Assembly (NCBI GenBank): GCA_016744795.1
Contig: JADGDR010000002.1
Location: 62,001 to 126,000 of the forward strand
Direction of reading: 5' to 3'
Origin: Sulfurospirillum sp.
GTDB taxonomy: Bacteria; Campylobacterota; Campylobacteria; Campylobacterales; Sulfurospirillaceae
Length of the DNA: 64,000 bases
A program made the position numbers and the translations under genes. The notes under the pieces were generated by a model. That model worked only from the letters and a program-made list of their open reading frames with translations. It did no database searches and had not been told where the DNA came from. Below, one piece after another: positions 1-64,000 of this stretch. The stretch's first letter is position 1, and each line of letters starts with the position of its first letter.

Positions 1-2
1 GA

Positions 3-431
3 GGAGTTCCTATTGGTGCAGTTTTAACAACTCATAAAGATTTATTTGAAGTTGGCGATCATGGTAGTACTTTTGGAGGAAATTTTCTCTCAACAAGAGC
101 TGGTCTTGAAGTTTTGAATATTTTAGAGAGTTATAAAAATAGCGGTGAACTTGATGAGTCTTTTATCTATTTTGATTCAAAGTTAAAAGAGTTTGCTTTA
201 GCTTATCCAAAGATGTTTGATGAAGTTGTAGGGCTTGGTCTTATGCGAGGACTTAGATGTTTTGATTGCGTTGATTTATCCAAATTAATAGATAGTGCTT
301 TTAAAGAAGGTGTTTTGGTTTTAAAAGCAGGAAGAAATACTCTAAGATTTTTGCCACCACTTACAATAACAAAAAATGAGATAAATGAAGGTTTTAAAAG
401 GTTGAAAAATGCGTTTAACAAAGTTAATTAG
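3..431 (+). CDS. argD: Acetylornithine aminotransferase, C-terminal part (5' end outside window)
   Basis: Class III PLP-dependent aminotransferase that converts N-acetylglutamate semialdehyde to N2-acetylornithine in arginine synthesis. The frame is open from base 3. It begins with the small-domain approach sequence GVPIGAVLTT and then GDHGSTFGGN, the stretch that contacts PLP phosphate in ArgD proteins. It ends with LRFLPPLTITKNEI, the usual ArgD tail. The catalytic lysine lies upstream of the window. The stop overlaps the next gene by 23 bases, so the two are probably co-transcribed. Other class III aminotransferases are possible, but the tail fits ArgD best. Confidence 0.85.
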   Translation, partial: GVPIGAVLTTHKDLFEVGDHGSTFGGNFLSTRAGLEVLNILESYKNSGELDESFIYFDSKLKEFALAYPKMFDEVVGLGLMRGLRCFDCVDLSKLIDSAFKEGVLVLKAGRNTLRFLPPLTITKNEINEGFKRLKNAFNKVN

Positions 432-1593
432 TCTATGCTTATTGGTTAGTTTTTTGAGTGCTAGTGACAACAGTTCTCTTCTTTCAAAATTTAAACAAGA
501 AAAACTAGATATTGATAAACAAAAAATAGAACTTGAAAGTGATAATCTAAAATATGATTGGATAAAACAAGTAATGGGTTCTTATTCAACTTCAAAAACT
601 AGTGGTAAAAGAATGGGAGATAACAAATTAGATACATTTTCTATTACATTTGACCAACCAGTTTTCAAAAGTGGAGGAATTTATTATGCCATTAAGTATT
701 CTGGAGCAAATAGAGAGTTTTTAAGATTAAGTACAAAACTCAATGAACAAAATCTTATAAAAAACGTTATTTCTTCATGGTTAAGCATGAAAAAATACGA
801 TTTACAGATACAAAGACAAAAGTTTTTGATTCAAAATGCAAAGATAGATATTATAAGAAAAAAAGAGCAGTATGAGAGTGGATTTTTAGATAGTAGTTTT
901 TTAGATAAATCTATACTTTCAAAAACTACATTTGAAAAAAACCTAATAGATATGGAATCTTTGAGATACTCTCAACTTATGATTTTTAAATCTTTAAGTG
1001 ATTCAAATTACATGGACATAACTCCTCCAACGTTTGTTATGATAGACAGAGATAAGTACATAAATAATTCATTAATTCTTCAACAACAACTTGCACAACA
1101 AAAAAGAGCAGAGTATCTTAAAAAGATGACTATTTCTAACTATCTTCCTACTTTTTCAATATATGCAGGGTATTATGACTCAACCAATAGTATAAATCCA
1201 GATGACACTTACAATCAAGTAGGTTTAAAAGTATCAATGCCCCTAATAGATGTAAATAGAGGACGTACTATTGAGCTACGACAACTTGAATATCTAAAAT
1301 CAAAGATAGAGTTACAAGATAGTGAACTTGAAGAGTGTAATATGTATCAAGATTCAGTTAAAAAAATAGAATTACTAGATAAAAAGATGAAAATTGTAGT
1401 TCATGATGCAAAATTATATGACTCATTACTTGTATCTACAAAAGAGCTTTTTGAAGCTGGTGAGAAGACAAGTTATGATGTAGATACATTAAACAATTCA
1501 AAACAAACCATGCTTTTAGATAGACAAATATATGAAATAGATGCTCAAAAAATTCTATTAAATCTTTATGCAAAGATGCATGGTGAGATTTAA
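409..1593 (+). CDS. TolC-family outer membrane protein
   Basis: 394 residues with a signal peptide (MRLTKLISLCLLVSFLSAS) and long helical, repeat-like halves typical of outer membrane efflux proteins. The segment around residues 240-290 (YLPTFSIYAGYYDSTNS followed by GLKVSMPLID) resembles the conserved beta-strand and equatorial region of OEP domains. In known family members three copies form a trans-periplasmic channel. No inner-membrane pump or membrane-fusion gene lies next to it, so the exporter it serves is unknown. It overlaps argD by 23 bases and the methyltransferase downstream by about 14. Confidence 0.75.
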   Translation: MRLTKLISLCLLVSFLSASDNSSLLSKFKQEKLDIDKQKIELESDNLKYDWIKQVMGSYSTSKTSGKRMGDNKLDTFSITFDQPVFKSGGIYYAIKYSGANREFLRLSTKLNEQNLIKNVISSWLSMKKYDLQIQRQKFLIQNAKIDIIRKKEQYESGFLDSSFLDKSILSKTTFEKNLIDMESLRYSQLMIFKSLSDSNYMDITPPTFVMIDRDKYINNSLILQQQLAQQKRAEYLKKMTISNYLPTFSIYAGYYDSTNSINPDDTYNQVGLKVSMPLIDVNRGRTIELRQLEYLKSKIELQDSELEECNMYQDSVKKIELLDKKMKIVVHDAKLYDSLLVSTKELFEAGEKTSYDVDTLNNSKQTMLLDRQIYEIDAQKILLNLYAKMHGEI

Positions 1594-2623
1594 TGAATAT
1601 ATGCATGAATGGCTATATGCAAAAAATGGTTATTATGCTACACATAAAGAAATAGGTAAAAGTGGTGATTTCTATACTGCTGTAAGTTCAAGTATGTTTT
1701 TTGGTGGAAGTATTGCCAAAAAGTTTTTAAGTTCTATTGAAGAGGGCTTTTTACCCAAAAACTCTACCATAATTGAAGTTGGTGCTCATAAGGGTTACCT
1801 TTTAGCTGACATAGTCCAGTTTATATATACATTAAAACCAGAGCTACTAAAGAGTTTAGAGTTTGTTATAGTTGAGCCTTTTGAAGAGAATCAAAAAGCC
1901 CAATTAAAATACTTTGAAGAGAGCTTTGGTGATGCTGTAAAACTTTTACATGTAAAGAGTCCAAAAGAGCTTACATGTAAAGCTGCTTTTATAGTTGCAA
2001 ATGAAATATTTGATGCTTTTACATGTAATGTTATTTACAATAACCAAATGCTTTATATGCACAATAATAAAGCTCAATTTAAAGAGTTAGATTCAGATGT
2101 AAAGTCCATTGCCGATAAGTACAACATAACTAAAGGTGAAGTTGCAGTTGGTTATGAAGAGTTTGCAGAAGATTTGGCTTTACATGTAAAGAAGTATGAG
2201 TTTGTTACATTTGATTATGGTGATAATAAATCAAGAGAGGATTTTTCTCTAAGAATTTATGATAAGCATAAAGTATATCCATTTTTTGCACTAACAGATT
2301 TGATAGAAGATGAAGAGTTAAGAGAAAAAATAACTTTGAATGAATTATTTGCAAAAAGTGACATAACTTATGATGTAAATTTTGAACATCTCATAGGTGC
2401 ATTTGAGCAAAGTGGAGCTACCTTACATTCATATTCACCACAGATGAAGGCTTTAATAGAGTTTGGTTTAATAGATTTACTTGAAATGATGCAAAAAAAT
2501 GCAAATGATGAGAGTTACAAAAATGAATTAAACAGAGTAAAAACGCTAATAGACCCAGCCTTTTTAGGAGAAAGATTTAAAATGGCATGTTTTAGAAAGG
2601 AAGAAAATGAAGTTAATAGTTAA
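1580..2623 (+). CDS. MidA/NDUFAF7-type SAM-dependent methyltransferase
   Basis: About 347 residues. The N-terminus FNEYMHEWLYAKNGYY with GKSGDFYTAVSSS is the hallmark of the DUF185/MidA family, and VGAHKGYLL is a slightly altered SAM-binding glycine motif. The eukaryotic member NDUFAF7 methylates an arginine of a complex I subunit; the bacterial substrate is not established. The ATG at 1580 is preferred over an upstream start at 1568 because family members begin just before the FxEYM motif. The gene carries four copies of the TACATGTA palindrome (1947, 1972, 2020, 2181), encoding LHVK, LTCK, FTCN and LHVK. Confidence 0.75.
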   Translation: MVRFNEYMHEWLYAKNGYYATHKEIGKSGDFYTAVSSSMFFGGSIAKKFLSSIEEGFLPKNSTIIEVGAHKGYLLADIVQFIYTLKPELLKSLEFVIVEPFEENQKAQLKYFEESFGDAVKLLHVKSPKELTCKAAFIVANEIFDAFTCNVIYNNQMLYMHNNKAQFKELDSDVKSIADKYNITKGEVAVGYEEFAEDLALHVKKYEFVTFDYGDNKSREDFSLRIYDKHKVYPFFALTDLIEDEELREKITLNELFAKSDITYDVNFEHLIGAFEQSGATLHSYSPQMKALIEFGLIDLLEMMQKNANDESYKNELNRVKTLIDPAFLGERFKMACFRKEENEVNS

Positions 2624-2804
2624 TGGTGAAGAAAAAATAACGCAGTTAAAAACAGTGCAAGATTTACTTGATGAATTAGATATAAATGATAAAGTAATGG
2701 CAGCAGCTGTTAATATGAATGTGGTAAAAAAAGAGAATTGGAGTAGCTTTGAGCTTAGTGAAAATGATAAAGTAGAGTTTTTACAGTTTGTCGGTGGTGG
2801 GTGA
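2607..2804 (+). CDS. thiS: Sulfur carrier protein ThiS
   Basis: 65-residue ubiquitin-fold protein beginning MKLIVNGEE and ending in the diglycine needed for C-terminal thiocarboxylate formation (FVGGG). ThiS donates sulfur to the thiazole ring of thiamine. It overlaps the preceding methyltransferase by 17 bases. thiL and thiE lie far away in this window (20.2 and 55.2 kb), so thiamine genes are scattered. MoaD, the related molybdopterin carrier, is usually longer, and the short MKLxVNGE start favours ThiS. Confidence 0.85.
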   Translation: MKLIVNGEEKITQLKTVQDLLDELDINDKVMAAAVNMNVVKKENWSSFELSENDKVEFLQFVGGG

Positions 2805-2805
2805 T

Positions 2806-3249
2806 ATGAGAGTAAGGTTAAGTGAAAATATAAAAATTTGTAAACAAATCTTTGCAAATTGTGACATAGATTATAAAGATTTAATTTCAAAAAAAATTGA
2901 TGAGGTTTTTTTTGAGGAGTATCAAAATACGAGGATAGTAAACAGTTTTTTGTTTAATTTTTCCAAGCTTCAAGATAAGATAGGAGCAAAACTTTTTAAA
3001 GATGTTTTGTATGAACTTAAAGAGATAGATGATGTATCAATGCCTATGATTGATATACTCAATAGGTTAGAAACTCTAAGTATCTTAGACGTTGTTAGTG
3101 ATTGGGATAGTTTAAGAGAAATACGCAATGCTTTATCACATGAATACCCATTTGATATCATTGAAAGAGTTGAAAATATTTCTTTAGCATTAGATGGGTA
3201 TATAAAATTAAAAGTCATATTTGAAAAGTTAATTAATGAGATTAAATAA
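2806..3249 (+). CDS. hepT: HEPN-family toxin, HepT-like
   Basis: 147 residues, mainly helical, carrying RNALSHEY near residue 107, which is the R-x4-H-x-Y motif of HepT HEPN ribonucleases. In characterised HepT/MntA pairs the HEPN protein is the toxin and the tyrosine after the histidine is the site that MntA adenylylates. The ATG at 2806, one base after the thiS stop, is chosen over a TTG at 2788 lying inside thiS. The next gene overlaps by 14 bases and encodes the matching nucleotidyltransferase. Toxicity here is inferred from motif and pairing. Confidence 0.8.
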   Translation: MRVRLSENIKICKQIFANCDIDYKDLISKKIDEVFFEEYQNTRIVNSFLFNFSKLQDKIGAKLFKDVLYELKEIDDVSMPMIDILNRLETLSILDVVSDWDSLREIRNALSHEYPFDIIERVENISLALDGYIKLKVIFEKLINEIK

Positions 3250-3523
3250 AAAACAACATCAGGCTATTAAAGATACTTTTTTAGAAGTCTTTGAAGTAGG
3301 AAATATATATTTGTTTGGAAGTCGTGTTGATGATTCTAAAAAAGGGGGAGATATAGATCTCTATATTGTCTCTACATGTAAGAATAATTTTACTTCAAAA
3401 AAGATAGATTTTTTAGTAAAACTAAAAAATATTATTGGAGAGCAAAAGATAGATATAGTACTAAGTAGAGATAAAACAAGACCTATAGAGCAAGAAGCTA
3501 TTAAAAATGGAATTTTACTTTAA
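3236..3523 (+). CDS. mntA: MNT-family nucleotidyltransferase, MntA-like antitoxin
   Basis: 95-residue minimal nucleotidyltransferase with YLFGSRVDD followed by GGDIDLYI, that is GS-x9-DxD, the nucleotide- and metal-binding signature. A third acidic residue is likely in KIDIVLS. MntA-type proteins neutralise HepT by transferring AMP units to its HxY tyrosine. The start overlaps hepT. A TACATGTA palindrome at 3373 encodes STCK between the catalytic motif and the C-terminal strand. The stop overlaps the convergent acpS by four bases. Confidence 0.8.
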   Translation: MRLNKKQHQAIKDTFLEVFEVGNIYLFGSRVDDSKKGGDIDLYIVSTCKNNFTSKKIDFLVKLKNIIGEQKIDIVLSRDKTRPIEQEAIKNGILL

Positions 3524-3897
3524 TGAAAAAGAGGTTTCTCTCTTTTTAAGTCAGATTCTATAACTGCAACAGCAACTGCATACTCTCCATCGTGGGTTAT
3601 GCTTAAAGCTGTGTCAGTTATTTTAAACTCCTCAATGAGATGTTTTGAAAGTGTAAAGTAGGGTGCTTTTTTTTCATCTTTATGAAGTTTTATATCAAAA
3701 AATCCACATTTTGCACTTATGCCAACACCCAAAGCTTTACTTATTGCTTCTTTTGCAGCCCAATAACCTGCGTGTGAAGTTGATGAAGATGCAAGATTTA
3801 TCTCATCATCATTTAAAAATCTTTTGAGCGCCTTGTCTCCAAAACGCTCTTTCATTCTTTGTATTCTTGCTATTTTGACAGTATCAATTCCTATCAT
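3520..3897 (-). CDS. acpS: Holo-[acyl-carrier-protein] synthase
   Basis: 125 residues, the normal AcpS length. It transfers 4'-phosphopantetheine from CoA to apo-ACP. The start MIGIDTVKIARIQ holds the metal-binding aspartate (D5), and WAAKEAISKALG is the second signature with its glutamate. The C-terminal LSITHDGEYAVAVAV is also family-typical. It begins where fliL ends, an acpS-fliL linkage common in Campylobacterota, so the two probably share the promoter upstream of fliL. Confidence 0.93.
   Translation of the reverse strand: MIGIDTVKIARIQRMKERFGDKALKRFLNDDEINLASSSTSHAGYWAAKEAISKALGVGISAKCGFFDIKLHKDEKKAPYFTLSKHLIEEFKITDTALSITHDGEYAVAVAVIESDLKREKPLFH
3526..3547. terminator. Hairpin at the mntA/acpS convergence
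   Basis: AAAAAGAG at 3526-3533 pairs with CTCTTTTT at 3540-3547 across a 6-base loop. A- and T-runs on both sides would let it act in both directions. It sits inside the 3' end of acpS, just after the mntA stop. Confidence 0.5.
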
Positions 3898-4427
3898 TAC
3901 TGGACAACAAAATCCGTAAAGAAGATGTTATTTATCTGTCCATCGGCTAAGACATCATTTATGCTATTTACTATTTCATCTTTTAGGCGGTCTTTACCTT
4001 TCATAGTACTAACTTCTTCGAAAGTTTTTGAAGATAAAGCACGGATTATTATATCTCTGATAAGAGATTTTTTCATATCCAATTCAGAAGCTAATTCTGC
4101 ACTATCTAATTCTATATCAAGGGCTACTTTTAAATACTTTCCACCACCTTCACTAAGTAAGTTAACTACAAACTGACTCATTGGGTACATAGGACCTATT
4201 GTGAGGTAACTGCTTGAACGTTTACTAGATTTTCTTTTCATTGAAGATGATTTAGCCATTTGCTGTGGTTGTGATGTCATTGCCTCATCGTCACTTCCTA
4301 GTAAAAAGAAAGCAGCTAATCCGCCACCAGCCAAAAGAACAACTAAAAGTACTACTATTAAGATTAGTACCATGTTCCCACCAGATTTTTTTTCTACTAC
4401 TTCTTCGTCTGTAATTTCTTCAGCCAT
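3897..4427 (-). CDS. fliL: Flagellar basal body-associated protein FliL
   Basis: About 176 residues: a short cytoplasmic segment (MAEEITDEEVVEKK), one transmembrane helix (about residues 20-45), a serine/lysine-rich linker, then the periplasmic FliL domain (YPMSQFVVNL, LKVALDIEL, LIRDIIIRALSSKTF, FFTDFVVQ). FliL surrounds the stator at the motor and supports torque. An ATG six bases further upstream exists, but AAGGA sits directly against it, while the ATG at 4427 has a normal 6-7 base spacing. A sigma-28-like promoter lies about 40 bases upstream. Confidence 0.9.
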   Translation of the reverse strand: MAEEITDEEVVEKKSGGNMVLILIVVLLVVLLAGGGLAAFFLLGSDDEAMTSQPQQMAKSSSMKRKSSKRSSSYLTIGPMYPMSQFVVNLLSEGGGKYLKVALDIELDSAELASELDMKKSLIRDIIIRALSSKTFEEVSTMKGKDRLKDEIVNSINDVLADGQINNIFFTDFVVQ

Positions 4428-4460
4428 GACCATTCCTTTGGTTTATTGTCAACAATCTAT

Positions 4461-4487
4461 ATATCGTTAAATTATATGAAAAGTTTA
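4461..4487 (-). promoter_or_regulatory. Sigma-28-type promoter for fliL-acpS
   Basis: On the minus strand TAAA (4487-4484) and ACGATAT (4467-4461) are separated by 16 bases. This matches the Campylobacterota FliA pattern and the two other flagellar promoters in this window. Confidence 0.5.
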
Positions 4488-4503
4488 ATAAAGATGTCAT
4501 AAA

Positions 4504-5859
4504 TCACATCCATTCTATTAGCTTTGAGACTTCATCTATCTTAAAGCACTTGATTCCACTCATTTTCTCTGTTGGTATTGAAGGCACTATCGCTTTTGTA
4601 AAGTGTTGCGACTTTGCCTCTTTTAGTCTTTGATCTAGGCTAAATATATCTCTAATATCTCCAATTAAACTAACTTCACCTATGAAAATAGTATCTTTGC
4701 TAATAGGTCTATTTCTAAAGCTACTAATAATTGCTGCTATTATTGCTAAATCTGCAGATGGTTCTGTTATTTTTATTCCACCAGTTATATTGATAAAAAC
4801 ATCATACTGATTAAATGGCAAATCAAGTTTTCTCTCTAAAAGGGCAAGAAGCATAGTTAATCGGTTTAGTTCATACCCAGTTGAACTTCTTTTTGGGTTT
4901 GCATAACTACTATCGCTTACTAATGCTTGAACTTCGATGACAATTGGGCGACTTCCCTCCATGATAACGGTAATAGCAGAGCCTGCTTGGGCATTTCCTC
5001 TGGTAAAAAACTTTTTTGATACATCTTTTGCACTCATAAGTCCTGCATTTGTCATCTCAAAGATACCAACTTCACTTGTACTTCCAAAGCGATTTTTAAA
5101 ACCTCTAAGTATTCTAAGTTCTCGTGAAGAATCACCCTCAAAGTACAAAACAGTATCAACCATATGTTCTAAAACTTTTGGTCCTGCGATTGAGCCTTCT
5201 TTAGTTATATGCCCTATTATGAAAATAGCGATTTTATTTTCTTTTCCCCATCTCATTAGCTCAAATGTAATCTCTCTTACTTGTGAAACACTTCCTGGGG
5301 CTGCTGTTAGTTTTTCACTATACATTGTTTGTATAGAGTCAATTACAACTGTATCGTAGTTGTTTTTTGATAGTTCTCCTAACACTGCATCTAATCTTAT
5401 TTCGCTCATTAAAAAAAGATTATCATAATTACTTCCAAGTCTATCGCTTCGGAGTTTTATCTGTCCTGCTGATTCTTCACCACTAACATAGAGTACTTTT
5501 TTATCATCTTTTGCTAAATTTCCTGCTATTTTTAGTAGTAAAGTTGACTTTCCAACTCCAGGACTTCCTCCTATGAGAGTCAAACTTCCACTTACAATGC
5601 CTCCACCCATAACTAAATCAAGTTCACTATCACCAGAACTAAAGCGTGATATTTTATCTTGTTCTACTTTTGTTATAGATATTACCTGATTTGAAGAAGT
5701 TGTAGTTGTTGTATTTTTTATCTCTTTTAAGACTTCAATTTGTTTTGCATTGAGTTCTAGAAATTCTTCCCATGCACCACAGCTTGGACATTTACCAAGC
5801 CATCTAGCACTTTGATAACCACAAGCTTGGCATTCAAACAAAGTTTTCTTTTTAGCCAT
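4504..5859 (-). CDS. radA: DNA repair protein RadA (Sms)
   Basis: 451 residues, the usual size. Domain order: N-terminal four-cysteine zinc finger (C10, C13, C24, C27), RecA-like ATPase with Walker A GGSPGVGKST near residue 97, the RadA-specific KNRFGS motif near residue 256, and a C-terminal Lon-protease-like fold that contacts DNA. RadA drives branch migration in recombination. The start overlaps the ftsY stop by eight bases, so ftsY-radA form one transcription unit. Confidence 0.95.
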   Translation of the reverse strand: MAKKKTLFECQACGYQSARWLGKCPSCGAWEEFLELNAKQIEVLKEIKNTTTTTSSNQVISITKVEQDKISRFSSGDSELDLVMGGGIVSGSLTLIGGSPGVGKSTLLLKIAGNLAKDDKKVLYVSGEESAGQIKLRSDRLGSNYDNLFLMSEIRLDAVLGELSKNNYDTVVIDSIQTMYSEKLTAAPGSVSQVREITFELMRWGKENKIAIFIIGHITKEGSIAGPKVLEHMVDTVLYFEGDSSRELRILRGFKNRFGSTSEVGIFEMTNAGLMSAKDVSKKFFTRGNAQAGSAITVIMEGSRPIVIEVQALVSDSSYANPKRSSTGYELNRLTMLLALLERKLDLPFNQYDVFINITGGIKITEPSADLAIIAAIISSFRNRPISKDTIFIGEVSLIGDIRDIFSLDQRLKEAKSQHFTKAIVPSIPTEKMSGIKCFKIDEVSKLIEWM

Positions 5860-6733
5860 TATCTCTCACAAATATAGTATCTAGTATAACCTCTATAAAC
5901 TCATCAGGATTAAATGGAATTAAATCATCTTTACTCTCTCCAACACCAACATAAATGATAGGAAGTTTAAGTTCGCGTGCAACTCCAAAAAGTGCTCCAC
6001 CTTTTGCAGTACCATCAAGTTTGGTGATGATGATAGCATCAATTCCAACTATTTCGTTAAAAGATTTTGCTTGATTTATTGCTGAGTTTCCTTGCGTTCC
6101 GTCTAAGACCAAGATTTTTCTATGAGGTGCTCCCTCTTTTGCTTTGCCACAAATTCTTACTATCTTTTTTAACTCATTTGAGAGATTAGCATGGTTGTGT
6201 AGACGACCAGCAGTGTCTATAATGACATTGTCAAAACCTTTTGCATTTGCTGAACTAATGGTGTCATATGCAACTGCAGAAGGGTCATGGTCTTGTGCAG
6301 TATATACTATTGGAACTTCAATTTTATCTGCCCAACGTTTTAGTTGTTCAATTGCAGCTGCTCTAAAAGTATCACTTGCTCCAAGCATGACTTTTTTACC
6401 ACTATTTTTATAGTTATTTGCCATTTTTGCTATGGTTGTTGTTTTGCCTGCACCATTTACGCCTATAACTAAGTCAACAAAAGGTTTTTGTTCTTCTACT
6501 TCATCAGTTTTGTATATAAAATATGCTTTCATTACATGTTTTACATCTGCTCTTTTTACTGTATCTTGTGGTGGTAGATAGTAAATCATCTCTTCGACTA
6601 TTTCATAAGGGACATCTGATTCTAAAAGTATCTCTTCAAGGGTTTCTTTATCAATTTTTAGTACTTTTTCTGGTAGTATCTCTTTAATAGCATCAGCAGT
6701 TTTGCTGAAACCTTTTTTTATAAATCCAAACAT
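5852..6733 (-). CDS. ftsY: Signal recognition particle receptor FtsY
   Basis: 293 residues with a short N-terminal helical region instead of the long acidic A domain of E. coli, then the NG GTPase domain: P-loop GVNGAGKTTT at 91-100, GASDTFRAAA, DTAGRLHNH, and TKLDGTAKGGA. With Ffh and SRP RNA it delivers ribosomes to the Sec translocon. It abuts the upstream lipoprotein gene without a gap and overlaps radA by eight bases. Confidence 0.95.
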   Translation of the reverse strand: MFGFIKKGFSKTADAIKEILPEKVLKIDKETLEEILLESDVPYEIVEEMIYYLPPQDTVKRADVKHVMKAYFIYKTDEVEEQKPFVDLVIGVNGAGKTTTIAKMANNYKNSGKKVMLGASDTFRAAAIEQLKRWADKIEVPIVYTAQDHDPSAVAYDTISSANAKGFDNVIIDTAGRLHNHANLSNELKKIVRICGKAKEGAPHRKILVLDGTQGNSAINQAKSFNEIVGIDAIIITKLDGTAKGGALFGVARELKLPIIYVGVGESKDDLIPFNPDEFIEVILDTIFVRDNG

Positions 6734-7279
6734 CTATAATACCTTCTTTATATCTGCTTCTATCATCTCTTCAGGAACAGCTCCTATATAATGTTGAGAG
6801 TATTTCCCTTTTCTATCGTAGATTAGCATTAATGGTATACTTTTAACTCCTCCAACGGCTTTTGCTAGTGAGTAGTTACCTTTTGAGTTTGTTATTGTAA
6901 ATTCTATATCGTTTTTGTTTATAAAGTCAATAACACTTTCGTTTGATTTATTTTCTTCAAGAAGTACACTAATTATTTTTAGATCACCTTTATATTTTTC
7001 TTGTAACTTATTTAGGTGAGGAATTTCTGCTTTACAAGGAGGACACCAAGTAGCAAAAAAGTTTACTAAAACTACTTTGTTTTCATAACCTTTAAATATA
7101 AAACCATCTTTTAGAGTGGTGACTTTTATCTCTTTACCTGTTGTGTCTTTTAATGTAATACCTTCTGATGTATTTTTAGATGATTTCTCATCTATTGTTT
7201 TGTTTGTCTCTTTTTGTGTATCTTTACTACATCCCGTAAAGATAAGCATTGCCAAAATAGCAGTTAATAAAATTTTCAT
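6734..7279 (-). CDS. TlpA/ResA-like thioredoxin-fold lipoprotein
   Basis: 181 residues. A lipoprotein signal peptide ends in the lipobox FTGC (C17), followed by a low-complexity linker and a thioredoxin fold with WCPPC (C79, C82) and a cis-proline region (KSIPLMLI). Proteins of this kind are membrane-anchored periplasmic thiol reductases, often acting in cytochrome c maturation or disulfide reduction. The partner is not evident locally. It is the first gene of a run continuing into ftsY and radA. Confidence 0.85.
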   Translation of the reverse strand: MKILLTAILAMLIFTGCSKDTQKETNKTIDEKSSKNTSEGITLKDTTGKEIKVTTLKDGFIFKGYENKVVLVNFFATWCPPCKAEIPHLNKLQEKYKGDLKIISVLLEENKSNESVIDFINKNDIEFTITNSKGNYSLAKAVGGVKSIPLMLIYDRKGKYSQHYIGAVPEEMIEADIKKVL

Positions 7280-7329
7280 TTGATTCCTTATACAATTGAG
7301 ATGCGATTATACCAAAAAGGTTTTAATAA

Positions 7330-7887
7330 ATGGATAAAAAAAAGATATTTAGAGAAGAAGCAAAATTAAAATTAAAAAAATATATGAATATAGGAAGAAT
7401 AAAAAGAGATAAGTCTGTTGTTAATAAGCTAGAAAAACTAATAGGAGAAGGTAAGTACAAAAATATTTTACTATATATACCACTTCATAGTGAAGTTGAT
7501 AGTATGCAACTTATAAAGAGAATTAGGGGCAAAGTTAATATTTATGTCCCATTTATGGAAGGTGTCAGTTTTAAGATGGTAAAATTTAGAATGCCTCTAT
7601 TTAGGAAAAGGTTCAAAATAAGAGAGCCAAAAAACTCTTATGCTAGAGTTCCTAAAATAGATTTGGCAATTGTACCAGTCCTAGGGGTGGATGGTGCATA
7701 TAAACGTATTGGTTTTGGAAAAGGGATGTATGATAGATTTTTTGAATCCCTCAATACTTCTCCTAAGATTGTTTTTGTACAACTTGGAGAGTGCTTTACA
7801 GAAGAATTTATATGTGAAAGTCACGATATACGAGCAGATATTTATATTACCCCATACAAAATTATGATAAAAAAGAGGAAACCATGA
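7330..7887 (+). CDS. 5-formyltetrahydrofolate cyclo-ligase
   Basis: 185 residues. The C-terminal signature GFGKGMYDRFF (near residue 132) is the nucleotide/folate-binding motif of the family, and YIPLHSEVD matches the substrate region. The enzyme uses ATP to turn 5-formyl-THF into 5,10-methenyl-THF. The N-terminus is very lysine-rich. The stop overlaps the rny start (ATGA), as is common for this gene pair in Campylobacterota. Confidence 0.88.
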   Translation: MDKKKIFREEAKLKLKKYMNIGRIKRDKSVVNKLEKLIGEGKYKNILLYIPLHSEVDSMQLIKRIRGKVNIYVPFMEGVSFKMVKFRMPLFRKRFKIREPKNSYARVPKIDLAIVPVLGVDGAYKRIGFGKGMYDRFFESLNTSPKIVFVQLGECFTEEFICESHDIRADIYITPYKIMIKKRKP

Positions 7888-9431
7888 TAATAGAGTTAAG
7901 CGCGGCTGTTGTGGCTAGTGGGGCAGTGGGATTTTTTGTGTCTAACAAACTAAATGCAGCAAACTACGATGTGTACGTTGCTCAAGCAAAAGCAAAAGCA
8001 AAAGCTATAGAACATGAAGCAGAATTGGTTCTTAAAAATTCAGAAGTAAAAGTAAAAGAAGCTGAGCATAATGCAAAAAGAAAATATGAAGATAAAACTT
8101 TTACGTACAAAAAAGAACATACTGATAAGATGTCAGAGTTAGATAAAAAAGATAAGAGTGTTAAAGATGACTTTAAAAAGTTAAATAAAGAAAAAAGTGA
8201 GTTAGGTAGTTTAAAAAAAGAGGCACAGAATCTTTATGATGAAGGTTCTAGTTTAAAAAATACTTATGAAATTAAGGTTGAAGAGTCTATACGTCTATTA
8301 GAGAGTTCAGCAGGACTAACTGAGAGAGAAGCTAAAGATATAGTTCTTAAAAAAGTAGAAGAAAAATCTCGTGCAGATATAGCTCATATAGTAAGAAAAG
8401 CTGAAGAAGAAGCAAAACAAGATGCTAAAAGAAGAGTAAACTATATTTTAGCACAAGCAACCTCTAGATTTGCAGGAGACTTTGCAGCTGAGAGACTTAT
8501 AAATGTTGTAAATATCAAAGATGATGAATTAAAAGGTCGTATCATTGGTAAAGAGGGAAGAAATATAAAAACACTTGAGATGTTATTGGGTGTTGATATC
8601 ATAATAGATGACACTCCAAATGCAATTATACTTAGTAGTTTTAACCTTTATAGAAGAGCAGTTGCTACGAAAGTAATTGAGCTTTTAGTAGAAGATGGAA
8701 GAATCCAACCAGCTCGAATTGAAGGAATTTATGAAAAAGTAAAAGCTGAGTTTGACACAAGCTTAGTTGAAGAGGGTGAAAATATTTTAGTTGACTTAGG
8801 TGTGAGCAAAGTACATCCAGAGATAGTTAAACTTATTGGTAGACTAAAATTTCGTGCTAGTTATGGACAAAATGCTCTTGGACACTCACTTGAAGTTGCT
8901 CATCTTGCAGGAATCATAGCAGCAGAATGTGGTGGTGATGAAGTCTTAGCAAAAAGAGCAGGAATACTTCATGATATTGGAAAAGCATTGACTCACGATT
9001 TTGCAGGAAGTCATGTTGATTTAGGTGCAGATGTATGTAAAAGATATAAAGAAGATCCTGTAGTTATAAATGCAATTTATGCTCACCATGGACATGAAGA
9101 GGCTACAAGCGTAGAATCAGCAGCAGTATGTGCAGCCGATACTCTTTCAGCTGCTCGTCCAGGAGCAAGAAGAGAAGTTCTTGAAAGCTTCTTGAAACGT
9201 GTTACTGACATAGAAGAGATAGCGAAATCAAAACATGGAATAAAACAAGCATATGCAATAAATGCAGGACGCGAGATAAGAGTAATAGCAAATGCAAAAT
9301 TAGTGAATGATGATGAAGCAGTACTTTTATCTAAAGAGATAGCAGAAGAGATAGAAGATAAAGTGCAATATCCAGGTGAGATAAAAGTACATGTTATAAG
9401 AGAGATGCGTGCAGTTGGTTTTGCACGATAA
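7884..9431 (+). CDS. rny: Ribonuclease Y
   Basis: 515 residues. N-terminal membrane anchor (IIELSAAVVASGAVGFFV), a long charged coiled coil (about 30-190), KH RNA-binding domain with GRIIGKEGRN near residue 218, and an HD metal-dependent phosphodiesterase domain (HSLEVAHLAG, ILHDIGKAL, HHGHEE). It ends at MRAVGFAR, close to the family's usual C-terminus. RNase Y initiates mRNA decay at the membrane. Confidence 0.95.
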   Translation: MIIELSAAVVASGAVGFFVSNKLNAANYDVYVAQAKAKAKAIEHEAELVLKNSEVKVKEAEHNAKRKYEDKTFTYKKEHTDKMSELDKKDKSVKDDFKKLNKEKSELGSLKKEAQNLYDEGSSLKNTYEIKVEESIRLLESSAGLTEREAKDIVLKKVEEKSRADIAHIVRKAEEEAKQDAKRRVNYILAQATSRFAGDFAAERLINVVNIKDDELKGRIIGKEGRNIKTLEMLLGVDIIIDDTPNAIILSSFNLYRRAVATKVIELLVEDGRIQPARIEGIYEKVKAEFDTSLVEEGENILVDLGVSKVHPEIVKLIGRLKFRASYGQNALGHSLEVAHLAGIIAAECGGDEVLAKRAGILHDIGKALTHDFAGSHVDLGADVCKRYKEDPVVINAIYAHHGHEEATSVESAAVCAADTLSAARPGARREVLESFLKRVTDIEEIAKSKHGIKQAYAINAGREIRVIANAKLVNDDEAVLLSKEIAEEIEDKVQYPGEIKVHVIREMRAVGFAR

Positions 9432-9434
9432 TTT

Positions 9435-10940
9435 ATGGTAGGGATTATTGCTTTAGTTAATATTGAGTCGAACAGTGCAGTTCTTGTTGATGAAAATAAA
9501 AAGCAGTACTCCTTTAGTCTTGAAGATTGTATTGGTTTTGAAGTTATACCAGCAATTGGGGAAAAAGTAGAATTTGATCTTAATGGTGATGAAATATTTT
9601 TTGTAGAATCACTAAAAAAAGAAAAACCATTAGATATTATTGAGACTAAAATTCAAAACAAAGAGAGTATTGCTACTCAAAAAAAAACAAATATAGAATT
9701 AGATTGCGACATACCTCTAGATAAAGATGTTTCTGATTGTTTAAGTAATTATTTTGAAGAGGTTATTTCTACTATTTATGAATATGAGGCAGAGTTTGGG
9801 GAAGGTGAAACTCTTGATTTTATACTTATGAAAAGATTTTTACACACTGCATATAATAATTTAAGAGATATGGATAGCACTTTTATGGATGAGTATCTTT
9901 TAGAACTCAAAGGTGATTTAAAAGTCTTAGAGAGTGTTTATCAGAAGTTTCACAAAAAAAATAGTGTTCCTGAGGTAGCCTACGAGAGTATTTTTTTAGA
10001 ACAACAATCTACTTATAAGAATTATAAAAAGAAGATGGATTTGAATTTATCTGAACTTTATACTCTAAAATCAACGATTAAATCTTTAGAATTTCAGATG
10101 AAAGATGTTCAAAAAGAGATAAGAAACTCCAAGGTTACAAAACATATTGAACTTAAAGAAATGGATTTTAAACGCTATAACAGTTACTATGTAGACTCTA
10201 TTCATCGATCAGGTAATCTCAAAGACGAGAATTTACAAATAAAAGATGCATTAGAAAAATTTTCAAAAAAATATGTAGATGAGTTTGTATCTTTGTATGC
10301 ACAAGAAGCAAAAAAATATGATGAGTATATAAGAGAACAACTTGATGGATATGCTTATGAATTCGATAAAAAAATGTGGGAAAGTGCAGAGACATCATCA
10401 GCAATTAGGTCTTTTTTTAAAAGAGCAAATATTGATGATGATTTTTCAAGTAAAACTTTCCTTAAATATTTTATAAAAGGACTTGATGAAACCAAGTTTA
10501 GTAAAGAACACAAACGACTATATTCACTTTTAGAGTATCTTGAAGGTAGAGCTAAAATTCGTATGCTAATAGTTAGTGAAAATCTAAAAGAGGCTGATTA
10601 TATAAAACACCTTATAAGAAGTTTTGATAAAGAATATAGTGTAGAAGTTAGTGATAAACCAAGGTCAAGTTATTATCGAAGAGATTTATCTAGATTGGAT
10701 ATTATATTTGCTAATTTGTATATGAAAAATCCAAGTATTTATGAATATATTGATATGATAAAAAAGAGATTTGTTCAAGCAAATAGTCATGCAATTTTAT
10801 GTATCACTTCAAACTCGTTTACAAAAGATAATTTAGCAAAACTAAAAGAAAAAAAGGTTGATTATCTACTTGAAACAAACTTAGCAGAGTCAGAGATACA
10901 GATGCATATAAAAGAGATAATAGATTCAATAGATGAGTAA
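9435..10940 (+). CDS. Coiled-coil protein with possible receiver-like C-terminus, function unknown
   Basis: 501 residues, not recognised as a named family. The N-terminal 55 residues look like a small beta barrel (VGIIALVNIESNSAVLVDENKKQ). The middle (about 150-350) is charged and helical, probably coiled coil. The last 125 residues alternate strands and helices like a response-regulator receiver fold (IRMLIVSENLKEADYIKHL, DIIFANLYMKNP, HAILCITSNS, DYLLETNL), but the usual phospho-acceptor aspartate is not evident. It starts three bases after rny and overlaps the ABC exporter gene by eight. No signal peptide is seen. Confidence 0.7.
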   Translation: MVGIIALVNIESNSAVLVDENKKQYSFSLEDCIGFEVIPAIGEKVEFDLNGDEIFFVESLKKEKPLDIIETKIQNKESIATQKKTNIELDCDIPLDKDVSDCLSNYFEEVISTIYEYEAEFGEGETLDFILMKRFLHTAYNNLRDMDSTFMDEYLLELKGDLKVLESVYQKFHKKNSVPEVAYESIFLEQQSTYKNYKKKMDLNLSELYTLKSTIKSLEFQMKDVQKEIRNSKVTKHIELKEMDFKRYNSYYVDSIHRSGNLKDENLQIKDALEKFSKKYVDEFVSLYAQEAKKYDEYIREQLDGYAYEFDKKMWESAETSSAIRSFFKRANIDDDFSSKTFLKYFIKGLDETKFSKEHKRLYSLLEYLEGRAKIRMLIVSENLKEADYIKHLIRSFDKEYSVEVSDKPRSSYYRRDLSRLDIIFANLYMKNPSIYEYIDMIKKRFVQANSHAILCITSNSFTKDNLAKLKEKKVDYLLETNLAESEIQMHIKEIIDSIDE

Positions 10941-12714
10941 ATATAGCTTTAAAAATATTTTTAATGATATAAAAAAATATAAAAAAGAGTTAATTTTAGC
11001 TAATTTAGTAGCTTTTTTAGCTGTTCTTATTAGTACACCAGTTCCACTTTTGATGCCTCTTTTGGTTGATGAAGTTCTTTTAAATAAACCTGGAATTGTG
11101 GTTAATACACTTGATATTTTATTTCAAAGAGATAACGAACCTTATGTTTATGTGATTTGTATGCTTTTAAGTGTATTGGTTTTGAGATTTTTGTTTTTTA
11201 TTCTAAATTTTTATCAAACAAAACTTTTTACGATTATTTCAAAGAATATAACATATAAGATAAGAGTAGATTTGTTGAGGCATCTTTCGAGAGTCTCATT
11301 AAAAGAGTTTGAGTTTATAGGAAGTGGTAGTATAACTTCAAAATTACTAATAGATGTAGATACCGTTGACAGCTTTTTAGGTACTGCCATAAGTAGATTG
11401 GTTATTTCAATATTGACTATTATTGGTGTTGGCATAGTTTTGATGATAATACATTGGCAGTTGGCTCTTTTTATACTTCTATTGAACCCTTTTGTTATTA
11501 TAGTTACTACAAAAATAGCAAGAAAAGTTTCAGTTTTAAAAAAGAAACAAAATAAAACATATGAAATATTTACACAAAGTCTTAGTGAGACATTGGAACT
11601 TTTTGTTCAGATAAAGTCTTTAAATAAAGAGGGTAAGTTTTTTGGTAATGTAATTAAAAATGCAGCAATAATGAGAGATAATTCTATAAAATTTAGTTAT
11701 AAAAGTGATGGAGCAAGTAGATTTTCATTTTTGGTATTTCTTTCTGGTTTTGAAGTTTTTAGAGCTGCTAGTATATTAGTTGTTGCTTATTCTGATTTAA
11801 CCATTGGTCTTATGTTGGCAATATTTGGTTATCTTTGGGTTATGATGAGTCCAATTCAAGAAGTATTAAATATACAGTATGCTTATCATAATGCATTAAG
11901 TGCACTTAAACGTATAAATGATATTTTTGCTTTAAAAACGGAAGAAGTATCTAAAAATGGGACAAATCCTTTTGAAAAGAGTTTTACTAACTCAATAGAA
12001 ATAAAAAATCTAAGTTTTTCTTATGAAGAAAATACAGAAGTATTGAAATCAATAAATATGAAAATTGAGCAAGGACAAAAAATAGCAATTATTGGTGCAA
12101 GTGGTAGCGGAAAGACAACGTTGGCACAGCTTTTAGTGGGTCTTTATCCTATTCAAAAAGGAGATATATTATATGAAAATATATCTGTTAAAACAATAGG
12201 TTTAAATAGAGTTAGAGAAAATATATTTTTAGTTTTACAAAACCCTCAACTATTTAATGATACAATCGCGAAAAATTTAACTTTTGGAGATAATATTGAA
12301 AAAGAGAGGTTAGATTTTGCTATAGAAATAGCACAGTTAAGAAGTTTTATAAACTCTTTGGAATATGGATTAGAGACAAAGATAGGAAGAGATGGAATAA
12401 AACTTTCAGGTGGACAAAGACAGAGATTATCTATTGCTAGAATGGTGATACAAAATCCAAATATAGTGATTTTAGATGAATCAACATCTGCACTAGATGT
12501 ACATACGGAATCAAGGCTTTTTGAAGCATTGGAAAAATATTTACAAAATAAGACTACAATAATCATAGCACATAGGCTTAGTACTATACGAAAAGCTGAT
12601 TTTATTTATGTGCTTGAAGATGGTGAGATTGTAGAAGAGGGTCATAGTACAGATTTGATGGAAAAAGAAGGGCTATTTTATAGCTATGTAAAAGAGAAAG
12701 AAGGAAAAAAATGA
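10933..12714 (+). CDS. ABC exporter, fused membrane and ATPase domains (MsbA-like)
   Basis: 593 residues: about six transmembrane helices in the first 310, then a nucleotide-binding domain with Walker A GASGSGKTTL, signature LSGGQRQR, Walker B IVILDEST and the switch histidine in IIAHRLST. The half-transporter would act as a homodimer. Substrate cannot be read from sequence; lipid A, lipid-linked or peptide export are all possible. The start overlaps the preceding unknown gene and its stop overlaps the SYLF gene (ATGA), suggesting a cell-envelope operon. Confidence 0.85.
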   Translation: MSKYSFKNIFNDIKKYKKELILANLVAFLAVLISTPVPLLMPLLVDEVLLNKPGIVVNTLDILFQRDNEPYVYVICMLLSVLVLRFLFFILNFYQTKLFTIISKNITYKIRVDLLRHLSRVSLKEFEFIGSGSITSKLLIDVDTVDSFLGTAISRLVISILTIIGVGIVLMIIHWQLALFILLLNPFVIIVTTKIARKVSVLKKKQNKTYEIFTQSLSETLELFVQIKSLNKEGKFFGNVIKNAAIMRDNSIKFSYKSDGASRFSFLVFLSGFEVFRAASILVVAYSDLTIGLMLAIFGYLWVMMSPIQEVLNIQYAYHNALSALKRINDIFALKTEEVSKNGTNPFEKSFTNSIEIKNLSFSYEENTEVLKSINMKIEQGQKIAIIGASGSGKTTLAQLLVGLYPIQKGDILYENISVKTIGLNRVRENIFLVLQNPQLFNDTIAKNLTFGDNIEKERLDFAIEIAQLRSFINSLEYGLETKIGRDGIKLSGGQRQRLSIARMVIQNPNIVILDESTSALDVHTESRLFEALEKYLQNKTTIIIAHRLSTIRKADFIYVLEDGEIVEEGHSTDLMEKEGLFYSYVKEKEGKK

Positions 12715-13376
12715 AACGTATTTTAATTATATTTATATTAATTTTTAGCATAACAAATTTATTTGCAGATTCAGTAGAAGAGAAAGTTCTAGAAGCAAGC
12801 AATACTATGGAAAAACTTGTTAGGAGTCAAAGTGGCATACCAATGTCAATTATACAAAAAGCACAGGCAATAGTAGTAATTCCTGGTTCGGTTAAGTTTG
12901 GTTTTTTTGTTGGAGGTAAGTTTGGAGAAGGTGTTGCAACTATAAGAAAAGCAGATGGTAGTTGGAGTTATCCTTTTTTTATAAAATTAGGTGGCGGAAG
13001 TTTTGGTTTTCAAATTGGTCTTGAAGTAGTAGATAGTATATTAGTTTTTAGAACAAAAAATAGTGTAGATGAATTACTAAGTGATAAATTTACATTAGGA
13101 GTAGAAGCTTCTGCATCAGCAGGACCTATGAGTGCAAATGTAGACAAAAGTAGTGAGGTGGATATGAGTGCAGAAATATTTACATATTCACAAAATAGTG
13201 GTTTTTTTGCAGGAGCAATATTAAATGGAGCAGTTATTTCGAATGATAATGAAAAGAATAGAGCACTTTATGGAAACAATGCAAATGTTAAAATGATTGT
13301 GACTTCAAAAAATCTTAGTGATGCGTATAGTGTACAAGAATTTTTGAAAAACGTAAATAGTTTGACAAAGAGATAA
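12711..13376 (+). CDS. Secreted SYLF-domain (Ysc84-like) lipid-binding protein
   Basis: 221 residues with a signal peptide (about 1-20, ending LFADS). The rest matches the SYLF fold: ISIIQKAQAIVVIPGSVKFGF-like glycine-rich strands, GEGVATIRKADGSW, SFGFQIG, DKFTLGVEASASAGP. Family members bind phosphoinositides in eukaryotes; bacterial ones are periplasmic proteins of poorly known role. Overlap with the ABC exporter gene suggests an envelope function. Confidence 0.82.
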   Translation: MKRILIIFILIFSITNLFADSVEEKVLEASNTMEKLVRSQSGIPMSIIQKAQAIVVIPGSVKFGFFVGGKFGEGVATIRKADGSWSYPFFIKLGGGSFGFQIGLEVVDSILVFRTKNSVDELLSDKFTLGVEASASAGPMSANVDKSSEVDMSAEIFTYSQNSGFFAGAILNGAVISNDNEKNRALYGNNANVKMIVTSKNLSDAYSVQEFLKNVNSLTKR

Positions 13377-13377
13377 T

Positions 13378-13944
13378 ATGGAAGGTATCATTGACTCATT
13401 ATCTACATACGGATACATAATACTTTTTTTATACTCACTTGGTGGAGGTATGGTAGCAATCATAGCTGCAGGTATTTTGTCATATGCTGGTAAGATGGAT
13501 TTAAGTACATCAATTGCAGTTGCATTTATAGCTAATGCTCTTGGAGACTCACTACTGTTTTATATGAGTAGATACAATAAGGCACAAATGATGCCGTATC
13601 TTAAAAAGCATAAAAGAAAATTAGCACTTAGTCATGTTTTAATGAAAAAATATGGAGATAAAATCATATTTTTACAAAAATTTATATATGGTGTAAAAAC
13701 TTTGGTACCTATTGGTATTGGTATGACAAAATATCCTATTGTTAAATTTAATATTTTGAATTTTATATCTGCATTTTTATGGGCTGTTATATTGGGTTAT
13801 TCTAGTTATTCAGCAGGAGAAACTCTCTCTAATGCATCTAGTTATTTGACAACTCATCCTTGGATTGCACCACTTATATTGGCTTCTTTACTTGGAGGTC
13901 TTTGGTACTATTTTAAAGTAATGACTACTAAAAAATTAAAGTAA
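13378..13944 (+). CDS. DedA-family membrane protein
   Basis: 188 residues, four or five hydrophobic segments, with the DedA/SNARE-associated core: IANALGDSLLFYMSRY, a basic KKHKRKL loop, and FIYGVKTLVPIGIGMTK corresponding to the family's R-x3-P re-entrant region. DedA proteins include undecaprenyl-phosphate and phospholipid flippases. The expected arginine of FIxRFIP is replaced by GVKTLVP here, so the specific activity is uncertain. It starts one base after the SYLF stop and ends overlapping the convergent polymerase gene. Confidence 0.8.
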   Translation: MEGIIDSLSTYGYIILFLYSLGGGMVAIIAAGILSYAGKMDLSTSIAVAFIANALGDSLLFYMSRYNKAQMMPYLKKHKRKLALSHVLMKKYGDKIIFLQKFIYGVKTLVPIGIGMTKYPIVKFNILNFISAFLWAVILGYSSYSAGETLSNASSYLTTHPWIAPLILASLLGGLWYYFKVMTTKKLK

Positions 13945-15195
13945 TTCATTAGCACTTCTTAGTATATCTATACCATATTTGCTTCTAAGTTCTTGATTTT
14001 TTTTCATCAATAAGTTTAGTTTAATATCCCTTTGTATATCTAAAACAGAGGGATTTAATTTTTCTTTTTTTATAAAATTTGTCAAAGATAGAGATAGTTT
14101 TATAACACTACTGTTAGAATTATTATCTAATTTTTCAAATATTTCTATGATAGTTTCTATAAGAAATTGTTCATTCAAAAGTCTATTAAATGTTATCTGT
14201 TTTCTTTTTGAATTGTATTCATATTGTATAGATAAACTAAGTGTTGTAGGAACTAATTCTAAGCGTGATACCATAAATATAAGATGACGATTGAGTATAT
14301 AAAATCTTCTTTTTAACTCATTTCTATCTCTTATGGCATCAAAAGTTCTTGAAATACCTACAGATTTTCTGCCTACTCTTTCAATAACAGATTCATCGTC
14401 ACATCCACATACTCTATCGTATATTGTTTTTCCATTATTCCCCCATGAGTACAGAAGTGTTTTAGATTCTTGGACATCACCTAGAGTAAACTTTTTGTAT
14501 TTATGTAGTTTTGCTTGATAAGCTCTGCCAATGCCTGGAAATTTTTCTATGGGTATATCTTTTATAAACTCAGCCACATTATCTATTTTTTTAACACCAA
14601 AAGGTTTTGCATACTCAGTAGCGAGTTTTGAAGTCCATTTTGAATGAGCAATACCAATAGAACAAGGAAGTTTAAATTTTTTATATATATCATTTTTGAG
14701 GTTTTCTAAAAAAGAGTAGATTTTATTATCTTCTATCCAACCACTTAAATCTCCGAAAAATTCATCTATACTAAATTGCTCTATAGTAGGTATATGTGTT
14801 TGCATATACTCCCTAAGTTGTTTCGATAATTCGTGATATAAAACATGATTTGGCTTTATAACTATAAGGTCTTTACATCTGTTTTTAGCTTCAGCTATGC
14901 TCATGCCAGTTTTTATTCCATAACTTCTTGCTTCATAGCTTGATGTTGTAACTATACCGCGTATTTTATTCTCATCTTTAAAGTAATCAGGTAAATTTGA
15001 TTGGTTTTTGTCTACAAATACAGCTGATACAAAAGCTCCACTGTTTTGAAAAATTATATCTCTATTTAATCTCTCTTTTGAGAATATATAAGGATCACTT
15101 CTTCCTCCTATGGCTACAGGTTTTCCATTTAGCGTATGGTTATTGATTCTTTCTGCTGAAACGTAAAAAGCATCTAAGTCAAGATGAAAGTTCAT
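13936..15195 (-). CDS. Y-family DNA polymerase (DinB/UmuC type) with palm insertion
   Basis: 419 residues. Catalytic acids are visible: D6 in HLDLDAFYVSAE, and D144/E145 in FSIDEFF. VTTSSYEARSYGIKTGMSI is the fingers signature, and FPGIGRAYQAKL is the helix-hairpin-helix. Between VAIGGR (residue 32) and GIVTTSSYEAR (residue 80) there is an insertion of about 45 residues (FSKERLN to FKDENKIR) absent from E. coli Pol IV. The gene diverges from an S24 repressor gene 175 bases away, pointing to damage-inducible translesion synthesis. Confidence 0.85.
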   Translation of the reverse strand: MNFHLDLDAFYVSAERINNHTLNGKPVAIGGRSDPYIFSKERLNRDIIFQNSGAFVSAVFVDKNQSNLPDYFKDENKIRGIVTTSSYEARSYGIKTGMSIAEAKNRCKDLIVIKPNHVLYHELSKQLREYMQTHIPTIEQFSIDEFFGDLSGWIEDNKIYSFLENLKNDIYKKFKLPCSIGIAHSKWTSKLATEYAKPFGVKKIDNVAEFIKDIPIEKFPGIGRAYQAKLHKYKKFTLGDVQESKTLLYSWGNNGKTIYDRVCGCDDESVIERVGRKSVGISRTFDAIRDRNELKRRFYILNRHLIFMVSRLELVPTTLSLSIQYEYNSKRKQITFNRLLNEQFLIETIIEIFEKLDNNSNSSVIKLSLSLTNFIKKEKLNPSVLDIQRDIKLNLLMKKNQELRSKYGIDILRSANELL

Positions 15196-15299
15196 TAAAA
15201 AAGTAAATTGCTAACTTTTAACATAACTTGTTCAAATTTCTGTAAATATGTTTCGATTTGTTGCATTTGAAATCCTTTTTTATATTTTATTTTTAAAAG

Positions 15300-15328
15300 T
15301 ATACAAAAAATATAAATTATGGTACAAT
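15300..15328 (+). promoter_or_regulatory. Candidate promoter of the S24 repressor gene
   Basis: TATACA (15300-15305) and TACAAT (15323-15328) are 17 bases apart, a fair sigma-70 match placing the start site near 15335, inside the palindrome described next. Confidence 0.45.
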
Positions 15329-15332
15329 TATA

Positions 15333-15357
15333 TTACAAAATGAAATATTTTTTGTAA
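15333..15357. promoter_or_regulatory. Candidate operator TTACAAAA-N9-TTTTGTAA
   Basis: A perfect inverted repeat with 8-base arms and a 9-base spacer, just downstream of the TACAAT element and 14 bases before the repressor ATG. A related half-site, ATACAAAA, lies at 15301. Position and symmetry fit autoregulation by the S24 repressor, and the same site could control the divergent polymerase gene. The binding partner is inferred. Confidence 0.55.
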
Positions 15358-15370
15358 AAAGGATTTTAAA

Positions 15371-16030
15371 ATGCCAGATTTAAAAGAAATTTTGAATAGA
15401 ATTAAAGATATACTTTCAAATGAAATTAAGGATAGAAAGATTTTTGACAAAGATGTTGCCCAAGCACTTAAAATAAATCAAGTTACTTTAGCAACAATGA
15501 AAAGTAGAAAAAAAATACCTTATAAAGAGATATTGGAGTTTTGTGCTCTAAGAAAGATTTCTATAAATTGGCTTATGTTTAATCAAATGGTACAAAGCAT
15601 AGCAAATGAGAGTGAGAAATTTGAGAAAATTCATTATTTTAAGGATATTTACGTAAGTGCTGGTGGTGGGGCATTGAATTATGATGAACAGAGTGAATTT
15701 TTAAGCTTAGATGAAGAGATAGTAAATCATCTTGGTGGAAAAGGTGCTATTAAAAACATTCATGCATTAAATGTTTTGGGAGATTCTATGGAACCTACTC
15801 TAAATGACGGTGATATAGTTTTCATGAACAGAGACAGTACTAACCCAAACAGAAATGGTGTCTATATTGTATCGACTCTAGTTGGTATTTTTGTAAAAAG
15901 ATTACAGTTAAAGTCAGATGGAACAGTAGCTTTGGTTTCAGATAATGAAGCATATTCAGATGAAATTGTAAATGCAGAAGATATAAAAGTATTAGGGAAA
16001 GTTGTTGGAGCTATGTCCAACAACTTTTAG
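15371..16030 (+). CDS. LexA/CI-like S24 repressor
   Basis: 219 residues. The N-terminal 70 residues form a CI-type helix-turn-helix (DKDVAQALKINQVTLATMKS, then ILEFCALRKISINWLM). The C-terminal S24 domain has the nucleophile in LGDSMEPTLNDGDIV (S139) and the general base lysine in GIFVKRLQL (K176). VSAGGGAL near residue 96 offers an Ala-Gly bond at the position where such repressors self-cleave. Campylobacterota generally lack classical LexA, so this CI-type protein paired with a Y-family polymerase is a plausible substitute. Confidence 0.85.
   Translation: MPDLKEILNRIKDILSNEIKDRKIFDKDVAQALKINQVTLATMKSRKKIPYKEILEFCALRKISINWLMFNQMVQSIANESEKFEKIHYFKDIYVSAGGGALNYDEQSEFLSLDEEIVNHLGGKGAIKNIHALNVLGDSMEPTLNDGDIVFMNRDSTNPNRNGVYIVSTLVGIFVKRLQLKSDGTVALVSDNEAYSDEIVNAEDIKVLGKVVGAMSNNF
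16001..16028 (+). terminator. Intrinsic terminator inside the 3' end of the S24 repressor gene
   Basis: GTTGTTGGA (16001-16009) pairs perfectly with TCCAACAAC (16016-16024) around a 6-base loop and is followed by TTTT. The stem encodes the last residues of the protein (VVGAMSNN). Confidence 0.7.
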
Positions 16031-16037
16031 AATTAGT

Positions 16038-16532
16038 CTATAAAGACTCTTTGATTTGAATACTTACTATAGTATCATTTTGGTCTATTGCATCAAGTGT
16101 TTTCATACTCTCTTCATCACTTGGCTTAATTCCACCAAAAACAGTGTGAAGACCATCGAGGTGAGGAAGTGCATCATAACATACGAAAAATTGACTTCCG
16201 CCTGTATTTGGACCAGCGTGAGCCATTGAAAGAGCACCTTTAGCATGTAAGCTTGTATTTGTTGAAGCTTCACACTCAATAGCCCAACCAGGACCGCCTG
16301 TTCCAGTGCCAGTAGGACAACCACCTTGTGCAACAAAACCAGGGATTACACGATGGAAATTAAGTCCATTATAAAATCCGTCAATTGAAAGGTGTGCAAA
16401 ATTTGCAACTGTATTTGGAGTCTCTTCAACAAATAGTTTTACATTCATAGTTCCATTGTCTGTAGTTATTACAGCGTATTGGAATTTTGCTAATTCCTCT
16501 TTTGAATAGTCATATACTTTTAAATTACCCAT
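16038..16532 (-). CDS. Cyclophilin-type peptidyl-prolyl cis-trans isomerase
   Basis: 164 residues, cytoplasmic (no signal peptide). Active-site segments are all present: NFHRVIPGFVAQGGCPTGTG with the catalytic arginine, ALSMAHAGPNTGGSQFFV, and LDGLHTVFG. It catalyses proline isomerisation in protein folding. It resembles E. coli PpiB in size. It is convergent with the S24 repressor gene across an 8-base gap. Confidence 0.93.
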   Translation of the reverse strand: MGNLKVYDYSKEELAKFQYAVITTDNGTMNVKLFVEETPNTVANFAHLSIDGFYNGLNFHRVIPGFVAQGGCPTGTGTGGPGWAIECEASTNTSLHAKGALSMAHAGPNTGGSQFFVCYDALPHLDGLHTVFGGIKPSDEESMKTLDAIDQNDTIVSIQIKESL

Positions 16533-16599
16533 CTCATATCCTATATATTAATTTGAATCAGATTATAACACAAATAACTTATTTACATGTAAAGGCATT

Positions 16600-17445
16600 T
16601 TAGAGTTCTTTTAATTCTTTAGATTCTTTTATATCTTCTAAAAACTCTACCCAATATGTTATTTTTTTATCTTCTTCTAAAATATGATTTACAAGAGAGT
16701 CTTCTATAAAGTTTGATAAGATATCTTCTAAATCTTCTATACTCATTTTAGGCGATTTTTTGATAATGTTAGTTAATTTATTCATGATATCAGTATGGAT
16801 ATCTTTGTGCTCTTCAGTCTTATCGTATTTTATACTTACCATATACTCTTCTTCATTTTCAAAATGATTTTGGAAATATTTAAAAAGTTTATTTAATGTT
16901 TTTCTGATTTTGTTTTTTCTCTCATCATTATGAACTTCTTTAAATGCTTCACTTGCTATTTCAAAAAGTTCTTGATGTTCAGCATCAATAGTTGTATTTC
17001 CTATTTTATACGAATTTATCCAGCAAAAAGAAAACTCAGGAATATCATTTTGGTTAATCCATTGTGTAATCTTTTTATCTTCATATACTATATGAGAGAT
17101 AAACCATATTTGTACAAAATGTGCAAGCTCTTTTTCAATATCTAGTATTTTCATTTTTGGTAATTTTTTTATGAAAAGATTCATAGAGCTTATTATTTTT
17201 TTATGTTCAATTTCTTGTGTTTTTAACTCAGGATATTTAATTGACTGCATAAAACTCTCTTCATGCTTAAAATGGCTTTTTGTATATATCAAAAGTTTTT
17301 CAAGAACATTTTTTACTTTTTTTGCTTTTTTACTTGGTTCAACTACTCTAAATGCTTCTGCTGCAATTTTAAAAAGATTTTTATGTTCTTTATCTATTCT
17401 TTTGTTTCCTAGACTATAACTGTCATTCCAACTTAAATCTACTAT
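16600..17445 (-). CDS. Two-domain bacteriohemerythrin with a non-standard (ATA or ATT) start
   Basis: Two tandem hemerythrin domains, about 281 residues. Domain 1 runs from IVDLSWNDSYSLGN with ligands in DKEHKNLF, HFKHEESF, IEHKK and HIVYEDK. Domain 2 runs from FCWINSYKIGN with DAEHQELF, HFENEEEYM, EEHKDIH and HILEEDK. A start at 17292 (TTG) would remove the first histidine of domain 1. The frame is open upstream to a stop with no ATG, GTG or TTG. A strong AAGGAG (17457-17452) sits 6 bases before ATA (17445-17443) and 3 before ATT. Likely binds O2 through a di-iron centre. Confidence 0.72.
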   Translation of the reverse strand: MVDLSWNDSYSLGNKRIDKEHKNLFKIAAEAFRVVEPSKKAKKVKNVLEKLLIYTKSHFKHEESFMQSIKYPELKTQEIEHKKIISSMNLFIKKLPKMKILDIEKELAHFVQIWFISHIVYEDKKITQWINQNDIPEFSFCWINSYKIGNTTIDAEHQELFEIASEAFKEVHNDERKNKIRKTLNKLFKYFQNHFENEEEYMVSIKYDKTEEHKDIHTDIMNKLTNIIKKSPKMSIEDLEDILSNFIEDSLVNHILEEDKKITYWVEFLEDIKESKELKEL

Positions 17446-17451
17446 AATATA

Positions 17452-17457
17452 CTCCTT
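17452..17457 (-). promoter_or_regulatory. Strong ribosome binding site without a standard start codon
   Basis: AAGGAG on the minus strand, placed 6 bases before an ATA codon that opens the first hemerythrin domain. The site decides the start of that gene. Confidence 0.6.
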
Positions 17458-17574
17458 TAATATTAGTATTTTATCTTATTAATGTTTCATAGGACATTTA
17501 AAATTCAACAAATAAATACAATTTATTAAAATATAGAAAAGTTTGATACAATAATTAAAAAATAGGAGGAAATT

Positions 17575-18330
17575 ATGTCAAAAGTAGTTTTAGTAACAGG
17601 AGCAACATCTGGATTTGGTAGAGAAACTGTAAAAATATTTGCAAATGATGGGTGCAAAATTATTGCTATAGGAAGACGTGAAAAAAAATTAGAAGAACTT
17701 AAATCTGAGTTAAAAGGCTGCGATATACATACAATTACTCTTGATGTAAGAGATAAAATAAAGGTCTTTAAAGAGATAAAAAATCTTCCTTCTATGTATA
17801 AAAATATAGACATACTTGTAAATAGTGCAGGTCTCGCTTTAGGATTAGAAAAAGCACCAGATGCACTTTTAGATGATTGGGAAGTAATGATAGATACCAA
17901 TATTAAAGGGCTTCTTTATATAACAAAAGCAGTAATGCCTATAATGATAGAAAGAAAAAGTGGATATATATTTAACCTTGGTTCCATTGCCGGAAATTGG
18001 CCTTATGAGGGGGCAAATGTATATGGAAGTACAAAGGCATTTGTTCAACAATTTTCTTTAAATTTACGAAATGATTTAAAAGGGACAAATATTAGAGTTT
18101 CTAATATAGAACCAGGTTTTTCTAAAACAGAGTTTTCTAATGTAAGATTCAAAGGTGACGATAAAAAAGCAGATGCTATCTATGATGGTCTTCAGCCTCT
18201 AGTAGGGAAAGACATAGCAAATCTTATATTTACCCTTTCAAAATTGCCTCTACATGTAAACGTTAATACTTTAGAAGTTATGCCTACAGCTCAAACATGG
18301 GCAGGGTTTGCTCTAGAAAAAGATTGTTAA
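17575..18330 (+). CDS. Short-chain dehydrogenase/reductase, YdfG-like
   Basis: 251 residues. Cofactor motif TGATSGFGR (8-16), an NADP-favouring arginine pair (GRREKKL), NSAG at 83-86, and the catalytic set S137, Y150 and K154 in YGSTK. The overall pattern (LGSIAGNWPYEGANVYGSTKA) matches NADP-dependent 3-hydroxy acid dehydrogenases such as YdfG, which act on serine and 3-hydroxy acids. Substrate remains inferred. A good AGGAGG-like site precedes the ATG. It carries a palindrome copy at 18251 (LHVN). Confidence 0.85.
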   Translation: MSKVVLVTGATSGFGRETVKIFANDGCKIIAIGRREKKLEELKSELKGCDIHTITLDVRDKIKVFKEIKNLPSMYKNIDILVNSAGLALGLEKAPDALLDDWEVMIDTNIKGLLYITKAVMPIMIERKSGYIFNLGSIAGNWPYEGANVYGSTKAFVQQFSLNLRNDLKGTNIRVSNIEPGFSKTEFSNVRFKGDDKKADAIYDGLQPLVGKDIANLIFTLSKLPLHVNVNTLEVMPTAQTWAGFALEKDC

Positions 18331-18381
18331 TAATCTGTTTACGAAATGTTTATATAATTCAAAAAACAAAAAGGCAAACAT

Positions 18382-18810
18382 ATGACGAAAGAAATTGAGC
18401 CAAATTTTAGTTGGACGCTTCTATTTTTTGCTTGGATAATAGCAACTATAGCGATGCTAGGAAGTCTCTTTTTCAGTGAAGTGATGGCGTTTCCACCATG
18501 TACCTTATGTTGGTATCAAAGAATTGCAATGTATCCTTTGGTCATCATCCTTTTAGCAGGAATGATTCCCTTTGATAAAAGTGTTTTTAGATATGCTGTT
18601 CCTTTTGTTGCTATTGGTTGGTTTATGAGTTTGTATCACAATTTGATTCACTATGGTATCATTCCTCAGAGTGCTAGCCCTTGTTCACAAGGTGTTCCAT
18701 GTTCGGCTAAATACATAGAGATATTTGGTTTCATAACAATTCCGATGCTCTCATTTACAGCATTTTCTATGATAGCAGTTTTATTTTATATGATTAAAAA
18801 AAGAGGTTAA
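18382..18810 (+). CDS. DsbB-type disulfide bond formation protein
   Basis: 142 residues, four hydrophobic segments. Redox pair C40-x-x-C43 in PPCTLCWYQR, the quinone-proximal DsbB signature, and a second pair C101/C107 in the periplasmic loop (SPCSQGVPC). It reoxidises a periplasmic DsbA-like protein using quinone. The next gene, two bases downstream, encodes the probable partner. Confidence 0.88.
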   Translation: MTKEIEPNFSWTLLFFAWIIATIAMLGSLFFSEVMAFPPCTLCWYQRIAMYPLVIILLAGMIPFDKSVFRYAVPFVAIGWFMSLYHNLIHYGIIPQSASPCSQGVPCSAKYIEIFGFITIPMLSFTAFSMIAVLFYMIKKRG

Positions 18811-18811
18811 T

Positions 18812-19450
18812 ATGAAAAAACAAAAATTAATAATTTTTACAGCAATAGGTTTAATAGTATTTTTTATGATAGCAGGTGTGCTTTATAAAAATTATAAAAC
18901 AAATGAGTTTACATCAATGTCAAAAGAAAAAGCAGAACTTTTTGAGAGACCTTACTCTTGGAGTGTTGGAAATAAAGATGCTAAAGTTCATTTAGTTGAG
19001 TTTTTTGATCCAGCTTGTGAAACTTGCGCACAATTTCACCCTCTTGTAAAAGAAATTATGAAAAAAAATGAAGGGAAAATAAGACTTACTCTTCGTTATG
19101 CTCCTTATCATCAAGGTTCAGATCAAGTAGTGAAAATGCTTGAAGCAGCAAGGAAACAAGGTAAGTTTACTCAAACATTAGAGATGATGTTTGCTACTCA
19201 AAAGTATTGGGCAAGTCATCATAAACCAAATCCACAAATACTTTGGCAGTTTTTACCAAAATTGGGTCTCGATATAGATAAACTAGTAAAAGATATGAAA
19301 GATCCTTCAATGGATAAACTTATAGCACAAGAGTTAGCAGATGCAAAAGCATTAGGAGCCACTAAAACACCATCTTACTTTGTGAATGGAAAACCACTTC
19401 AAAAATTTGGTTATCAGCACTTAAAAGATTTGATTTACTCAGAACTTTAA
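18812..19450 (+). CDS. DsbA-family thiol:disulfide oxidoreductase, membrane-anchored
   Basis: 212 residues. One N-terminal transmembrane helix (about 5-25), then a thioredoxin fold with a helical insertion. The active site is CETC (C69, C72) in FFDPACETCAQFHPL instead of E. coli CPHC. The cis-proline loop is KTPSYFVNGK. It is similar to the BdbD/DsbG-like branch. Coupled to the preceding DsbB gene, it should introduce or isomerise disulfides in the periplasm. Confidence 0.87.
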   Translation: MKKQKLIIFTAIGLIVFFMIAGVLYKNYKTNEFTSMSKEKAELFERPYSWSVGNKDAKVHLVEFFDPACETCAQFHPLVKEIMKKNEGKIRLTLRYAPYHQGSDQVVKMLEAARKQGKFTQTLEMMFATQKYWASHHKPNPQILWQFLPKLGLDIDKLVKDMKDPSMDKLIAQELADAKALGATKTPSYFVNGKPLQKFGYQHLKDLIYSEL

Positions 19451-19456
19451 TCGAAT

Positions 19457-19486
19457 AAAAGGGTGTTTACATGTAGACACCCTTTT
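19457..19486. terminator. Bidirectional terminator with TACATGTA at its centre
   Basis: AAAAGGGTGT (19457-19466) pairs with ACACCCTTTT (19477-19486), and the remaining centre is TTACATGTAG. The stem therefore extends into the palindrome at 19468-19475. A- and T-runs flank both sides. It lies between the convergent DsbA-like and nitroreductase genes. Confidence 0.75.
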
Positions 19487-19490
19487 AAAA

Positions 19491-20117
19491 TTATCTAAAT
19501 TCAATCACTTCATCAAAGTCAAGTCTAAGTTGTTTTGCTTGTTCATTTACTCTATATCCAAACGGAACAATAACCGCAAGTTGGTATTTCGATGTATCAA
19601 GACCTAGAACTTCTTCCACCTTTTCTTTTTCAAAACCTTCAATAGGGCAAGAATCTATACCTTTTGTAGCTGCGGCTGTCATCATATTAGCCATTGCAAT
19701 ATAGCATTGTCTTGCTGTCCAACTTAGTATGTTTTCATCGCTACTTAGGGTTTTACTAAGGTGCTTATCGTATATATTTAGATAAAAATCAAGTTTATCT
19801 TGAGGCATATTTCTTCTTGCAAATCTTTTTGCAGGTACTCCTGAACTAGATTTTACATCTTGTATTTTTGCTAAGAAAATAATTAAATCACTACAAGTTG
19901 TTACTTGAGGTTGATCCCAACAATATGGTCTAAGTTTTGCTTTTAGTTTTTCATCTTGAACAACAATAAACTTCCATGGTTCCATTCCAAATGATGATGG
20001 AGATTTTATTCCAACTTCTAAAATAAATTTTAAATCATCTTTTGAGATTTTTTTTGTATCGTCGAAGAGTTTACACGCGTGTCTAAAGTCCATAGCTTGC
20101 ATAAATGTTTTTTCCAT
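19491..20117 (-). CDS. Nitroreductase-family NAD(P)H oxidoreductase
   Basis: 208 residues, FMN-binding. FRHACKLFDDTKKIS, SPSSFGMEPWKFIVV and SCPIEGFEKEKVEEVLGL are classic nitroreductase blocks (FMN phosphate and isoalloxazine contacts). The C-terminus (VPFGYRVNEQ, LRLDFDEVI) is typical. Such enzymes reduce quinones or nitro-compounds. The physiological substrate is unknown. Confidence 0.88.
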   Translation of the reverse strand: MEKTFMQAMDFRHACKLFDDTKKISKDDLKFILEVGIKSPSSFGMEPWKFIVVQDEKLKAKLRPYCWDQPQVTTCSDLIIFLAKIQDVKSSSGVPAKRFARRNMPQDKLDFYLNIYDKHLSKTLSSDENILSWTARQCYIAMANMMTAAATKGIDSCPIEGFEKEKVEEVLGLDTSKYQLAVIVPFGYRVNEQAKQLRLDFDEVIEFR

Positions 20118-20174
20118 ATGTTTATCCTTTAATTTTTTGTTTCTAGTTCATTTTAGTGTAATAGATGGAATCAA

Positions 20175-21005
20175 TCAATGTGAATTGAAGTGATTTTCTT
20201 TACATGTAAATAAATATCGTCCTTGTTTTGCTTTGGCAAAGACAGTTACTTTTGTTCTATATTTTTTTGCCAATGACTTTATTTTGGCTAAGTTTTTTGG
20301 TGCAAATGAAAAAAGCATCTCATACTCTTCGCCACTGCAAAGTTCATTTTTAGAAAACTTCTTAATAAAATTTACTCCTAAGTTACCACTACTCTTACAT
20401 AGTCGTGAGAGGTCTTTTGAAAGACCATCAGATATGTCTAGTCCTGCACTAACATATTTTGAAGATGCATAAAAAAAGTCTGCTTTTAATATTGGAGTTA
20501 TAAATCTACTTTGTGAATTTAATTTTCCACCTCTAAGCAATGTAGTTAATCCTTTTTTGGAATTTCCTAGAGATCCAGTATATGCTATGAAATCACCTTT
20601 TCTCATACTATGTCGATAAATTGCTTTTTTTGTATGAGAAATTATTGTGATTGATATCATAAGTTTTTTACCAGCAGTAGTATCTCCACCTATGATTTCT
20701 ATGTTATATTGATTGGCTATTTTTACAAAACCAGAGGTTAGTTCTTTTATTTGTGATAGAGAAAAAGTTGAAGGAACTACTAGCCCTATAAGAGCTTGTT
20801 TAGGTTTAGAATTCATAGCAATTGCATCAGAAATGTTTACTAACATGCTTTTTATTGCAATTTGACTTAGACTCATCCATGAAAGTTTAAAATGTATGTC
20901 TTCACAAAAAAGATCTTTTGAATAGACTAAATTGCCTATGACAGCGCCATCATCACCTATTTTATTGCTTTTAAAGTTTGAAATGAGATATTCTTCTTTA
21001 TTCAT
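20175..21005 (-). CDS. thiL: Thiamine-monophosphate kinase
   Basis: 276 residues, a little shorter than E. coli ThiL (325). IGDDGAVI binds the substrate/metal, DISDAIAMNSKP and IIGGDTTAG are ATP/Mg sites, and GLDISDGLSKDL is the family-specific C-terminal motif. It makes thiamine diphosphate from thiamine monophosphate. A palindrome at 20201 encodes FTCK close to the C-terminus, in a tail that varies among homologues. Confidence 0.9.
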   Translation of the reverse strand: MNKEEYLISNFKSNKIGDDGAVIGNLVYSKDLFCEDIHFKLSWMSLSQIAIKSMLVNISDAIAMNSKPKQALIGLVVPSTFSLSQIKELTSGFVKIANQYNIEIIGGDTTAGKKLMISITIISHTKKAIYRHSMRKGDFIAYTGSLGNSKKGLTTLLRGGKLNSQSRFITPILKADFFYASSKYVSAGLDISDGLSKDLSRLCKSSGNLGVNFIKKFSKNELCSGEEYEMLFSFAPKNLAKIKSLAKKYRTKVTVFAKAKQGRYLFTCKENHFNSH

Positions 21006-21095
21006 TATGTCATCTTTTTTTTATTTAATTTTTGTATTATATCTTAAGTAAATAAAGAGTAGAATTTAAGCTACCAATTTTGAGGAGAATTTATT

Positions 21096-21773
21096 ATGGA
21101 GTGCAAACTCGTTCTTGAAGTATTTAGATTTGATTGTAAAACTGACTATCTTCCGTATTATAAAAAAATAGTATTGAAAATAGATACGCAAAAGACTGTT
21201 GCCGATTTGTTGGCTGTTATAAAAGATGATGAAAAATCATTTGAGTACCCAACAGGTAAAAATGCGGCTATCAAGATAAACGGTAAGTTACTTTTTACCA
21301 CTCAAAAGATAGAAGATATAAAAGAAGTTTTTGGAAAAGAGTTACAGTTGGATCCACTTAATTCTAAAAGAGCAGAAAAAGATTTGCGTATAAATGAAGA
21401 AGATTTTGATGCTAGATTTGATTTACTTGATGCCTTTGTAGATGCAAATGATAAAAAACTATACAAATCTTATATAAGAGAACATTATGCATCACCTATA
21501 ATAAATATGGAAGATGATTTTATTGGAGATGGACTTTTTGCTTTTGCATATGATATGGTTATAAAATATCCCCAAAGAAAAACAAAAATATTAGAAACAA
21601 TATCTAAAAGAGATAGCGGAATTTGGTTACATGTAAACACTTCAAACAAACTATATCCCCAAGATACACAACTTGAGAGCAAAATGGTTTATCTTAAAAA
21701 TGCTATATTAAATGATGAAAGTATCACAGATGATTTCGTAGACGCTCAAAGAAACTTAAGTAGGGGTATGTAA
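21096..21773 (+). CDS. DUF5644-type protein with a SdhB-like N-terminus lacking Fe-S cysteines
   Basis: 225 residues. The start (LVLEVFRFDCKTDYLPYYKK, then VADLLAVI) aligns in pattern with the 2Fe-2S domain of succinate dehydrogenase/fumarate reductase iron-sulfur subunits, but the cluster cysteines are missing; only C3 and C14 are seen. The rest is helical and acidic. It is joined to the HdrB-like gene by a one-base overlap. I believe such pairs are confined to Campylobacterota, with no assigned function. A palindrome copy at 21628 encodes LHVN. Confidence 0.7.
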   Translation: MECKLVLEVFRFDCKTDYLPYYKKIVLKIDTQKTVADLLAVIKDDEKSFEYPTGKNAAIKINGKLLFTTQKIEDIKEVFGKELQLDPLNSKRAEKDLRINEEDFDARFDLLDAFVDANDKKLYKSYIREHYASPIINMEDDFIGDGLFAFAYDMVIKYPQRKTKILETISKRDSGIWLHVNTSNKLYPQDTQLESKMVYLKNAILNDESITDDFVDAQRNLSRGM

Positions 21774-22600
21774 TGGCACAATATAGACTGTTTGATAACA
21801 TCATAGAAAAAGATGGAGCTAACTCTTTTGTTGTTGCTGCAACACAATTACTTAGTCAACTTAAAATTGAAGCACCTGTTTTGAAAAACTCAAAGCCTGA
21901 TATTGCTACAGAAGGCAAAGCACTAAATGAAGAGGCTTTTTTATATAACTGTGCATATAACTTAGCACTTGCAAAAGGTGAGGGTGCAGATATTATCTGT
22001 GTTGAAGATAGCTCGTACACTTCATTAAATGTTGCTAAAATTATGCTTTTAGAAAATTGTGATTTAAAAGATGCTGTTATAGCTAGATTAAAAAAAGATA
22101 ATTTAGAGTTATGTTTAGGAACAAAAGTTCTACATGTAAACGAAGTTTTAAGAGATATTGTAGGCTTTGATAAACTTCAAAAAATGATTAAAAAGCCTTT
22201 TGATAATTTTAACATAGCTATTTTCAATGGCAATAAAACACAAAATCTAGAAACGAATGATACTATATTGACTCTATTAGGAGCAAAGATAGTTTCATTT
22301 GAAACACAAAATGATAGTGATGGATATGAGATAGTTAAAATTTCAAAAACATTTGCAGAAAAATTTGCAGGAAAGATTATGCTAGATGCATTTGATAATG
22401 CTGCTGATTTTGTTGTAACAAATGATGCTAGAAGTTTTGTGATGTTTGAACCATGTCAAAAGAGTTTGGAACGTTGTGTTGGAAGAGATATAGCCTTAAG
22501 TGTATTTTCAACCGCACAAGTTGTTCTTATGGCTTTAGGTTGTGATGATAAATCAAAATTAGGTTTAAATTCTCATAAAGTAGCAACAACATTAATCTAG
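21773..22600 (+). CDS. HdrB-like protein with degenerate CCG domains
   Basis: 275 residues. The pattern FLYNCAYNLALAKGEGADIICVEDSSYTSLN and the end ALGCDDKSKLGLNSHKV follow heterodisulfide reductase subunit B and the related SdhE/MfrE proteins. Where active proteins have cysteine pairs in the CCG motifs, this one has VEDSSY and a lone FEPC, so the noncubane cluster site is probably lost. With the SdhB-like partner upstream it looks like a redox complex turned into a structural or regulatory pair. A palindrome copy lies at 22131 (LHVN). Confidence 0.7.
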   Translation: MAQYRLFDNIIEKDGANSFVVAATQLLSQLKIEAPVLKNSKPDIATEGKALNEEAFLYNCAYNLALAKGEGADIICVEDSSYTSLNVAKIMLLENCDLKDAVIARLKKDNLELCLGTKVLHVNEVLRDIVGFDKLQKMIKKPFDNFNIAIFNGNKTQNLETNDTILTLLGAKIVSFETQNDSDGYEIVKISKTFAEKFAGKIMLDAFDNAADFVVTNDARSFVMFEPCQKSLERCVGRDIALSVFSTAQVVLMALGCDDKSKLGLNSHKVATTLI

Positions 22601-22668
22601 GTATTTTAAATAAGAGTATTTTAATCCTATTTAGTGTAGAATAAATTTATATTATTTAAGGAGCAGTA

Positions 22669-23052
22669 ATGCCAAAGATTAACAAGTACGTAGATATAGA
22701 TACTATAGAGCGTGAAGCTAAAAAAGATTTGATTGACCGTCACTCACCATTTATTAGAGTTGAAGGTGAAGCTAAAAAAGGTGAAATGCTTTGTGTTAAT
22801 GTAAAAATGGGTAATGAATATACTCATCCAGACGATTTTGATCATTATATAGAGAGTATAACTCTTTTTAATGGAGAGACTAAATTAGCTATGGCTACTT
22901 TTGTTCCAGGAACTCTTGGTAATGAAAAGTCACATGCTGAAGTTACATTTAACATACGCCCAATGGGTAAAAAACTAAACTTAATTGCTCACGGATACTG
23001 TACAAAGCACGGTATTTGGGAGTCAACTCCAGTAGTAGTGGAAGTTAACTAA
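22669..23052 (+). CDS. Superoxide reductase (neelaredoxin type)
   Basis: 127 residues. Iron ligands are placed as in class II superoxide reductases: H25, H53, H59, and C111/H114 in GYCTKHGIW. There is no N-terminal desulforedoxin domain. It reduces superoxide to peroxide without making O2, suiting a microaerophile or anaerobe. The spacer from the HdrB-like gene is 68 bases and holds GGAGCAG before the ATG, and a terminator follows, so it is probably expressed alone. Confidence 0.92.
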   Translation: MPKINKYVDIDTIEREAKKDLIDRHSPFIRVEGEAKKGEMLCVNVKMGNEYTHPDDFDHYIESITLFNGETKLAMATFVPGTLGNEKSHAEVTFNIRPMGKKLNLIAHGYCTKHGIWESTPVVVEVN

Positions 23053-23068
23053 TATTTCTTATACCAAT

Positions 23069-23095
23069 AAGCCCCATACGTGGGGCTTTTCTTTT
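23069..23095 (+). terminator. Intrinsic terminator after superoxide reductase
   Basis: AAGCCCC (23069-23075), loop ATACGT, GGGGCTT (23082-23088), then TTCTTTT. One of the clearest rho-independent terminators in the window. Confidence 0.88.
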
Positions 23096-23139
23096 AAAAT
23101 TTATCTCTTTTTAACCCCTCTTTAGATACTATTTCCTTT

Positions 23140-23799
23140 ATGACACAAGTAGAAAAAGCAAGACTATTAAAACTGTTGTACCAGTATAGAGCTATGGGTT
23201 TTGAGTACTTTAAAGAGTATAAACCAGTAGAGAGTAACAATACCATGTTGCCTTCTGATTTTAACTCTTTAAAAAGTTCTGCAAGTGATTGTCACTTGTG
23301 TAATTTAAGCAAAACAAGAAATAATGTTGTTTTTGGTGATGGCAATCAAGATGCCAAGCTTATGTTTATTGGTGAGAGTCCACGTGCTGGTGAAGATGAG
23401 AGTGGGAAAGTTTTTGTAGGACGTGCTGGGGATATAGTAACAAATATCATAGAAAAAGTATTAGGACTAAGAAGAGAAGATGTTTACATAAGCAATATAG
23501 TCAAGTGTAGAACTCCGGAAAATAGAGTGCCAACTATGGAAGAGGCGAGTGCTTGTAAATCTTATCTTATGCAACAAATTGAGATGGTTAAACCACAAAT
23601 TATAGTGGCTTTAGGTTCAACAAGTTTTCATCATTTGACTGGTGAGTATGATACTCCTATCTCAAAAGTTAGAGGAGAAGTACTTAACTTAGGTAATGCA
23701 AAGTTAATTCCTACTTTTTGTCCATATTTTCTGCTTAGAAATCCGTCATCAAAAAAAGAAGTCTTTCAAGATATGTTAAAGGTTAAAAGTCTATTATGA
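23140..23799 (+). CDS. Type-4-like uracil-DNA glycosylase with an altered motif 2
   Basis: 219 residues. Iron-sulfur cysteines C51, C54, C123 and C139 are spaced as in family 4 UDGs. Motif 1 is GESPRAGEDESG (78-89) and KCRTPENR is present. Motif 2, usually HPxxLLRNP, reads C194-P-Y-F-L-L-R-N-P: the histidine that contacts the flipped uracil is a cysteine. The rest of the loop is intact. It should remove uracil from DNA, but the substitution could change rate or specificity. The stop overlaps the next gene. Confidence 0.87.
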   Translation: MTQVEKARLLKLLYQYRAMGFEYFKEYKPVESNNTMLPSDFNSLKSSASDCHLCNLSKTRNNVVFGDGNQDAKLMFIGESPRAGEDESGKVFVGRAGDIVTNIIEKVLGLRREDVYISNIVKCRTPENRVPTMEEASACKSYLMQQIEMVKPQIIVALGSTSFHHLTGEYDTPISKVRGEVLNLGNAKLIPTFCPYFLLRNPSSKKEVFQDMLKVKSLL

Positions 23800-24986
23800 G
23801 AATAATTTTATTTGTATTTATTACAGTTTCATTAATGTTTGCTAAGAGTGATAAACTTTCGCATATTCCTCCTACAAAAAGTATTTTTATAAACTTAGAT
23901 GACTCTACATGTAATACTGAATGTATGAAAAAACTCTTAGAAGATAATCAAATATTTTCTTTTATAAGTCATTACAATAGCTCTATGGATGAACTAGATA
24001 CCATGCGAAGTGAATTTGCATATTATCAGAGAATTTTTAGAATTTATGAAGATGAAGAGTTTTCTATTAGAGTGGCTATGCTTGTTCCTAAAAAAAGTAT
24101 AAGAAGATATGCTTCGACTACAGTTAACTCAGTATTGGCATATTTGGTTTCAAAACAAAATAGCTTTGAAGTAAAAGTTTTTAATTCAAATGATGAAAAA
24201 GAAGAATCTATTTTACAAGAGTTAGATAAAATAAAAAAAGAAAAATTTAGATACGTCATAGCTCCTGTTACTAAAAAAGGCGCTAATATCATTATGAAAA
24301 ATGCAAGTGATTTAATAGTTTACATACCAACAGTACATAAAAATACAATTCAAAGTAACAATTCAAATATTATGTTTGGTGGAATTGATTATGATAAACA
24401 AATAGATAAACTTTTAAAATATTCAAATAGTAAAGTTGCTTATTTTTCTGATGGAAGTGCTTTGAGTAACTATTTAAACAAATCACTTAGTAAAAAAAGT
24501 CCACAAATTATATATAGTAAAAGTTTACATAGTTCACGAGTAAGTTTTAAGAGAATGTTTAAAAACAATAAAAAATTAATTGATAGTTCTATTTTTATGA
24601 ATACACCATTAGTAAAAACTAGCCTTATCTCTTCTCAACTTAGAGTTTATGATATAAAACCATATGTATTGCTTTCCACTCAAATAAATTATAATCCAAT
24701 GCTATTGACACTAACTCAATACAACGATAGAAAAGATTTTTATATAGCAAATTCTATAGGAGACATAACAGTTAGAATGCAAGAGATAAATTCACTTTTA
24801 GGACACGATATAGTATATGACTGGGTAAACTATTCAACTTCTGTTGGAATTGACTACTTTTATACACACTATTTTGTACCAACTGCTAGTAGTGATTTTA
24901 ATGAAAAAATAGTTGAAAATCAAGTTGAGTATAATATATCTATAGTAAAGCCAAAACGATACAAATTTCAAAAAGAGATTTTTTAA
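23796..24986 (+). CDS. Secreted protein of unknown function, periplasmic-binding-like
   Basis: 396 residues with a signal peptide (about 1-16, ending LMFAKS). From about residue 90 it alternates strands and helices like type-1 periplasmic-binding folds: IRVAMLVPKKSIRRYA, KFRYVIAPVTKKGANII, KVAYFSDGSALSNYL, SSIFMNTPLVKTSLI. This is the architecture of LpoA/LppC lipoproteins, but no lipobox is present. Two cysteines (STCNTEC) lie near the N-terminus, the first coded by a TACATGTA copy at 23906. It overlaps the UDG stop and converges on the ybgC-like gene. Confidence 0.7.
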   Translation: MRIILFVFITVSLMFAKSDKLSHIPPTKSIFINLDDSTCNTECMKKLLEDNQIFSFISHYNSSMDELDTMRSEFAYYQRIFRIYEDEEFSIRVAMLVPKKSIRRYASTTVNSVLAYLVSKQNSFEVKVFNSNDEKEESILQELDKIKKEKFRYVIAPVTKKGANIIMKNASDLIVYIPTVHKNTIQSNNSNIMFGGIDYDKQIDKLLKYSNSKVAYFSDGSALSNYLNKSLSKKSPQIIYSKSLHSSRVSFKRMFKNNKKLIDSSIFMNTPLVKTSLISSQLRVYDIKPYVLLSTQINYNPMLLTLTQYNDRKDFYIANSIGDITVRMQEINSLLGHDIVYDWVNYSTSVGIDYFYTHYFVPTASSDFNEKIVENQVEYNISIVKPKRYKFQKEIF

Positions 24987-25354
24987 AATATATTTTTAAA
25001 AAACTCTTTTGTCTCTTCGCTAACTTTGCTTGGTCTGCCATCTATAACAAATACCAAAACAGATATCATCTCAAATAACATGATATCTTCTAACCAAACA
25101 TTTTGTTTTAGTGTTAAAGATGCATTTTTCATACTAATTATTTCATGTTTTATTTCAAGCATATCACCTAGTTTTCCAGGTTTTTTAAAATCTGCTTCGA
25201 TGTGTTTGACTACAAAATGCCCACCATCCATAGCTGGTGATTTACCTCTTTCAAAAAAAAGCTCACTTCTAGCTCTCTCACAGAATTTTAAATAGTTTGC
25301 ATGATAAACTATGCCACCTGCATCAGTATCGTCATAATATACTCTTATCTTCAT
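24983..25354 (-). CDS. ybgC: YbgC/FadM-family acyl-CoA thioesterase
   Basis: 123 residues, single hotdog domain. YYDDTDAGGIVYHANYLKFCERAR contains the catalytic Asp-Thr-Asp segment and Tyr-His of 4-hydroxybenzoyl-CoA-type thioesterases. In many bacteria ybgC sits with tol-pal genes, but here it stands alone between convergent and divergent neighbours. Confidence 0.9.
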   Translation of the reverse strand: MKIRVYYDDTDAGGIVYHANYLKFCERARSELFFERGKSPAMDGGHFVVKHIEADFKKPGKLGDMLEIKHEIISMKNASLTLKQNVWLEDIMLFEMISVLVFVIDGRPSKVSEETKEFFKNIF

Positions 25355-25381
25355 TGAAATCCTTATATGTTATAATGCTAT

Positions 25382-25843
25382 ATGAAAACAACATATTACT
25401 ATAATTCACCTATTGGGACTATAAAGTTAGTCTGTTCTGAAGATTTTTTGGAACAGCTACACTTTACAGATGAAGTAGCAAATAATCCTTCAAAGTATCC
25501 TAGAATTATCTCTACATGTAAAGAGCAATTAGATGAGTATTTTGATGGAAAGTTAGAAAAATTCACTATTCCTTTAGAGTTTACTAAAGGAACTGACTTT
25601 CAAAGAAGTGTTTGGAAGGTTTTAGAGCGCATACCTTATGGTGAGACTAGAAGCTATAAAGATATTGCGATGCAAATTGGGAACCAAAAAGCTGTTAGAG
25701 CAGTTGGTGGAGCTAATAATAAAAACCCAATAGGCATAGTTGTCCCTTGTCATAGAGTCATAGGCAGTAGTGGTAAGCTTGTAGGATATGCAGGTGGATT
25801 AGATAAAAAAGAGATGTTGTTAAAATTAGAGGAAAAAAAATGA
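25382..25843 (+). CDS. ogt: Methylated-DNA--protein-cysteine methyltransferase
   Basis: 153 residues. The acceptor cysteine is C123 in IVVPCHRVIGSSG. The helix-turn-helix with arginine finger is RSYKDIAMQIGNQKAVRAVGGANNKNP. It takes alkyl groups from O6-alkylguanine in a single-use reaction. It is read together with the next gene through an ATGA overlap. A palindrome copy at 25513 encodes STCK within a variable region. Confidence 0.92.
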   Translation: MKTTYYYNSPIGTIKLVCSEDFLEQLHFTDEVANNPSKYPRIISTCKEQLDEYFDGKLEKFTIPLEFTKGTDFQRSVWKVLERIPYGETRSYKDIAMQIGNQKAVRAVGGANNKNPIGIVVPCHRVIGSSGKLVGYAGGLDKKEMLLKLEEKK

Positions 25844-26268
25844 TAAAACCAAATCACATGGAAAAAGAGAAGATATATAAAACAAAAGATATCATACCTG
25901 CGTTGAAATACTACGGAAGTAGTTTTGAAAAGATAAAAACAAAATACCCAGAACGTGCAAAAGCACTAATTCTAGGATATAGAGTATATAAATCAGGTTT
26001 AAATGAAGAGCAAATTCGTTTACATGTAAAGAAAAAAATAACAGATAGAGAGATGGTAAATTTACTAGAATATAAAGAAATAAAAGGAATTTGTTCTTGG
26101 AATGTATCATCACAGCTCAAAAAAGAAGAAAAAGAGTTAGAGAGTCTTAGAATTTGGTGCATGAGACTTGGTTCGATTGCCCTTTTAGGTGAACTTTCTC
26201 AAAAAGACATCATAACTATAGCAGCCCAAACCCAAGAGTTGGACTGCACAGTGCCAAAAGAGTTTTAA
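25840..26268 (+). CDS. Conserved-looking protein of unknown function
   Basis: 142 residues, helical and basic in the first half, no signal peptide or membrane segment. Recognisable only as an intact coding frame overlapping the alkyltransferase gene by four bases. A second possible start is the ATG at 25858. Three cysteines (CSW, WCMRLG, LDCTV) are scattered. A palindrome at 26021 encodes LHVK. No family is recognised. Confidence 0.6.
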   Translation: MIKPNHMEKEKIYKTKDIIPALKYYGSSFEKIKTKYPERAKALILGYRVYKSGLNEEQIRLHVKKKITDREMVNLLEYKEIKGICSWNVSSQLKKEEKELESLRIWCMRLGSIALLGELSQKDIITIAAQTQELDCTVPKEF

Positions 26269-26277
26269 ACTCTTTTG
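26255..26277. terminator. Bidirectional hairpin between convergent genes
   Basis: An 11-base-arm palindrome (CAAAAGAGTTT, centre T, AAACTCTTTTG) spans the stop of the unknown gene and approaches the ribB stop. The ends are A/T runs, so it could terminate both transcripts. Confidence 0.65.
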
Positions 26278-26278
26278 C

Positions 26279-27298
26279 TTATAACTCTTCGGCTATATCG
26301 AGTCCAAAACCACTAAGTCCTATAAACTCTTTACCTTTTGAAGAAGTAAGGAGTTTAATTTTTTCAACACCTAGTTGTTTAAGTATTTGGGCACCTATAC
26401 CGTACTCTTTAACTTCTTTTTTAGGAGAGTTTTCATCATCTAAAAATATTAAAACACCACCGTGTTTTTTTAAATACTCTACTGCACACATCATACCGTT
26501 GAATTTTTTTGTATTTGAAAATAGTTCAATGTCTGGTACTACATTATGAAATTTTACTGCTGATTCTTTTTTGATTTTTCCAAAAGTATATACAATGTGA
26601 TGGTTGTCTTCATGGTCTACCATATCAATACGTCTTGCATCTGCACCTAAAAATTTGGTAGCTGACTCTGCAATTTCACGTACTAATGATTCATGTTGCA
26701 TTCTGTACTCTACTATATCTGATATATATACCATGTTTAAATTATGTTTTTCACAAAAAATATCTAAATCATCACGTCTAGCCATTGTTCCATCTTCTTT
26801 CATGACTTCACATATTACAGCAGACTCTGCAAGACCTGCAAGACGACATATGTCTATAGAACCCTCAGTATGACCAGTACGTACTAATGAACCACCTTTT
26901 TTTGCTATAAGTGGAAATATATGACCAGGACGCACAAGTTCATTAGCACTACTAGCACAATCAGCTAGTATCTTAATAGTCATATCTCTTTCAACTGCAG
27001 AAATACCAGTCGTACAAAGCCTAGCATCAACAGAGACAGTAAAAGCAGTCTCATGCTGTGAATCATTGTTTGTGACCATAGGAGAGAGTTTTAGCCTATC
27101 TGCTATGGCTTTAGAAACAGAGACACATATAAGTCCTTTTGCTTGACTTGCCATAAAGTTTACTTTCTCTGGTGTTGAAAATGTAGCAGGGTATACTAAA
27201 TCACCCTCATTTTCACGATCTTCATCATCGCACATTACTATCATTTTGCCTTGTTTCATATCTTCAATTGCTTGTTTTACTCTATTGATTGCTGACAT
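26279..27298 (-). CDS. ribB: 3,4-dihydroxy-2-butanone-4-phosphate synthase with degenerate RibA-like domain
   Basis: 339 residues. The N-terminal 200 residues are a complete RibB: CDDEDRENEGDLV binds Mg, and RPGHIFPL and RTGHTEGSIDICRLAG are substrate motifs. The C-terminal 130 residues keep the outline of GTP cyclohydrolase II (ending GIGAQILKQLGV) but lack the zinc-binding cysteines and the ECLTGD-type catalytic segment. It should supply the four-carbon unit of riboflavin only; a separate ribA would be needed elsewhere. Confidence 0.88.
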   Translation of the reverse strand: MSAINRVKQAIEDMKQGKMIVMCDDEDRENEGDLVYPATFSTPEKVNFMASQAKGLICVSVSKAIADRLKLSPMVTNNDSQHETAFTVSVDARLCTTGISAVERDMTIKILADCASSANELVRPGHIFPLIAKKGGSLVRTGHTEGSIDICRLAGLAESAVICEVMKEDGTMARRDDLDIFCEKHNLNMVYISDIVEYRMQHESLVREIAESATKFLGADARRIDMVDHEDNHHIVYTFGKIKKESAVKFHNVVPDIELFSNTKKFNGMMCAVEYLKKHGGVLIFLDDENSPKKEVKEYGIGAQILKQLGVEKIKLLTSSKGKEFIGLSGFGLDIAEEL

Positions 27299-27345
27299 AA
27301 TTTTCCTAACATTTTATTTATTTTCAATATTGTACTCAAAAGCCC

Positions 27346-27374
27346 TTGACAAACAAATAAAAATCGACTATAAT
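27346..27374 (+). promoter_or_regulatory. Perfect-consensus sigma-70 promoter for the tRNA pair
   Basis: TTGACA (27346-27351) and TATAAT (27369-27374) with a 17-base spacer. It lies 36 bases upstream of tRNA-fMet. A small hairpin (ACTTGC/GCAAGT, 27383-27400) sits in the leader. Confidence 0.9.
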
Positions 27375-27410
27375 TTCACCTCACTTGCATGAGAGCAAGT
27401 ATTTAAATGT

Positions 27411-27487
<77 letters not shown>

Positions 27488-27505
27488 ATTTTTAATTACA
27501 AATGT

Positions 27506-27580
27506 TGGGGATTCGCCAAGTGGTAAGGCACTAGCTTTTGGTGCTAGCATTCATAGGTTCGAATCCTATATCCCCATCCA
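27506..27580 (+). tRNA. tRNA-Gln (TTG)
   Basis: 75 bases. Acceptor TGGGGAT pairs with ATCCCCA. The anticodon stem CTAGC/GCTAG surrounds loop TTTTGGT, giving anticodon TTG. The T arm GGTTCGAATCC is standard and CCA is encoded. It is co-transcribed with tRNA-fMet 18 bases upstream. Confidence 0.96.
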
Positions 27581-27611
27581 CCTTCACAATAAACATTTAA
27601 AAGAAACTATA

Positions 27612-28700
27612 ATGATGAAAAGACTATTTTATTTAAACCACTCCCCCATTGATGTATTATTTACAAAAAACTCAACTGACTTTGTTGTCAACGAGATTCC
27701 CTTATATGAATTTAGCGGAGAAGGCGAACACCTCATTTTACATGTAAGGAAAAAAGATCTAACAACTTGGCAGATGGTTCAACGCCTTAGCGAAGCTTGT
27801 GGGGCTAAAACACGCGATTTTGGATATGCAGGTCTAAAAGACAAAGACGGCATGACTACGCAGTATGTATCGGTTCATAAAAGCTATGAAGCAAAACTAG
27901 AAAACTTCAAAGACGATAAAATAAAAATACTCTCTAAAACATATCATAACAATAAAATCAGAGTAGGGCACTTAAAAGGTAATAGATTTTTTATAAGACT
28001 CAAACGTGTCAATAAAGTAAATGGTCAAAAACTTGGTAATGCACTTAAAACTCTAAAAAAAGAGGGTTTCCCTAACTACTTTGGTTATCAAAGATTTGGA
28101 CGTGAGGGAGATAACTACATATTAGGTCGTGAAATACTAGAAGGAAAAAGAAAAGAACGCAAAAGAAAAATGAAAATGTTTTTCATAAGTTCTTATCAGA
28201 GTTACCTTTTTAACAATTGGCTCTCTTCTCGTCTTGAAATTGGTCACATACTTGATAGTTTTGATGACGCACAAGCTGCAACAGCTCTTGGTTTCTCAAA
28301 AGATTTGGTAAAAAGTATAAGAAAACAGAAAAAATTCTTTAAAGTTTTTGAAGGTGATGTTGCTCATCATTATCCCAATGGAAAACCTTTTATTGTTGAA
28401 GACTTGGAAACTGAAATAGCAAGATTTGAAGAAGAAGACACAACCATTACAGGTTGGCTTCCAGGACATAGAAGTATGCAAAGCGAGGGCTTTGTTAAAG
28501 AATTAGATGAAAAAATATACGCTGAAAGTGAAGAATTTTTAAAGCAAATGGACGGTACTCGTAGATTTGCTTGGGCATTTCTAAAAGATGTTGAATATAA
28601 GTATATAGATGAAGAAAATTGGTTTGAAATGCACTTTTCTTTACCAAAAGGCTCTTATGCAACAGTAATTTTGGAAGAACTTACACATAAACTAAAATAA
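27612..28700 (+). CDS. truD: tRNA pseudouridine synthase D
   Basis: 362 residues. The catalytic aspartate is D77 in GYAGLKDKDGMTTQ. NYFGYQRFGREGDN and SYQSYLFNNWLS are further TruD blocks, and the inserted TRUD domain follows. It makes pseudouridine 13 in tRNA-Glu. It lies 31 bases after tRNA-Gln and may be read from the tRNA promoter. A palindrome at 27739 encodes LHVR. Confidence 0.93.
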   Translation: MMKRLFYLNHSPIDVLFTKNSTDFVVNEIPLYEFSGEGEHLILHVRKKDLTTWQMVQRLSEACGAKTRDFGYAGLKDKDGMTTQYVSVHKSYEAKLENFKDDKIKILSKTYHNNKIRVGHLKGNRFFIRLKRVNKVNGQKLGNALKTLKKEGFPNYFGYQRFGREGDNYILGREILEGKRKERKRKMKMFFISSYQSYLFNNWLSSRLEIGHILDSFDDAQAATALGFSKDLVKSIRKQKKFFKVFEGDVAHHYPNGKPFIVEDLETEIARFEEEDTTITGWLPGHRSMQSEGFVKELDEKIYAESEEFLKQMDGTRRFAWAFLKDVEYKYIDEENWFEMHFSLPKGSYATVILEELTHKLK

Positions 28701-28705
28701 TATGC

Positions 28706-28711
28706 TATAAT
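28706..28711 (+). promoter_or_regulatory. -10 element of rnpB
   Basis: Consensus TATAAT ending 9 bases before the RNase P RNA helix begins. No good -35 was found at the expected distance. Confidence 0.6.
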
Positions 28712-28720
28712 CACGCCCTT

Positions 28721-29050
28721 AAAGGTACGTCAGGTGACTGCTTGAGCTTTGTCTTAAGAGGAAAGTCTGGGCTGCAATGAGGCGTGGTTCCGTCTAACGG
28801 ACGGCTGGGGTAACCCAAGGGACAGTGCAACAGAGAATAAACTACCCTTTACATGTAAAGGGAAAAGGTGAAACGGCGGGGTAAGAGCCCACCAGAGTTT
28901 TGAGTAATCATAACTGCTTTGTAAACCCAACCTGCAGCAAGAATGGATTGGTCAGCCTCATAATGTTACCATTCGCTAGAGTGTTATCGTAAGATAACAA
29001 GTAGATAAATTGTCACCCAACGACATGACCCAGCTTATCGATGTGCCTTT
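28721..29050 (+). ncRNA. rnpB: RNase P RNA, bacterial type A
   Basis: The ends AAAGGTACGTC and GATGTGCCTTT pair along 11 bases to form P1. Conserved core blocks are in order: GAGGAAAGTC, ACAGAGAATAAACTACC, GGTGAAACGGCGGGGTAAGAG and AGATAAATTGTCACC followed by CGACATGACCCAGCTTA. It is the catalytic RNA for tRNA 5' processing. The helix after ACAGAGAATAAACTA is the perfect 18-base palindrome CCCTTTACATGTAAAGGG (28845-28862), a TACATGTA repeat capped to form a peripheral stem. Confidence 0.96.
28845..28862. repeat. TACATGTA palindrome inside RNase P RNA
   Basis: CCCTTTACATGTAAAGGG is a perfect 18-base inverted repeat at a position of rnpB that normally forms a variable peripheral helix. It is the longest perfect palindrome found among the repeat copies. 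Confidence 0.8.
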
Positions 29051-29303
29051 ATACTTCAATTTAAAATAAAATTTTATTCCTAATAATTTTAAGAATTAAG
29101 GTAGAAAATGACCCTTGATTTTCTTAGTTTTGAAGTAAGTTTGTTTTTACAATTTCTAGATTTAGAGATAATTAATGTATAGCAAATATAGTATTTTGAT
29201 ATAAGAATCAATGAATATGTTAAATAGTAAATTTAGTAAAATTTTAGAATTAATTCAGGTTAGCATAAAGACGTTTAAATATTAAAAATAATAAAGGATA
29301 AAA
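29051..29303 (+). other. Spacer between rnpB and the YciI gene
   Basis: 253 very AT-rich bases. No gene, convincing terminator or repeat was found. A 22-codon frame at 29108 has no ribosome binding site and is not supported. Confidence 0.4.
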
Positions 29304-29594
29304 ATGTTTATTGTATCATTAACTTATATATCAAATTTAGAAGAGGTGGACAAGATACTACCTCTACATGTAGAATATTTAAAAACTCAATATGAAAAAG
29401 GTAATTTTATTGCTTCAGGAAGAAGAATACCAAGAGTAGGGGGAATTATCCTGTCTAAATTAGATAAGATAGAAAAATTGAAAAAAGTTTTAAATGATGA
29501 CCCTTTTAAAATAAACAACTTAGCAAAATATGAAATTGAAGAATTTATACCGAGTATGACAAGTGAAGAGTTTAAAAATTTAAAAGAAGAATAG
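29304..29594 (+). CDS. YciI-like protein
   Basis: 96 residues with the YciI fold pattern: FIVSLTYISNLEEVDKILPLHVEYL (contains the conserved histidine) and NFIASGRRIPRVGGIIL, then DDPFKINNLAKYEIEEF. YciI proteins are small alpha-beta dimers with an uncertain enzymatic role. AAAGGA precedes the ATG. It lies at the left edge of the repeat-filled island. A palindrome at 29365 codes the LHV of that motif. Confidence 0.85.
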   Translation: MFIVSLTYISNLEEVDKILPLHVEYLKTQYEKGNFIASGRRIPRVGGIILSKLDKIEKLKKVLNDDPFKINNLAKYEIEEFIPSMTSEEFKNLKEE

Positions 29595-29612
29595 AGAGAA
29601 AATTAAAAAATT

Positions 29613-29981
29613 AAGAATCTGGACATAACCCACTACTTTTAAATTAAATAAGTTAACATACTTCAAATAAAATAAATGTAATATTTTATGGCAAGAAGAA
29701 CAAGATTTGGACTACTTATGAAATATAGTCAATTAAACCTATAGACACTACAAGTTGAATAAAAAAAGATAATTTTACGTAAAAAAATAGAATCATTTAA
29801 GTAAAAAACTGAATATTACAAGAGCATTTTACAGATACTCAAGATTTAGCACAAAGAAATAAAGATATAATAACTGCGATAGAAGGTGGATACAAACAAT
29901 CAGAAATTGCAAGATATTTAAAAATATTCCCTGTTATGATTTCTAAAATATCTATAGGTAGTGGGTTGTGTCCAGACTCTT
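29613..29981. mobile_element. Inverted-repeat element, copy 1 (full length, decayed transposase derivative)
   Basis: 369 bases bounded by 24-base inverted repeats (AAGAATCTGGACATAACC... left; right-end complement AAGAGTCTGGACACAACC...) differing at two positions. Inside, ATGGCAAGAAGAACAAGATTT encodes MARRTRF, the start of Y1-type (REP-associated) transposases. About 130 bases later a frame encodes DTQDLAQRNKDIITAIEGGY then KQSEIARYLKI, the C-terminal helix-turn-helix of the same proteins. The catalytic middle is missing and stops interrupt the rest, so it is non-autonomous. Confidence 0.72.
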
Positions 29982-30004
29982 ATTTTTTGAAAATTAAGAA
30001 AATT

Positions 30005-30326
30005 AAGGGTCTGGACACAGCTCACTACTTTTAAATGAAATTAAGATACCATACTTCAAATAAAATAAATGTAATGTTTTATGGCAAGAAGACCAAGATT
30101 TGGAGTAATTATTAAATATGACAATTAAACCTATAGACACTACAAGTTGAATAAAAAAATAGAATATTACAAGAGTTTTTTACAGATACTCAAGATTTAT
30201 CACAAAGAAATAAAGATATAATAACTGCGATAGAAGATGGATACAGACAATTAGAAATTGCAAGATATTTAAAAATATTCCTTGCTATGATTTCTAAAGT
30301 ATCTAGAGCTAGTGGGTTTTGTCCTT
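30005..30326. mobile_element. Inverted-repeat element, copy 2
   Basis: 322 bases, clearly homologous to copy 1: left end AAGGGTCTGGACACAGCTC, MARRPRFGVIIKY start, then DTQDLSQRNKDIITAIEDGY and the helix-turn-helix. It lacks about 50 bases of the copy 1 interior. The right repeat reads AGTGGGTTTTGTCC and then diverges, 34 bases before the next gene. Confidence 0.7.
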
Positions 30327-30359
30327 ATTTTCCAATAAGTCAAAGAAAGGAATATAAAA

Positions 30360-30802
30360 TGTCTGAATTTAAACTAACTAAAGAAATAATATCTCTTTCA
30401 GATTCAAATATTTGGTATAAAGCAAAAAAAGAATGGAAATTAAATGAAATTTATGAAGCAGATATTCCAGAAAGATGTCTTTGTGGACATTTTCCAATAA
30501 AAGAAATATGTGTATTACAGAACGCAATAAACCAAAAGCAAGCTATTGTTGGAAACTGTTGTGTTAAGAAATTTATTGGATTACCATCTGATAAAATTTT
30601 TACTGCAATAAAACGTGTTCGTAAAGAAAATGAAAAATCTTTAAATTCGGAAGCAATAGAATATTCTTATGAAAAAGGATGGATAAATGATTGGGAGAAA
30701 AACTTTTATTTAGACATAATGAACAAAAGAAAATTAAAGGAAAAACAATTACAAAAAAAAGTTGAAATAAATAAAAAGTTAGTAAAAAACATGAAGAGAT
30801 AA
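30360..30802 (+). CDS. Cysteine-rich protein of unknown function
   Basis: 147 residues from the ATG at 30360, which has AGAAAGGA upstream. The open frame continues back to 30287, but that part is the tail of repeat copy 2. ERCLCGHFPIKEICVLQN and VGNCCVKKFIG provide five clustered cysteines and a histidine, suggesting a zinc site. Similar short proteins occur in phage and mobile regions, as far as I recall, with no known role. The C-terminus is lysine-rich and helical. Confidence 0.65.
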
Positions 30803-30951
30803 GATGTAATCTAATACTATGCCAATACGAAATTGGAGTCTAACTATCTCTCCGCTTAATATTCATTTCCTGCATTCAACCAATAAGTGCAACAAATCAA
30901 AGAAAATGGATAGAGGTTAATTGTAGTAAAATACCTGAAAATCAAGAAATC
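30803..30951 (+). other. Non-coding stretch between the orphan gene and repeat copy 3
   Basis: 149 AT-rich bases. Nothing recognisable apart from a short tract leading into the next repeat copy. Confidence 0.35.
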
Positions 30952-31166
30952 AAGGGTCTGGAAATCAAGGATCTGGACACAACTCACTACTTTTAAATGG
31001 AATTAAGCTACCATACTTCAAATAAAATAAATGTAATATTTTATGCTAAGAGACCAAGATTTTGACTAATTATGAAATATAGACAATTAAACCTACAGAC
31101 ACTACAAGTTGAATAAAAAAAGATAATTTTTCATAAAAAAACAGAATATTACAAGAGCATTTTACA
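30952..31166. mobile_element. Inverted-repeat element, copy 3 (3' truncated)
   Basis: The left end occurs twice in tandem (AAGGGTCTGGA at 30952, then AAGGATCTGGACACAACTC at 30967). The body follows copies 1 and 2 up to ATTACAAGAGCATTTTACA, then the similarity stops. The MARR start has decayed (ATGCTAAGAGACC). The helix-turn-helix part and the right repeat are missing. Confidence 0.65.
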
Positions 31167-31541
31167 AAGCTAATGACTAAAAATATGCCTTTTTAATAGT
31201 TAAAAAAACAACACAGTAATACTCATAGAGAGGTAACTACTCCCCTCTACTTACTCCTAATACAATCTAATTGCAAAGCAAAAAGAAATAATTAAAAGAA
31301 TGAGTATTACTGCTTTTAATGACATAAAAGCACCTTTGAAGTGGCACTCCCACCCGCTCCACACCTATTTTGAATAAACAAAAAAAAAGGACTAAAGCTG
31401 TTAAGCCCTAGTCCTATGCCACATTCGGGTAGTTAATCCGAAAAAGTGTCTATGTCATTAATGATGAAAGTATACAATAAAAAGATAAATAATTCAAATA
31501 TGCTAAAAACTATCAAATTATAAGGCTAGTTTTAAAAAATC
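31167..31541. other. Structured non-coding stretch in the repeat island
   Basis: No coding frame. It contains AGTAATACTCAT (31215-31226) inverted about 75 bases later as ATGAGTATTACT, a small AGAGG/CCTCT hairpin near 31228-31248, a C-rich tract (CACTCCCACCCGCTCC, 31345-31360) unlike the surroundings, and a hairpin pair at 31389-31441 discussed separately. The higher GC and the nested stems suggest a transcribed RNA or an element end. Confidence 0.45.
31381..31450 (-). ncRNA. Possible small RNA with terminator, minus strand
   Basis: Read on the minus strand, TTCGG/CCGAA forms a hairpin (31425-31443) and is followed by GGACTA...TAGTCC (31389-31414) and then a run of eight or more T. The second stem plus T-run is a good intrinsic terminator with no gene upstream of it on this strand. 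The 5' end is not defined and no family is recognised. Confidence 0.4.
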
Positions 31542-31610
31542 AAGGGTCTGAACACAACCCACTATTTTGAATGAAATTAAGTTGCTATGCTTCAAATAAA
31601 ACAAATGTAA
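31542..31610. mobile_element. Inverted-repeat element, copy 4 (left end only)
   Basis: AAGGGTCTGAACACAACCC and the following 45 bases match the left end of copies 1-3 through CAAATGTAA, then unrelated sequence begins with the 12-base palindrome CCTGAATTCAGG (31611-31622). Confidence 0.6.
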
Positions 31611-31834
31611 CCTGAATTCAGGAAGCTAAACTATACAAAATTATGACCGTAAAAGTCATAAAATTCCCTAACTATTACAGCAAATTACGAAAGTATATCA
31701 AGAATCTAAAACTATAAATTTTAACTTTACATGTAATTATAAAGTGCTTCACAAATTAATTGAATAAATAAAATCATCTGTAACTTATTGTTTTGTGATA
31801 AAATTAATATATTTTAATATATTAGGGGTTTTAT

Positions 31835-32326
31835 ATGAATGTTTATCAATATGCAATGCGTATGGAAAATGAGGCGGAGAGGTATTATAGGGAGTTGGCT
31901 GATGGTATATCTGACACTTCTATCAAAAATATGTTTACAATGTTAGCCGATGAAGAGGTTAAGCATTTTAAAATTTTTGAAAAAATGTCACAAGATATAG
32001 AATTACCAAATATTCAGAGCATAGATATGGAAGCCAAAGTTAAGGAGATATTTTCTAATATTAAAGCATGTAATAGAAGATATAGTTTTACTGATGAGCA
32101 AGTTTCATTTTATGAAAAAGCTGCAAAGATTGAAGATGTTGCTGTTAAGTTTTATGAAGAAAAAGCAGAAGAGATGACAGATATTTCTCAAAAAGAGGCT
32201 TTTTTAAAGATAGCAAAAGAGGAGAAAAAGCATAAAGTTCTTATGCAAAACTTAGCAAATTTTGTTGCTTCTCCTGATTCATGGCTAGAGAGTGCAGAAT
32301 TTTATAGCATAGTCAAAGAAATATAA
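31835..32326 (+). CDS. Ferritin-like di-iron protein (rubrerythrin domain)
   Basis: 163 residues, four-helix bundle. Two ligand sets are visible: ENEAERYY with DEEVKHFKIF in the first half and IEDVAVKFYEEKAEE with KEEKKHKVLM in the second, the ExxH pairs of rubrerythrin-type ferritins. There is no C-terminal rubredoxin domain. Likely role is peroxide reduction or iron handling. The upstream AT-rich segment holds a symmetric AATATATTTTAATATATT (near 31807-31824) overlapping the probable promoter, a possible regulator site. Confidence 0.85.
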   Translation: MNVYQYAMRMENEAERYYRELADGISDTSIKNMFTMLADEEVKHFKIFEKMSQDIELPNIQSIDMEAKVKEIFSNIKACNRRYSFTDEQVSFYEKAAKIEDVAVKFYEEKAEEMTDISQKEAFLKIAKEEKKHKVLMQNLANFVASPDSWLESAEFYSIVKEI

Positions 32327-33049
32327 TCACCAAACTATAAGATTAAAATGATTTATAGTAGTTTCTGTGACAAAGTTGTCTTTGTCGCAGAAATCTTTTA
32401 GTACAGTTTCTATTCTGTTTTTATTGGGTTTTACACCTCTAACTTCTAAATGCCACTCAAAATTTTCTACAGCCTCGCTGAACTCTCTTGTTCTTACTTT
32501 CTCTTCTTCAAATGGAATTACTTGATAAAACTTGTTTTGTCTATTTAACCAATCTTTTACTTTTTTTGCACCATTTGGTGGAGTATATATTGAACCATGT
32601 GCTTCAAAAAGTGCTTCCATTATGCGAGTTTCTCTTTTTCCTGCCCAACCAAGGTAAATCTTGGTTTTAGCACAATTGTTCATTTTCTTCAAGTCCTCAT
32701 CATCGTGTATGGCTGGTGACATAGTACAAAATGCATAGTCATAATTATTTTTACATGTAAAGCTATTCCAGTTTACATGTAGAGTGTTTATATTGTTTAG
32801 ATTTAGTTTTTTGGCATCTTGTTTTAGGAATTCTAACATCTCTTTAGATGAGTCCATAGCATCTACATGTAAACACTTTTTTGCCAAATGAAGAGTGTAT
32901 ACTCCCGTACCACAACCTATGTCTAAAAGTGTTTTGTTTTTAAACTCTACATGTAAAGAAGTTAGAGCATCAAATATTCTGTTTTCAAATCTATCTTTGT
33001 CTTCACTATATCTTGAATAGTTTTTTGCTTTTTTATCCCATTTGTTCAT
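32327..33049 (-). CDS. Class I SAM-dependent methyltransferase
   Basis: 240 residues. SAM-binding motif I LLDIGCGTGVYTLHLA near residue 40, acidic motif II VDAMDSS, and CTMSPAIHD as motif post-I. It belongs to the general UbiE/type-11 group; the substrate is unknown. Four TACATGTA copies (32752, 32774, 32864, 32948) lie within 204 bases and encode FTCK, LHVN, LHVD and LHVE, the densest cluster in the window. It is convergent with the ferritin-like gene with no spacer. Confidence 0.82.
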   Translation of the reverse strand: MNKWDKKAKNYSRYSEDKDRFENRIFDALTSLHVEFKNKTLLDIGCGTGVYTLHLAKKCLHVDAMDSSKEMLEFLKQDAKKLNLNNINTLHVNWNSFTCKNNYDYAFCTMSPAIHDDEDLKKMNNCAKTKIYLGWAGKRETRIMEALFEAHGSIYTPPNGAKKVKDWLNRQNKFYQVIPFEEEKVRTREFSEAVENFEWHLEVRGVKPNKNRIETVLKDFCDKDNFVTETTINHFNLIVW

Positions 33050-33112
33050 GTTCTGTCCTTTGTTTTATTATGTGCTGTAAGTGTGATGAATGCTGTCTAA
33101 GTTAAAATGCTC

Positions 33113-33502
33113 TTATACAGAGATTTCTCCATCAATATAATACCAGCTCTTTTCCTCTTTTAAAAACCTACTTTTTTCTATAAAAGAGTTGTCTTTTCCT
33201 TCACAAATAAGAGAAGCTTTAAATGTGACATATGCTTCTTTTTCACCATCTATAAACTCAATTATTTTAAGATTTTGAAAAGTTGTCTGTTTTGAAAAAT
33301 CTTCTATACTCTTTATATTGTCATCTCTTGTTGTCTTGTGAGTTGTTTGTATGATGTATTTATGCTTTGCTAAAGCATAAGCTGAGTAACGTGAACGCAT
33401 AAGAAGAAGAGCATTTTGTGCTACTCTTCCATCATGATATGTTTTACAACACTTTTTGTATTTTAAGTTACTTCCACAAGGGCATTTGTCGTTTATACTC
33501 AT
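33113..33502 (-). CDS. YchJ-like SEC-C motif protein
   Basis: 129 residues. The N-terminal zinc motif is KCPCGSNLKYKKCC (C-x-C-x8-C-C), followed by the YchJ core ALLLMRSRYSAYALAKHKYII and a TVTFKA-like NTF2-fold strand. Function is unknown. It lies two bases downstream of the aldo/keto reductase gene, so the two are co-transcribed. Confidence 0.87.
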   Translation of the reverse strand: MSINDKCPCGSNLKYKKCCKTYHDGRVAQNALLLMRSRYSAYALAKHKYIIQTTHKTTRDDNIKSIEDFSKQTTFQNLKIIEFIDGEKEAYVTFKASLICEGKDNSFIEKSRFLKEEKSWYYIDGEISV

Positions 33503-33504
33503 TA

Positions 33505-34524
33505 CTATCCCATAGGATACAAAATGTCTGAATGAACAGCATCTAGTTTTTGCATAAGTTCATTGTCAATTTTGTAATCAAGTCCAGCCAAGGTGTCATC
33601 AAGTTGCTCTGCACTGCTTGCCCCTATAATAGTAGAGGCAATAAATTCAAATTGCATACTCCACGCAGTTGCTAGAGTTGTTAAGTTTACTCCATACTCT
33701 TTTGCTATTTTTAAGTACTTTTCTACCGACGAGATTGTCTTATCATTAACAAATCTTTTTGCTTGATTTTGTACACGTGGATTTGGATCGTTTAAATATT
33801 TTGCAAATCTTGCATTTGGTGGATAGATTTTTTGATTATATTTACCTGTTAATACACCACCTGCTAGTGGTGAATAAGGTAACAAAGATATATCTTCTTT
33901 AGAACATACAGTTGCTATTTCATCTAAAAATCTTCTATTTAACATAGAAAAATTGTTTTGAATAGATTGGAATCTAGCTAAGTTTTTGAATTTTGATGTT
34001 TCATTCGCTTTAGTAAGTCCATAAGCACTATCATTTGATGTTCCTAGGTATCTTATTTTGCCTTGTTTTACTAGTTCATCAAGAACATATAGGCTCTCTT
34101 CAATAGGAACTGACATATCAGGCCAATGAATTTGATATAGATCTATATAATCAGTTTTTAGTCTTTTAAGAGTATCTTCTAGTGCTTTTGTTATGTGAAA
34201 TCTATCTATTGCTGTTAATCCATGTCTTATGGGTGGAACAAACCAGCCGTTTGCTGCTCCTGCTACTTTTGAAGCCATAATGATGGAATCTCTTGGTTTA
34301 GTTTGTAACCACTCTCCTACTATTTCTTCTGTAAGTCCCGCATATTTTTTTGAAGGAGGAACAGGGTAAAGTTCAGCCGTATCAAAAAAATTAATTCCCA
34401 TATCATAAGCTTTGTCCATGATTCTAAATGATTCTTTTTTATCAGCGGCTGTTCCAAATGTCATTGTTCCAAGACAAATTGGGGTAACTCTTAATCCACT
34501 TTTTCCAATATATCTATATTCCAT
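33505..34524 (-). CDS. Aldo/keto reductase
   Basis: 339 residues, TIM barrel. Active-site residues appear as FDTAELYP (D and Y), SKVAGAANG (K) and YQIHWPD (H). The C-terminal NADPH motif is IIGASSAEQLDDTL. It resembles the Tas/YghZ branch rather than AKR1. Substrate unknown. Confidence 0.9.
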   Translation of the reverse strand: MEYRYIGKSGLRVTPICLGTMTFGTAADKKESFRIMDKAYDMGINFFDTAELYPVPPSKKYAGLTEEIVGEWLQTKPRDSIIMASKVAGAANGWFVPPIRHGLTAIDRFHITKALEDTLKRLKTDYIDLYQIHWPDMSVPIEESLYVLDELVKQGKIRYLGTSNDSAYGLTKANETSKFKNLARFQSIQNNFSMLNRRFLDEIATVCSKEDISLLPYSPLAGGVLTGKYNQKIYPPNARFAKYLNDPNPRVQNQAKRFVNDKTISSVEKYLKIAKEYGVNLTTLATAWSMQFEFIASTIIGASSAEQLDDTLAGLDYKIDNELMQKLDAVHSDILYPMG

Positions 34525-34591
34525 TTTAAAACCTTTTGAATTTTTGTATATTATAGTATATTTAATTTAAATGCTTTACATGTAAAGGTAT

Positions 34592-35887
34592 TTATTCTCT
34601 TTTGTCTATAACACGTATAGCTTTTCCATTTGAGCGTATTAGAGATTTTGGTGCTACAAGTTTTACTGTTACATTTATATATAGAGCATTTAGTAGCTCT
34701 TCTTGTATGTGTTTTTGTAAGCGTGTTAAATCTCCTACATCATCACTCATGACATTTTCACTTAGTTCTACGTCTATTTCAAGTTTATCTAGGTGACCTT
34801 TTTTGTTAGCTATGATTTGGTAGTTTAATGTTATGTCATCTACTTTCGCAAGGACATGTTCTATCTGAGAAGGAAAAACATTTACACCATTTATTACAAG
34901 CATATCATCACTACGTCCTACAATACTTTCAATTCTACAAAGTGTTCTACCACAACGACAAGGCACTCTTGTAATAGATGTTATATCACCTGTTTTGTAT
35001 CTGATTATAGGAAGACCTTGTTTTGTTAGAGTGGTAACTACAAGTTCACCTCTATTGCCATCTTCTAAAACTTCCTCAGTTTTTGGGTCTATGATTTCAG
35101 GATAAAAATGATCTTCATTAAAGTGAAGTAGGTGAGAGTGTTTACAGCTTGAAGCGACTCCTGGTCCTATGATTTCTGAGAGTCCATATACTTCATGATA
35201 ATCAATACCCCAAATATTGGATATTTCATCTTTAAGCCCATCACTAGCAGGTTCTGCTCCAAAAAAACCAACTTTAAGTGAAAAATCTTTTTTAATGTCA
35301 TAACCTTCTGCTTCTGCTTTTTCAGCTAAGTGGAGGGCAAAAGATGGAGTTCCTGTGATTGCAGTTGCTTTAAAGTCTTTTAGTAGAAGAAGTTGACGAG
35401 AGGTAAACCCAGTTGAACTGGGAATTACAGCAATTTTCATACGCTCAGCAGCTGTGTGAAATCCAAGCCCACCAGTAAAAAGACCATATCCAGTAGCATT
35501 ATGCAAAATATCTTTACATGTAAGCCCACCCATAGTGAAAACTCTGCCCATAACTTCTGCCCAGATGTCCATATCGTGTTCTGTATAACCAACTACTGTT
35601 GGTTTTCCACTGGTTCCACTAGAACTATGAACTCTTACAATTTGATCCATTTCAACTGAAAACATTCCAAAAGGATAGTTATTTCTTAAATCTTGTTTTT
35701 TCGTAAAAGGAAGTTTAGCTATATCTTTTAGTGTTCTTATATCTTCAGGGCGAATACCCATCTCTTCAAATCTTTTTTTGTAAAAAGGAACAAGATGAAA
35801 AACTCTTACAAGAGTCTCTTTTAGATGGCTTAGTTGCCAGTTTTCAAGTTCATTTTTTGTAAAGCTTTCGTTTTTGCTAAATGTCAT
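34592..35887 (-). CDS. paaK: Phenylacetate-CoA ligase, copy 2
   Basis: 431 residues of the ANL superfamily. P-loop SSSGTSGKPTVVGYT, the aryl pocket GYGLFTGGLGFHTAAERMK, YGLSEIIGPG, and a C-terminal CRCGRT zinc-like tetrad followed by GRSDDMLVINGVNVFPSQIE, all family-specific. It forms aryl-CoA from aryl acids and ATP. It is the last gene of the iorA-iorB-paaK-ACT-paaK unit and is closely similar to copy 1 along its whole length. A palindrome at 35515 encodes LTCK. Confidence 0.9.
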   Translation of the reverse strand: MTFSKNESFTKNELENWQLSHLKETLVRVFHLVPFYKKRFEEMGIRPEDIRTLKDIAKLPFTKKQDLRNNYPFGMFSVEMDQIVRVHSSSGTSGKPTVVGYTEHDMDIWAEVMGRVFTMGGLTCKDILHNATGYGLFTGGLGFHTAAERMKIAVIPSSTGFTSRQLLLLKDFKATAITGTPSFALHLAEKAEAEGYDIKKDFSLKVGFFGAEPASDGLKDEISNIWGIDYHEVYGLSEIIGPGVASSCKHSHLLHFNEDHFYPEIIDPKTEEVLEDGNRGELVVTTLTKQGLPIIRYKTGDITSITRVPCRCGRTLCRIESIVGRSDDMLVINGVNVFPSQIEHVLAKVDDITLNYQIIANKKGHLDKLEIDVELSENVMSDDVGDLTRLQKHIQEELLNALYINVTVKLVAPKSLIRSNGKAIRVIDKRE

Positions 35888-35892
35888 TGTTT

Positions 35893-36324
35893 TTACTTGT
35901 AAAAATGACTGGCACTAACTACTTCAAGGTTGGCATCAAGAAGTGATTTTACTGCTTCATTAAACTTGTCTTTTTCAACATTAAATATAAAAATACCTAT
36001 ATCTGATTCATAAAAACTGTATGTATATTGGATATTAATATTGTTTTTTGAAAGAGCAGTTACAACTTTGTCAAAACTTCCAACTACATCATCAATTTTA
36101 ACACCAAAAACATTGGTAAATCTTACACTAAATCCATTATCTTCTAATATAGCTTTTGCTTTTTCTGGGTTGTCTACAATAGTTCTAACCAAACCAAAGT
36201 CAGTAGAGTCTGCTAAAAGAATAGATTTTATAGATATTTCATTTTTACTAAGTACGTTAGTAAAATCATTAAGTTCACCAGTCTTGTTTTCGATAAAAAC
36301 TGAAAGTTGTTTAATAGTATACAT
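35893..36324 (-). CDS. Tandem ACT-domain protein
   Basis: 143 residues with two ACT repeats: IKQLSVFIENKTGELNDFTNVLSKNEI (1-70) and VDDVVGSFDKVVTALSKNNINIQYTYS (75-143). There is no catalytic domain. Stand-alone ACT pairs bind amino acids and regulate or stabilise partner enzymes. Its place between the two paaK genes, touching the first by one base, suggests it senses an amino acid for this pathway. Confidence 0.87.
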   Translation of the reverse strand: MYTIKQLSVFIENKTGELNDFTNVLSKNEISIKSILLADSTDFGLVRTIVDNPEKAKAILEDNGFSVRFTNVFGVKIDDVVGSFDKVVTALSKNNINIQYTYSFYESDIGIFIFNVEKDKFNEAVKSLLDANLEVVSASHFYK

Positions 36325-37622
36325 TATAGACTCCTTTTGTCAATTACACGTATGGCTTTACCCATACTTCTTTCTATGCTTCTAGGTTCTACTAGTTTAA
36401 TCTTTGCATTTATATAAAGATTGTTTAAAAGCGCACTTTGTATGTTCTTTTTGATTTTTTCTAAGCCACCAATGCTATCCATTGGCATCTCCTCGGTAAC
36501 TTCAACCATTATTTCTAAGCTATCAAGATAGCCTTTTTTGTCCGCTATTATTTGATAATTTAGTGTTATACCAGCTATGTTTGATAAAATATGCTCTACT
36601 TGTGATGGAAATACATTTACACCATTTACAATAAGCATATCATCAACTCTTCCCATAATGCTTTTCATTCGAACATGGGTTCTTCCACATTTACAAGGTG
36701 TCAAATCAAGACTTGTTATATCACCTGTTCTATATCTTATGACAGGAAGCGCTTGTTTTGTCAATGAGGTGATTACAAGTTCACCTTTTTCACCATAAGG
36801 AAGAACTTCACCCGTTTTATGGTCAACTATTTCAGGGTAAAAATGATCTTCAAATATATGCAAATCTCTACTTTCGCAACAGCTATTTGATACTCCTGGT
36901 CCGATTATTTCAGAAAGTCCATAAATTTCAAAATAGTCTATACCCCAAATACGTGAGACTTCTTCTTTAAGTCCTTCACTTGTTGGTTCTGCTCCAAAGA
37001 TTCCACATTTTAGTTTAAAGTCTTTTTTAACATCATAACCCTCTTTTTTAGCAGTTTCTGCCATGTGTAGAGCGAATGATGGAGTTGAAGTAAGAACAGT
37101 TGAGTTAAAATCTTTCATTAGTAAAAGTTGTCGAGAAGTAAAACCACCACTACTTGGCACAACAGTAGCACCAACTGTTTCTGCTCCATTGTGAACACCA
37201 AGGCCGCCAGTAAAAAGACCATAACCATAGGTATTGTGAACAGTGTCTTCAGAGTTTACACCACTCATAGTAAATACCCTTGCCATAACTTCGTTCCAAA
37301 CATCCATATCAGATTTTGTGTAACCTACAACGGTAGGTTTTCCTGTTGTTCCACTAGAACTATGAATTCTAACAACCGCATCTTGATTAACAGCAAACAT
37401 GCCAAAAGGGTAGTTGTCTCTTAAATCTTGTTTTTTTGTAAATGGAAGTTTTGCTATATCTTTAATAGATTTTATATCTGTAGGAATAATTCCCAATTCT
37501 TTAAACTTTTTTTGATAAAAAGGAACAACACCATATACTCTAGCTACGGTCTCTTTTAGTCTTGCAGATTGCAGTTTTTCTAATTCTAAACGAGGTAAAG
37601 TTTCATTTTTTGACCATATCAT
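36324..37622 (-). CDS. paaK: Phenylacetate-CoA ligase, copy 1
   Basis: 432 residues. P-loop SSSGTTGKPTVVGYT, GYGLFTGGLGVHNGAETVG, YGLSEIIGPGVS, CKCGRTHVRM and GRVDDMLIVNGVNVFPSQVE. It abuts iorB (shared base) and the ACT gene. As arylacetyl-CoA is also the product of the adjacent IorAB, the enzyme may either activate external aryl acids or run toward ATP formation; sequence cannot decide. Confidence 0.9.
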   Translation of the reverse strand: MIWSKNETLPRLELEKLQSARLKETVARVYGVVPFYQKKFKELGIIPTDIKSIKDIAKLPFTKKQDLRDNYPFGMFAVNQDAVVRIHSSSGTTGKPTVVGYTKSDMDVWNEVMARVFTMSGVNSEDTVHNTYGYGLFTGGLGVHNGAETVGATVVPSSGGFTSRQLLLMKDFNSTVLTSTPSFALHMAETAKKEGYDVKKDFKLKCGIFGAEPTSEGLKEEVSRIWGIDYFEIYGLSEIIGPGVSNSCCESRDLHIFEDHFYPEIVDHKTGEVLPYGEKGELVITSLTKQALPVIRYRTGDITSLDLTPCKCGRTHVRMKSIMGRVDDMLIVNGVNVFPSQVEHILSNIAGITLNYQIIADKKGYLDSLEIMVEVTEEMPMDSIGGLEKIKKNIQSALLNNLYINAKIKLVEPRSIERSMGKAIRVIDKRSL

Positions 37623-38155
37623 TAAATATTCCTTGCATCTTCAATAGCTTGATGAAGAACCTCAATGTTTTTAGCTGCCATTTTGGCATTCATTTGTTTA
37701 ATAGCTTTCTCAATATCATTAAGAGAAAAAGGAAAATTAGGGTCACGAGCGAGAGTGATACCTAGCATATACACATTAAGAGCTTGGATTGGAAACTCTT
37801 TGTTTCTTGCTTTAGAAAAGGCATCTATTTTTATGGTTTTATACTCTATTTTAGGAAATTTACTATCAGCATTAACAATGATAGTTCCTTTTGTTTTTTC
37901 AAGATATTGGATGTTTCTAAGTCCTTCATTACCTTCAAGTGCTATTAGTAAATCAGCCTGTCCTTCGTCTATTGCAGGGGAGTGGAAATCACCAACTTTT
38001 ACATAACAAGAAACAGAACCACCACGTTGACTCATTCCATGGTTTTCAGTTCCTAAACACTTTTGGTCTTTTAATGAAGCAGCAATACTAAGAACTTTTA
38101 CTAAAAAAACTGCACCTTGACCACCAATACCCGCTATAACTACTTGATATTTCAT
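37622..38155 (-). CDS. iorB: Indolepyruvate ferredoxin oxidoreductase, beta subunit
   Basis: 177 residues, the gamma-type domain of 2-oxoacid:ferredoxin oxidoreductases. IAGIGGQGAVFLVKVL is the conserved start and GTENHGMSQRGGSV is the family block that contacts CoA and the alpha subunit. It overlaps iorA by four bases, giving matched amounts of the two subunits. Confidence 0.93.
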   Translation of the reverse strand: MKYQVVIAGIGGQGAVFLVKVLSIAASLKDQKCLGTENHGMSQRGGSVSCYVKVGDFHSPAIDEGQADLLIALEGNEGLRNIQYLEKTKGTIIVNADSKFPKIEYKTIKIDAFSKARNKEFPIQALNVYMLGITLARDPNFPFSLNDIEKAIKQMNAKMAAKNIEVLHQAIEDARNI

Positions 38156-39960
38156 TTTTCAACCTTTATAAAAGCATCTGTTGGACATACGTCATCTAAA
38201 CATGCCGAACAACCAATGCATAAAAATGGGTCAATTTCTATTTTATGATTCTCGTTGTAGTTCATGGGCGGACACTTATACAGAGTCGTACAGATATCAC
38301 ATTCTACGCATTTGTCTTCATCTACCTCTGCAAAAACTTGAGGTAATTTTTCAGGAGCTCTCTCTTTATCTAAAATACAGAATTCTCTTATAACTGCCAC
38401 AACTGGTCCCGTTGCATTTTCATATTTTGTTTTTAGGAATTTCATAAAATCTATGGTTTTATCTACATTTGGAGTGTATTCATACTCGTGACATTCGACA
38501 CCACAACCTTCAACTATTTTTTTAATATCTATTTTACTAGGATTTATACGCTCAGGAGTCTTTTGACGTCCAGTCATAGCTGTAGTTGAATTATCTAAAA
38601 TAAGTAAAACAAATTTATGGTTTTGGTACACGGCATTTATGAGAGGTGAAACTCCAGAGTGCATAAATGTACTATCTCCTAAGGTTGCTACGACTGTTTT
38701 TGATGGATCAGCTATAGAAAAACCACTTGCCATAGAAATAGAACCTCCCATACATAAAACAGTATCAATAGCTCCTTGATTTAGTCCAAGTGTATAACAA
38801 CCAATATCTGATGGATAGATTGATTTTTTCTTTTTAAATACTTTCATAACTGAGTAGTATACATCTCTATGTGGACAGCCTGGACAGAGGTTTGGAGGAC
38901 GAACAGGAAGTTCATCTGCATATTTTGCACTTTTGTAAAATTGATTTTTTTCTATAAGTCCTACATTTGAGAAAGCGGCAAGAACCTTGTCTTTTGTAAA
39001 TTCATCTATTTTGTGTACGTCATTTGTAAGTTTTCCATGAAGTTTTGGAGAACTAAGTTGTTCTTCAATGCAAGGATAAGTCTCTTCAAATACAATAACT
39101 TGTTCATAGTTAACAAAAAGAGCTTCAATTTTTTCTTTAGGAAGAGGGTATGGCATATCAAGTTTAAGAACATCAGCTTCAATTTTCATCTCTTCAAGTG
39201 CTTCAATTACATAACCATTTCCAGTACCACTTGTAAGACAGAGTGTTTTAGCACCCTGAAGTTTTTTTATTTTGGGCTCAATTAATTCATTCCAGTTGTA
39301 CTCTTTAATAGCTTCAATTCTTTCAAATTGCTCCAAGCCTTGTCTAAAACGACCAGCTGGAGGAACAGCGGCCCATCTTTTGATTTCTCTTTTAAATTCA
39401 CCTTTTTGAGGATTAAAATCTAGTTTTTCATCAACTTCACAAATTTCTCTAGCATGACATACTCTCATAACAGGGCGGAGCATAGTAACAGTTTCAAATT
39501 TTTTTGAAATCTCAATACCAAGCTTAACCATATTGTACGCTTCATCAGGAGTAGCAGGGTCAAGAACTGGTATTTTCGCAAACTTTGCAAAACTTCGGCT
39601 GTCTTGTTCTGTTTGAGATGAGTGAAATCCTGGGTCATCAGCAACTATTAACAGCATGGCACCTTTAAGACCAATATATGAAGCACTCATCAAAGCATCA
39701 CTAGCTACATTTAAGCCAACTTGCTTCATGGTCGCACATGTTGTTCTTCCAGCAATCGCTCCTGCATATGCTACTTCAAAACCAACTTTTTCATTAGTTG
39801 CCCATTGGGCATATGCATCAACTCCAAACTTATCTTTAAATTTTTGAAAATTTCCTAAAATTTCACTCGATGGAGTTCCTGGATAACCAGAAATCATATC
39901 TACATTTGCATGAATTAGTGCTAAAGCAATAGCATCATTTCCCATTAAAATATCTTTCAT
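38152..39960 (-). CDS. iorA: Indolepyruvate ferredoxin oxidoreductase, alpha subunit
   Basis: 602 residues. N-terminal pyrimidine-binding domain (GNDAIALALIHANVDMISGYPGTPSSEI), TPP-binding domain with GDSTFMHSGV and NSTTAMTGRQ, and a C-terminal ferredoxin domain with two 4Fe-4S sets (CVECDICTTLYKCP and CIGCSACLDDVCP). With IorB it oxidises arylpyruvates from Phe, Tyr or Trp to arylacetyl-CoA, CO2 and reduced ferredoxin. First gene of its operon, divergent from the liv genes. Confidence 0.94.
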   Translation of the reverse strand: MKDILMGNDAIALALIHANVDMISGYPGTPSSEILGNFQKFKDKFGVDAYAQWATNEKVGFEVAYAGAIAGRTTCATMKQVGLNVASDALMSASYIGLKGAMLLIVADDPGFHSSQTEQDSRSFAKFAKIPVLDPATPDEAYNMVKLGIEISKKFETVTMLRPVMRVCHAREICEVDEKLDFNPQKGEFKREIKRWAAVPPAGRFRQGLEQFERIEAIKEYNWNELIEPKIKKLQGAKTLCLTSGTGNGYVIEALEEMKIEADVLKLDMPYPLPKEKIEALFVNYEQVIVFEETYPCIEEQLSSPKLHGKLTNDVHKIDEFTKDKVLAAFSNVGLIEKNQFYKSAKYADELPVRPPNLCPGCPHRDVYYSVMKVFKKKKSIYPSDIGCYTLGLNQGAIDTVLCMGGSISMASGFSIADPSKTVVATLGDSTFMHSGVSPLINAVYQNHKFVLLILDNSTTAMTGRQKTPERINPSKIDIKKIVEGCGVECHEYEYTPNVDKTIDFMKFLKTKYENATGPVVAVIREFCILDKERAPEKLPQVFAEVDEDKCVECDICTTLYKCPPMNYNENHKIEIDPFLCIGCSACLDDVCPTDAFIKVEK

Positions 39961-40252
39961 TATCTACCTACTTTCGTTGATGTAGCCTTTAGAGTATAAA
40001 ATAAATGTTTATAAAATCCTTATTTTGTTTAATATTGAGAAGATTACTCCACATTTGTAACAAATATCTAACTTTAATTAAGAGTCATATTCTCTTATTT
40101 ATATGTTAAGTTTTGTTAATACTTGTTGGGTTTTGTTTAAACTTTTAATCTAAAAAGCAAAATTAAAGATAAAATTTACTACCTTAATTAGATATCAGGA
40201 TGATAATGGATAGATGCCATGGATTTTTGTAAAACTTTAAGGAAAATTCAAT
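39961..40252. promoter_or_regulatory. Divergent regulatory region between iorA and the liv operon
   Basis: 292 very AT-rich non-coding bases. ATATCTAA (40064-40071) is inverted at 40188-40195 as TTAGATAT, the right copy 58 bases before the substrate-binding protein start. AAGGAAA precedes that start. No clear -35/-10 pair stands out. A shared regulator is plausible but no regulator gene is adjacent. Confidence 0.45.
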
Positions 40253-41401
40253 ATGTTAAAAAGGTTTACTTTAAGAGTCCTAGCTCTTCTACTCATTTCA
40301 TCTTTTGCAGTGCTTAATGCAAAAGATACAATAAAAATAGGTGCCTTAGTTGCTACAACTGGATCAGCTTCATTTTTAGGAGATCCTGAACTCAAAACTT
40401 TACAACACTATGTTACTAAGATAAATGCACAAGGTGGTGTAAATGGGCAAAAAATAGAGTTGATTCACTACGACACAGCTGCTAATCCTAAAAAAGCAGT
40501 TACTTTTACAAAAAGATTGATAAATCAAGATAAAGTTGTTGCAATTATTGGTCCATCAACTACTGGTGAAACTATGGCTATTATCAAGTTTGTTGAAAAA
40601 GCTGGTATTCCTTTGATGTCTATGTCAGCTGGAGTATCTATTATAGATCCTATAAAAAAATATGTATTTAAGGTAGCAGCAACAGATAGAATGGCTTGTA
40701 TGAAAATAATGCAAGATTTAAATAGAAGAAATCTTACAAATTTGGCACTTATTTCAGGTAATGGTGGATTTGGTAAATCTATGAGAAAAGAGTGTAAAGC
40801 AATAGCACCTAATTTTGGAATCAAAATAGTTGCAGATGAAACTTATGGAAAAAAAGATTCAGATATGACTGCCCAACTTTTGAAAATAAAAAACAATAAA
40901 GATGTGCAAGTTGTATTAAACCCAGGTTTTGGTCAAGGTCCAGCAATAGTTACAAAAAATTATGCACAATTAAAAATAAAATATCCATTTTACCAGTCAC
41001 ATGGTGTAGCTTCAAAGAAGTTTATACAAATTGCAGGAGCTGCTGCTGAAAGTGTTAGGGTTGTTTCTCCTCCAGTTATAGTTGCCAATAAACTTGATGA
41101 TTCAATAGCAAACAAAAAAGTAGCTTTAGCGTATAAAAATGAGTATGAAAAAACATTTAATTCCGATGTTTCAAGTTTTGGTGGACACGCTTATGATGCT
41201 ATCTATATCATAGTTGACGCAATTAAACGTGCAGGTTCAACTGAACCCAGTAAAATTAGAGATGCAATACAAAACACTAAAAACTTTGAAGGTGTTGATG
41301 GAATTGTAAATTTAAGTGAAACTGATCATTTAGGATTAAATACCAAGACTGGCATGATTATGTTAGAAATCAAAAATGGTGATTGGACGATAGTAAAATA
41401 A
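40253..41401 (+). CDS. Branched-chain-type amino acid ABC transporter, substrate-binding protein
   Basis: 382 residues. Signal peptide about 1-23 (LLLISSFAVLNA), no lipobox. LivJ/K type-1 binding fold: IKIGALVATTGSASFLGDPELKT, VNGQKIELIHYDTAANPKKA, VAIIGPSTTGETMAI, GGHAYDAIYIIVDA. It delivers ligand to the LivHMGF membrane complex. Given the divergent ior/paaK genes, aromatic as well as branched-chain amino acids are possible ligands. Confidence 0.93.
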   Translation: MLKRFTLRVLALLLISSFAVLNAKDTIKIGALVATTGSASFLGDPELKTLQHYVTKINAQGGVNGQKIELIHYDTAANPKKAVTFTKRLINQDKVVAIIGPSTTGETMAIIKFVEKAGIPLMSMSAGVSIIDPIKKYVFKVAATDRMACMKIMQDLNRRNLTNLALISGNGGFGKSMRKECKAIAPNFGIKIVADETYGKKDSDMTAQLLKIKNNKDVQVVLNPGFGQGPAIVTKNYAQLKIKYPFYQSHGVASKKFIQIAGAAAESVRVVSPPVIVANKLDDSIANKKVALAYKNEYEKTFNSDVSSFGGHAYDAIYIIVDAIKRAGSTEPSKIRDAIQNTKNFEGVDGIVNLSETDHLGLNTKTGMIMLEIKNGDWTIVK

Positions 41402-41404
41402 ATC

Positions 41405-42274
41405 ATGATAGAACTATTTGCTTACTTACTCTCAGGAGTTACGGTAGGGTTTATATATACACTTGTAGGACTTGGTTTTACAGTTATATATAACTCCAGT
41501 GGTATTATAAACTTTTCACAAGGGGAGTTTGTAATGGCTGGTGGTATGTCCACAGTATTTCTTTTATATGCTGGTTTACCACTTGGTGTTGCCTTTGTTT
41601 TGGCTATTTTGATAACTTCTATGATAGGGATAGTCTTATATAAGCTTATATCTCTTTCTCGTGATAGTTCTCCAATATCGCTTATTATATTGACCTTAGG
41701 CTTTGCTATTTTTTTACGAGGTTTAGCACAAGTCATATTTGATAAACAACTTCATACTATGCCATCTTTTGTTGGTGATGGTGCTTTTGAAATATTTGAT
41801 ACAACACTCACATATCAAGCTTTGTTAATTATGGTTGTTGCTAGTGCTATAGTAGTTTTATTGTACCTATTTTTTAAAAAAACAAAAACAGGTCAAGCAA
41901 TGGTAGCTGCTTCAAATAATGTTGATGCTGCAAAACTAATGGGAATAAATATAAAAAAGATACTTATGTTGAATTTTGCTATTTCCGCAGTTATTGCTTC
42001 CATAGGAGGTATTTTACTTACTCCTATTACTTCAACTAACTATGAAGTTGGTATTATGTTGGGGCTTAAAGGTTTTTGTGCTGCTATTATTGGAGGGCTT
42101 GGAAATCCTTTTGGAGCAGTTGCAGGTGGATTGATTTTAGGTGTGTTAGAGTCATTAGTTGCTGGGTATGTTTCTAGTGAGTATAAAGATGCAGTAGCAT
42201 TTGTAGTTTTACTTGCAATTTTATTTTTTATGCCAGGTGGGATTTTTGGCAACTTAAAATCTCAAAGGGTATGA
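41405..42274 (+). CDS. livH: Branched-chain-type amino acid ABC transporter permease
   Basis: 289 residues, about eight membrane helices. Family blocks: GFTVIYNSSGIINFSQGEFVM near the N-terminus, LAQVIFDKQ, and GLGNPFGAVAGGLILGVLE, where the NBD-coupling loop lies. It follows the binding protein gene after three bases. Confidence 0.94.
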   Translation: MIELFAYLLSGVTVGFIYTLVGLGFTVIYNSSGIINFSQGEFVMAGGMSTVFLLYAGLPLGVAFVLAILITSMIGIVLYKLISLSRDSSPISLIILTLGFAIFLRGLAQVIFDKQLHTMPSFVGDGAFEIFDTTLTYQALLIMVVASAIVVLLYLFFKKTKTGQAMVAASNNVDAAKLMGINIKKILMLNFAISAVIASIGGILLTPITSTNYEVGIMLGLKGFCAAIIGGLGNPFGAVAGGLILGVLESLVAGYVSSEYKDAVAFVVLLAILFFMPGGIFGNLKSQRV

Positions 42275-42275
42275 T

Positions 42276-43229
42276 ATGTTGAAAAAATATAATATAAATA
42301 ATCAAATCATTTTACTTACAGGCATTTTAATTATAATTCCTTTCTTTTTTCAAAATGATTTTTACTTTGAAATAGCAATTTTGTCTATATTAAATGCGCT
42401 TATTTGTATAGGTCTAAATCTTCTTATGGGTTACGCAGGGCAAGTGAGTTTAGGTCATGGAGCTTTTGCAGGGCTTGGAGCATATATAGCAGTGGTACTT
42501 AGTTCTAACTATGGATTAACACCTTTGTTAAGTATTTTTATCGCAGTTGTAATTATGGGTATTTTTGCTTTTATAGTTTCTAAACCAATTTTAAAACTAA
42601 AGGGTCATTATCTTGCTATGGCAACTCTGGGTATTGGTATTATCATTAATATTGTTTTAGAAGTGGAAGATGAGTTTACCGGTGGCGTTGATGGTATGAG
42701 TGTTGATAGTTTTGTAGTTTTTGGATATGAATTTAGTGAAAGTATCTCATGGTATATCTTATGTGCCTCATTATTGGTTTTCACTATTTGGGCATTTGAT
42801 AATCTTATAAAATCACCTTTTGGAAGGCTTCTTCGCTCTATCCATGATAGTGAAAAAGCAGCAAAAAGTGTTGGTATTGATGTATCTTACTTTAAAAGTA
42901 TAGTATTTGTTATTTCGGTTGTAATTGCTACTGTTGCTGGTAGTTTGTATGCTTTTTTCTCTGGTTTTATATCACCTCAGGAGGCTTCATTTACTCACTC
43001 AATTGAATTAGTTGTTATGGTAGTACTTGGTGGTTTAGGTCGTGTTTATGGTGCTGTATTTGGTGCAGTTATTTTGACAGTATTACCTCAACTATTGAAT
43101 TCCTTTGAAGATTATGAGACTTTAATATTTGGTAGTATTATTATACTTGTAATGATATTTATGCCTAAGGGTATTGTTTCTCTTTTTGATAAAGTAGTTA
43201 AGAAGGAGTCTAATCATGCTTCAAATTAG
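42276..43229 (+). CDS. livM: Branched-chain-type amino acid ABC transporter permease
   Basis: 317 residues, eight to ten membrane helices. LNLLMGYAGQVSLGHGAFAGLGA and LATLGIGIIINIV are LivM hallmarks, and VLGGLGRVYGAVFGAVIL is the coupling region. It forms the heterodimeric pore with LivH. It starts one base after livH and overlaps livG by 14 bases. Confidence 0.94.
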   Translation: MLKKYNINNQIILLTGILIIIPFFFQNDFYFEIAILSILNALICIGLNLLMGYAGQVSLGHGAFAGLGAYIAVVLSSNYGLTPLLSIFIAVVIMGIFAFIVSKPILKLKGHYLAMATLGIGIIINIVLEVEDEFTGGVDGMSVDSFVVFGYEFSESISWYILCASLLVFTIWAFDNLIKSPFGRLLRSIHDSEKAAKSVGIDVSYFKSIVFVISVVIATVAGSLYAFFSGFISPQEASFTHSIELVVMVVLGGLGRVYGAVFGAVILTVLPQLLNSFEDYETLIFGSIIILVMIFMPKGIVSLFDKVVKKESNHASN

Positions 43230-43983
43230 TAACTTAACAAAAAAATTTGGTGGAGTAAAAGCTGTAGATGATTTGAGTTTTAGTGTTAAAAAAGGAACTA
43301 TTCACTCTATTATAGGACCAAATGGTGCAGGAAAAACAACGCTAGTTAATATGATTACAGGTGTTTATAAAGTTGATTCGGGGACAGTTTTCTTAGATGG
43401 TGGAGATATCACAAATCTTGCTACAAACAAACTAGTTCATCGGGGAGTATGTCGTACTTTTCAACATTTAGAGATATGTGGAAATTTAACTGTTATAGAA
43501 AATGTAATGTTGGGTTTCGATAAATATATGGATAAAAACATAATTAGATCATGCTTTAGGGCTAAATCAATTCTTGAAGATGAAAAAAGATATTTTGATA
43601 GAGGTATGCACCTATTAGAACTCATTGGATTGGAAAACTTTGCCCATAATGAAGCAAAAAATTTATCTTATGGGATACTAAAAAAACTTGAAATCATAAG
43701 GGCTTTAGCAACAACTCCTGAGCTTATTCTTTTAGATGAACCAGTTGCAGGACTTAACCCAAAAGAGACACATGAAGTTTCAGAGCTTATAAAAACTGTA
43801 GTTGCTGATGAGGTGACCATTATTTTAGTTGAGCATGATATGAAAATGATAATGAAAATTTCAGATTATATTACAGTTATGAATTTTGGTAAGAAGTTAG
43901 CACAAGGAACACCAACCCAAATAGTAAATAATGAAGAAGTTATAAAAGCTTATTTAGGAAGTGGAGCTTTGCATGGAAAATAA
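43216..43983 (+). CDS. livG: Branched-chain-type amino acid ABC transporter ATPase
   Basis: 255 residues. Walker A GPNGAGKTTL, a LivG-specific insert CRTFQHLEICGNLTVIENVMLGF, signature NLSYGILKKLEI (usual LSYGQQR altered to LSYGILK), Walker B LILLDEPVAGLNP and H-loop VEHDMKMIM. The altered signature glutamines are within what is seen in LivG proteins. It overlaps livM and livF. Confidence 0.94.
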   Translation: MLQISNLTKKFGGVKAVDDLSFSVKKGTIHSIIGPNGAGKTTLVNMITGVYKVDSGTVFLDGGDITNLATNKLVHRGVCRTFQHLEICGNLTVIENVMLGFDKYMDKNIIRSCFRAKSILEDEKRYFDRGMHLLELIGLENFAHNEAKNLSYGILKKLEIIRALATTPELILLDEPVAGLNPKETHEVSELIKTVVADEVTIILVEHDMKMIMKISDYITVMNFGKKLAQGTPTQIVNNEEVIKAYLGSGALHGK

Positions 43984-44686
43984 TATATTAAAGATAAGCA
44001 ATTTAAGTTGTAATTATGGTCAAATAATAGCCTTAGAAGATATAAGTTTAGAGATAAACAGAGGTGAAATTGTATCACTTATAGGTGCCAATGGTGTAGG
44101 TAAAACTACACTATTGCGAACTATAAGTGCGTTGAGCAAAGAAAAGAGTGGTAAGATACTTTTTTGTGGAGTTGATATAACAAAATATGACTCAGATAAA
44201 AGAGTGCGTATGGGGATTGCCCAAGTTCCTGAGGGAAGAGGGCTTTTTACAATTTTAAGTGTTGAAGAAAATCTAAAGTTAGGGGCATATTGTAGAAAAG
44301 ATGATAAAATAATCGAAGATTTAGATTATGTATATGAAAAATTTCCAATTTTAAGAGAAAAAAAAGATGATTATGCAGGAACACTCTCAGGTGGACAGCA
44401 ACAGATGATTGCTGTGGGACGTGCTTTAATGAGTAAACCAAAACTGCTTCTACTAGATGAGCTTAGTATGGGATTAGCTCCTATTGTAGTTGAAGAAATT
44501 TTTAATGTTATTACAACGCTAAGAGATATGGGCACAACAATATTTCTTGTAGAACAAAATGCATTTTTGGCCTTAAGTATATCTGATAGAGCATACGTTC
44601 TTGAAAATGGGCGTGTTGCCATTAGTGGAAAATCAGAAGATATGCTAAGTGATACTAGAGTAAAAGAGGCATACTTAGGAGTATAA
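43973..44686 (+). CDS. livF: Branched-chain-type amino acid ABC transporter ATPase
   Basis: 237 residues from the ATG at 43973, chosen over one at 43961 because LivF proteins begin about this close to LKISNLSCNYGQI. Walker A GANGVGKTTL, GIAQVPEGRGLF, signature LSGGQQQM, Walker B LLLLDELSMGLAP and VEQNAFLAL. It overlaps livG by 11 bases and closes the importer operon. Confidence 0.93.
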   Translation: MENNILKISNLSCNYGQIIALEDISLEINRGEIVSLIGANGVGKTTLLRTISALSKEKSGKILFCGVDITKYDSDKRVRMGIAQVPEGRGLFTILSVEENLKLGAYCRKDDKIIEDLDYVYEKFPILREKKDDYAGTLSGGQQQMIAVGRALMSKPKLLLLDELSMGLAPIVVEEIFNVITTLRDMGTTIFLVEQNAFLALSISDRAYVLENGRVAISGKSEDMLSDTRVKEAYLGV

Positions 44687-44692
44687 GTATGC
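44669..44692. terminator. Hairpin between livF and fliT
   Basis: GCATACTTA (44669-44677) and TAAGTATGC (44684-44692) form a 9-base-pair stem with a 6-base loop overlapping the livF stop. A T-run (CTCTTTTA) follows only on the minus strand, so it probably ends the flagellar transcript. Confidence 0.5.
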
Positions 44693-44913
44693 TAATGAGA
44701 CTCTAAAAAAGCTTTTGTTTGCTTGATTTTATTTAATGCATTAAGTGTATTTTGTTTTTCTGCATCAACAATAGAAATTGCCTCATTTATTAAGGCTAAA
44801 GCTTCTCCTGCTTTAGCCAAATTTGTTATTTTGGGTATTTTACTTATTAATTTCCCTATATTGACTATATCTTTGTTTATAATTGCTAATTTTAAATCAT
44901 TCAACCACTTCAT
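44692..44913 (-). CDS. fliT: Small helical protein after fliS, FliT-like
   Basis: 73 residues from the ATG at 44913, which has GAGGAG nine bases upstream; a GTG at 44937 is also in frame. It is entirely helical (MKWLNDLKLAIINKD; EALALINEAISIVDAEKQNT), the size and position expected of the FliD chaperone FliT, directly after fliD-fliS. Sequence similarity to FliT is weak, so the name rests mainly on context. Confidence 0.6.
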   Translation of the reverse strand: MKWLNDLKLAIINKDIVNIGKLISKIPKITNLAKAGEALALINEAISIVDAEKQNTLNALNKIKQTKAFLESH

Positions 44914-45277
44914 AAGCAGTCTCCTCATTCCATGCACTTAAAAGTACTCTTGTTACTTTTATTACTTCATCTAAATTTGATGTATCGCTATTTATATTAC
45001 ACTGCGATAATAGTTTTATTTGTTGAGCGTAGATACCACCTAAATAGTGGGCTATACTTCCACCATCATAATTTAATGAATTTATTAATTCAGAAAAAAT
45101 AGCTGTTGTTCTATTGATCCAATATACTTTTTTCTCTACGTCATTAATCTCAATTGCTCTTTTTGCTTGTGAAGCAAATTTAAGAATACCTTCATAAAGC
45201 ATTTTTATTAATTTTTCTGAAGATTCTATTGATACATTATTTTGTGAATATGCTGAATAAGCTAAATTTGATCTCAT
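44897..45277 (-). CDS. fliS: Flagellin chaperone FliS
   Basis: 126 residues, helical bundle. AYSQNNVSIESSEKLIKMLYEGILKF is the FliS N-terminus, INDVEKKVYWINRTTAIFSELINSLN the central helices. It binds the flagellin C-terminus before export. It follows fliD after ten bases and overlaps the FliT-like gene. Confidence 0.94.
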   Translation of the reverse strand: MRSNLAYSAYSQNNVSIESSEKLIKMLYEGILKFASQAKRAIEINDVEKKVYWINRTTAIFSELINSLNYDGGSIAHYLGGIYAQQIKLLSQCNINSDTSNLDEVIKVTRVLLSAWNEETAYEVVE

Positions 45278-45287
45278 TGGTTTTCCT

Positions 45288-47312
45288 TTATTTACTTGTT
45301 ACTGATTGTTGAATCATTAGTGATAGTGACTGAAATTGTGCATTCAATTTACCAATTATACTATCATATGCAGCAAATTTAGTTGCCATAATTGCATATT
45401 TTTTATCTAATGTTTCAATTGTTCTTTCTTTTTCTGTGAATAGTGAACTGCTATTTGTTTGAAGTTGTGATTCATACAACTCAAGAATAGAGTCATTACC
45501 TGATATATAACTAGATAATAGAGAATTAAATTTAGTAAAATATCCATCAGTTGACTCACTTTTTCCATAAGTTGTACCAGTGTTTAATCCTATATTTGTG
45601 AGTTTTGCTGTATCTCCTGATACAGTTATATCATAACCTGCGTTACTTGTTAGATTTATTCCAGTTCCATCACTATTTAAAACAGCAGTTACTCCTAGTA
45701 TATTTGCACTATTGATAGCACTTTTAAGTGACTCTGCATTTTCTGATGGTGTTCCAGTAAGGTTTACTACGATATTTGTATCGTTGATTACTAAGTCTCC
45801 ATTAGCTACATCTACAAGTCCATTAATTGCTGTACCTTTTATTTTGGTTTCAAATGTTTTGGTTGAACCTTTAAAAAATTCTTTTACATCGGTTGGATTA
45901 TCTGCTAGCCTTTCATTAAGCTTTGAACTATCAAATTCAAGTATACCAGCAGAATTTAGAGAAACCCCATAATCTGTAATAGTTCTCATTCTTGTTTTGC
46001 CTATATCCTCTCTAGTAATTCCGTCTGCTTTACCTTTATCAAGAATTTTTTGTATTTCTTTTTCAGTTCTTGGTACAGTGTCAGAATATAGAAGTTGTCT
46101 ATTTATATTTGATTTGAGTGTTTTAATTTCACTTACACTTTGAAAATTACCTGCTACTTTTGTATCAGCATTATATTTTGTTGATGCATTGAGATTACTT
46201 ATAAGTTCATTATATTTGCTTACGAAGGCTTCAATATTTGTTGATATTTCTTTTGTATCTTGAGTAATAGATACATTGCTGACACCTACTTCATTTAGTG
46301 TCATATTAATACCTACTACTAAGTCACTAAAGCTGTTACTATCCCTTTTGATTTCAACACCATTAAACTTAAAAGTGGCATCTGTAGCAGTTTGTATATG
46401 ATTATTTTGAGTTGGTGAAGCCATTGCATTGATCCCAAAAGTGACATCTGAGCCATTTGCAGATGAAACAGTCATATTATTGCTTTGAGATTGAAGTGCT
46501 AATTTCCCATCTACTATGGAGGCAGTAAGTAGTTTTCCTAATGCTGGATCTATGTTGATTTTGTTCTGTATCTCAGTAATAGTATCTCCATCTTCAACAC
46601 TTATATTGTAATTAGTACCACCAACGTTAAAAGTCAAAGTATCTGTTCCTGAGTGAGCCCCAGTTGGCGCATTTGCTGAGTATTGGTAATTTGTTAAACC
46701 CAAATTTAAAGCTGCCCCATTTGCAGATGTGATAGACATAGTATTATCTGCACCTGTTTTAGTTGATTGAATTACAAGTTTATAGGGATCTGTACCACCT
46801 ACATTTAAAATAGAGGCACTTACTTTTCCCTCAGTAGCATCAAAAACTTTATCTTTAAATTGGCTAATAGTAGTTGTTGAATCTACTTCTATATCGTATG
46901 TTTTTCCATCTATACTTATTTTTATTGTATCGGCTTGTGATATAAATTTACTATTTTTTTCAGTAAAAGCTCTACTCTCATAAACATCTTTCATAGCTAA
47001 AGTTTTTACATCTATACTAAATTCTTGTATAGTAGTTCCAGATGCTGCCGTAACTGTTGCTGCGTCACCAGAGACAGAAGTACTTCTTTTTAGATAAGAA
47101 TTTTCATTTGAGAGTGAACTTGTCATTGATTTTAGAGCTGCAGTAAAAGTAGTCAATATAGATAAGTCTGATTGTAAAACTTTATTTTGAGATAGCTTAG
47201 ACTTTAATGGATCTACTTGTGTTTTATCATCCACTGCTCTTAGTTTATCAATAATATCGTAGTTTAATGCTCCTTGGCTTCCTAGTCCTAATGAGGTTAA
47301 TGAAGATGCCAT
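45288..47312 (-). CDS. fliD: Flagellar filament cap protein FliD
   Basis: 674 residues, longer than the E. coli protein (about 470) but usual for Campylobacterota. N-terminal FliD_N (SLGLGSQGALNYDIIDKLRAVDD), a variable middle rich in Thr/Ser/Asn with two TITSANG-type repeats, and FliD_C with a coiled coil ending YAIMATKFAAYDSIIGKLNAQF. It caps the growing filament and can mediate adhesion. Confidence 0.94.
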   Translation of the reverse strand: MASSLTSLGLGSQGALNYDIIDKLRAVDDKTQVDPLKSKLSQNKVLQSDLSILTTFTAALKSMTSSLSNENSYLKRSTSVSGDAATVTAASGTTIQEFSIDVKTLAMKDVYESRAFTEKNSKFISQADTIKISIDGKTYDIEVDSTTTISQFKDKVFDATEGKVSASILNVGGTDPYKLVIQSTKTGADNTMSITSANGAALNLGLTNYQYSANAPTGAHSGTDTLTFNVGGTNYNISVEDGDTITEIQNKINIDPALGKLLTASIVDGKLALQSQSNNMTVSSANGSDVTFGINAMASPTQNNHIQTATDATFKFNGVEIKRDSNSFSDLVVGINMTLNEVGVSNVSITQDTKEISTNIEAFVSKYNELISNLNASTKYNADTKVAGNFQSVSEIKTLKSNINRQLLYSDTVPRTEKEIQKILDKGKADGITREDIGKTRMRTITDYGVSLNSAGILEFDSSKLNERLADNPTDVKEFFKGSTKTFETKIKGTAINGLVDVANGDLVINDTNIVVNLTGTPSENAESLKSAINSANILGVTAVLNSDGTGINLTSNAGYDITVSGDTAKLTNIGLNTGTTYGKSESTDGYFTKFNSLLSSYISGNDSILELYESQLQTNSSSLFTEKERTIETLDKKYAIMATKFAAYDSIIGKLNAQFQSLSLMIQQSVTSK

Positions 47313-47315
47313 TAT

Positions 47316-47684
47316 TTATCCTTTTTTATCAAAAATTGTTCCTATTATTTCTTGCATTTTTTCAGAGAGTAGCATAGCTTCTTCTGTGGGAATTTTTCTA
47401 ATCATTTTTCCCGTACTTCTCTCCATTACATTAACAAACATAACGTTAATTTCATCATTAAAACCAAATTTTACATTAGTATCTAATGCTTTCATGTTGT
47501 CATTTAGTTTTTCTACAGTTGCATTTAGTTTTTCTGTAACATCTTGTTTATTTTGCACATTTTCTTTATCACTTTTTGTCATTTGATGAGAATTTTCAAC
47601 TTCTCTTGTTGGCATAGGAGCTTGTGTCTTTGGCGTGCTTACCATCGACTCCACTTGTTTACTTGTTGAGCTAAAAATATCCAT
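47316..47684 (-). CDS. flaG: FlaG-family protein
   Basis: 122 residues. The N-terminal half is Ser/Thr/Gln-rich; the C-terminal FlaG domain is LDTNVKFGFNDEINVMFVNVMERSTGKMIRKIPTEE-like. FlaG affects filament length. It is the first gene of the flaG-fliD-fliS-fliT unit behind a sigma-28-like promoter. Confidence 0.92.
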   Translation of the reverse strand: MDIFSSTSKQVESMVSTPKTQAPMPTREVENSHQMTKSDKENVQNKQDVTEKLNATVEKLNDNMKALDTNVKFGFNDEINVMFVNVMERSTGKMIRKIPTEEAMLLSEKMQEIIGTIFDKKG

Positions 47685-47726
47685 TTTGTCCCCCTTGACA
47701 ATACTGTTTCATATTAACTATATATT

Positions 47727-47753
47727 ATATCGGACATAAAGAATTTTTTTTTA
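47727..47753 (-). promoter_or_regulatory. Sigma-28-type promoter for flaG-fliD-fliS
   Basis: On the minus strand TAAA (47753-47750) and CCGATAT (47733-47727) are 16 bases apart, about 43 bases before the flaG start. Confidence 0.65.
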
Positions 47754-47816
47754 TACTTTTATATGGTTATTATTTGAATTACTATAGAATTGCTTAAATT
47801 AATTAGGAGATAATCT

Positions 47817-48170
47817 GTGAAAATTGCTTTAGCATGTCAGTCTATTTTGTTGGAAAAGTCTTTAGATATATTTTTAAAAAGTTATATTGTACCTTATAAG
47901 CAGTGTGATTTTGTTATTGGTGATAAAAAAATAGAGATAGATAAACCTCTTTTTTGTATAGCTACTGAGAATTCTGATTTATGTGTGCCTTTTTCTAAAA
48001 GTGCTTTAATGTTAAAGCTAGAGAAGTTTTATGGCACTTTACTAGTTGCAAAACCAGTAGAAATTACAAAACAGGTTGATGTTAAAGAATTAGAAAAAAA
48101 GATAACAAAATTAACCGATTCATTTAGAAAGAATTTAGTTAAAGTAATAAAAGAGCATTATGATAACTAA
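47817..48170 (+). CDS. Protein of unknown function upstream of rsmD
   Basis: 117 residues from a GTG at 47817 with TAGGAG six bases upstream. KIALACQSILLEKSLDIFL opens a small alpha/beta domain, and the last 30 residues form a charged helix (KELEKKITKLTDSFRKNLV). Three cysteines in the core. It overlaps rsmD by 11 bases, so the two are translated together. No family is recognised. Confidence 0.65.
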   Translation: MKIALACQSILLEKSLDIFLKSYIVPYKQCDFVIGDKKIEIDKPLFCIATENSDLCVPFSKSALMLKLEKFYGTLLVAKPVEITKQVDVKELEKKITKLTDSFRKNLVKVIKEHYDN

Positions 48171-48723
48171 AAAAATTGTGGCTGGAAAATATAAAAACAA
48201 AGTTATAAATTTACCCCCTTTAGATAGTACAAGAAGTACAAAATCAATTATGAAAGAGTCACTTTTTAATACTTTGCAATTTGATATAGTAGGTGAAGTT
48301 TTTGTAGAAGTCTTTGGTGGTAGTGGTTCAATGGGACTTGAGGCTTTAAGTAGAGGTTCTAATCATGCCTATTTTTTTGAAAAAGACAAAAAAGCTTATG
48401 CTATTTTAAAAGATAATTGTGCAAGAATAGCAAAAAATGATACTACATGTATAAACGCAAATAGTTTTGAAGAGTTTCCCAAGTTTCTTAAAAAACAAAA
48501 AGAAAAAATATTTTTTTACTTTGATCCACCTTTTTCTATACGAGAGGGAATGGAAGATATATATATAAATACTATCAATCTTATTGAGATGATACCAAAA
48601 GAGTTGTCACATTTAATCATAGTAGAACATATGAGTAAGCAAAAAATGCCAGAAATTATTGGAAATTACACTATTAAAAAAACAAAAAAATTCGGAAATA
48701 GTAGTTTAACTTATTACATGTAA
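48160..48723 (+). CDS. rsmD: 16S rRNA (guanine-966-N2)-methyltransferase
   Basis: 187 residues. IVAGKYKNKVINLP and STRSTKSIMKESLFNTL are RsmD N-terminal blocks; VFGGSGSMGLEALSRGS binds SAM (the usual DLFAGSG altered to EVFGGSG); FYFDPPF is the catalytic N/DPPF. The stop TAA and the last codons (TAC ATG TAA) are part of a TACATGTA palindrome at 48715. Confidence 0.9.
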   Translation: MITKKIVAGKYKNKVINLPPLDSTRSTKSIMKESLFNTLQFDIVGEVFVEVFGGSGSMGLEALSRGSNHAYFFEKDKKAYAILKDNCARIAKNDTTCINANSFEEFPKFLKKQKEKIFFYFDPPFSIREGMEDIYINTINLIEMIPKELSHLIIVEHMSKQKMPEIIGNYTIKKTKKFGNSSLTYYM

Positions 48724-48726
48724 AGG

Positions 48727-48742
48727 TGGAACACCAATTGCT
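48727..48742 (+). promoter_or_regulatory. Sigma-54 promoter for flgI
   Basis: TGGAAC-N5-TTGCT keeps the invariant GG (-24) and GC (-12) ten bases apart. It lies 35 bases before flgI, fitting RpoN control of mid-class flagellar genes. Confidence 0.75.
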
Positions 48743-48776
48743 TTAACTTTATATAACAATGAGTTAAAGGAAAATT

Positions 48777-49838
48777 ATGAAATTTGTAAGTGCTTTTTTC
48801 TTACTACTACTTACTATTACATCATTAAATGCTGAAAAGGTAAGAGAAATTGCTAATATCATTGGTGTTAGAGAAAACCAAGTTATAGGTTATGGTTTGG
48901 TTGTTGGTCTTAATGGAACTGGTGATGGCTCTTCTTCAAAATTTACAGTACAGTCTATGTCAAATCTTCTTCAAACAGTTGGTGTTAAAATAGATCCAGC
49001 TGATATAAAATCAAAAAATGTTGCAGCAGTAATGGTAACAACTTCACTTCCATCTTTTGCTCGACAAGGTGATAAACTCAATGTTACTATATCATCTATA
49101 GGTGATGCAAAATCATTAGAGGGTGGTACACTTTTAATGACAGCATTAAAAGGAGTTGATGGTCAAATTTATGCACTTTCACAAGGCTCAGTTACTATAG
49201 GTGGAAGAAATGGTAAAGGTGGCGGAACTAAGAATCATACAACAGCAGGAACAATTTTTGATGGTGCTGTCGTTGAAAAAGAAATTTTGTATGATATTTA
49301 TAATCAAAATTTTGCAAATCTAAGTTTAAAAAATTCAAATTTTAAAACAGCAGTTTCCGTTCAAAAAGGAATTAATGAATTTTTTCAAGAGGATATTGCC
49401 GTAGCTATTGATTCAAGAACAATAAGACTTATGAAACCTTCTGATGTATCTATGATTGAATTTTTAGCAAGTACTTTAGAAGTAGATGTTGATTATCAAA
49501 AAGAACAAAAAATTGTTGTTGATGAGAGAACAGGAACTATTGTATCTGGGATAAATATAAAAGTTGACCCAGTTGTTATAACACACGGAGATATCACAAT
49601 AAAAATTACACCTCAAAAAGAGATTTTAGAAAATACATTAAAAGATGGAATTAATATGAAAAATGGTGTTCACATTAGTGCTGATGAAAACCTTTTGAAC
49701 ATGGAAAATGAGCAAATAACAGTTGCTAATCTTACAAGGGCTTTACATAAACTTGGTGCAAAACCTAAAGATATAATTTCAATTTTAGAAGGCATAAAAA
49801 GAGCAGGTGCAATAAGAGCAAAGTTGGAGGTAATCTAA
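48777..49838 (+). CDS. flgI: Flagellar P-ring protein FlgI
   Basis: 353 residues with signal peptide (about 1-19). IANIIGVRENQVIGYGLVVGLNGTGDG is the FlgI signature, and GINIKVDPVVITHGDITIKI and ALHKLGAKPKDIISILEGIKRAGAIRA mark the C-terminus. It builds the periplasmic ring around the rod. It overlaps the next gene by one base. Confidence 0.96.
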   Translation: MKFVSAFFLLLLTITSLNAEKVREIANIIGVRENQVIGYGLVVGLNGTGDGSSSKFTVQSMSNLLQTVGVKIDPADIKSKNVAAVMVTTSLPSFARQGDKLNVTISSIGDAKSLEGGTLLMTALKGVDGQIYALSQGSVTIGGRNGKGGGTKNHTTAGTIFDGAVVEKEILYDIYNQNFANLSLKNSNFKTAVSVQKGINEFFQEDIAVAIDSRTIRLMKPSDVSMIEFLASTLEVDVDYQKEQKIVVDERTGTIVSGINIKVDPVVITHGDITIKITPQKEILENTLKDGINMKNGVHISADENLLNMENEQITVANLTRALHKLGAKPKDIISILEGIKRAGAIRAKLEVI

Positions 49839-50128
49839 TGCAAAATATAGATAATTCTATGGCACTTATGAATACAACATATACGCCACAAAGCATAAAA
49901 GTTGAAAATAGTACAGATGCAAGGTTAAAAGAACAAACAGATAAGTTTGAAGCTTTTTTTATTAAAAAGGTTTTAGACATTTCACTAAAAAATGACAATA
50001 AACTTTTCGAAAAAGATGCTGGTGACAAGATATATAATTCAATGTATAACGATGCTATGAGTGACTCTTTGACTGGTAAGTTTGGTTTTAGTGAGATGTT
50101 ATTTAACTTTTTAAAAGAGGGACGTTAA
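49838..50128 (+). CDS. flgJ: Rod-binding protein, FlgJ N-terminal type
   Basis: 96 residues, only the rod-binding domain: DKFEAFFIKKVLDISLKND and IYNSMYNDAMSDSLTGKFGFSEML. The peptidoglycan hydrolase domain of enterobacterial FlgJ is absent, as is usual in Campylobacterota; another hydrolase must open the wall. Confidence 0.88.
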   Translation: MQNIDNSMALMNTTYTPQSIKVENSTDARLKEQTDKFEAFFIKKVLDISLKNDNKLFEKDAGDKIYNSMYNDAMSDSLTGKFGFSEMLFNFLKEGR

Positions 50129-50151
50129 GGTTTTTTATTTTTAACCGATAT
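50126..50151 (+). promoter_or_regulatory. Sigma-28-type promoter for flgM-flgN-flgK
   Basis: TAAG (50126-50129), 15-base spacer, CCGATAT (50145-50151), 30 bases before flgM. The -35 lies on the stop codon of the upstream flgJ gene. Confidence 0.7.
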
Positions 50152-50181
50152 AAGTGTATAACTTATACAAGGAAGGTTAAG

Positions 50182-50376
50182 ATGATTTCAAATGTACAGG
50201 CTGGAAATACAGCCTATTTGCAACAGATAAACTCTAAAGATAAAAAAGAGACAACATCTGTAAGCGAAGTAAAAGAGATGGACAAAGTCGAATCTTTAAA
50301 AGAGCAGATTCAAAATGGTGACTATAAAATAGACACTAGAAAAACTGCAGAGGCGATAGCCAAAGATCTGATTTAG
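50182..50376 (+). CDS. flgM: Anti-sigma-28 factor FlgM
   Basis: 64 residues, short as in Campylobacterota. The C-terminal sigma-binding part is recognisable: DKVESLKEQIQNGDYKIDTRKTAEAIAKDL. It holds FliA inactive until exported. Its own promoter looks FliA-dependent, giving negative feedback. A good AAGGAAGG site precedes the ATG. Confidence 0.9.
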   Translation: MISNVQAGNTAYLQQINSKDKKETTSVSEVKEMDKVESLKEQIQNGDYKIDTRKTAEAIAKDLI

Positions 50377-50396
50377 TCCTGAAACAAGGATGAATT

Positions 50397-50825
50397 ATGT
50401 TATCACACTATCTTACAATTTCAATAGAAGATATAGAAAATTTGATTGAATTAACTTCAAAAGATATTTTAGATATAAAAGAAGCAAAACATGATGATAT
50501 TTTTAAAAGAACTAAAATAAAAAGTGATTTAGTAAAATCTTTTGAAAATAAAAAAAGTATGCTTGATAATGAACTGATAAAATTGGTTAAAAGTAGTGAT
50601 AATAAGCCTCTTGAAGAGATACTTGATAATTCACAACAACAGATGTTAGAAGATATGAAAGATAGACTCCTTACTCTTAAACAAAAAAATAAAGAGTATG
50701 CTCGTTTCGTTGTAACAGTGAGTGAGTTTTATAATAATCTTTTAGATAGTGTTTTTCCAAGAGATATGGATGGCTATCAAAAAGTAAATCATAAACCAGC
50801 ATCATTACTCAAAGTAAGGGCTTAG
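50397..50825 (+). CDS. flgN: FlgN-type flagellar chaperone
   Basis: 142 residues, all helical. IEDIENLIELTSKDILDIKEAK and KKSMLDNELIKLVKS match the FlgN coiled-coil pattern, and the position between flgM and flgK is diagnostic. It escorts FlgK and FlgL to the export gate. It ends two bases before flgK. Confidence 0.85.
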   Translation: MLSHYLTISIEDIENLIELTSKDILDIKEAKHDDIFKRTKIKSDLVKSFENKKSMLDNELIKLVKSSDNKPLEEILDNSQQQMLEDMKDRLLTLKQKNKEYARFVVTVSEFYNNLLDSVFPRDMDGYQKVNHKPASLLKVRA

Positions 50826-50827
50826 CT

Positions 50828-52690
50828 ATGAGTCTTTTTAGTACTTTAGGAACTGGTACTTCTGGTTTAAAAGCGGCAGAACTTGCTATTAGCGTTGCTG
50901 GACACAATATTTCAAATGCAAATAATGAGTACTATACTAGACAACGTATGGTCACAGAAGCAAATATTCCTTTTCATACTAGCCCTGGTGATATTGGCAC
51001 AGGAGTAAGTGTTACGACTATAATCAGAATTCATGATGAGTTTGTATATACTAGATTAAAAGATAGTTCAAATACTTTTTCATACGATACTTTTAATAAA
51101 AAAACACTAGAAGAGGTAGCAAGATATTTTCCAGATTTAAAAAAATCTGGTTTAGGAACTGACATAGAGAAGTATTTTAAATCATGGAATGATTTAGCTT
51201 CTAATTCAGATGATGCTGCCCAAAAAATTGCGTTAGTTCAAAATTCTTTAACATTATCTACGAATTTAAAAAAGACTAGAGATAATGTTAGAGCTTTACA
51301 AGACTCTGTTAATGGACAGTTGAAAACCAACATAGATGAAGTAAATAGCATTGGTGCAAAAATAGTAGAGTTAAATAAGTCAATAAGCAGTGTTGAAGTT
51401 ATTGAGCCAAATCGTGCTAATGATTTAAGAGATAAAAGAGATAAACTCGAACTTACTCTTTCAGAACTTTTAAATAATTCAGTTTTTAAAGGTGACATGA
51501 TTTCTGAAAATCATTTAGATGCAAACTTGACAGATAGAGGTACAGGATATCATCTAAATATAGCTGGACACTCTTTTGTAGATGGAACAACTTTTCATCC
51601 ATTAGAAATTTCAAATACAGGAAATGAAAGTAGTTATTACTCAATATATTCAAAATCTCAAGATGGCTCAAAAATAGATATAACAGAGAAAATTTTTGGT
51701 GGAAAAGTTGGAGCAATGCTTGATCTTAGAGGTAGAAATATAGATCCAGCAACAAATTCATCTTTCCCTACAGATGGTAAACTTCAAGGTTATATAGATG
51801 ATTTAGATACTTTTTCAAAAACTCTTGTAGAACGGACAAATAACATATATGCAAGAAGTGCACAAGAGAGAATGTCCTCTTTTTCTAATAAAGATTTAAA
51901 AGATAATACCTCATTGGTTAATCATAGTGAATCTTTAAAAAAAGGAACATTTGATGTTGTTATGTATGACAAACAAGGTAAAGAAGTAGGAAGAAAAACT
52001 ATTAATATTAACTCTTTAACAACTATGAATGATAGTACGGCAAGTCCAAGTATTGTAAGTCAATTTAATGCCAATGCAGATGATAATGGTGATAATAATT
52101 CACTTAACGATATTGATGATCATTTTAATGCAGTTTATAGTTTTGATAAGTTAACAAATTCTGGTTCTTTAGCCTTTGATGCAAAAGATAATTTGTCAGG
52201 ATATACGATAGCAATAGAAGATCACGGAACAAATTTTGCAGGTGCAATAGGATTAAGTCCATTTTTGCAAGGTGATAAGGCTTCTAATATAGATGTAGTT
52301 TTAAAATATAAAGAAGATCCTGCAAAAGTAAATGCATATGATGCACCAATAGCTGGAAATAATAAAGTAGCAAATGCTATGGTTCAAATGCAGTATGATA
52401 AATTTGATTTTCATAGATCAGGAACTTCAACCGTTACAGAAACGGTAGAAGGTTTTTATAGATTTGTTACAACTGAGATTGGAACTGATGGTGAAAATGC
52501 AGGAAGAAGCTATGAAACAAGTAAGGCTTTATTTAATACAATAAATGCAGAATTTCAGTCAATAAGTGGTGTAAATGAAGATGAAGAGTTAGCTGATCTT
52601 ATAAGATTTCAAGCCTCTTATGGTGCAAATGCAAAGGTGATTTCAACAATAAATCAGATGTTAGATACTTTACTAGGTATAAAGCAGTAG
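50828..52690 (+). CDS. flgK: Flagellar hook-associated protein FlgK
   Basis: 620 residues. The N-terminus SLFSTLGTGTSGLKAAELAISVAGHNISNANNEYY and C-terminus ADLIRFQASYGANAKVISTINQMLDTLLGI are the paired helical ends of axial proteins. The middle is variable. It joins hook and filament. Its stop TAG shares a base with the GTG of the following permease gene. Confidence 0.95.
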   Translation: MSLFSTLGTGTSGLKAAELAISVAGHNISNANNEYYTRQRMVTEANIPFHTSPGDIGTGVSVTTIIRIHDEFVYTRLKDSSNTFSYDTFNKKTLEEVARYFPDLKKSGLGTDIEKYFKSWNDLASNSDDAAQKIALVQNSLTLSTNLKKTRDNVRALQDSVNGQLKTNIDEVNSIGAKIVELNKSISSVEVIEPNRANDLRDKRDKLELTLSELLNNSVFKGDMISENHLDANLTDRGTGYHLNIAGHSFVDGTTFHPLEISNTGNESSYYSIYSKSQDGSKIDITEKIFGGKVGAMLDLRGRNIDPATNSSFPTDGKLQGYIDDLDTFSKTLVERTNNIYARSAQERMSSFSNKDLKDNTSLVNHSESLKKGTFDVVMYDKQGKEVGRKTININSLTTMNDSTASPSIVSQFNANADDNGDNNSLNDIDDHFNAVYSFDKLTNSGSLAFDAKDNLSGYTIAIEDHGTNFAGAIGLSPFLQGDKASNIDVVLKYKEDPAKVNAYDAPIAGNNKVANAMVQMQYDKFDFHRSGTSTVTETVEGFYRFVTTEIGTDGENAGRSYETSKALFNTINAEFQSISGVNEDEELADLIRFQASYGANAKVISTINQMLDTLLGIKQ

Positions 52691-53496
52691 TGAAATTTCC
52701 ACTTATTAGTGTTATTACACTAGTATTTATAATAGTTATTAGTTTTTTCGGTTTACATGTATATTCTGGATCAGCGTATGAATTAAATCCAGAAGCAATA
52801 CTATTGCCACCTTCATGGGCTAATTTATTAGGAACAGATAGGCTTGGTAGAGATTTGTTAGCTAGACTTATGGAAGGTGGAAGAATATCTTTAACAATAG
52901 GTCTTTTTAGTGCTGTTGTGACTAGTTTAGCTGGTCTTATTATTGGTGTTAGTGCTGGTTTTTTTAAAGGCAATACAGATAAATTTATTATTGTTTTGAT
53001 TGATTTGTTTTTAACATTTCCAACATTTTTTTTACTTTTAGCACTTATAAGTTACGTTAATGCCTCAGTTTGGGTTATTATAGTTGTTATCTCTATTACA
53101 GGTTGGATGGGTATGGCAAGAATGATAAGAAGTGAAAGTTTTGCTATATCTAATGCTCCTTTTATTAAAATTTTAAAAATTGCAAATGTAAATTCTTTTA
53201 AAATTATATTGAAATATTTTGCTCCTATACTTGCTCCAATATTTTTTATCAGTTTTACTTTTGGCATAAGTGGGGCTATCTTAGCTGAGAGTGGTCTTAG
53301 TTTTTTAGGTATTGGCATAAACCCTCCACAGATAAGCTGGGGAACAATTCTTAGTGAAGGTAAAGAGGTTATAGACATTGCTTGGTGGCTTAGTTTTTTT
53401 CCTGGTCTTATGATTTTTATAGTTACTTACTCTTTGATTAATATCTCTGATTATTTACAAACAAAAACTGATTCAAAAGAGCAACATGAACAATAA
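52690..53496 (+). CDS. DppC/OppC-like ABC transporter permease
   Basis: 268 residues from GTG, five to six membrane helices. LLGTDRLGRDLLARLMEGGRISLTIG is the DppC signature and FGISGAILAESGLSFLGIGINPPQISWG the coupling (EAA) region. Partner genes (DppB, DppD/F, binding protein) are not in the window. It is translationally tied to flgK by the TAGTG overlap, which is more likely accidental than functional. A palindrome copy at 52754 encodes LHVY. Confidence 0.9.
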   Translation: MKFPLISVITLVFIIVISFFGLHVYSGSAYELNPEAILLPPSWANLLGTDRLGRDLLARLMEGGRISLTIGLFSAVVTSLAGLIIGVSAGFFKGNTDKFIIVLIDLFLTFPTFFLLLALISYVNASVWVIIVVISITGWMGMARMIRSESFAISNAPFIKILKIANVNSFKIILKYFAPILAPIFFISFTFGISGAILAESGLSFLGIGINPPQISWGTILSEGKEVIDIAWWLSFFPGLMIFIVTYSLINISDYLQTKTDSKEQHEQ

Positions 53497-54220
53497 TATA
53501 GCCCAATTATTGAAAAAAGAGGCTAAAGCAAGAGATAGTTTTGATGAACTTAGTTTGGAACGACCAGACCCTCTTATGGTTGCAAAGAAGTATAAGGATG
53601 AATATATATCATTGATATGTGCTCTTTTTTCGTATGGAAAGGCAAGATTGATTGTGAAATTTTTAAGTAGTCTTGATTTTTCCCTTTTAGATAACAACAA
53701 AGATATATCGCAAGAATATTACTATAGATTTCAGTCAAATCAAGATGTAATAGAGTTTTTTAAGACTATGAGACTGCTTAAGAGTTCAATTTCTATAGAA
53801 AATAAATTTAATGAAGGCTATTGTAAAAGCAACAATGTAATGGAGGGCTTAAACTCTATTATCTCTTACATATATGATTTAAATCCTTATCGCTCGAGAG
53901 GATATGAATTTCTAATAGGAAAAATACCTACAAAAAAAATAAACTCACCATATAAAAGATGGCATATGTATCTTCGTTGGATGGTAAGACATGATAACTT
54001 AGATATGGGACTTTGGTCAAAAATTGATAAAAAAGACTTATTAGTACCTCTTGATACTCATACCTTTAAAGTTGGACAAAAATTTGGATTAATAAAAAGA
54101 AAAAGCTATGATTTTAATGCTGTTTTAGAATTGACAGAATCATTTAAAGAGCTAGATTTGCAAGACCCTATTAAATTCGATTTTGCACTATATCGCATAG
54201 GGCAGGAGAAAAAGTTATGA
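53486..54220 (+). CDS. TIGR02757/DUF2400-family protein
   Basis: 244 residues. YISLICALFSYGKARLIVKFL, KRWHMYLRWMVRHDNLDMGLW and LLVPLDTHTFKVGQKFGL are the family blocks. The fold resembles helix-hairpin-helix DNA glycosylases, but no activity has been shown to my knowledge. It overlaps the permease by 11 bases. Confidence 0.88.
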   Translation: MNNNIAQLLKKEAKARDSFDELSLERPDPLMVAKKYKDEYISLICALFSYGKARLIVKFLSSLDFSLLDNNKDISQEYYYRFQSNQDVIEFFKTMRLLKSSISIENKFNEGYCKSNNVMEGLNSIISYIYDLNPYRSRGYEFLIGKIPTKKINSPYKRWHMYLRWMVRHDNLDMGLWSKIDKKDLLVPLDTHTFKVGQKFGLIKRKSYDFNAVLELTESFKELDLQDPIKFDFALYRIGQEKKL

Positions 54221-54295
54221 GCTATGTACTAAATTAACCTTTGATTAATGCCAACAAAGGTATAATCACAGAAATTTACGTGAAGGAAAAATGTA

Positions 54296-54970
54296 ATGGG
54301 TGAAATATTTACATTTATAGGACTTATTAATAATGATCATGAGTTTCTAATTGGTGCTCATATTGTGTTAGTAGGTATTATAGTTTTAGTTCTTGCAAAG
54401 TTAGCTACTAAATCTATGCAATTAGTTCCAAGTGGTGTACAAAACCTAATGGAAGCTTATTTAGAGGGTGTTATCTCTATGGGTAAAGACGTTATAGGTG
54501 TTGAGTTAGCAAGAAAGTATTTGCCTCTAGTTGCTACAATTGGATTATTGGTATTTTTTAGTAACTTTATTGGAATTATTCCAGGTTTTGAATCTCCAAC
54601 AAGTAATGCTAGTATGACAATAGTTTTGGCTTTAATTGTGTTTATTTATTATAATTACGAAGGTATCAGAGTTAATGGAGTTATAAAGTATTTTGCTCAT
54701 TTTATGGGACCTTTAAAAATCTTAGCACCCTTAATGTTCCCAATTGAGATAGTATCTCATTTTTCAAGAATCGTCTCTCTATCGTTTCGTCTTATGGGTA
54801 ATATAAAAGGTGATGATATGTTCTTGATGGTTATTTTAATGCTTGCCCCTTGGGTAGCACCTATGGTACCTTTTGGACTTCTAACTTTTATGGCTTTTTT
54901 ACAAGCATTTATATTTATGATTTTAACTTATGTTTATCTTTCAAGTGCAGTTCAGATAAGTGATCATTAA
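54296..54970 (+). CDS. atpB: ATP synthase F0 subunit a
   Basis: 224 residues, five or six membrane helices. The proton-channel arginine lies in [15 protein letters not shown], and [21 protein letters not shown] is the conserved C-terminal helix. It stands away from the other atp genes, as in other Campylobacterota. AAGGAAAA precedes the ATG. Confidence 0.95.
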
Positions 54971-54979
54971 CGCATAATT

Positions 54980-55255
54980 ATGTTAAAAAAACGTAGCGTT
55001 TACGAACGACTAATAAGTTTATTGCAAGGGGCCTCTTGGGCCCTTGTCGTCGTAGGTGCTACAACTTTCTTTTTAATTCTTTATCCTTTTGGTTTTTTTA
55101 CTGCACTTATTGGTGCTTTTTTAGGAAGTCTAGGAGGATTCTTTTTTGTTGTAGTCTTTGAAATGGCTCATCAACAGAGTGAAAAGCTTGAAGAGATTAA
55201 AAAACAAACAAAACTATTAGAGAAACTTGTAGATGAAAAGTTATCTGATAACTGA
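54980..55255 (+). CDS. Small two-helix membrane protein after atpB
   Basis: 91 residues: two hydrophobic helices (about 18-38 and 40-62, GASWALVVVGATTFFLILYPF and GAFLGSLGGFFFVVVF) and a charged C-terminal coiled coil (SEKLEEIKKQTKLLEKLVDEK). Size and position recall AtpI/AtpZ-type accessory proteins, but sequence similarity is not obvious. It overlaps thiE by 23 bases. Confidence 0.65.
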   Translation: MLKKRSVYERLISLLQGASWALVVVGATTFFLILYPFGFFTALIGAFLGSLGGFFFVVVFEMAHQQSEKLEEIKKQTKLLEKLVDEKLSDN

Positions 55256-55778
55256 TCCGTCTTTTTACACTTCAAATCCAAAAAAACTTTCAAAAAAACT
55301 TCTACATGTAATAGATAATTTGTCTCCAGATTTTATCTGTATAAGAGATAAAAAAACAGATAATTATAAAGATATAGCTTTAGAAGTTAAGAATGTTATT
55401 AAGCATAATAAGATACTACTTCATAGCAACTATGAGCTTGCATATGAGCTAGGTTTTTATGGAGTTCATTTGCCTTCAACTCGCTTTGAAGATATAAAAA
55501 AAGCAAAAAAACTTGGTTTACATGTAGTTGTATCAACGCATACGTTAGAAGAAGCTTTACATGTAGAGAAACTTGGGAGTGATTTCATAACTTTTAGCCC
55601 CATATTTTATACCCCAAACAAAGGTAAACCAAAGGGTTTAGAGAAGTTAAAAGAAATAAATGGTAAAATAGATATAGATTGTTTCGCTCTTGGCGGAATT
55701 TTAGAAGATGAGCAGATTCAAGCTTGTAAACAAACAGGTGTTTATGGATTTGCCTCTATTCGATATTTTGTAAAATAA
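55233..55778 (+). CDS. thiE: Thiamine phosphate synthase-like protein
   Basis: 181 residues, shorter than E. coli ThiE (211). TIM-barrel pattern with CIRDKKT (usual QxRxK), HSNYELAYELGFYGVHLP, VVSTHTLEEALHVEKLGSDFITFSPIFYTP (the phosphate loop) and FALGGI. It couples the pyrimidine and thiazole halves of thiamine; TenI-like isomerase is the alternative. Three palindrome copies (55303, 55519, 55558) encode LHVI, LHVV and LHVE. Confidence 0.82.
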   Translation: MKSYLITDPSFYTSNPKKLSKKLLHVIDNLSPDFICIRDKKTDNYKDIALEVKNVIKHNKILLHSNYELAYELGFYGVHLPSTRFEDIKKAKKLGLHVVVSTHTLEEALHVEKLGSDFITFSPIFYTPNKGKPKGLEKLKEINGKIDIDCFALGGILEDEQIQACKQTGVYGFASIRYFVK

Positions 55779-55789
55779 GGTAAATTAAT

Positions 55790-57217
55790 ATGAAATTTGA
55801 AGTTGTCATAGGATTAGAAGTACACACGCAACTTAACACTAAAACAAAGATATTTTGTTCTTGTCCTACAAGTTTTGGTGATGAGCCAAATACTAATGTA
55901 TGTCCAGTATGTTTAGCTCTTCCTGGAGCTTTACCAGTTTTAAATGTTGAGACTGTTAAAAAATCTATTGCATTTGGAACAGCAATTGGTGCAACTGTAC
56001 ATAAAAAATCAATTTTTAATAGAAAAAACTACTTTTATCCAGATCTTCCAAAAGGTTATCAGATAAGCCAATTTGAAATTCCTATTGTTGAGGGTGGTAC
56101 GATTGTAATAGATTTTGATGATGGTACTCAAAAGACTATAGGCGTTACTAGAGCTCATCTTGAAGAAGATGCTGGAAAAAACACTCACTATGGAACTGAG
56201 AGTCATGTTGATTTGAACCGTGCAGGAACGCCTTTACTTGAAATAGTAAGTGAACCTGATATGAGAAGTGCTGATGAAGTGATAAGATACCTAAAAAAAG
56301 TTCATGCGATTTTAAGATACTTAGACATAAGTGATGCAAATATGCAAGAGGGTAGTTTTAGATGTGATGTTAACATCTCTATTCGTCCTTTTGGTGATGA
56401 GAAGCTTTATACAAGAGCAGAGATAAAAAACTTAAACTCATTTAAATTTATTCAAAAAGCTATTGAGTATGAGGTAGCTAGACAGATAGAAGCTTGGGAA
56501 GATGGGGTTTATGAAACAGAGGTAGTTCAAGAGACTCGTCTTTATGATGCAGATAAAGATGAAACAAGAAGTATGAGGGGTAAAGAAGATAGTGCAGAGT
56601 ATCGTTACTTTCCAGACCCAGACTTGCTTCCTGTAATCATCCCTGATGAGATGATGGCAGAGTTCATAAAAATACCAGAACTTCCAGATGCAAAAAAGAA
56701 AAGATTTGTTGATGAGTATGGCATAAAAGAGTATGACGCAAGCGTTATTACAGCTTCTGTTGAGATGGCTCATTTTTATGAGGCTATGATAAAAGAGGGG
56801 GCGGGAGCTAAAATGAGTGTCACATGGCTCACTGTAGAACTTTTTGCTCGTCTTGGTGGTGGTGTAACGGTTTTAACTTCACCTGTAGATGCATCTAAGC
56901 TTGGAGCTTTGGTAAAACGTATTGAAGATGGAACTATCAGTGGTAAAGCAGCCAAAGAAGTTTTAGATTTTCTAATGGAAAACAATATAAGTGTTGACGA
57001 TGTTATAGAAAAACTTGGACTTAAGCAAGTAAGTGATGATGGAGCTATTTTGGAACTTATAGATACAATTATTGCTGCAAATGGGGATAAAGTAGAACAG
57101 TATAAGAGTGGAAAAGATAAATTATTTGGTTTCTTTGTAGGTCAAACTATGAAAGCCAGTAAGGGTACGGCAAATCCTGCAAAAGTAAATGAGTTATTAA
57201 AACAGAGACTAGGATAA
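55790..57217 (+). CDS. gatB: Asp-tRNA(Asn)/Glu-tRNA(Gln) amidotransferase subunit B
   Basis: 475 residues, full length. [47 protein letters not shown] and [13 protein letters not shown] are GatB core blocks, and the C-terminal YqeY-like domain binds tRNA. It amidates mischarged tRNAs. The window's tRNA-Gln would be one substrate if the organism lacks GlnRS. Confidence 0.95.
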
Positions 57218-57221
57218 ACAA

Positions 57222-58775
57222 GTGCTAGCAAGGCTGATTATCTCTTTTGCATATTTTTTGGATTCATCAAAAAATTATTGCAGAGCAAAAAGCCTTGCTT
57301 ATGATATCCTAGAAAATCCGAAGTCTAGAATAAAACCATATTTTGATACTTTTATTATTTTTTTAGTTCTTGTTACAGTCTCAATTCTTATATATGACAT
57401 TGCTCATAAGCTAACATATCATTTTGTTCTATTTGAAAATATGGCAGTAGTTATTTTTATTCTTGAGTGGCTTGGACGGTTTTGGATTAGTTCTAGTTCT
57501 CATAATATGATTATAGAATATCATAAAAAATCTATTGATAATGATGAAAAAATCAGTGCCTATAAAATTCTTAAAATGATTTTCCTTAAAAAAATAAAAT
57601 ATGTTTTTTCTCCAATGTCTATTATTGATTTATTGGCAATACTTCCAACATATAGACCTCTTAGAGTGCTTAGAGTTTTTCTCATATTTAGATTGTTAAA
57701 GATTTTTAGATATACCAAAAGCTTAAATACATTTTTTAAGATTTTAAGTGATAAAAAATTTGAATTTAACTTTTTACTATTAATTGGAATATTCGCTGTT
57801 TTTATGTCAGCAACTATTATGTATGTTTTTGAAGGAATAGGGAATAATCCAAACATAAAATCATATTTAGATGCTGTATATTGGTCAATAATCACTATAA
57901 CAACTGTTGGTTATGGTGATATTACACCAGTAACATATACTGGTAAAGTTATAACTTTTTTTCTGGTTGGAGGTGGTTTTTTAATACTCGTTCTTGCTAC
58001 TTCTGTTGTTACAAATGCACTTTCAGAAAAAATAGACTTAGTGAGAGAAAATAAATTATTATCTCAGGCAAATAAACTTGAACAACTTATTGTTGTTTTT
58101 GGATTTGGAAGAATGGGGCGTACTCTTGCTGGAGAATTATATCAGCACAAAAAGGACTTTATTGTCGTTGATAGGGATGAAGAAAATATAAGTAAAGCAA
58201 AAGAGTTAGGTTATTTGTATATGAAAGCTGATGTATCACAATATGAAGTAATAAATAACTTAGTTTTTCAAAATGATGTTAAAAAAGTAGTAGTTACTAC
58301 TGATAATGATGCTTTAAATTTATCTGTTTTACTTACCATAAAAGCTGAAAGAAAAGATATAGAAGTGATTATAAGGGCAAATAACTATAATAATATTAAA
58401 AAATTTAAAATTGCACAGGCTGATTTTGTTATATTTCCTTATGAAACAGTGGCTGAAGTTGCAGTTGAATATATAGGGAATTCTGTAAAATTTGATGCAA
58501 TTGAGAATATTCTTTTGCAAAAAAATTCTATTACACTTGATGAAATCAATATTCAAGAAGGTAATGAAATGATAGGTAAAAGTATATCTGAAATACTTAT
58601 GAATGATACTAACATAACGTCTATTGCAATTTTGAAAAATGGAGATGATAAACATTTTATATTTAATCCAAGTATCGATAACTATAAACTTGAGGCAAAT
58701 GATACTCTTGTAGTAATTGGTGATATTAAAAATATAGATAAGATTAAAAAATGTATATCAAGGCAATTTGCATGA
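57222..58775 (+). CDS. Voltage-gated-type K+ channel with cytoplasmic RCK domain
   Basis: 517 residues. Six membrane helices, S4-like basic segment (RPLRVLRVFLIFRLLKIFRYTK), pore helix and selectivity filter ITTVGYGDITP, then an RCK/TrkA-N Rossmann domain (VFGFGRMGRTLAGELYQ) and a TrkA-C domain. It resembles Kch/Kv channels. The start is a GTG at 57222, with a methionine-rich alternative lacking. The stop overlaps the next gene, which carries a second RCK protein. Confidence 0.88.
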   Translation: MLARLIISFAYFLDSSKNYCRAKSLAYDILENPKSRIKPYFDTFIIFLVLVTVSILIYDIAHKLTYHFVLFENMAVVIFILEWLGRFWISSSSHNMIIEYHKKSIDNDEKISAYKILKMIFLKKIKYVFSPMSIIDLLAILPTYRPLRVLRVFLIFRLLKIFRYTKSLNTFFKILSDKKFEFNFLLLIGIFAVFMSATIMYVFEGIGNNPNIKSYLDAVYWSIITITTVGYGDITPVTYTGKVITFFLVGGGFLILVLATSVVTNALSEKIDLVRENKLLSQANKLEQLIVVFGFGRMGRTLAGELYQHKKDFIVVDRDEENISKAKELGYLYMKADVSQYEVINNLVFQNDVKKVVVTTDNDALNLSVLLTIKAERKDIEVIIRANNYNNIKKFKIAQADFVIFPYETVAEVAVEYIGNSVKFDAIENILLQKNSITLDEINIQEGNEMIGKSISEILMNDTNITSIAILKNGDDKHFIFNPSIDNYKLEANDTLVVIGDIKNIDKIKKCISRQFA

Positions 58776-59464
58776 AAAAAATTGTACTATTTGGTTATTC
58801 AAAAACAGGACGTGAAATAGCTAAGTTGTTAAATAAAGATGAGTATAACTTAAGTATAATAGATGAAAATCCAATGCAAGTAGCTGAGGCAAATAAAGAT
58901 GGTTATTTTGCTAGGCATTCAACTTTTAATGATGATACAATTTTAATTGAGATGTGCATAGATAGTGATGTTGATGTTCTTTTTTGTACATCAAATGAAG
59001 ATAGTTTAAACCTTTTTATTACACTTTCTGCAAGAAATCTAAATAAGAATTTAAAGATTTTAACTTTAATTTATAAAAAAGAAGATGAGAAAAAAATGCT
59101 TCTTGCTGGTGCAAATCGTACTATTAGCCCTTATGATGTAGGAGCATTAAAGGCATTTAGAATTATTGATAAACCTAAGGTTTCAAAAGTATTGAACCTT
59201 TTTTCATTAAATAGTAATAAGCTCTCAATTAGTGAGATTGAAATTAAAAAAGACTCTTTTTTAGATGGGGTATATTTTAGTGATATAACTATTTTAAAAG
59301 AGAATAATCTGATTTTTTTAGGAATTATGGACAGGGAGTTAGGCGATAAGTTTATCTTTTTTTCTCAGGGGATAAATCATAAGATTGATTATGGGGATGT
59401 AGTTGTTGTTTTGGGTAGTAAAGCAGATATAGAAAAAGTCAAAATAGAATTGGATAAAAAATGA
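58772..59464 (+). CDS. Stand-alone RCK/TrkA-like NAD-binding protein
   Basis: 230 residues from the ATG at 58772, inside the stop of the channel gene (ATGA). Rossmann motif LFGYSKTGREIAKLL, then IDENPMQVAEANKDG and a TrkA-C domain from about residue 150. It is probably a soluble partner forming a gating ring with the channel's own RCK domain. A start at 58751 lies within the channel gene and is less likely. Confidence 0.85.
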   Translation: MKKIVLFGYSKTGREIAKLLNKDEYNLSIIDENPMQVAEANKDGYFARHSTFNDDTILIEMCIDSDVDVLFCTSNEDSLNLFITLSARNLNKNLKILTLIYKKEDEKKMLLAGANRTISPYDVGALKAFRIIDKPKVSKVLNLFSLNSNKLSISEIEIKKDSFLDGVYFSDITILKENNLIFLGIMDRELGDKFIFFSQGINHKIDYGDVVVVLGSKADIEKVKIELDKK

Positions 59465-60345
59465 ATATAGCAGTAATTGGTGCAGGAAAATGGGGACAAG
59501 CAATACATTTTGCAATAAGTAAAAACTTTACATGTAAAATAAGTTCACGAACTAAAAAAAATATTAAAAACTTCGTTTCTCTTACAGAAGCGTTGGAATG
59601 TGAATATTTAATTATTGCACTTCCTGCACAAATAGTGAGGGCTTGGTTAAAAGAGAATTTTAAATATAAAAATCAAAAAATCTTAGTAGCTGCAAAAGGT
59701 ATTGAAAAAGGAACAGGTTCTTTTTTAAATGATATATATAAAGAGTTTGTACCTGAGCAAAATTTAGCTTTTCTTTCAGGACCATCTTTTGCTGCAGAGG
59801 TTATAAAATCTCTTCCTACTTGTGTAGTTATAAATTCAAGAAACAGTGATGTTGCAGATAAATTTGCATCTTTTTTTCCAGATTTTATAAAAACATATAC
59901 TTCTGATGATGTGATAGGAGCTGAAATATGTGGAGCCTATAAAAATGTTTTAGCAATAGCAAGTGGAATATGTGATGGGCTAGAGCTTGGTAACAATGCT
60001 AGGGCAAGTTTGATTTCACGTGGTTTGATTGAGATGAGACGCTTTGGTAAGTTCTTTGGAGCCGAGGATGAAACATTTTTAGGACTTAGTGGAGCAGGGG
60101 ACTTGTTTTTAACAGCTTCAAGTGTGCTTTCTCGTAACTATAGAGTAGGCTTTGGACTAGCAAAAGGCAAAAGTCTTTCTGAAATTTTAGATGAACTTGG
60201 TGAAGTTGCAGAGGGAGTTTTTACTACTGATGCAATTTTAGAGTTATCAAAAAAGTATAAGATTTATACCCCAATAGTAAGTGAAGTTGCACTTGTTTTA
60301 AAAGGAAAGCAACCAAAATTAAGCTTGAAAGATTTGTTAGCATGA
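59461..60345 (+). CDS. gpsA: Glycerol-3-phosphate dehydrogenase [NAD(P)+]
   Basis: 294 residues. NAD motif VIGAGKWGQAI, LSGPSFAAEVIKSLPT, AYKNVLAIASGICDGLELGNNARASLISRGL with the catalytic lysine, and LSGAGDLFLTASS. It makes sn-glycerol 3-phosphate for phospholipids. It overlaps the RCK gene and the nagZ gene by four bases each. A palindrome at 59529 encodes FTCK. Confidence 0.95.
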   Translation: MNIAVIGAGKWGQAIHFAISKNFTCKISSRTKKNIKNFVSLTEALECEYLIIALPAQIVRAWLKENFKYKNQKILVAAKGIEKGTGSFLNDIYKEFVPEQNLAFLSGPSFAAEVIKSLPTCVVINSRNSDVADKFASFFPDFIKTYTSDDVIGAEICGAYKNVLAIASGICDGLELGNNARASLISRGLIEMRRFGKFFGAEDETFLGLSGAGDLFLTASSVLSRNYRVGFGLAKGKSLSEILDELGEVAEGVFTTDAILELSKKYKIYTPIVSEVALVLKGKQPKLSLKDLLA

Positions 60346-61412
60346 TTAAAAAAATTTTAATTTTTTCTCTTATATTCTCTTTTTCATTTGCAAAGGCTCC
60401 CTCTTTAGAAGAGATGGTAGGACAGATGCTTATGGTAGGAGTGGGAGGGAGTAAACCTAGTGATAAATGGGTAAAACACCTAGGGACTGATATAAAAGAG
60501 GGAAGAGTTGGTGGTGTGATTTTATTTGGTAATAATATAGAAAGTCCAAAAAAACTAAAAAAACTTACTAGTTATTTATCAACAATCAAAACAAAATTGC
60601 CTCTTTTTATTGCTATTGACCAAGAGGGTGGCAAAGTTCAAAGACTAAATGAAAAAAAAGGCTTTCATAAATACCCATCAGCTTATGAAATCTCAAGAAG
60701 TAAAACCCTTTTAGAGAGTTATGATATATATAAAAAATTGGCAGATGAGTTAAAAGAGTATGGGTTTAATTTAAACTTTGCTCCTGTTGTTGATCTTAAT
60801 ATTAACTCAAAATCACCTGCAATAGGTGCAAAAAAAAGAAGTTATTCAGCAGAGGAAGAGATTGTTATAGCTTATAGTGGGGAGTTTATACGAGCTCAAA
60901 AAGATGCTGGTATCATTAGTGTGCTTAAACATTTTCCTGGACATGGAAGTGCCTTAAATGATTCCCATAAACGCTTAACAGATGTAAGTGCAACATGGCA
61001 GTATAGAGAGTTAAAGCCATATTATAATTTTATTAAATATGAAAAAGCAGATGCTATTATGGTTGCGCATATAAATTTACAAAAATTTGATAAAATATAT
61101 CCAGCATCTTTATCGAGTAAAATAATTAAAGGGCTTTTAAAAACTAAATTAAAATTTAATGGAGTCGTTTTTAGTGATGATATGCAGATGAAGGCCATAA
61201 GTGATATATATGGTCTTAAACAAAGTGTGATTTTAGCTATAAATGCAGGAGTTGATGTGCTAGTTTATTCAAGCTATTTTACTAAAAAATCAAGCGTGAT
61301 TAAAGAAGTTACCAAGATTATAGTTGAAGCTGTAAAAAATGGTCAGATTAAAATACAAGAGATTGAAAACTCTTATAAAGCAATTGTGAGGTTGAAAAAT
61401 GGTATTAATTAA
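60342..61412 (+). CDS. nagZ: Glycoside hydrolase family 3, beta-N-acetylhexosaminidase
   Basis: 356 residues with a signal peptide (about 1-18), longer than cytoplasmic NagZ. IDQEGGKVQRL, KHFPGHGSALNDSHKRL (general acid His loop) and FSDDMQMKAI with the catalytic Asp are all present. NagZ releases GlcNAc from anhydromuropeptides in wall recycling; the signal peptide implies a periplasmic site here. Confidence 0.9.
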   Translation: MIKKILIFSLIFSFSFAKAPSLEEMVGQMLMVGVGGSKPSDKWVKHLGTDIKEGRVGGVILFGNNIESPKKLKKLTSYLSTIKTKLPLFIAIDQEGGKVQRLNEKKGFHKYPSAYEISRSKTLLESYDIYKKLADELKEYGFNLNFAPVVDLNINSKSPAIGAKKRSYSAEEEIVIAYSGEFIRAQKDAGIISVLKHFPGHGSALNDSHKRLTDVSATWQYRELKPYYNFIKYEKADAIMVAHINLQKFDKIYPASLSSKIIKGLLKTKLKFNGVVFSDDMQMKAISDIYGLKQSVILAINAGVDVLVYSSYFTKKSSVIKEVTKIIVEAVKNGQIKIQEIENSYKAIVRLKNGIN

Positions 61413-62619
61413 AAATGCAAAATTAGCAAATTTAGAGATAAAAGATATTTTAATAAAAGATGGGAAAATAGAGTCAATACAAGACAGTATAAAAGTATTA
61501 GAGAATATAAGAATTATAGATGCAAAAGAGTGTTTTTTACTACCTGGTTTAGTTGATTTAAATGTAAGATTGGCAAATTCGGTATTAAATCGTAATTCTC
61601 TTAAAAAACTAACAAAAACAGCTTTAAAAGGAGGAGTTACTACGAGTTTAATTATGCCTGATTTTACTCCGAGATTAGATAACTCAACTCTTTTAGACCA
61701 TTTTAAAATTAAAGCTCAAAAACAGGAGTGTGATTTTCACGTAGCAGCTCCACTCTCTAATGAAGAGAATAGATTAAATAATATAGCAACACTTTTAAAT
61801 AATGGAACAACTGCAATATGGACAACTTCATCATGCAATGCAAACATATTAAAACGTGGTTTTCAGTATGCTAGGATGAAACAAGCTCCTATATTTTGTA
61901 GATGTTATGATGAAAACTTGGATGATAGTGGAGTTATGAATGAGAGTGAACTCTCTTTTAAACTTGGACTTCCTGGTATTACAAAAGTATCAGAACATTC
62001 AGAAGTAGCAAAAATTGCTGAGCTTTCACTTATAAACAATACAAAAATCATCTTTCAATCGCTCTCTACAAAACGTTCAATTAACATAGTAAGAGATATT
62101 AAAAAAATAAATAAAAATATATTTAGTGAACTCTCTATTCATCATCTTTGTAAAACCGAAGATGCTTGTGATGGTTTTAATACTTATGCAAAAATTTTAC
62201 CACCATTGAGAGAGGAAAGTGAGAGAGTAGCCATGGTTAGTGAATTTGCTCTTGGTAATGTAGATATTCTTACAAGTGCTCATTCTCCAAAATCAGTGAG
62301 TTATAAAGATGTGGCTTTTGAAAATGCTGAGTTTGGTATAGGCTCTATTGAAGAGTACCTCTCTTTGTGTTATACATACCTTGTTAAGAGCGAAATTATA
62401 AATATGCAAAGGCTTACAGAAGTGTGTTCGCTTAATCCTTCACTTATAATAGAACAAAATGACATAGGTAAGATAGAGGTTGGATATAGAGCAGATATGG
62501 TTATTTTTGATGAAAAAATATCTAAGGTCATTGATGATAAAACATCTTTATATGATGGTGATACTCTTTATGGTGAAGTTAAAAAAGTATTTAAAGATGG
62601 TGAAGTCGTTGAATCGTAA
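61399..62619 (+). CDS. Noncatalytic dihydroorotase-like protein
   Basis: 406 residues with the dihydroorotase/amidohydrolase fold (FLLPGLVDL, TALKGGVTTSLIMPD, ALGNVDILTSAHSP, GKIEVGYRADMVIFD). Every metal or catalytic residue that I can place is lost: DxHxH is DLNVR (55 and 57), HVST is QSLST, and the TDHAPH aspartate is an alanine in SAHSPKS. Inactive PyrC homologues are known to hold aspartate carbamoyltransferase together in other bacteria; a similar role is inferred. Confidence 0.85.
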   Translation: MVLIKNAKLANLEIKDILIKDGKIESIQDSIKVLENIRIIDAKECFLLPGLVDLNVRLANSVLNRNSLKKLTKTALKGGVTTSLIMPDFTPRLDNSTLLDHFKIKAQKQECDFHVAAPLSNEENRLNNIATLLNNGTTAIWTTSSCNANILKRGFQYARMKQAPIFCRCYDENLDDSGVMNESELSFKLGLPGITKVSEHSEVAKIAELSLINNTKIIFQSLSTKRSINIVRDIKKINKNIFSELSIHHLCKTEDACDGFNTYAKILPPLREESERVAMVSEFALGNVDILTSAHSPKSVSYKDVAFENAEFGIGSIEEYLSLCYTYLVKSEIINMQRLTEVCSLNPSLIIEQNDIGKIEVGYRADMVIFDEKISKVIDDKTSLYDGDTLYGEVKKVFKDGEVVES

Positions 62620-63382
62620 AATGAGTGTAGCGGGGTCTTTTTACCCTGATAACGTAGATGAAATTTTGTCTTCATTTGAGTATTTTAACTCTATAATTTC
62701 AACACACTCTAGTGATGCTGTCTATAATGAAAATGTTAAAGCTCTTATAGTCCCTCATGCTGGTTATGTGTATAGTGGTTTTAGTGGAAATCTTGGCTTT
62801 AGAAATGTAAAAAAAATTCCCAAAAAAGTAGTTGTTATTGGTCCTAGTCATAGTGTAGCTTTTAATGGAGTAAGTATGAAAGAGTATGACTCATATGAAA
62901 CTCCTTTAGGAAATATAAAAGCTGATAAAACTTATATGAACTTTTTAAAATCTAAATTTGAGTTTCTCTCATTAGAACATACTGAACATAGTACGGAAGT
63001 TCAGTTTCCTTTTATAAAACACTATTTTCCTGATGCAACTTTAGTGGAACTTGTATATGGACATAATGCAAATTTAGATGGAATTATAGAAGAGGTGTTA
63101 AAAACAAAAGATACTCTTCTTCTGATTAGTACAGATTTAAGTCATTTTTACACTCAAGAAGAGGCAAACAAATTAGATAATAATTGCATAAAAGGGATAG
63201 AAAACCTAGATATAAATTTACTTAAACGTGGTGAAGCATGTGGTATGCAAGGTGTAATTTCTCTTTTACATGTAAACAAAAAATTAGCTCTACATGTAAA
63301 GAGTGTGGACTATAGAACAAGTGGCGATATAACTGGCAAGCTGAATAGTGTTGTTGGTTATTATAGTGCAATAGTATATTAG
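62609..63382 (+). CDS. MEMO1-family protein (AmmeMemoRadiSam system protein B)
   Basis: 257 residues. KMSVAGSFYPDNVDEIL opens the family, followed by VPHAGYVYSG, VVIGPSHSVAFNGVS, TEVQFPFIKHYFP and ISTDLSHF, with the histidines of the extradiol-dioxygenase-like fold. The TTG at 62609 (GGTGAAG just upstream) gives the conserved Arg before VAG. ATG codons at 62597 and 62621 are alternatives; the frame further back overlaps the previous gene. The radical-SAM and AMMECR1 partners are not in the window. Two palindromes encode LHVN and LHVK. Confidence 0.8.
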   Translation: MNRKMSVAGSFYPDNVDEILSSFEYFNSIISTHSSDAVYNENVKALIVPHAGYVYSGFSGNLGFRNVKKIPKKVVVIGPSHSVAFNGVSMKEYDSYETPLGNIKADKTYMNFLKSKFEFLSLEHTEHSTEVQFPFIKHYFPDATLVELVYGHNANLDGIIEEVLKTKDTLLLISTDLSHFYTQEEANKLDNNCIKGIENLDINLLKRGEACGMQGVISLLHVNKKLALHVKSVDYRTSGDITGKLNSVVGYYSAIVY

Positions 63383-63389
63383 GTAGAAA

Positions 63390-64000
63390 ATGAAAAAAAC
63401 AGTATCAACTTCAGTGGTCATATTAGTGACATCAATATTTTTAGTTGTTTTTAATAATATAACATTTTATAAAAACGTCTTAGAGGTTTATCCTCTTAAC
63501 TTGCAAAATAGTATATTTTTGTTTTCTTTAGGTGTAGTTTTAGCTAGTGTTTTAACTCTTCTTTTTTCTTTAGTAAACTCTAAATATACATTAAAACCAG
63601 TTATTATAACGGCCCTTTTAACATCTGCATTTTTAAACTACTTTATGGTAACTTATAATTTAGTTATTGATGACGATATGATACGAAATTCAATTCAAAC
63701 AGACACTGCTGAAGCGTTTGACTTAATAACAACAAATATGTTTTTGTATCTTTTGTTTTTAGGAGTTCTTCCTTCGTTTGTGGTTTATAAACTCAATATT
63801 GAACATAAAAGTTTTAAAGCAGAAATGCTTTCAAAAATAAAATTCTTCGTATCTGTTTTACTTATAATCGTAGTAGTGTTTTTCTCTTTAAGTAAGTTTT
63901 ATACTTCATTTTTTAGAGAGCATAAACCTCTTCGTTATTATACGAATCCTACTTATTTTATTTACTCAATAGGAAAGTATATATCTAAAACTTTTGATAC
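63390..64000 (+). CDS. eptA: Phosphoethanolamine transferase, N-terminal part (3' end outside window)
   Basis: The frame is open from the ATG at 63390 to the window end (203 codons). About five membrane helices (SVVILVTSIFLVVFNNITFY, FLFSLGVVLASVLTLLFSL, ALLTSAFLNYFMVTYNLVID, FLYLLFLGVLPSFVV, FFVSVLLIIVVVFFSL) followed by REHKPLRYYTNPTYFIYS, the linker before the sulfatase-like domain in EptA proteins. It should add phosphoethanolamine to lipid A or flagellar substrates. The catalytic domain lies outside the window. Confidence 0.85.
   Translation, partial: MKKTVSTSVVILVTSIFLVVFNNITFYKNVLEVYPLNLQNSIFLFSLGVVLASVLTLLFSLVNSKYTLKPVIITALLTSAFLNYFMVTYNLVIDDDMIRNSIQTDTAEAFDLITTNMFLYLLFLGVLPSFVVYKLNIEHKSFKAEMLSKIKFFVSVLLIIVVVFFSLSKFYTSFFREHKPLRYYTNPTYFIYSIGKYISKTFD

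Follow-up and report, generated by a model that had tools for sequence, protein, structure and literature searches.

The Sulfurospirillum sp. locus analysed here very probably encodes an analogue of LexA, a domesticated phage repressor of the CI type that would govern an SOS regulon of Campylobacterota, including the polymerase encoded opposite to it. This reading draws on the domains and catalytic residues of the repressor, a conserved promoter box, the genes that carry this box, and the association of the box with the presence of the repressor, all taken from sequence. Epsilonproteobacteria, including Campylobacter and Helicobacter, are reported to be without a LexA orthologue and possibly without a typical SOS response (PMC2390758, PMC5665897), and in C. 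jejuni recA is not induced under fluoroquinolone (PMC2390758). S24 proteins stand in for LexA in Bacteroidetes, Streptococcaceae, Acinetobacter (there derived from UmuD) and Francisella (PMC8565304, PMC11332147, PMC13148647). Our searches of the open-access literature turned up no paper that describes an SOS regulon for Campylobacterota. The locus lies in a stretch of 64,000 nucleotides, here called the window, whose numbering is used in Table 1.

Table 1. Features of the repressor-polymerase locus, in window positions.
Feature	Position	Strand	Evidence
Y-family DNA polymerase, 419 aa	13936..15195	-	Pfam IMS (145 bits), IMS_HHH and IMS_C; SIDE motif
Polymerase insertion, about residues 33-77 relative to E. 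coli DinB	14965..15099	-	Alignment; present in aligned relatives
Microprotein ORF MQQIETYLQKFEQVMLKVSNLLF, 23 aa	15195..15266	-	AAGGA ribosome-binding site; stop overlaps polymerase ATG (TAATG)
Predicted -10, TATACT-like, of the microprotein-polymerase transcript	15298..15303	-	GTATAC kept in L002 and congener L003; predicted from position
Predicted repressor -10, TACAAT, with TATGG before it at 15318	15323..15328	+	TATGnTAYAAT pattern
Predicted operator ATATTACAAAATGAAATAT, one-mismatch copy of the box	15330..15348	.	Conserved beside repressor -10; same box at repair genes of relatives
First-flagged dyad, overlapping the predicted operator, probably by coincidence	15333..15357	.	Exact match; shuffles; conservation
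S24/CI-type repressor, 219 aa	15371..16030	+	Pfam domains, orthologues, structure model
Ala97-Gly98 codons, predicted self-cleavage site	15659..15664	+	S96-A97-G98 invariant in alignments
Catalytic Ser139 codon	15785..15787	+	Invariant in alignments
Catalytic Lys176 codon	15896..15898	+	Invariant in alignments

A preliminary description of this DNA had recognised a CI/S24 repressor with Ser139, Lys176 and an Ala-Gly cleavage site, facing a Y-family polymerase, and both identifications held. Pfam and a structure model divide the repressor into an N-terminal helical HTH and a C-terminal self-cleaving serine protease domain. Peptidase_S24 scores 70.9 bits against a cut-off of 23.3, and Phage_CI_repr matches the HTH with 21.5 bits (E 3e-4), just below its cut-off of 22. 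S96-A97-G98, Ser139 and Lys176 are unchanged throughout alignments of 34 and 29 sequences, and the protein thus combines the S24 domain, Ser/Lys dyad and Ala-Gly site that define self-cleaving S24 repressors. Orthologues are present in most relatives. The model (mean pLDDT 79.6, pTM 0.54, the domain arrangement therefore being unsure) displays five helices before residue 70, an S24 fold and no N-terminal strands, and its structural matches are phage 186 CI, LexA and lambda CI, the last two also in structures solved on RecA filaments. The canonical LexA equivalog in NCBIfam, TIGR00498, was not reached (34.6 bits, over the S24 part only, against a cut-off of 110.95), and the winged HTH of LexA was not seen, Pfam and the model pointing to a probable CI-type HTH instead. 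We infer DNA binding, RecA-stimulated cleavage and damage induction for this repressor.

Directly 3' of the repressor -10, in register across congeners, stands a 19-bp palindromic box, ATATTTCA-N3-TGAAATAT. The pattern TATGnTAYAAT followed at once by this box is found in most orthologues of Sulfurospirillaceae, f7 and f10 (families are numbered f, genera g). Scored in its general form, ATATnnCA-N3-TGnnATAT at 11/12 or better, the box lies upstream of 47 of 70 orthologous repressors vs 0.4% of shuffles. Within four genera of Sulfurospirillaceae it precedes 29 of 30 repressors, that is, all 29 in g1-g3, with the single g4 sequence under the threshold. Upstream of f16 and f19 repressors we found TTAACA-N3-TGTTAA (9/10, vs 0.2% of shuffles). 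The recognition-helix segment reads NQxxFATMKxR in most families and TPExLSxLKKR in f16/f19, so that operator and recognition helix change alongside each other, a covariation expected of a repressor and its operator. Loci with the f16/f19-type box and the different helix are L043, L046, L057, L036, L040 and L053. No recognised box was found upstream of repressors of f4 and of genus g5 (f1g5). The latter, a genus of the same family (L069, L071), carries beside the polymerase a more distant repressor that groups with f4/f2 in the tree; replacement by transfer is possible. We tentatively take f9 to be Arcobacteraceae, f16 Nautiliaceae, f19 Nitratiruptoraceae, f6 Sulfurovaceae, and f11/f14 to be of the Campylobacter and Helicobacter type.

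In the mechanism we propose, a repressor dimer would bind the box over its own transcription start and beside the divergent promoter, shutting off both itself and the microprotein-polymerase operon. The box covers the predicted repressor start (~15335); its distance to the predicted divergent start, upstream of which it lies, is ~48 bp, and a single dimer could therefore block both. Similar boxes in promoters elsewhere would bring repair genes under the same control, with recA a putative target in relatives. Upon DNA damage, RecA-ssDNA filaments would prompt the Ser139/Lys176 dyad to cut the repressor at Ala97-Gly98, and the cleaved repressor would fall off the DNA, inducing the regulon.

The genes that carry the box elsewhere are consistent with such a regulon. 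Among 150 genomes of relatives, 28 contain the exact box and none contains its reversed-pattern control. Outside repressor promoters, exact boxes stand ~48-160 bp upstream of the downstream genes: recA, a radical-SAM DNA repair gene, rmuC, an endonuclease/exonuclease family gene, integron integrases, a small membrane protein gene and a GGDEF gene. The radical-SAM protein is rSAM_link_UDG (TIGR03916; 559 bits, cut-off 343.5). In 18 genomes belonging to f9, f17 and f6, a variant box gave 65 sites vs 5 controls, the 65 taking in some sites inside genes, for example a recurrent ATATACCATCTTGC[AC]ATAT in f9, which were not counted as targets. Variant boxes precede recA, recG (618.6 bits, cut-off 555), radA (627.5, cut-off 403), a RecQ-family helicase (520.5, cut-off 219.8), a YifB/ComM-like ATPase (399.4, cut-off 362), DNA methyltransferases and genes that we named by eye as RadC-like (no match in NCBIfam), RhuM-like and KilA-N-like. 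With 65 sites against 5 and repair genes identified behind them, the box is upstream of several DNA-repair genes beyond chance. Where the same Y-family polymerase is encoded apart from the repressor, the box lies 48-58 bp upstream of it in all three genomes parsed (G049, G051, G084). Boxes also stand upstream of RhuM/Fic-like, phage-antirepressor-like and DNA methyltransferase genes (L323, L353, L354, L355, L075, L334, L351, L352), and the sequences suggest that mobile or defence genes may be tied to the damage response. The preliminary description had a self-cleaving repressor controlling translesion synthesis through a new operator. The core of this proposal gains comparative evidence; the operator it named is probably the wrong one, and its scope was too narrow, since the box is found at recA and other repair genes in several families and many repressors have no adjoining polymerase.

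Presence of a box at recA (at least 11/12, within 300 bp) follows presence of the repressor. Such a box was found in 33 of the 71 genomes sampled that encode the repressor vs 0 of the 19 that do not (Fisher p 7.5e-5, an indicative value because relatedness overstates independence). By group, the counts were 8/8 in f7, 12/12 in genus g3, 5/6 in f9 and 4/6 in f17. Genus g3, f7 and f9, and in part f17, f6, g1 and g2, have an operator common to the repressor's own promoter and recA. In g3 the box sits between recA and a divergent gene, closer to the latter. No recA box was found in the sampled genomes of f4, f10, f16, f18 and f19, nor in repressor-less genomes of f10 or in the repressor-less congener G003. 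Within the genus of the window, three congeners with the repressor could be tested and one has a recA box; our search of the assembly that contains the window (G000, rated 100% complete) found no recA, likely owing to a gap in the assembly or in the sequence searched. Hence the local regulon may be small.

These last observations bear on the alternative of a minimal circuit resembling HdiR or UmuDAb, in which the repressor would control only itself and the microprotein-polymerase operon and would not be a general SOS regulator in this organism. We regard this as unlikely, even though minimal circuits are documented for HdiR and UmuDAb (PMC8565304) and two of the three testable congeners have no recA box. 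The own genome has just two perfect copies of the variant ATATTNCANNNTGNAATAT (control 0), one at 15330-15348 and one upstream of a small zinc-finger-like gene. So low a count favours the minimal circuit; the second copy itself argues for a wider one, as a likely relative of the gene in f9 is also boxed. Furthermore, an integron integrase of the own genome (L145:2096-2998; TIGR02249, 378 bits, cut-off 265) is preceded by a box with two mismatches (1928-1946) at ~150-160 bp, the distance at which boxes precede integrases of congener G005 and of other relatives. A search of the own genome with two mismatches allowed gave 17 matches vs 12 controls and is too noisy to be used alone. Boxes in congeners likewise point beyond a minimal circuit, lying at recA, a GGDEF gene, a methyltransferase gene and integrases. 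The small zinc-finger-like protein is without a Pfam match; its gene (L076:1082-1447) is a candidate new damage-response gene, and the boxed f9 gene (L346:1523-1870) is probably its relative.

The polymerase carries its catalytic acidic motif, SIDE, at residue 142 and belongs to the IMS superfamily. It did not reach the NCBIfam equivalog cut-offs for DNA polymerase IV (DinB), scoring 190.8 vs 399 and 185.6 vs 256 bits. The insertion ascribed to it earlier is real when compared with DinB, but we rejected it as a special trait of this protein: all 25 relatives aligned have it, making it a trait of the subfamily. The polymerase is probably a member of the published 'epsilon-prot PolIV-like' group (representative Arcobacter nitrofigilis ADG92494.1; PMC6511836), Y-family polymerases of the same phylum whose regulation is not described in the available text of that paper. 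The polymerase is often encoded far from the repressor, many orthologues of which therefore stand without one. In Sulfurospirillum loci L009, L014 and L022, the DedA-like gene known from the window and the repressor are still neighbours, the polymerase between them is missing, and most genomes of this type have a more distant polymerase relative located elsewhere. As an addition to the LexA-like role, not a replacement for it, the cleaved C-terminal fragment could serve the polymerase as a partner in the manner of UmuD'. The C-terminal domain does match structures of UmuD and UmuD', and no separate UmuD gene lies beside the polymerase; the frequent distance between polymerase and repressor speaks against such a partnership, which we hold to be quite improbable.

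Between repressor and polymerase we found a microprotein ORF. Related ORFs of 23-34 residues, divergent from the repressor and ending in a short hydrophobic motif, are present in nearly all Sulfurospirillaceae of g1-g4, in genomes of f7, f10 and f17, and in some of f9, and the ORF is kept beside the repressor even where the polymerase is located elsewhere. Among 20 distinct sequences of genus g3, pN/pS is 0.20 and variation falls mostly at third positions, which makes it very likely that the ORF is a gene. As candidate roles we consider co-repression, by analogy with DdrR and UmuDAb, partnership with the polymerase, and inhibition induced by damage.

The operator named in the preliminary description was a perfect 25-base dyad over the start, TTACAAAA-N9-TTTTGTAA. 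The dyad exists, just 3' of the predicted -10 and over the predicted transcription start, leaving the start codon uncovered; its significance and its conservation did not withstand analysis. Perfect dyads with 8-bp arms and a spacing of 0-15 bp arise in 485 of 1000 (48.5%) dinucleotide shuffles of the 175-bp region between repressor and polymerase, a chance of ~0.49 per such region. Only 3 of 70 orthologous upstreams contain the dyad at 14/16 or better, and it is not conserved even inside the genus: the left arm recurs in congener L004, and the right arm (15350-15357) is missing in the nearest relatives and congeners. That the repressor binds this dyad is very unlikely. The dyad is perfect, overlaps the promoter-proximal leader and is unique in the 2.68-Mb genome, but uniqueness also leaves it without another exact copy elsewhere, and the box, centred 6 bp from the dyad centre, accounts for both the conservation and the target genes. 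We therefore rejected the dyad as operator on its chance rate and non-conservation; its overlap with the true, conserved site is probably fortuitous. A half-match, TACAAAA-N9-TATGGTA at ~15301-15324, was dropped as a second operator because it coincides with the -10 elements of both promoters.

The repressor has clear ties to phage. A PHROG phage repressor family matches it with E 7e-37, and its closest phage relatives, repressors of Campylobacter and Helicobacter prophages, share ~33% identity with it. That it is simply a prophage immunity repressor with no part in the host damage response is nevertheless scarcely credible, as we found no phage genes in the surroundings examined, the DedA-like chromosomal neighbour is kept in Sulfurospirillum without the polymerase, the tree clusters by lineage, and the box lies upstream of repair genes. 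In the tree, repressors mostly cluster with others of the same host family, in keeping with vertical inheritance; the backbone is weakly supported and phage sequences fall inside the tree, which leaves domestication in a single event unproven.

The LexA-like system described here appears new among the S24 substitutes for LexA that we found in the literature, and its kind is already known. LexA itself shares the S24 protease domain, the predicted RecA-stimulated self-cleavage and the role of master repressor, and differs in its winged HTH where Pfam and the model point to a probable CI-type HTH in the repressor. The non-canonical LexA of Bacteroidetes (Sanchez-Osuna et al. 2021, PMC8565304) likewise joins a CI-like N-terminal domain to S24, is of probable phage origin, and governs through lineage-specific palindromes a regulon with recA, error-prone polymerases and UDG-linked repair genes. 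Its motifs are CTAA-N5-TTAG and GGA-N5-TCC, in contrast to the box found here; moreover, these regulators are reported as exclusive to Bacteroidetes (PMC8565304), whereas the Campylobacterota family is known here from sequence. HdiR of Lactococcus/Streptococcus, as described in PMC8565304, is also a phage-derived S24 protein; in hosts that lack LexA it controls its own gene and that of a umuC-type polymerase, yet it belongs to another lineage and has a small regulon in most species. UmuDAb-DdrR of Acinetobacter (PMC11332147) resembles our system in lacking LexA and in having an S24 protein that represses error-prone polymerases, together with a small gene transcribed divergently, and differs in its descent from UmuD, its large atypical box and its DdrR, which is unique to Acinetobacter and likened here to the microprotein by position. 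FddR of Francisella (2026, PMC13148647) is a co-opted phage S24 repressor that, as part of the damage response, controls its own gene and others divergent from it, but its operator is GTG-N11-CAC and canonical SOS genes are not induced, whereas here recA and repair genes are boxed.

We give about even chances to a broader view, that much of Campylobacterota possesses an ancestral SOS built on a phage repressor and lost in Campylobacter- and Helicobacter-type lineages, with the microprotein a conserved new component acting, for example, as DdrR-like co-repressor, polymerase partner or damage-induced growth inhibitor. If the LexA-like reading is true, absence of SOS would hold for the pathogens and not for much of the phylum, and one more phage repressor would have come to fill the role of LexA, with a conserved microprotein revealed beside it. 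It would also link DNA damage to the integron integrase and translesion synthesis in environmental Campylobacterota, and provide a concrete regulator, operator and target list testable in non-pathogenic Sulfurospirillum.
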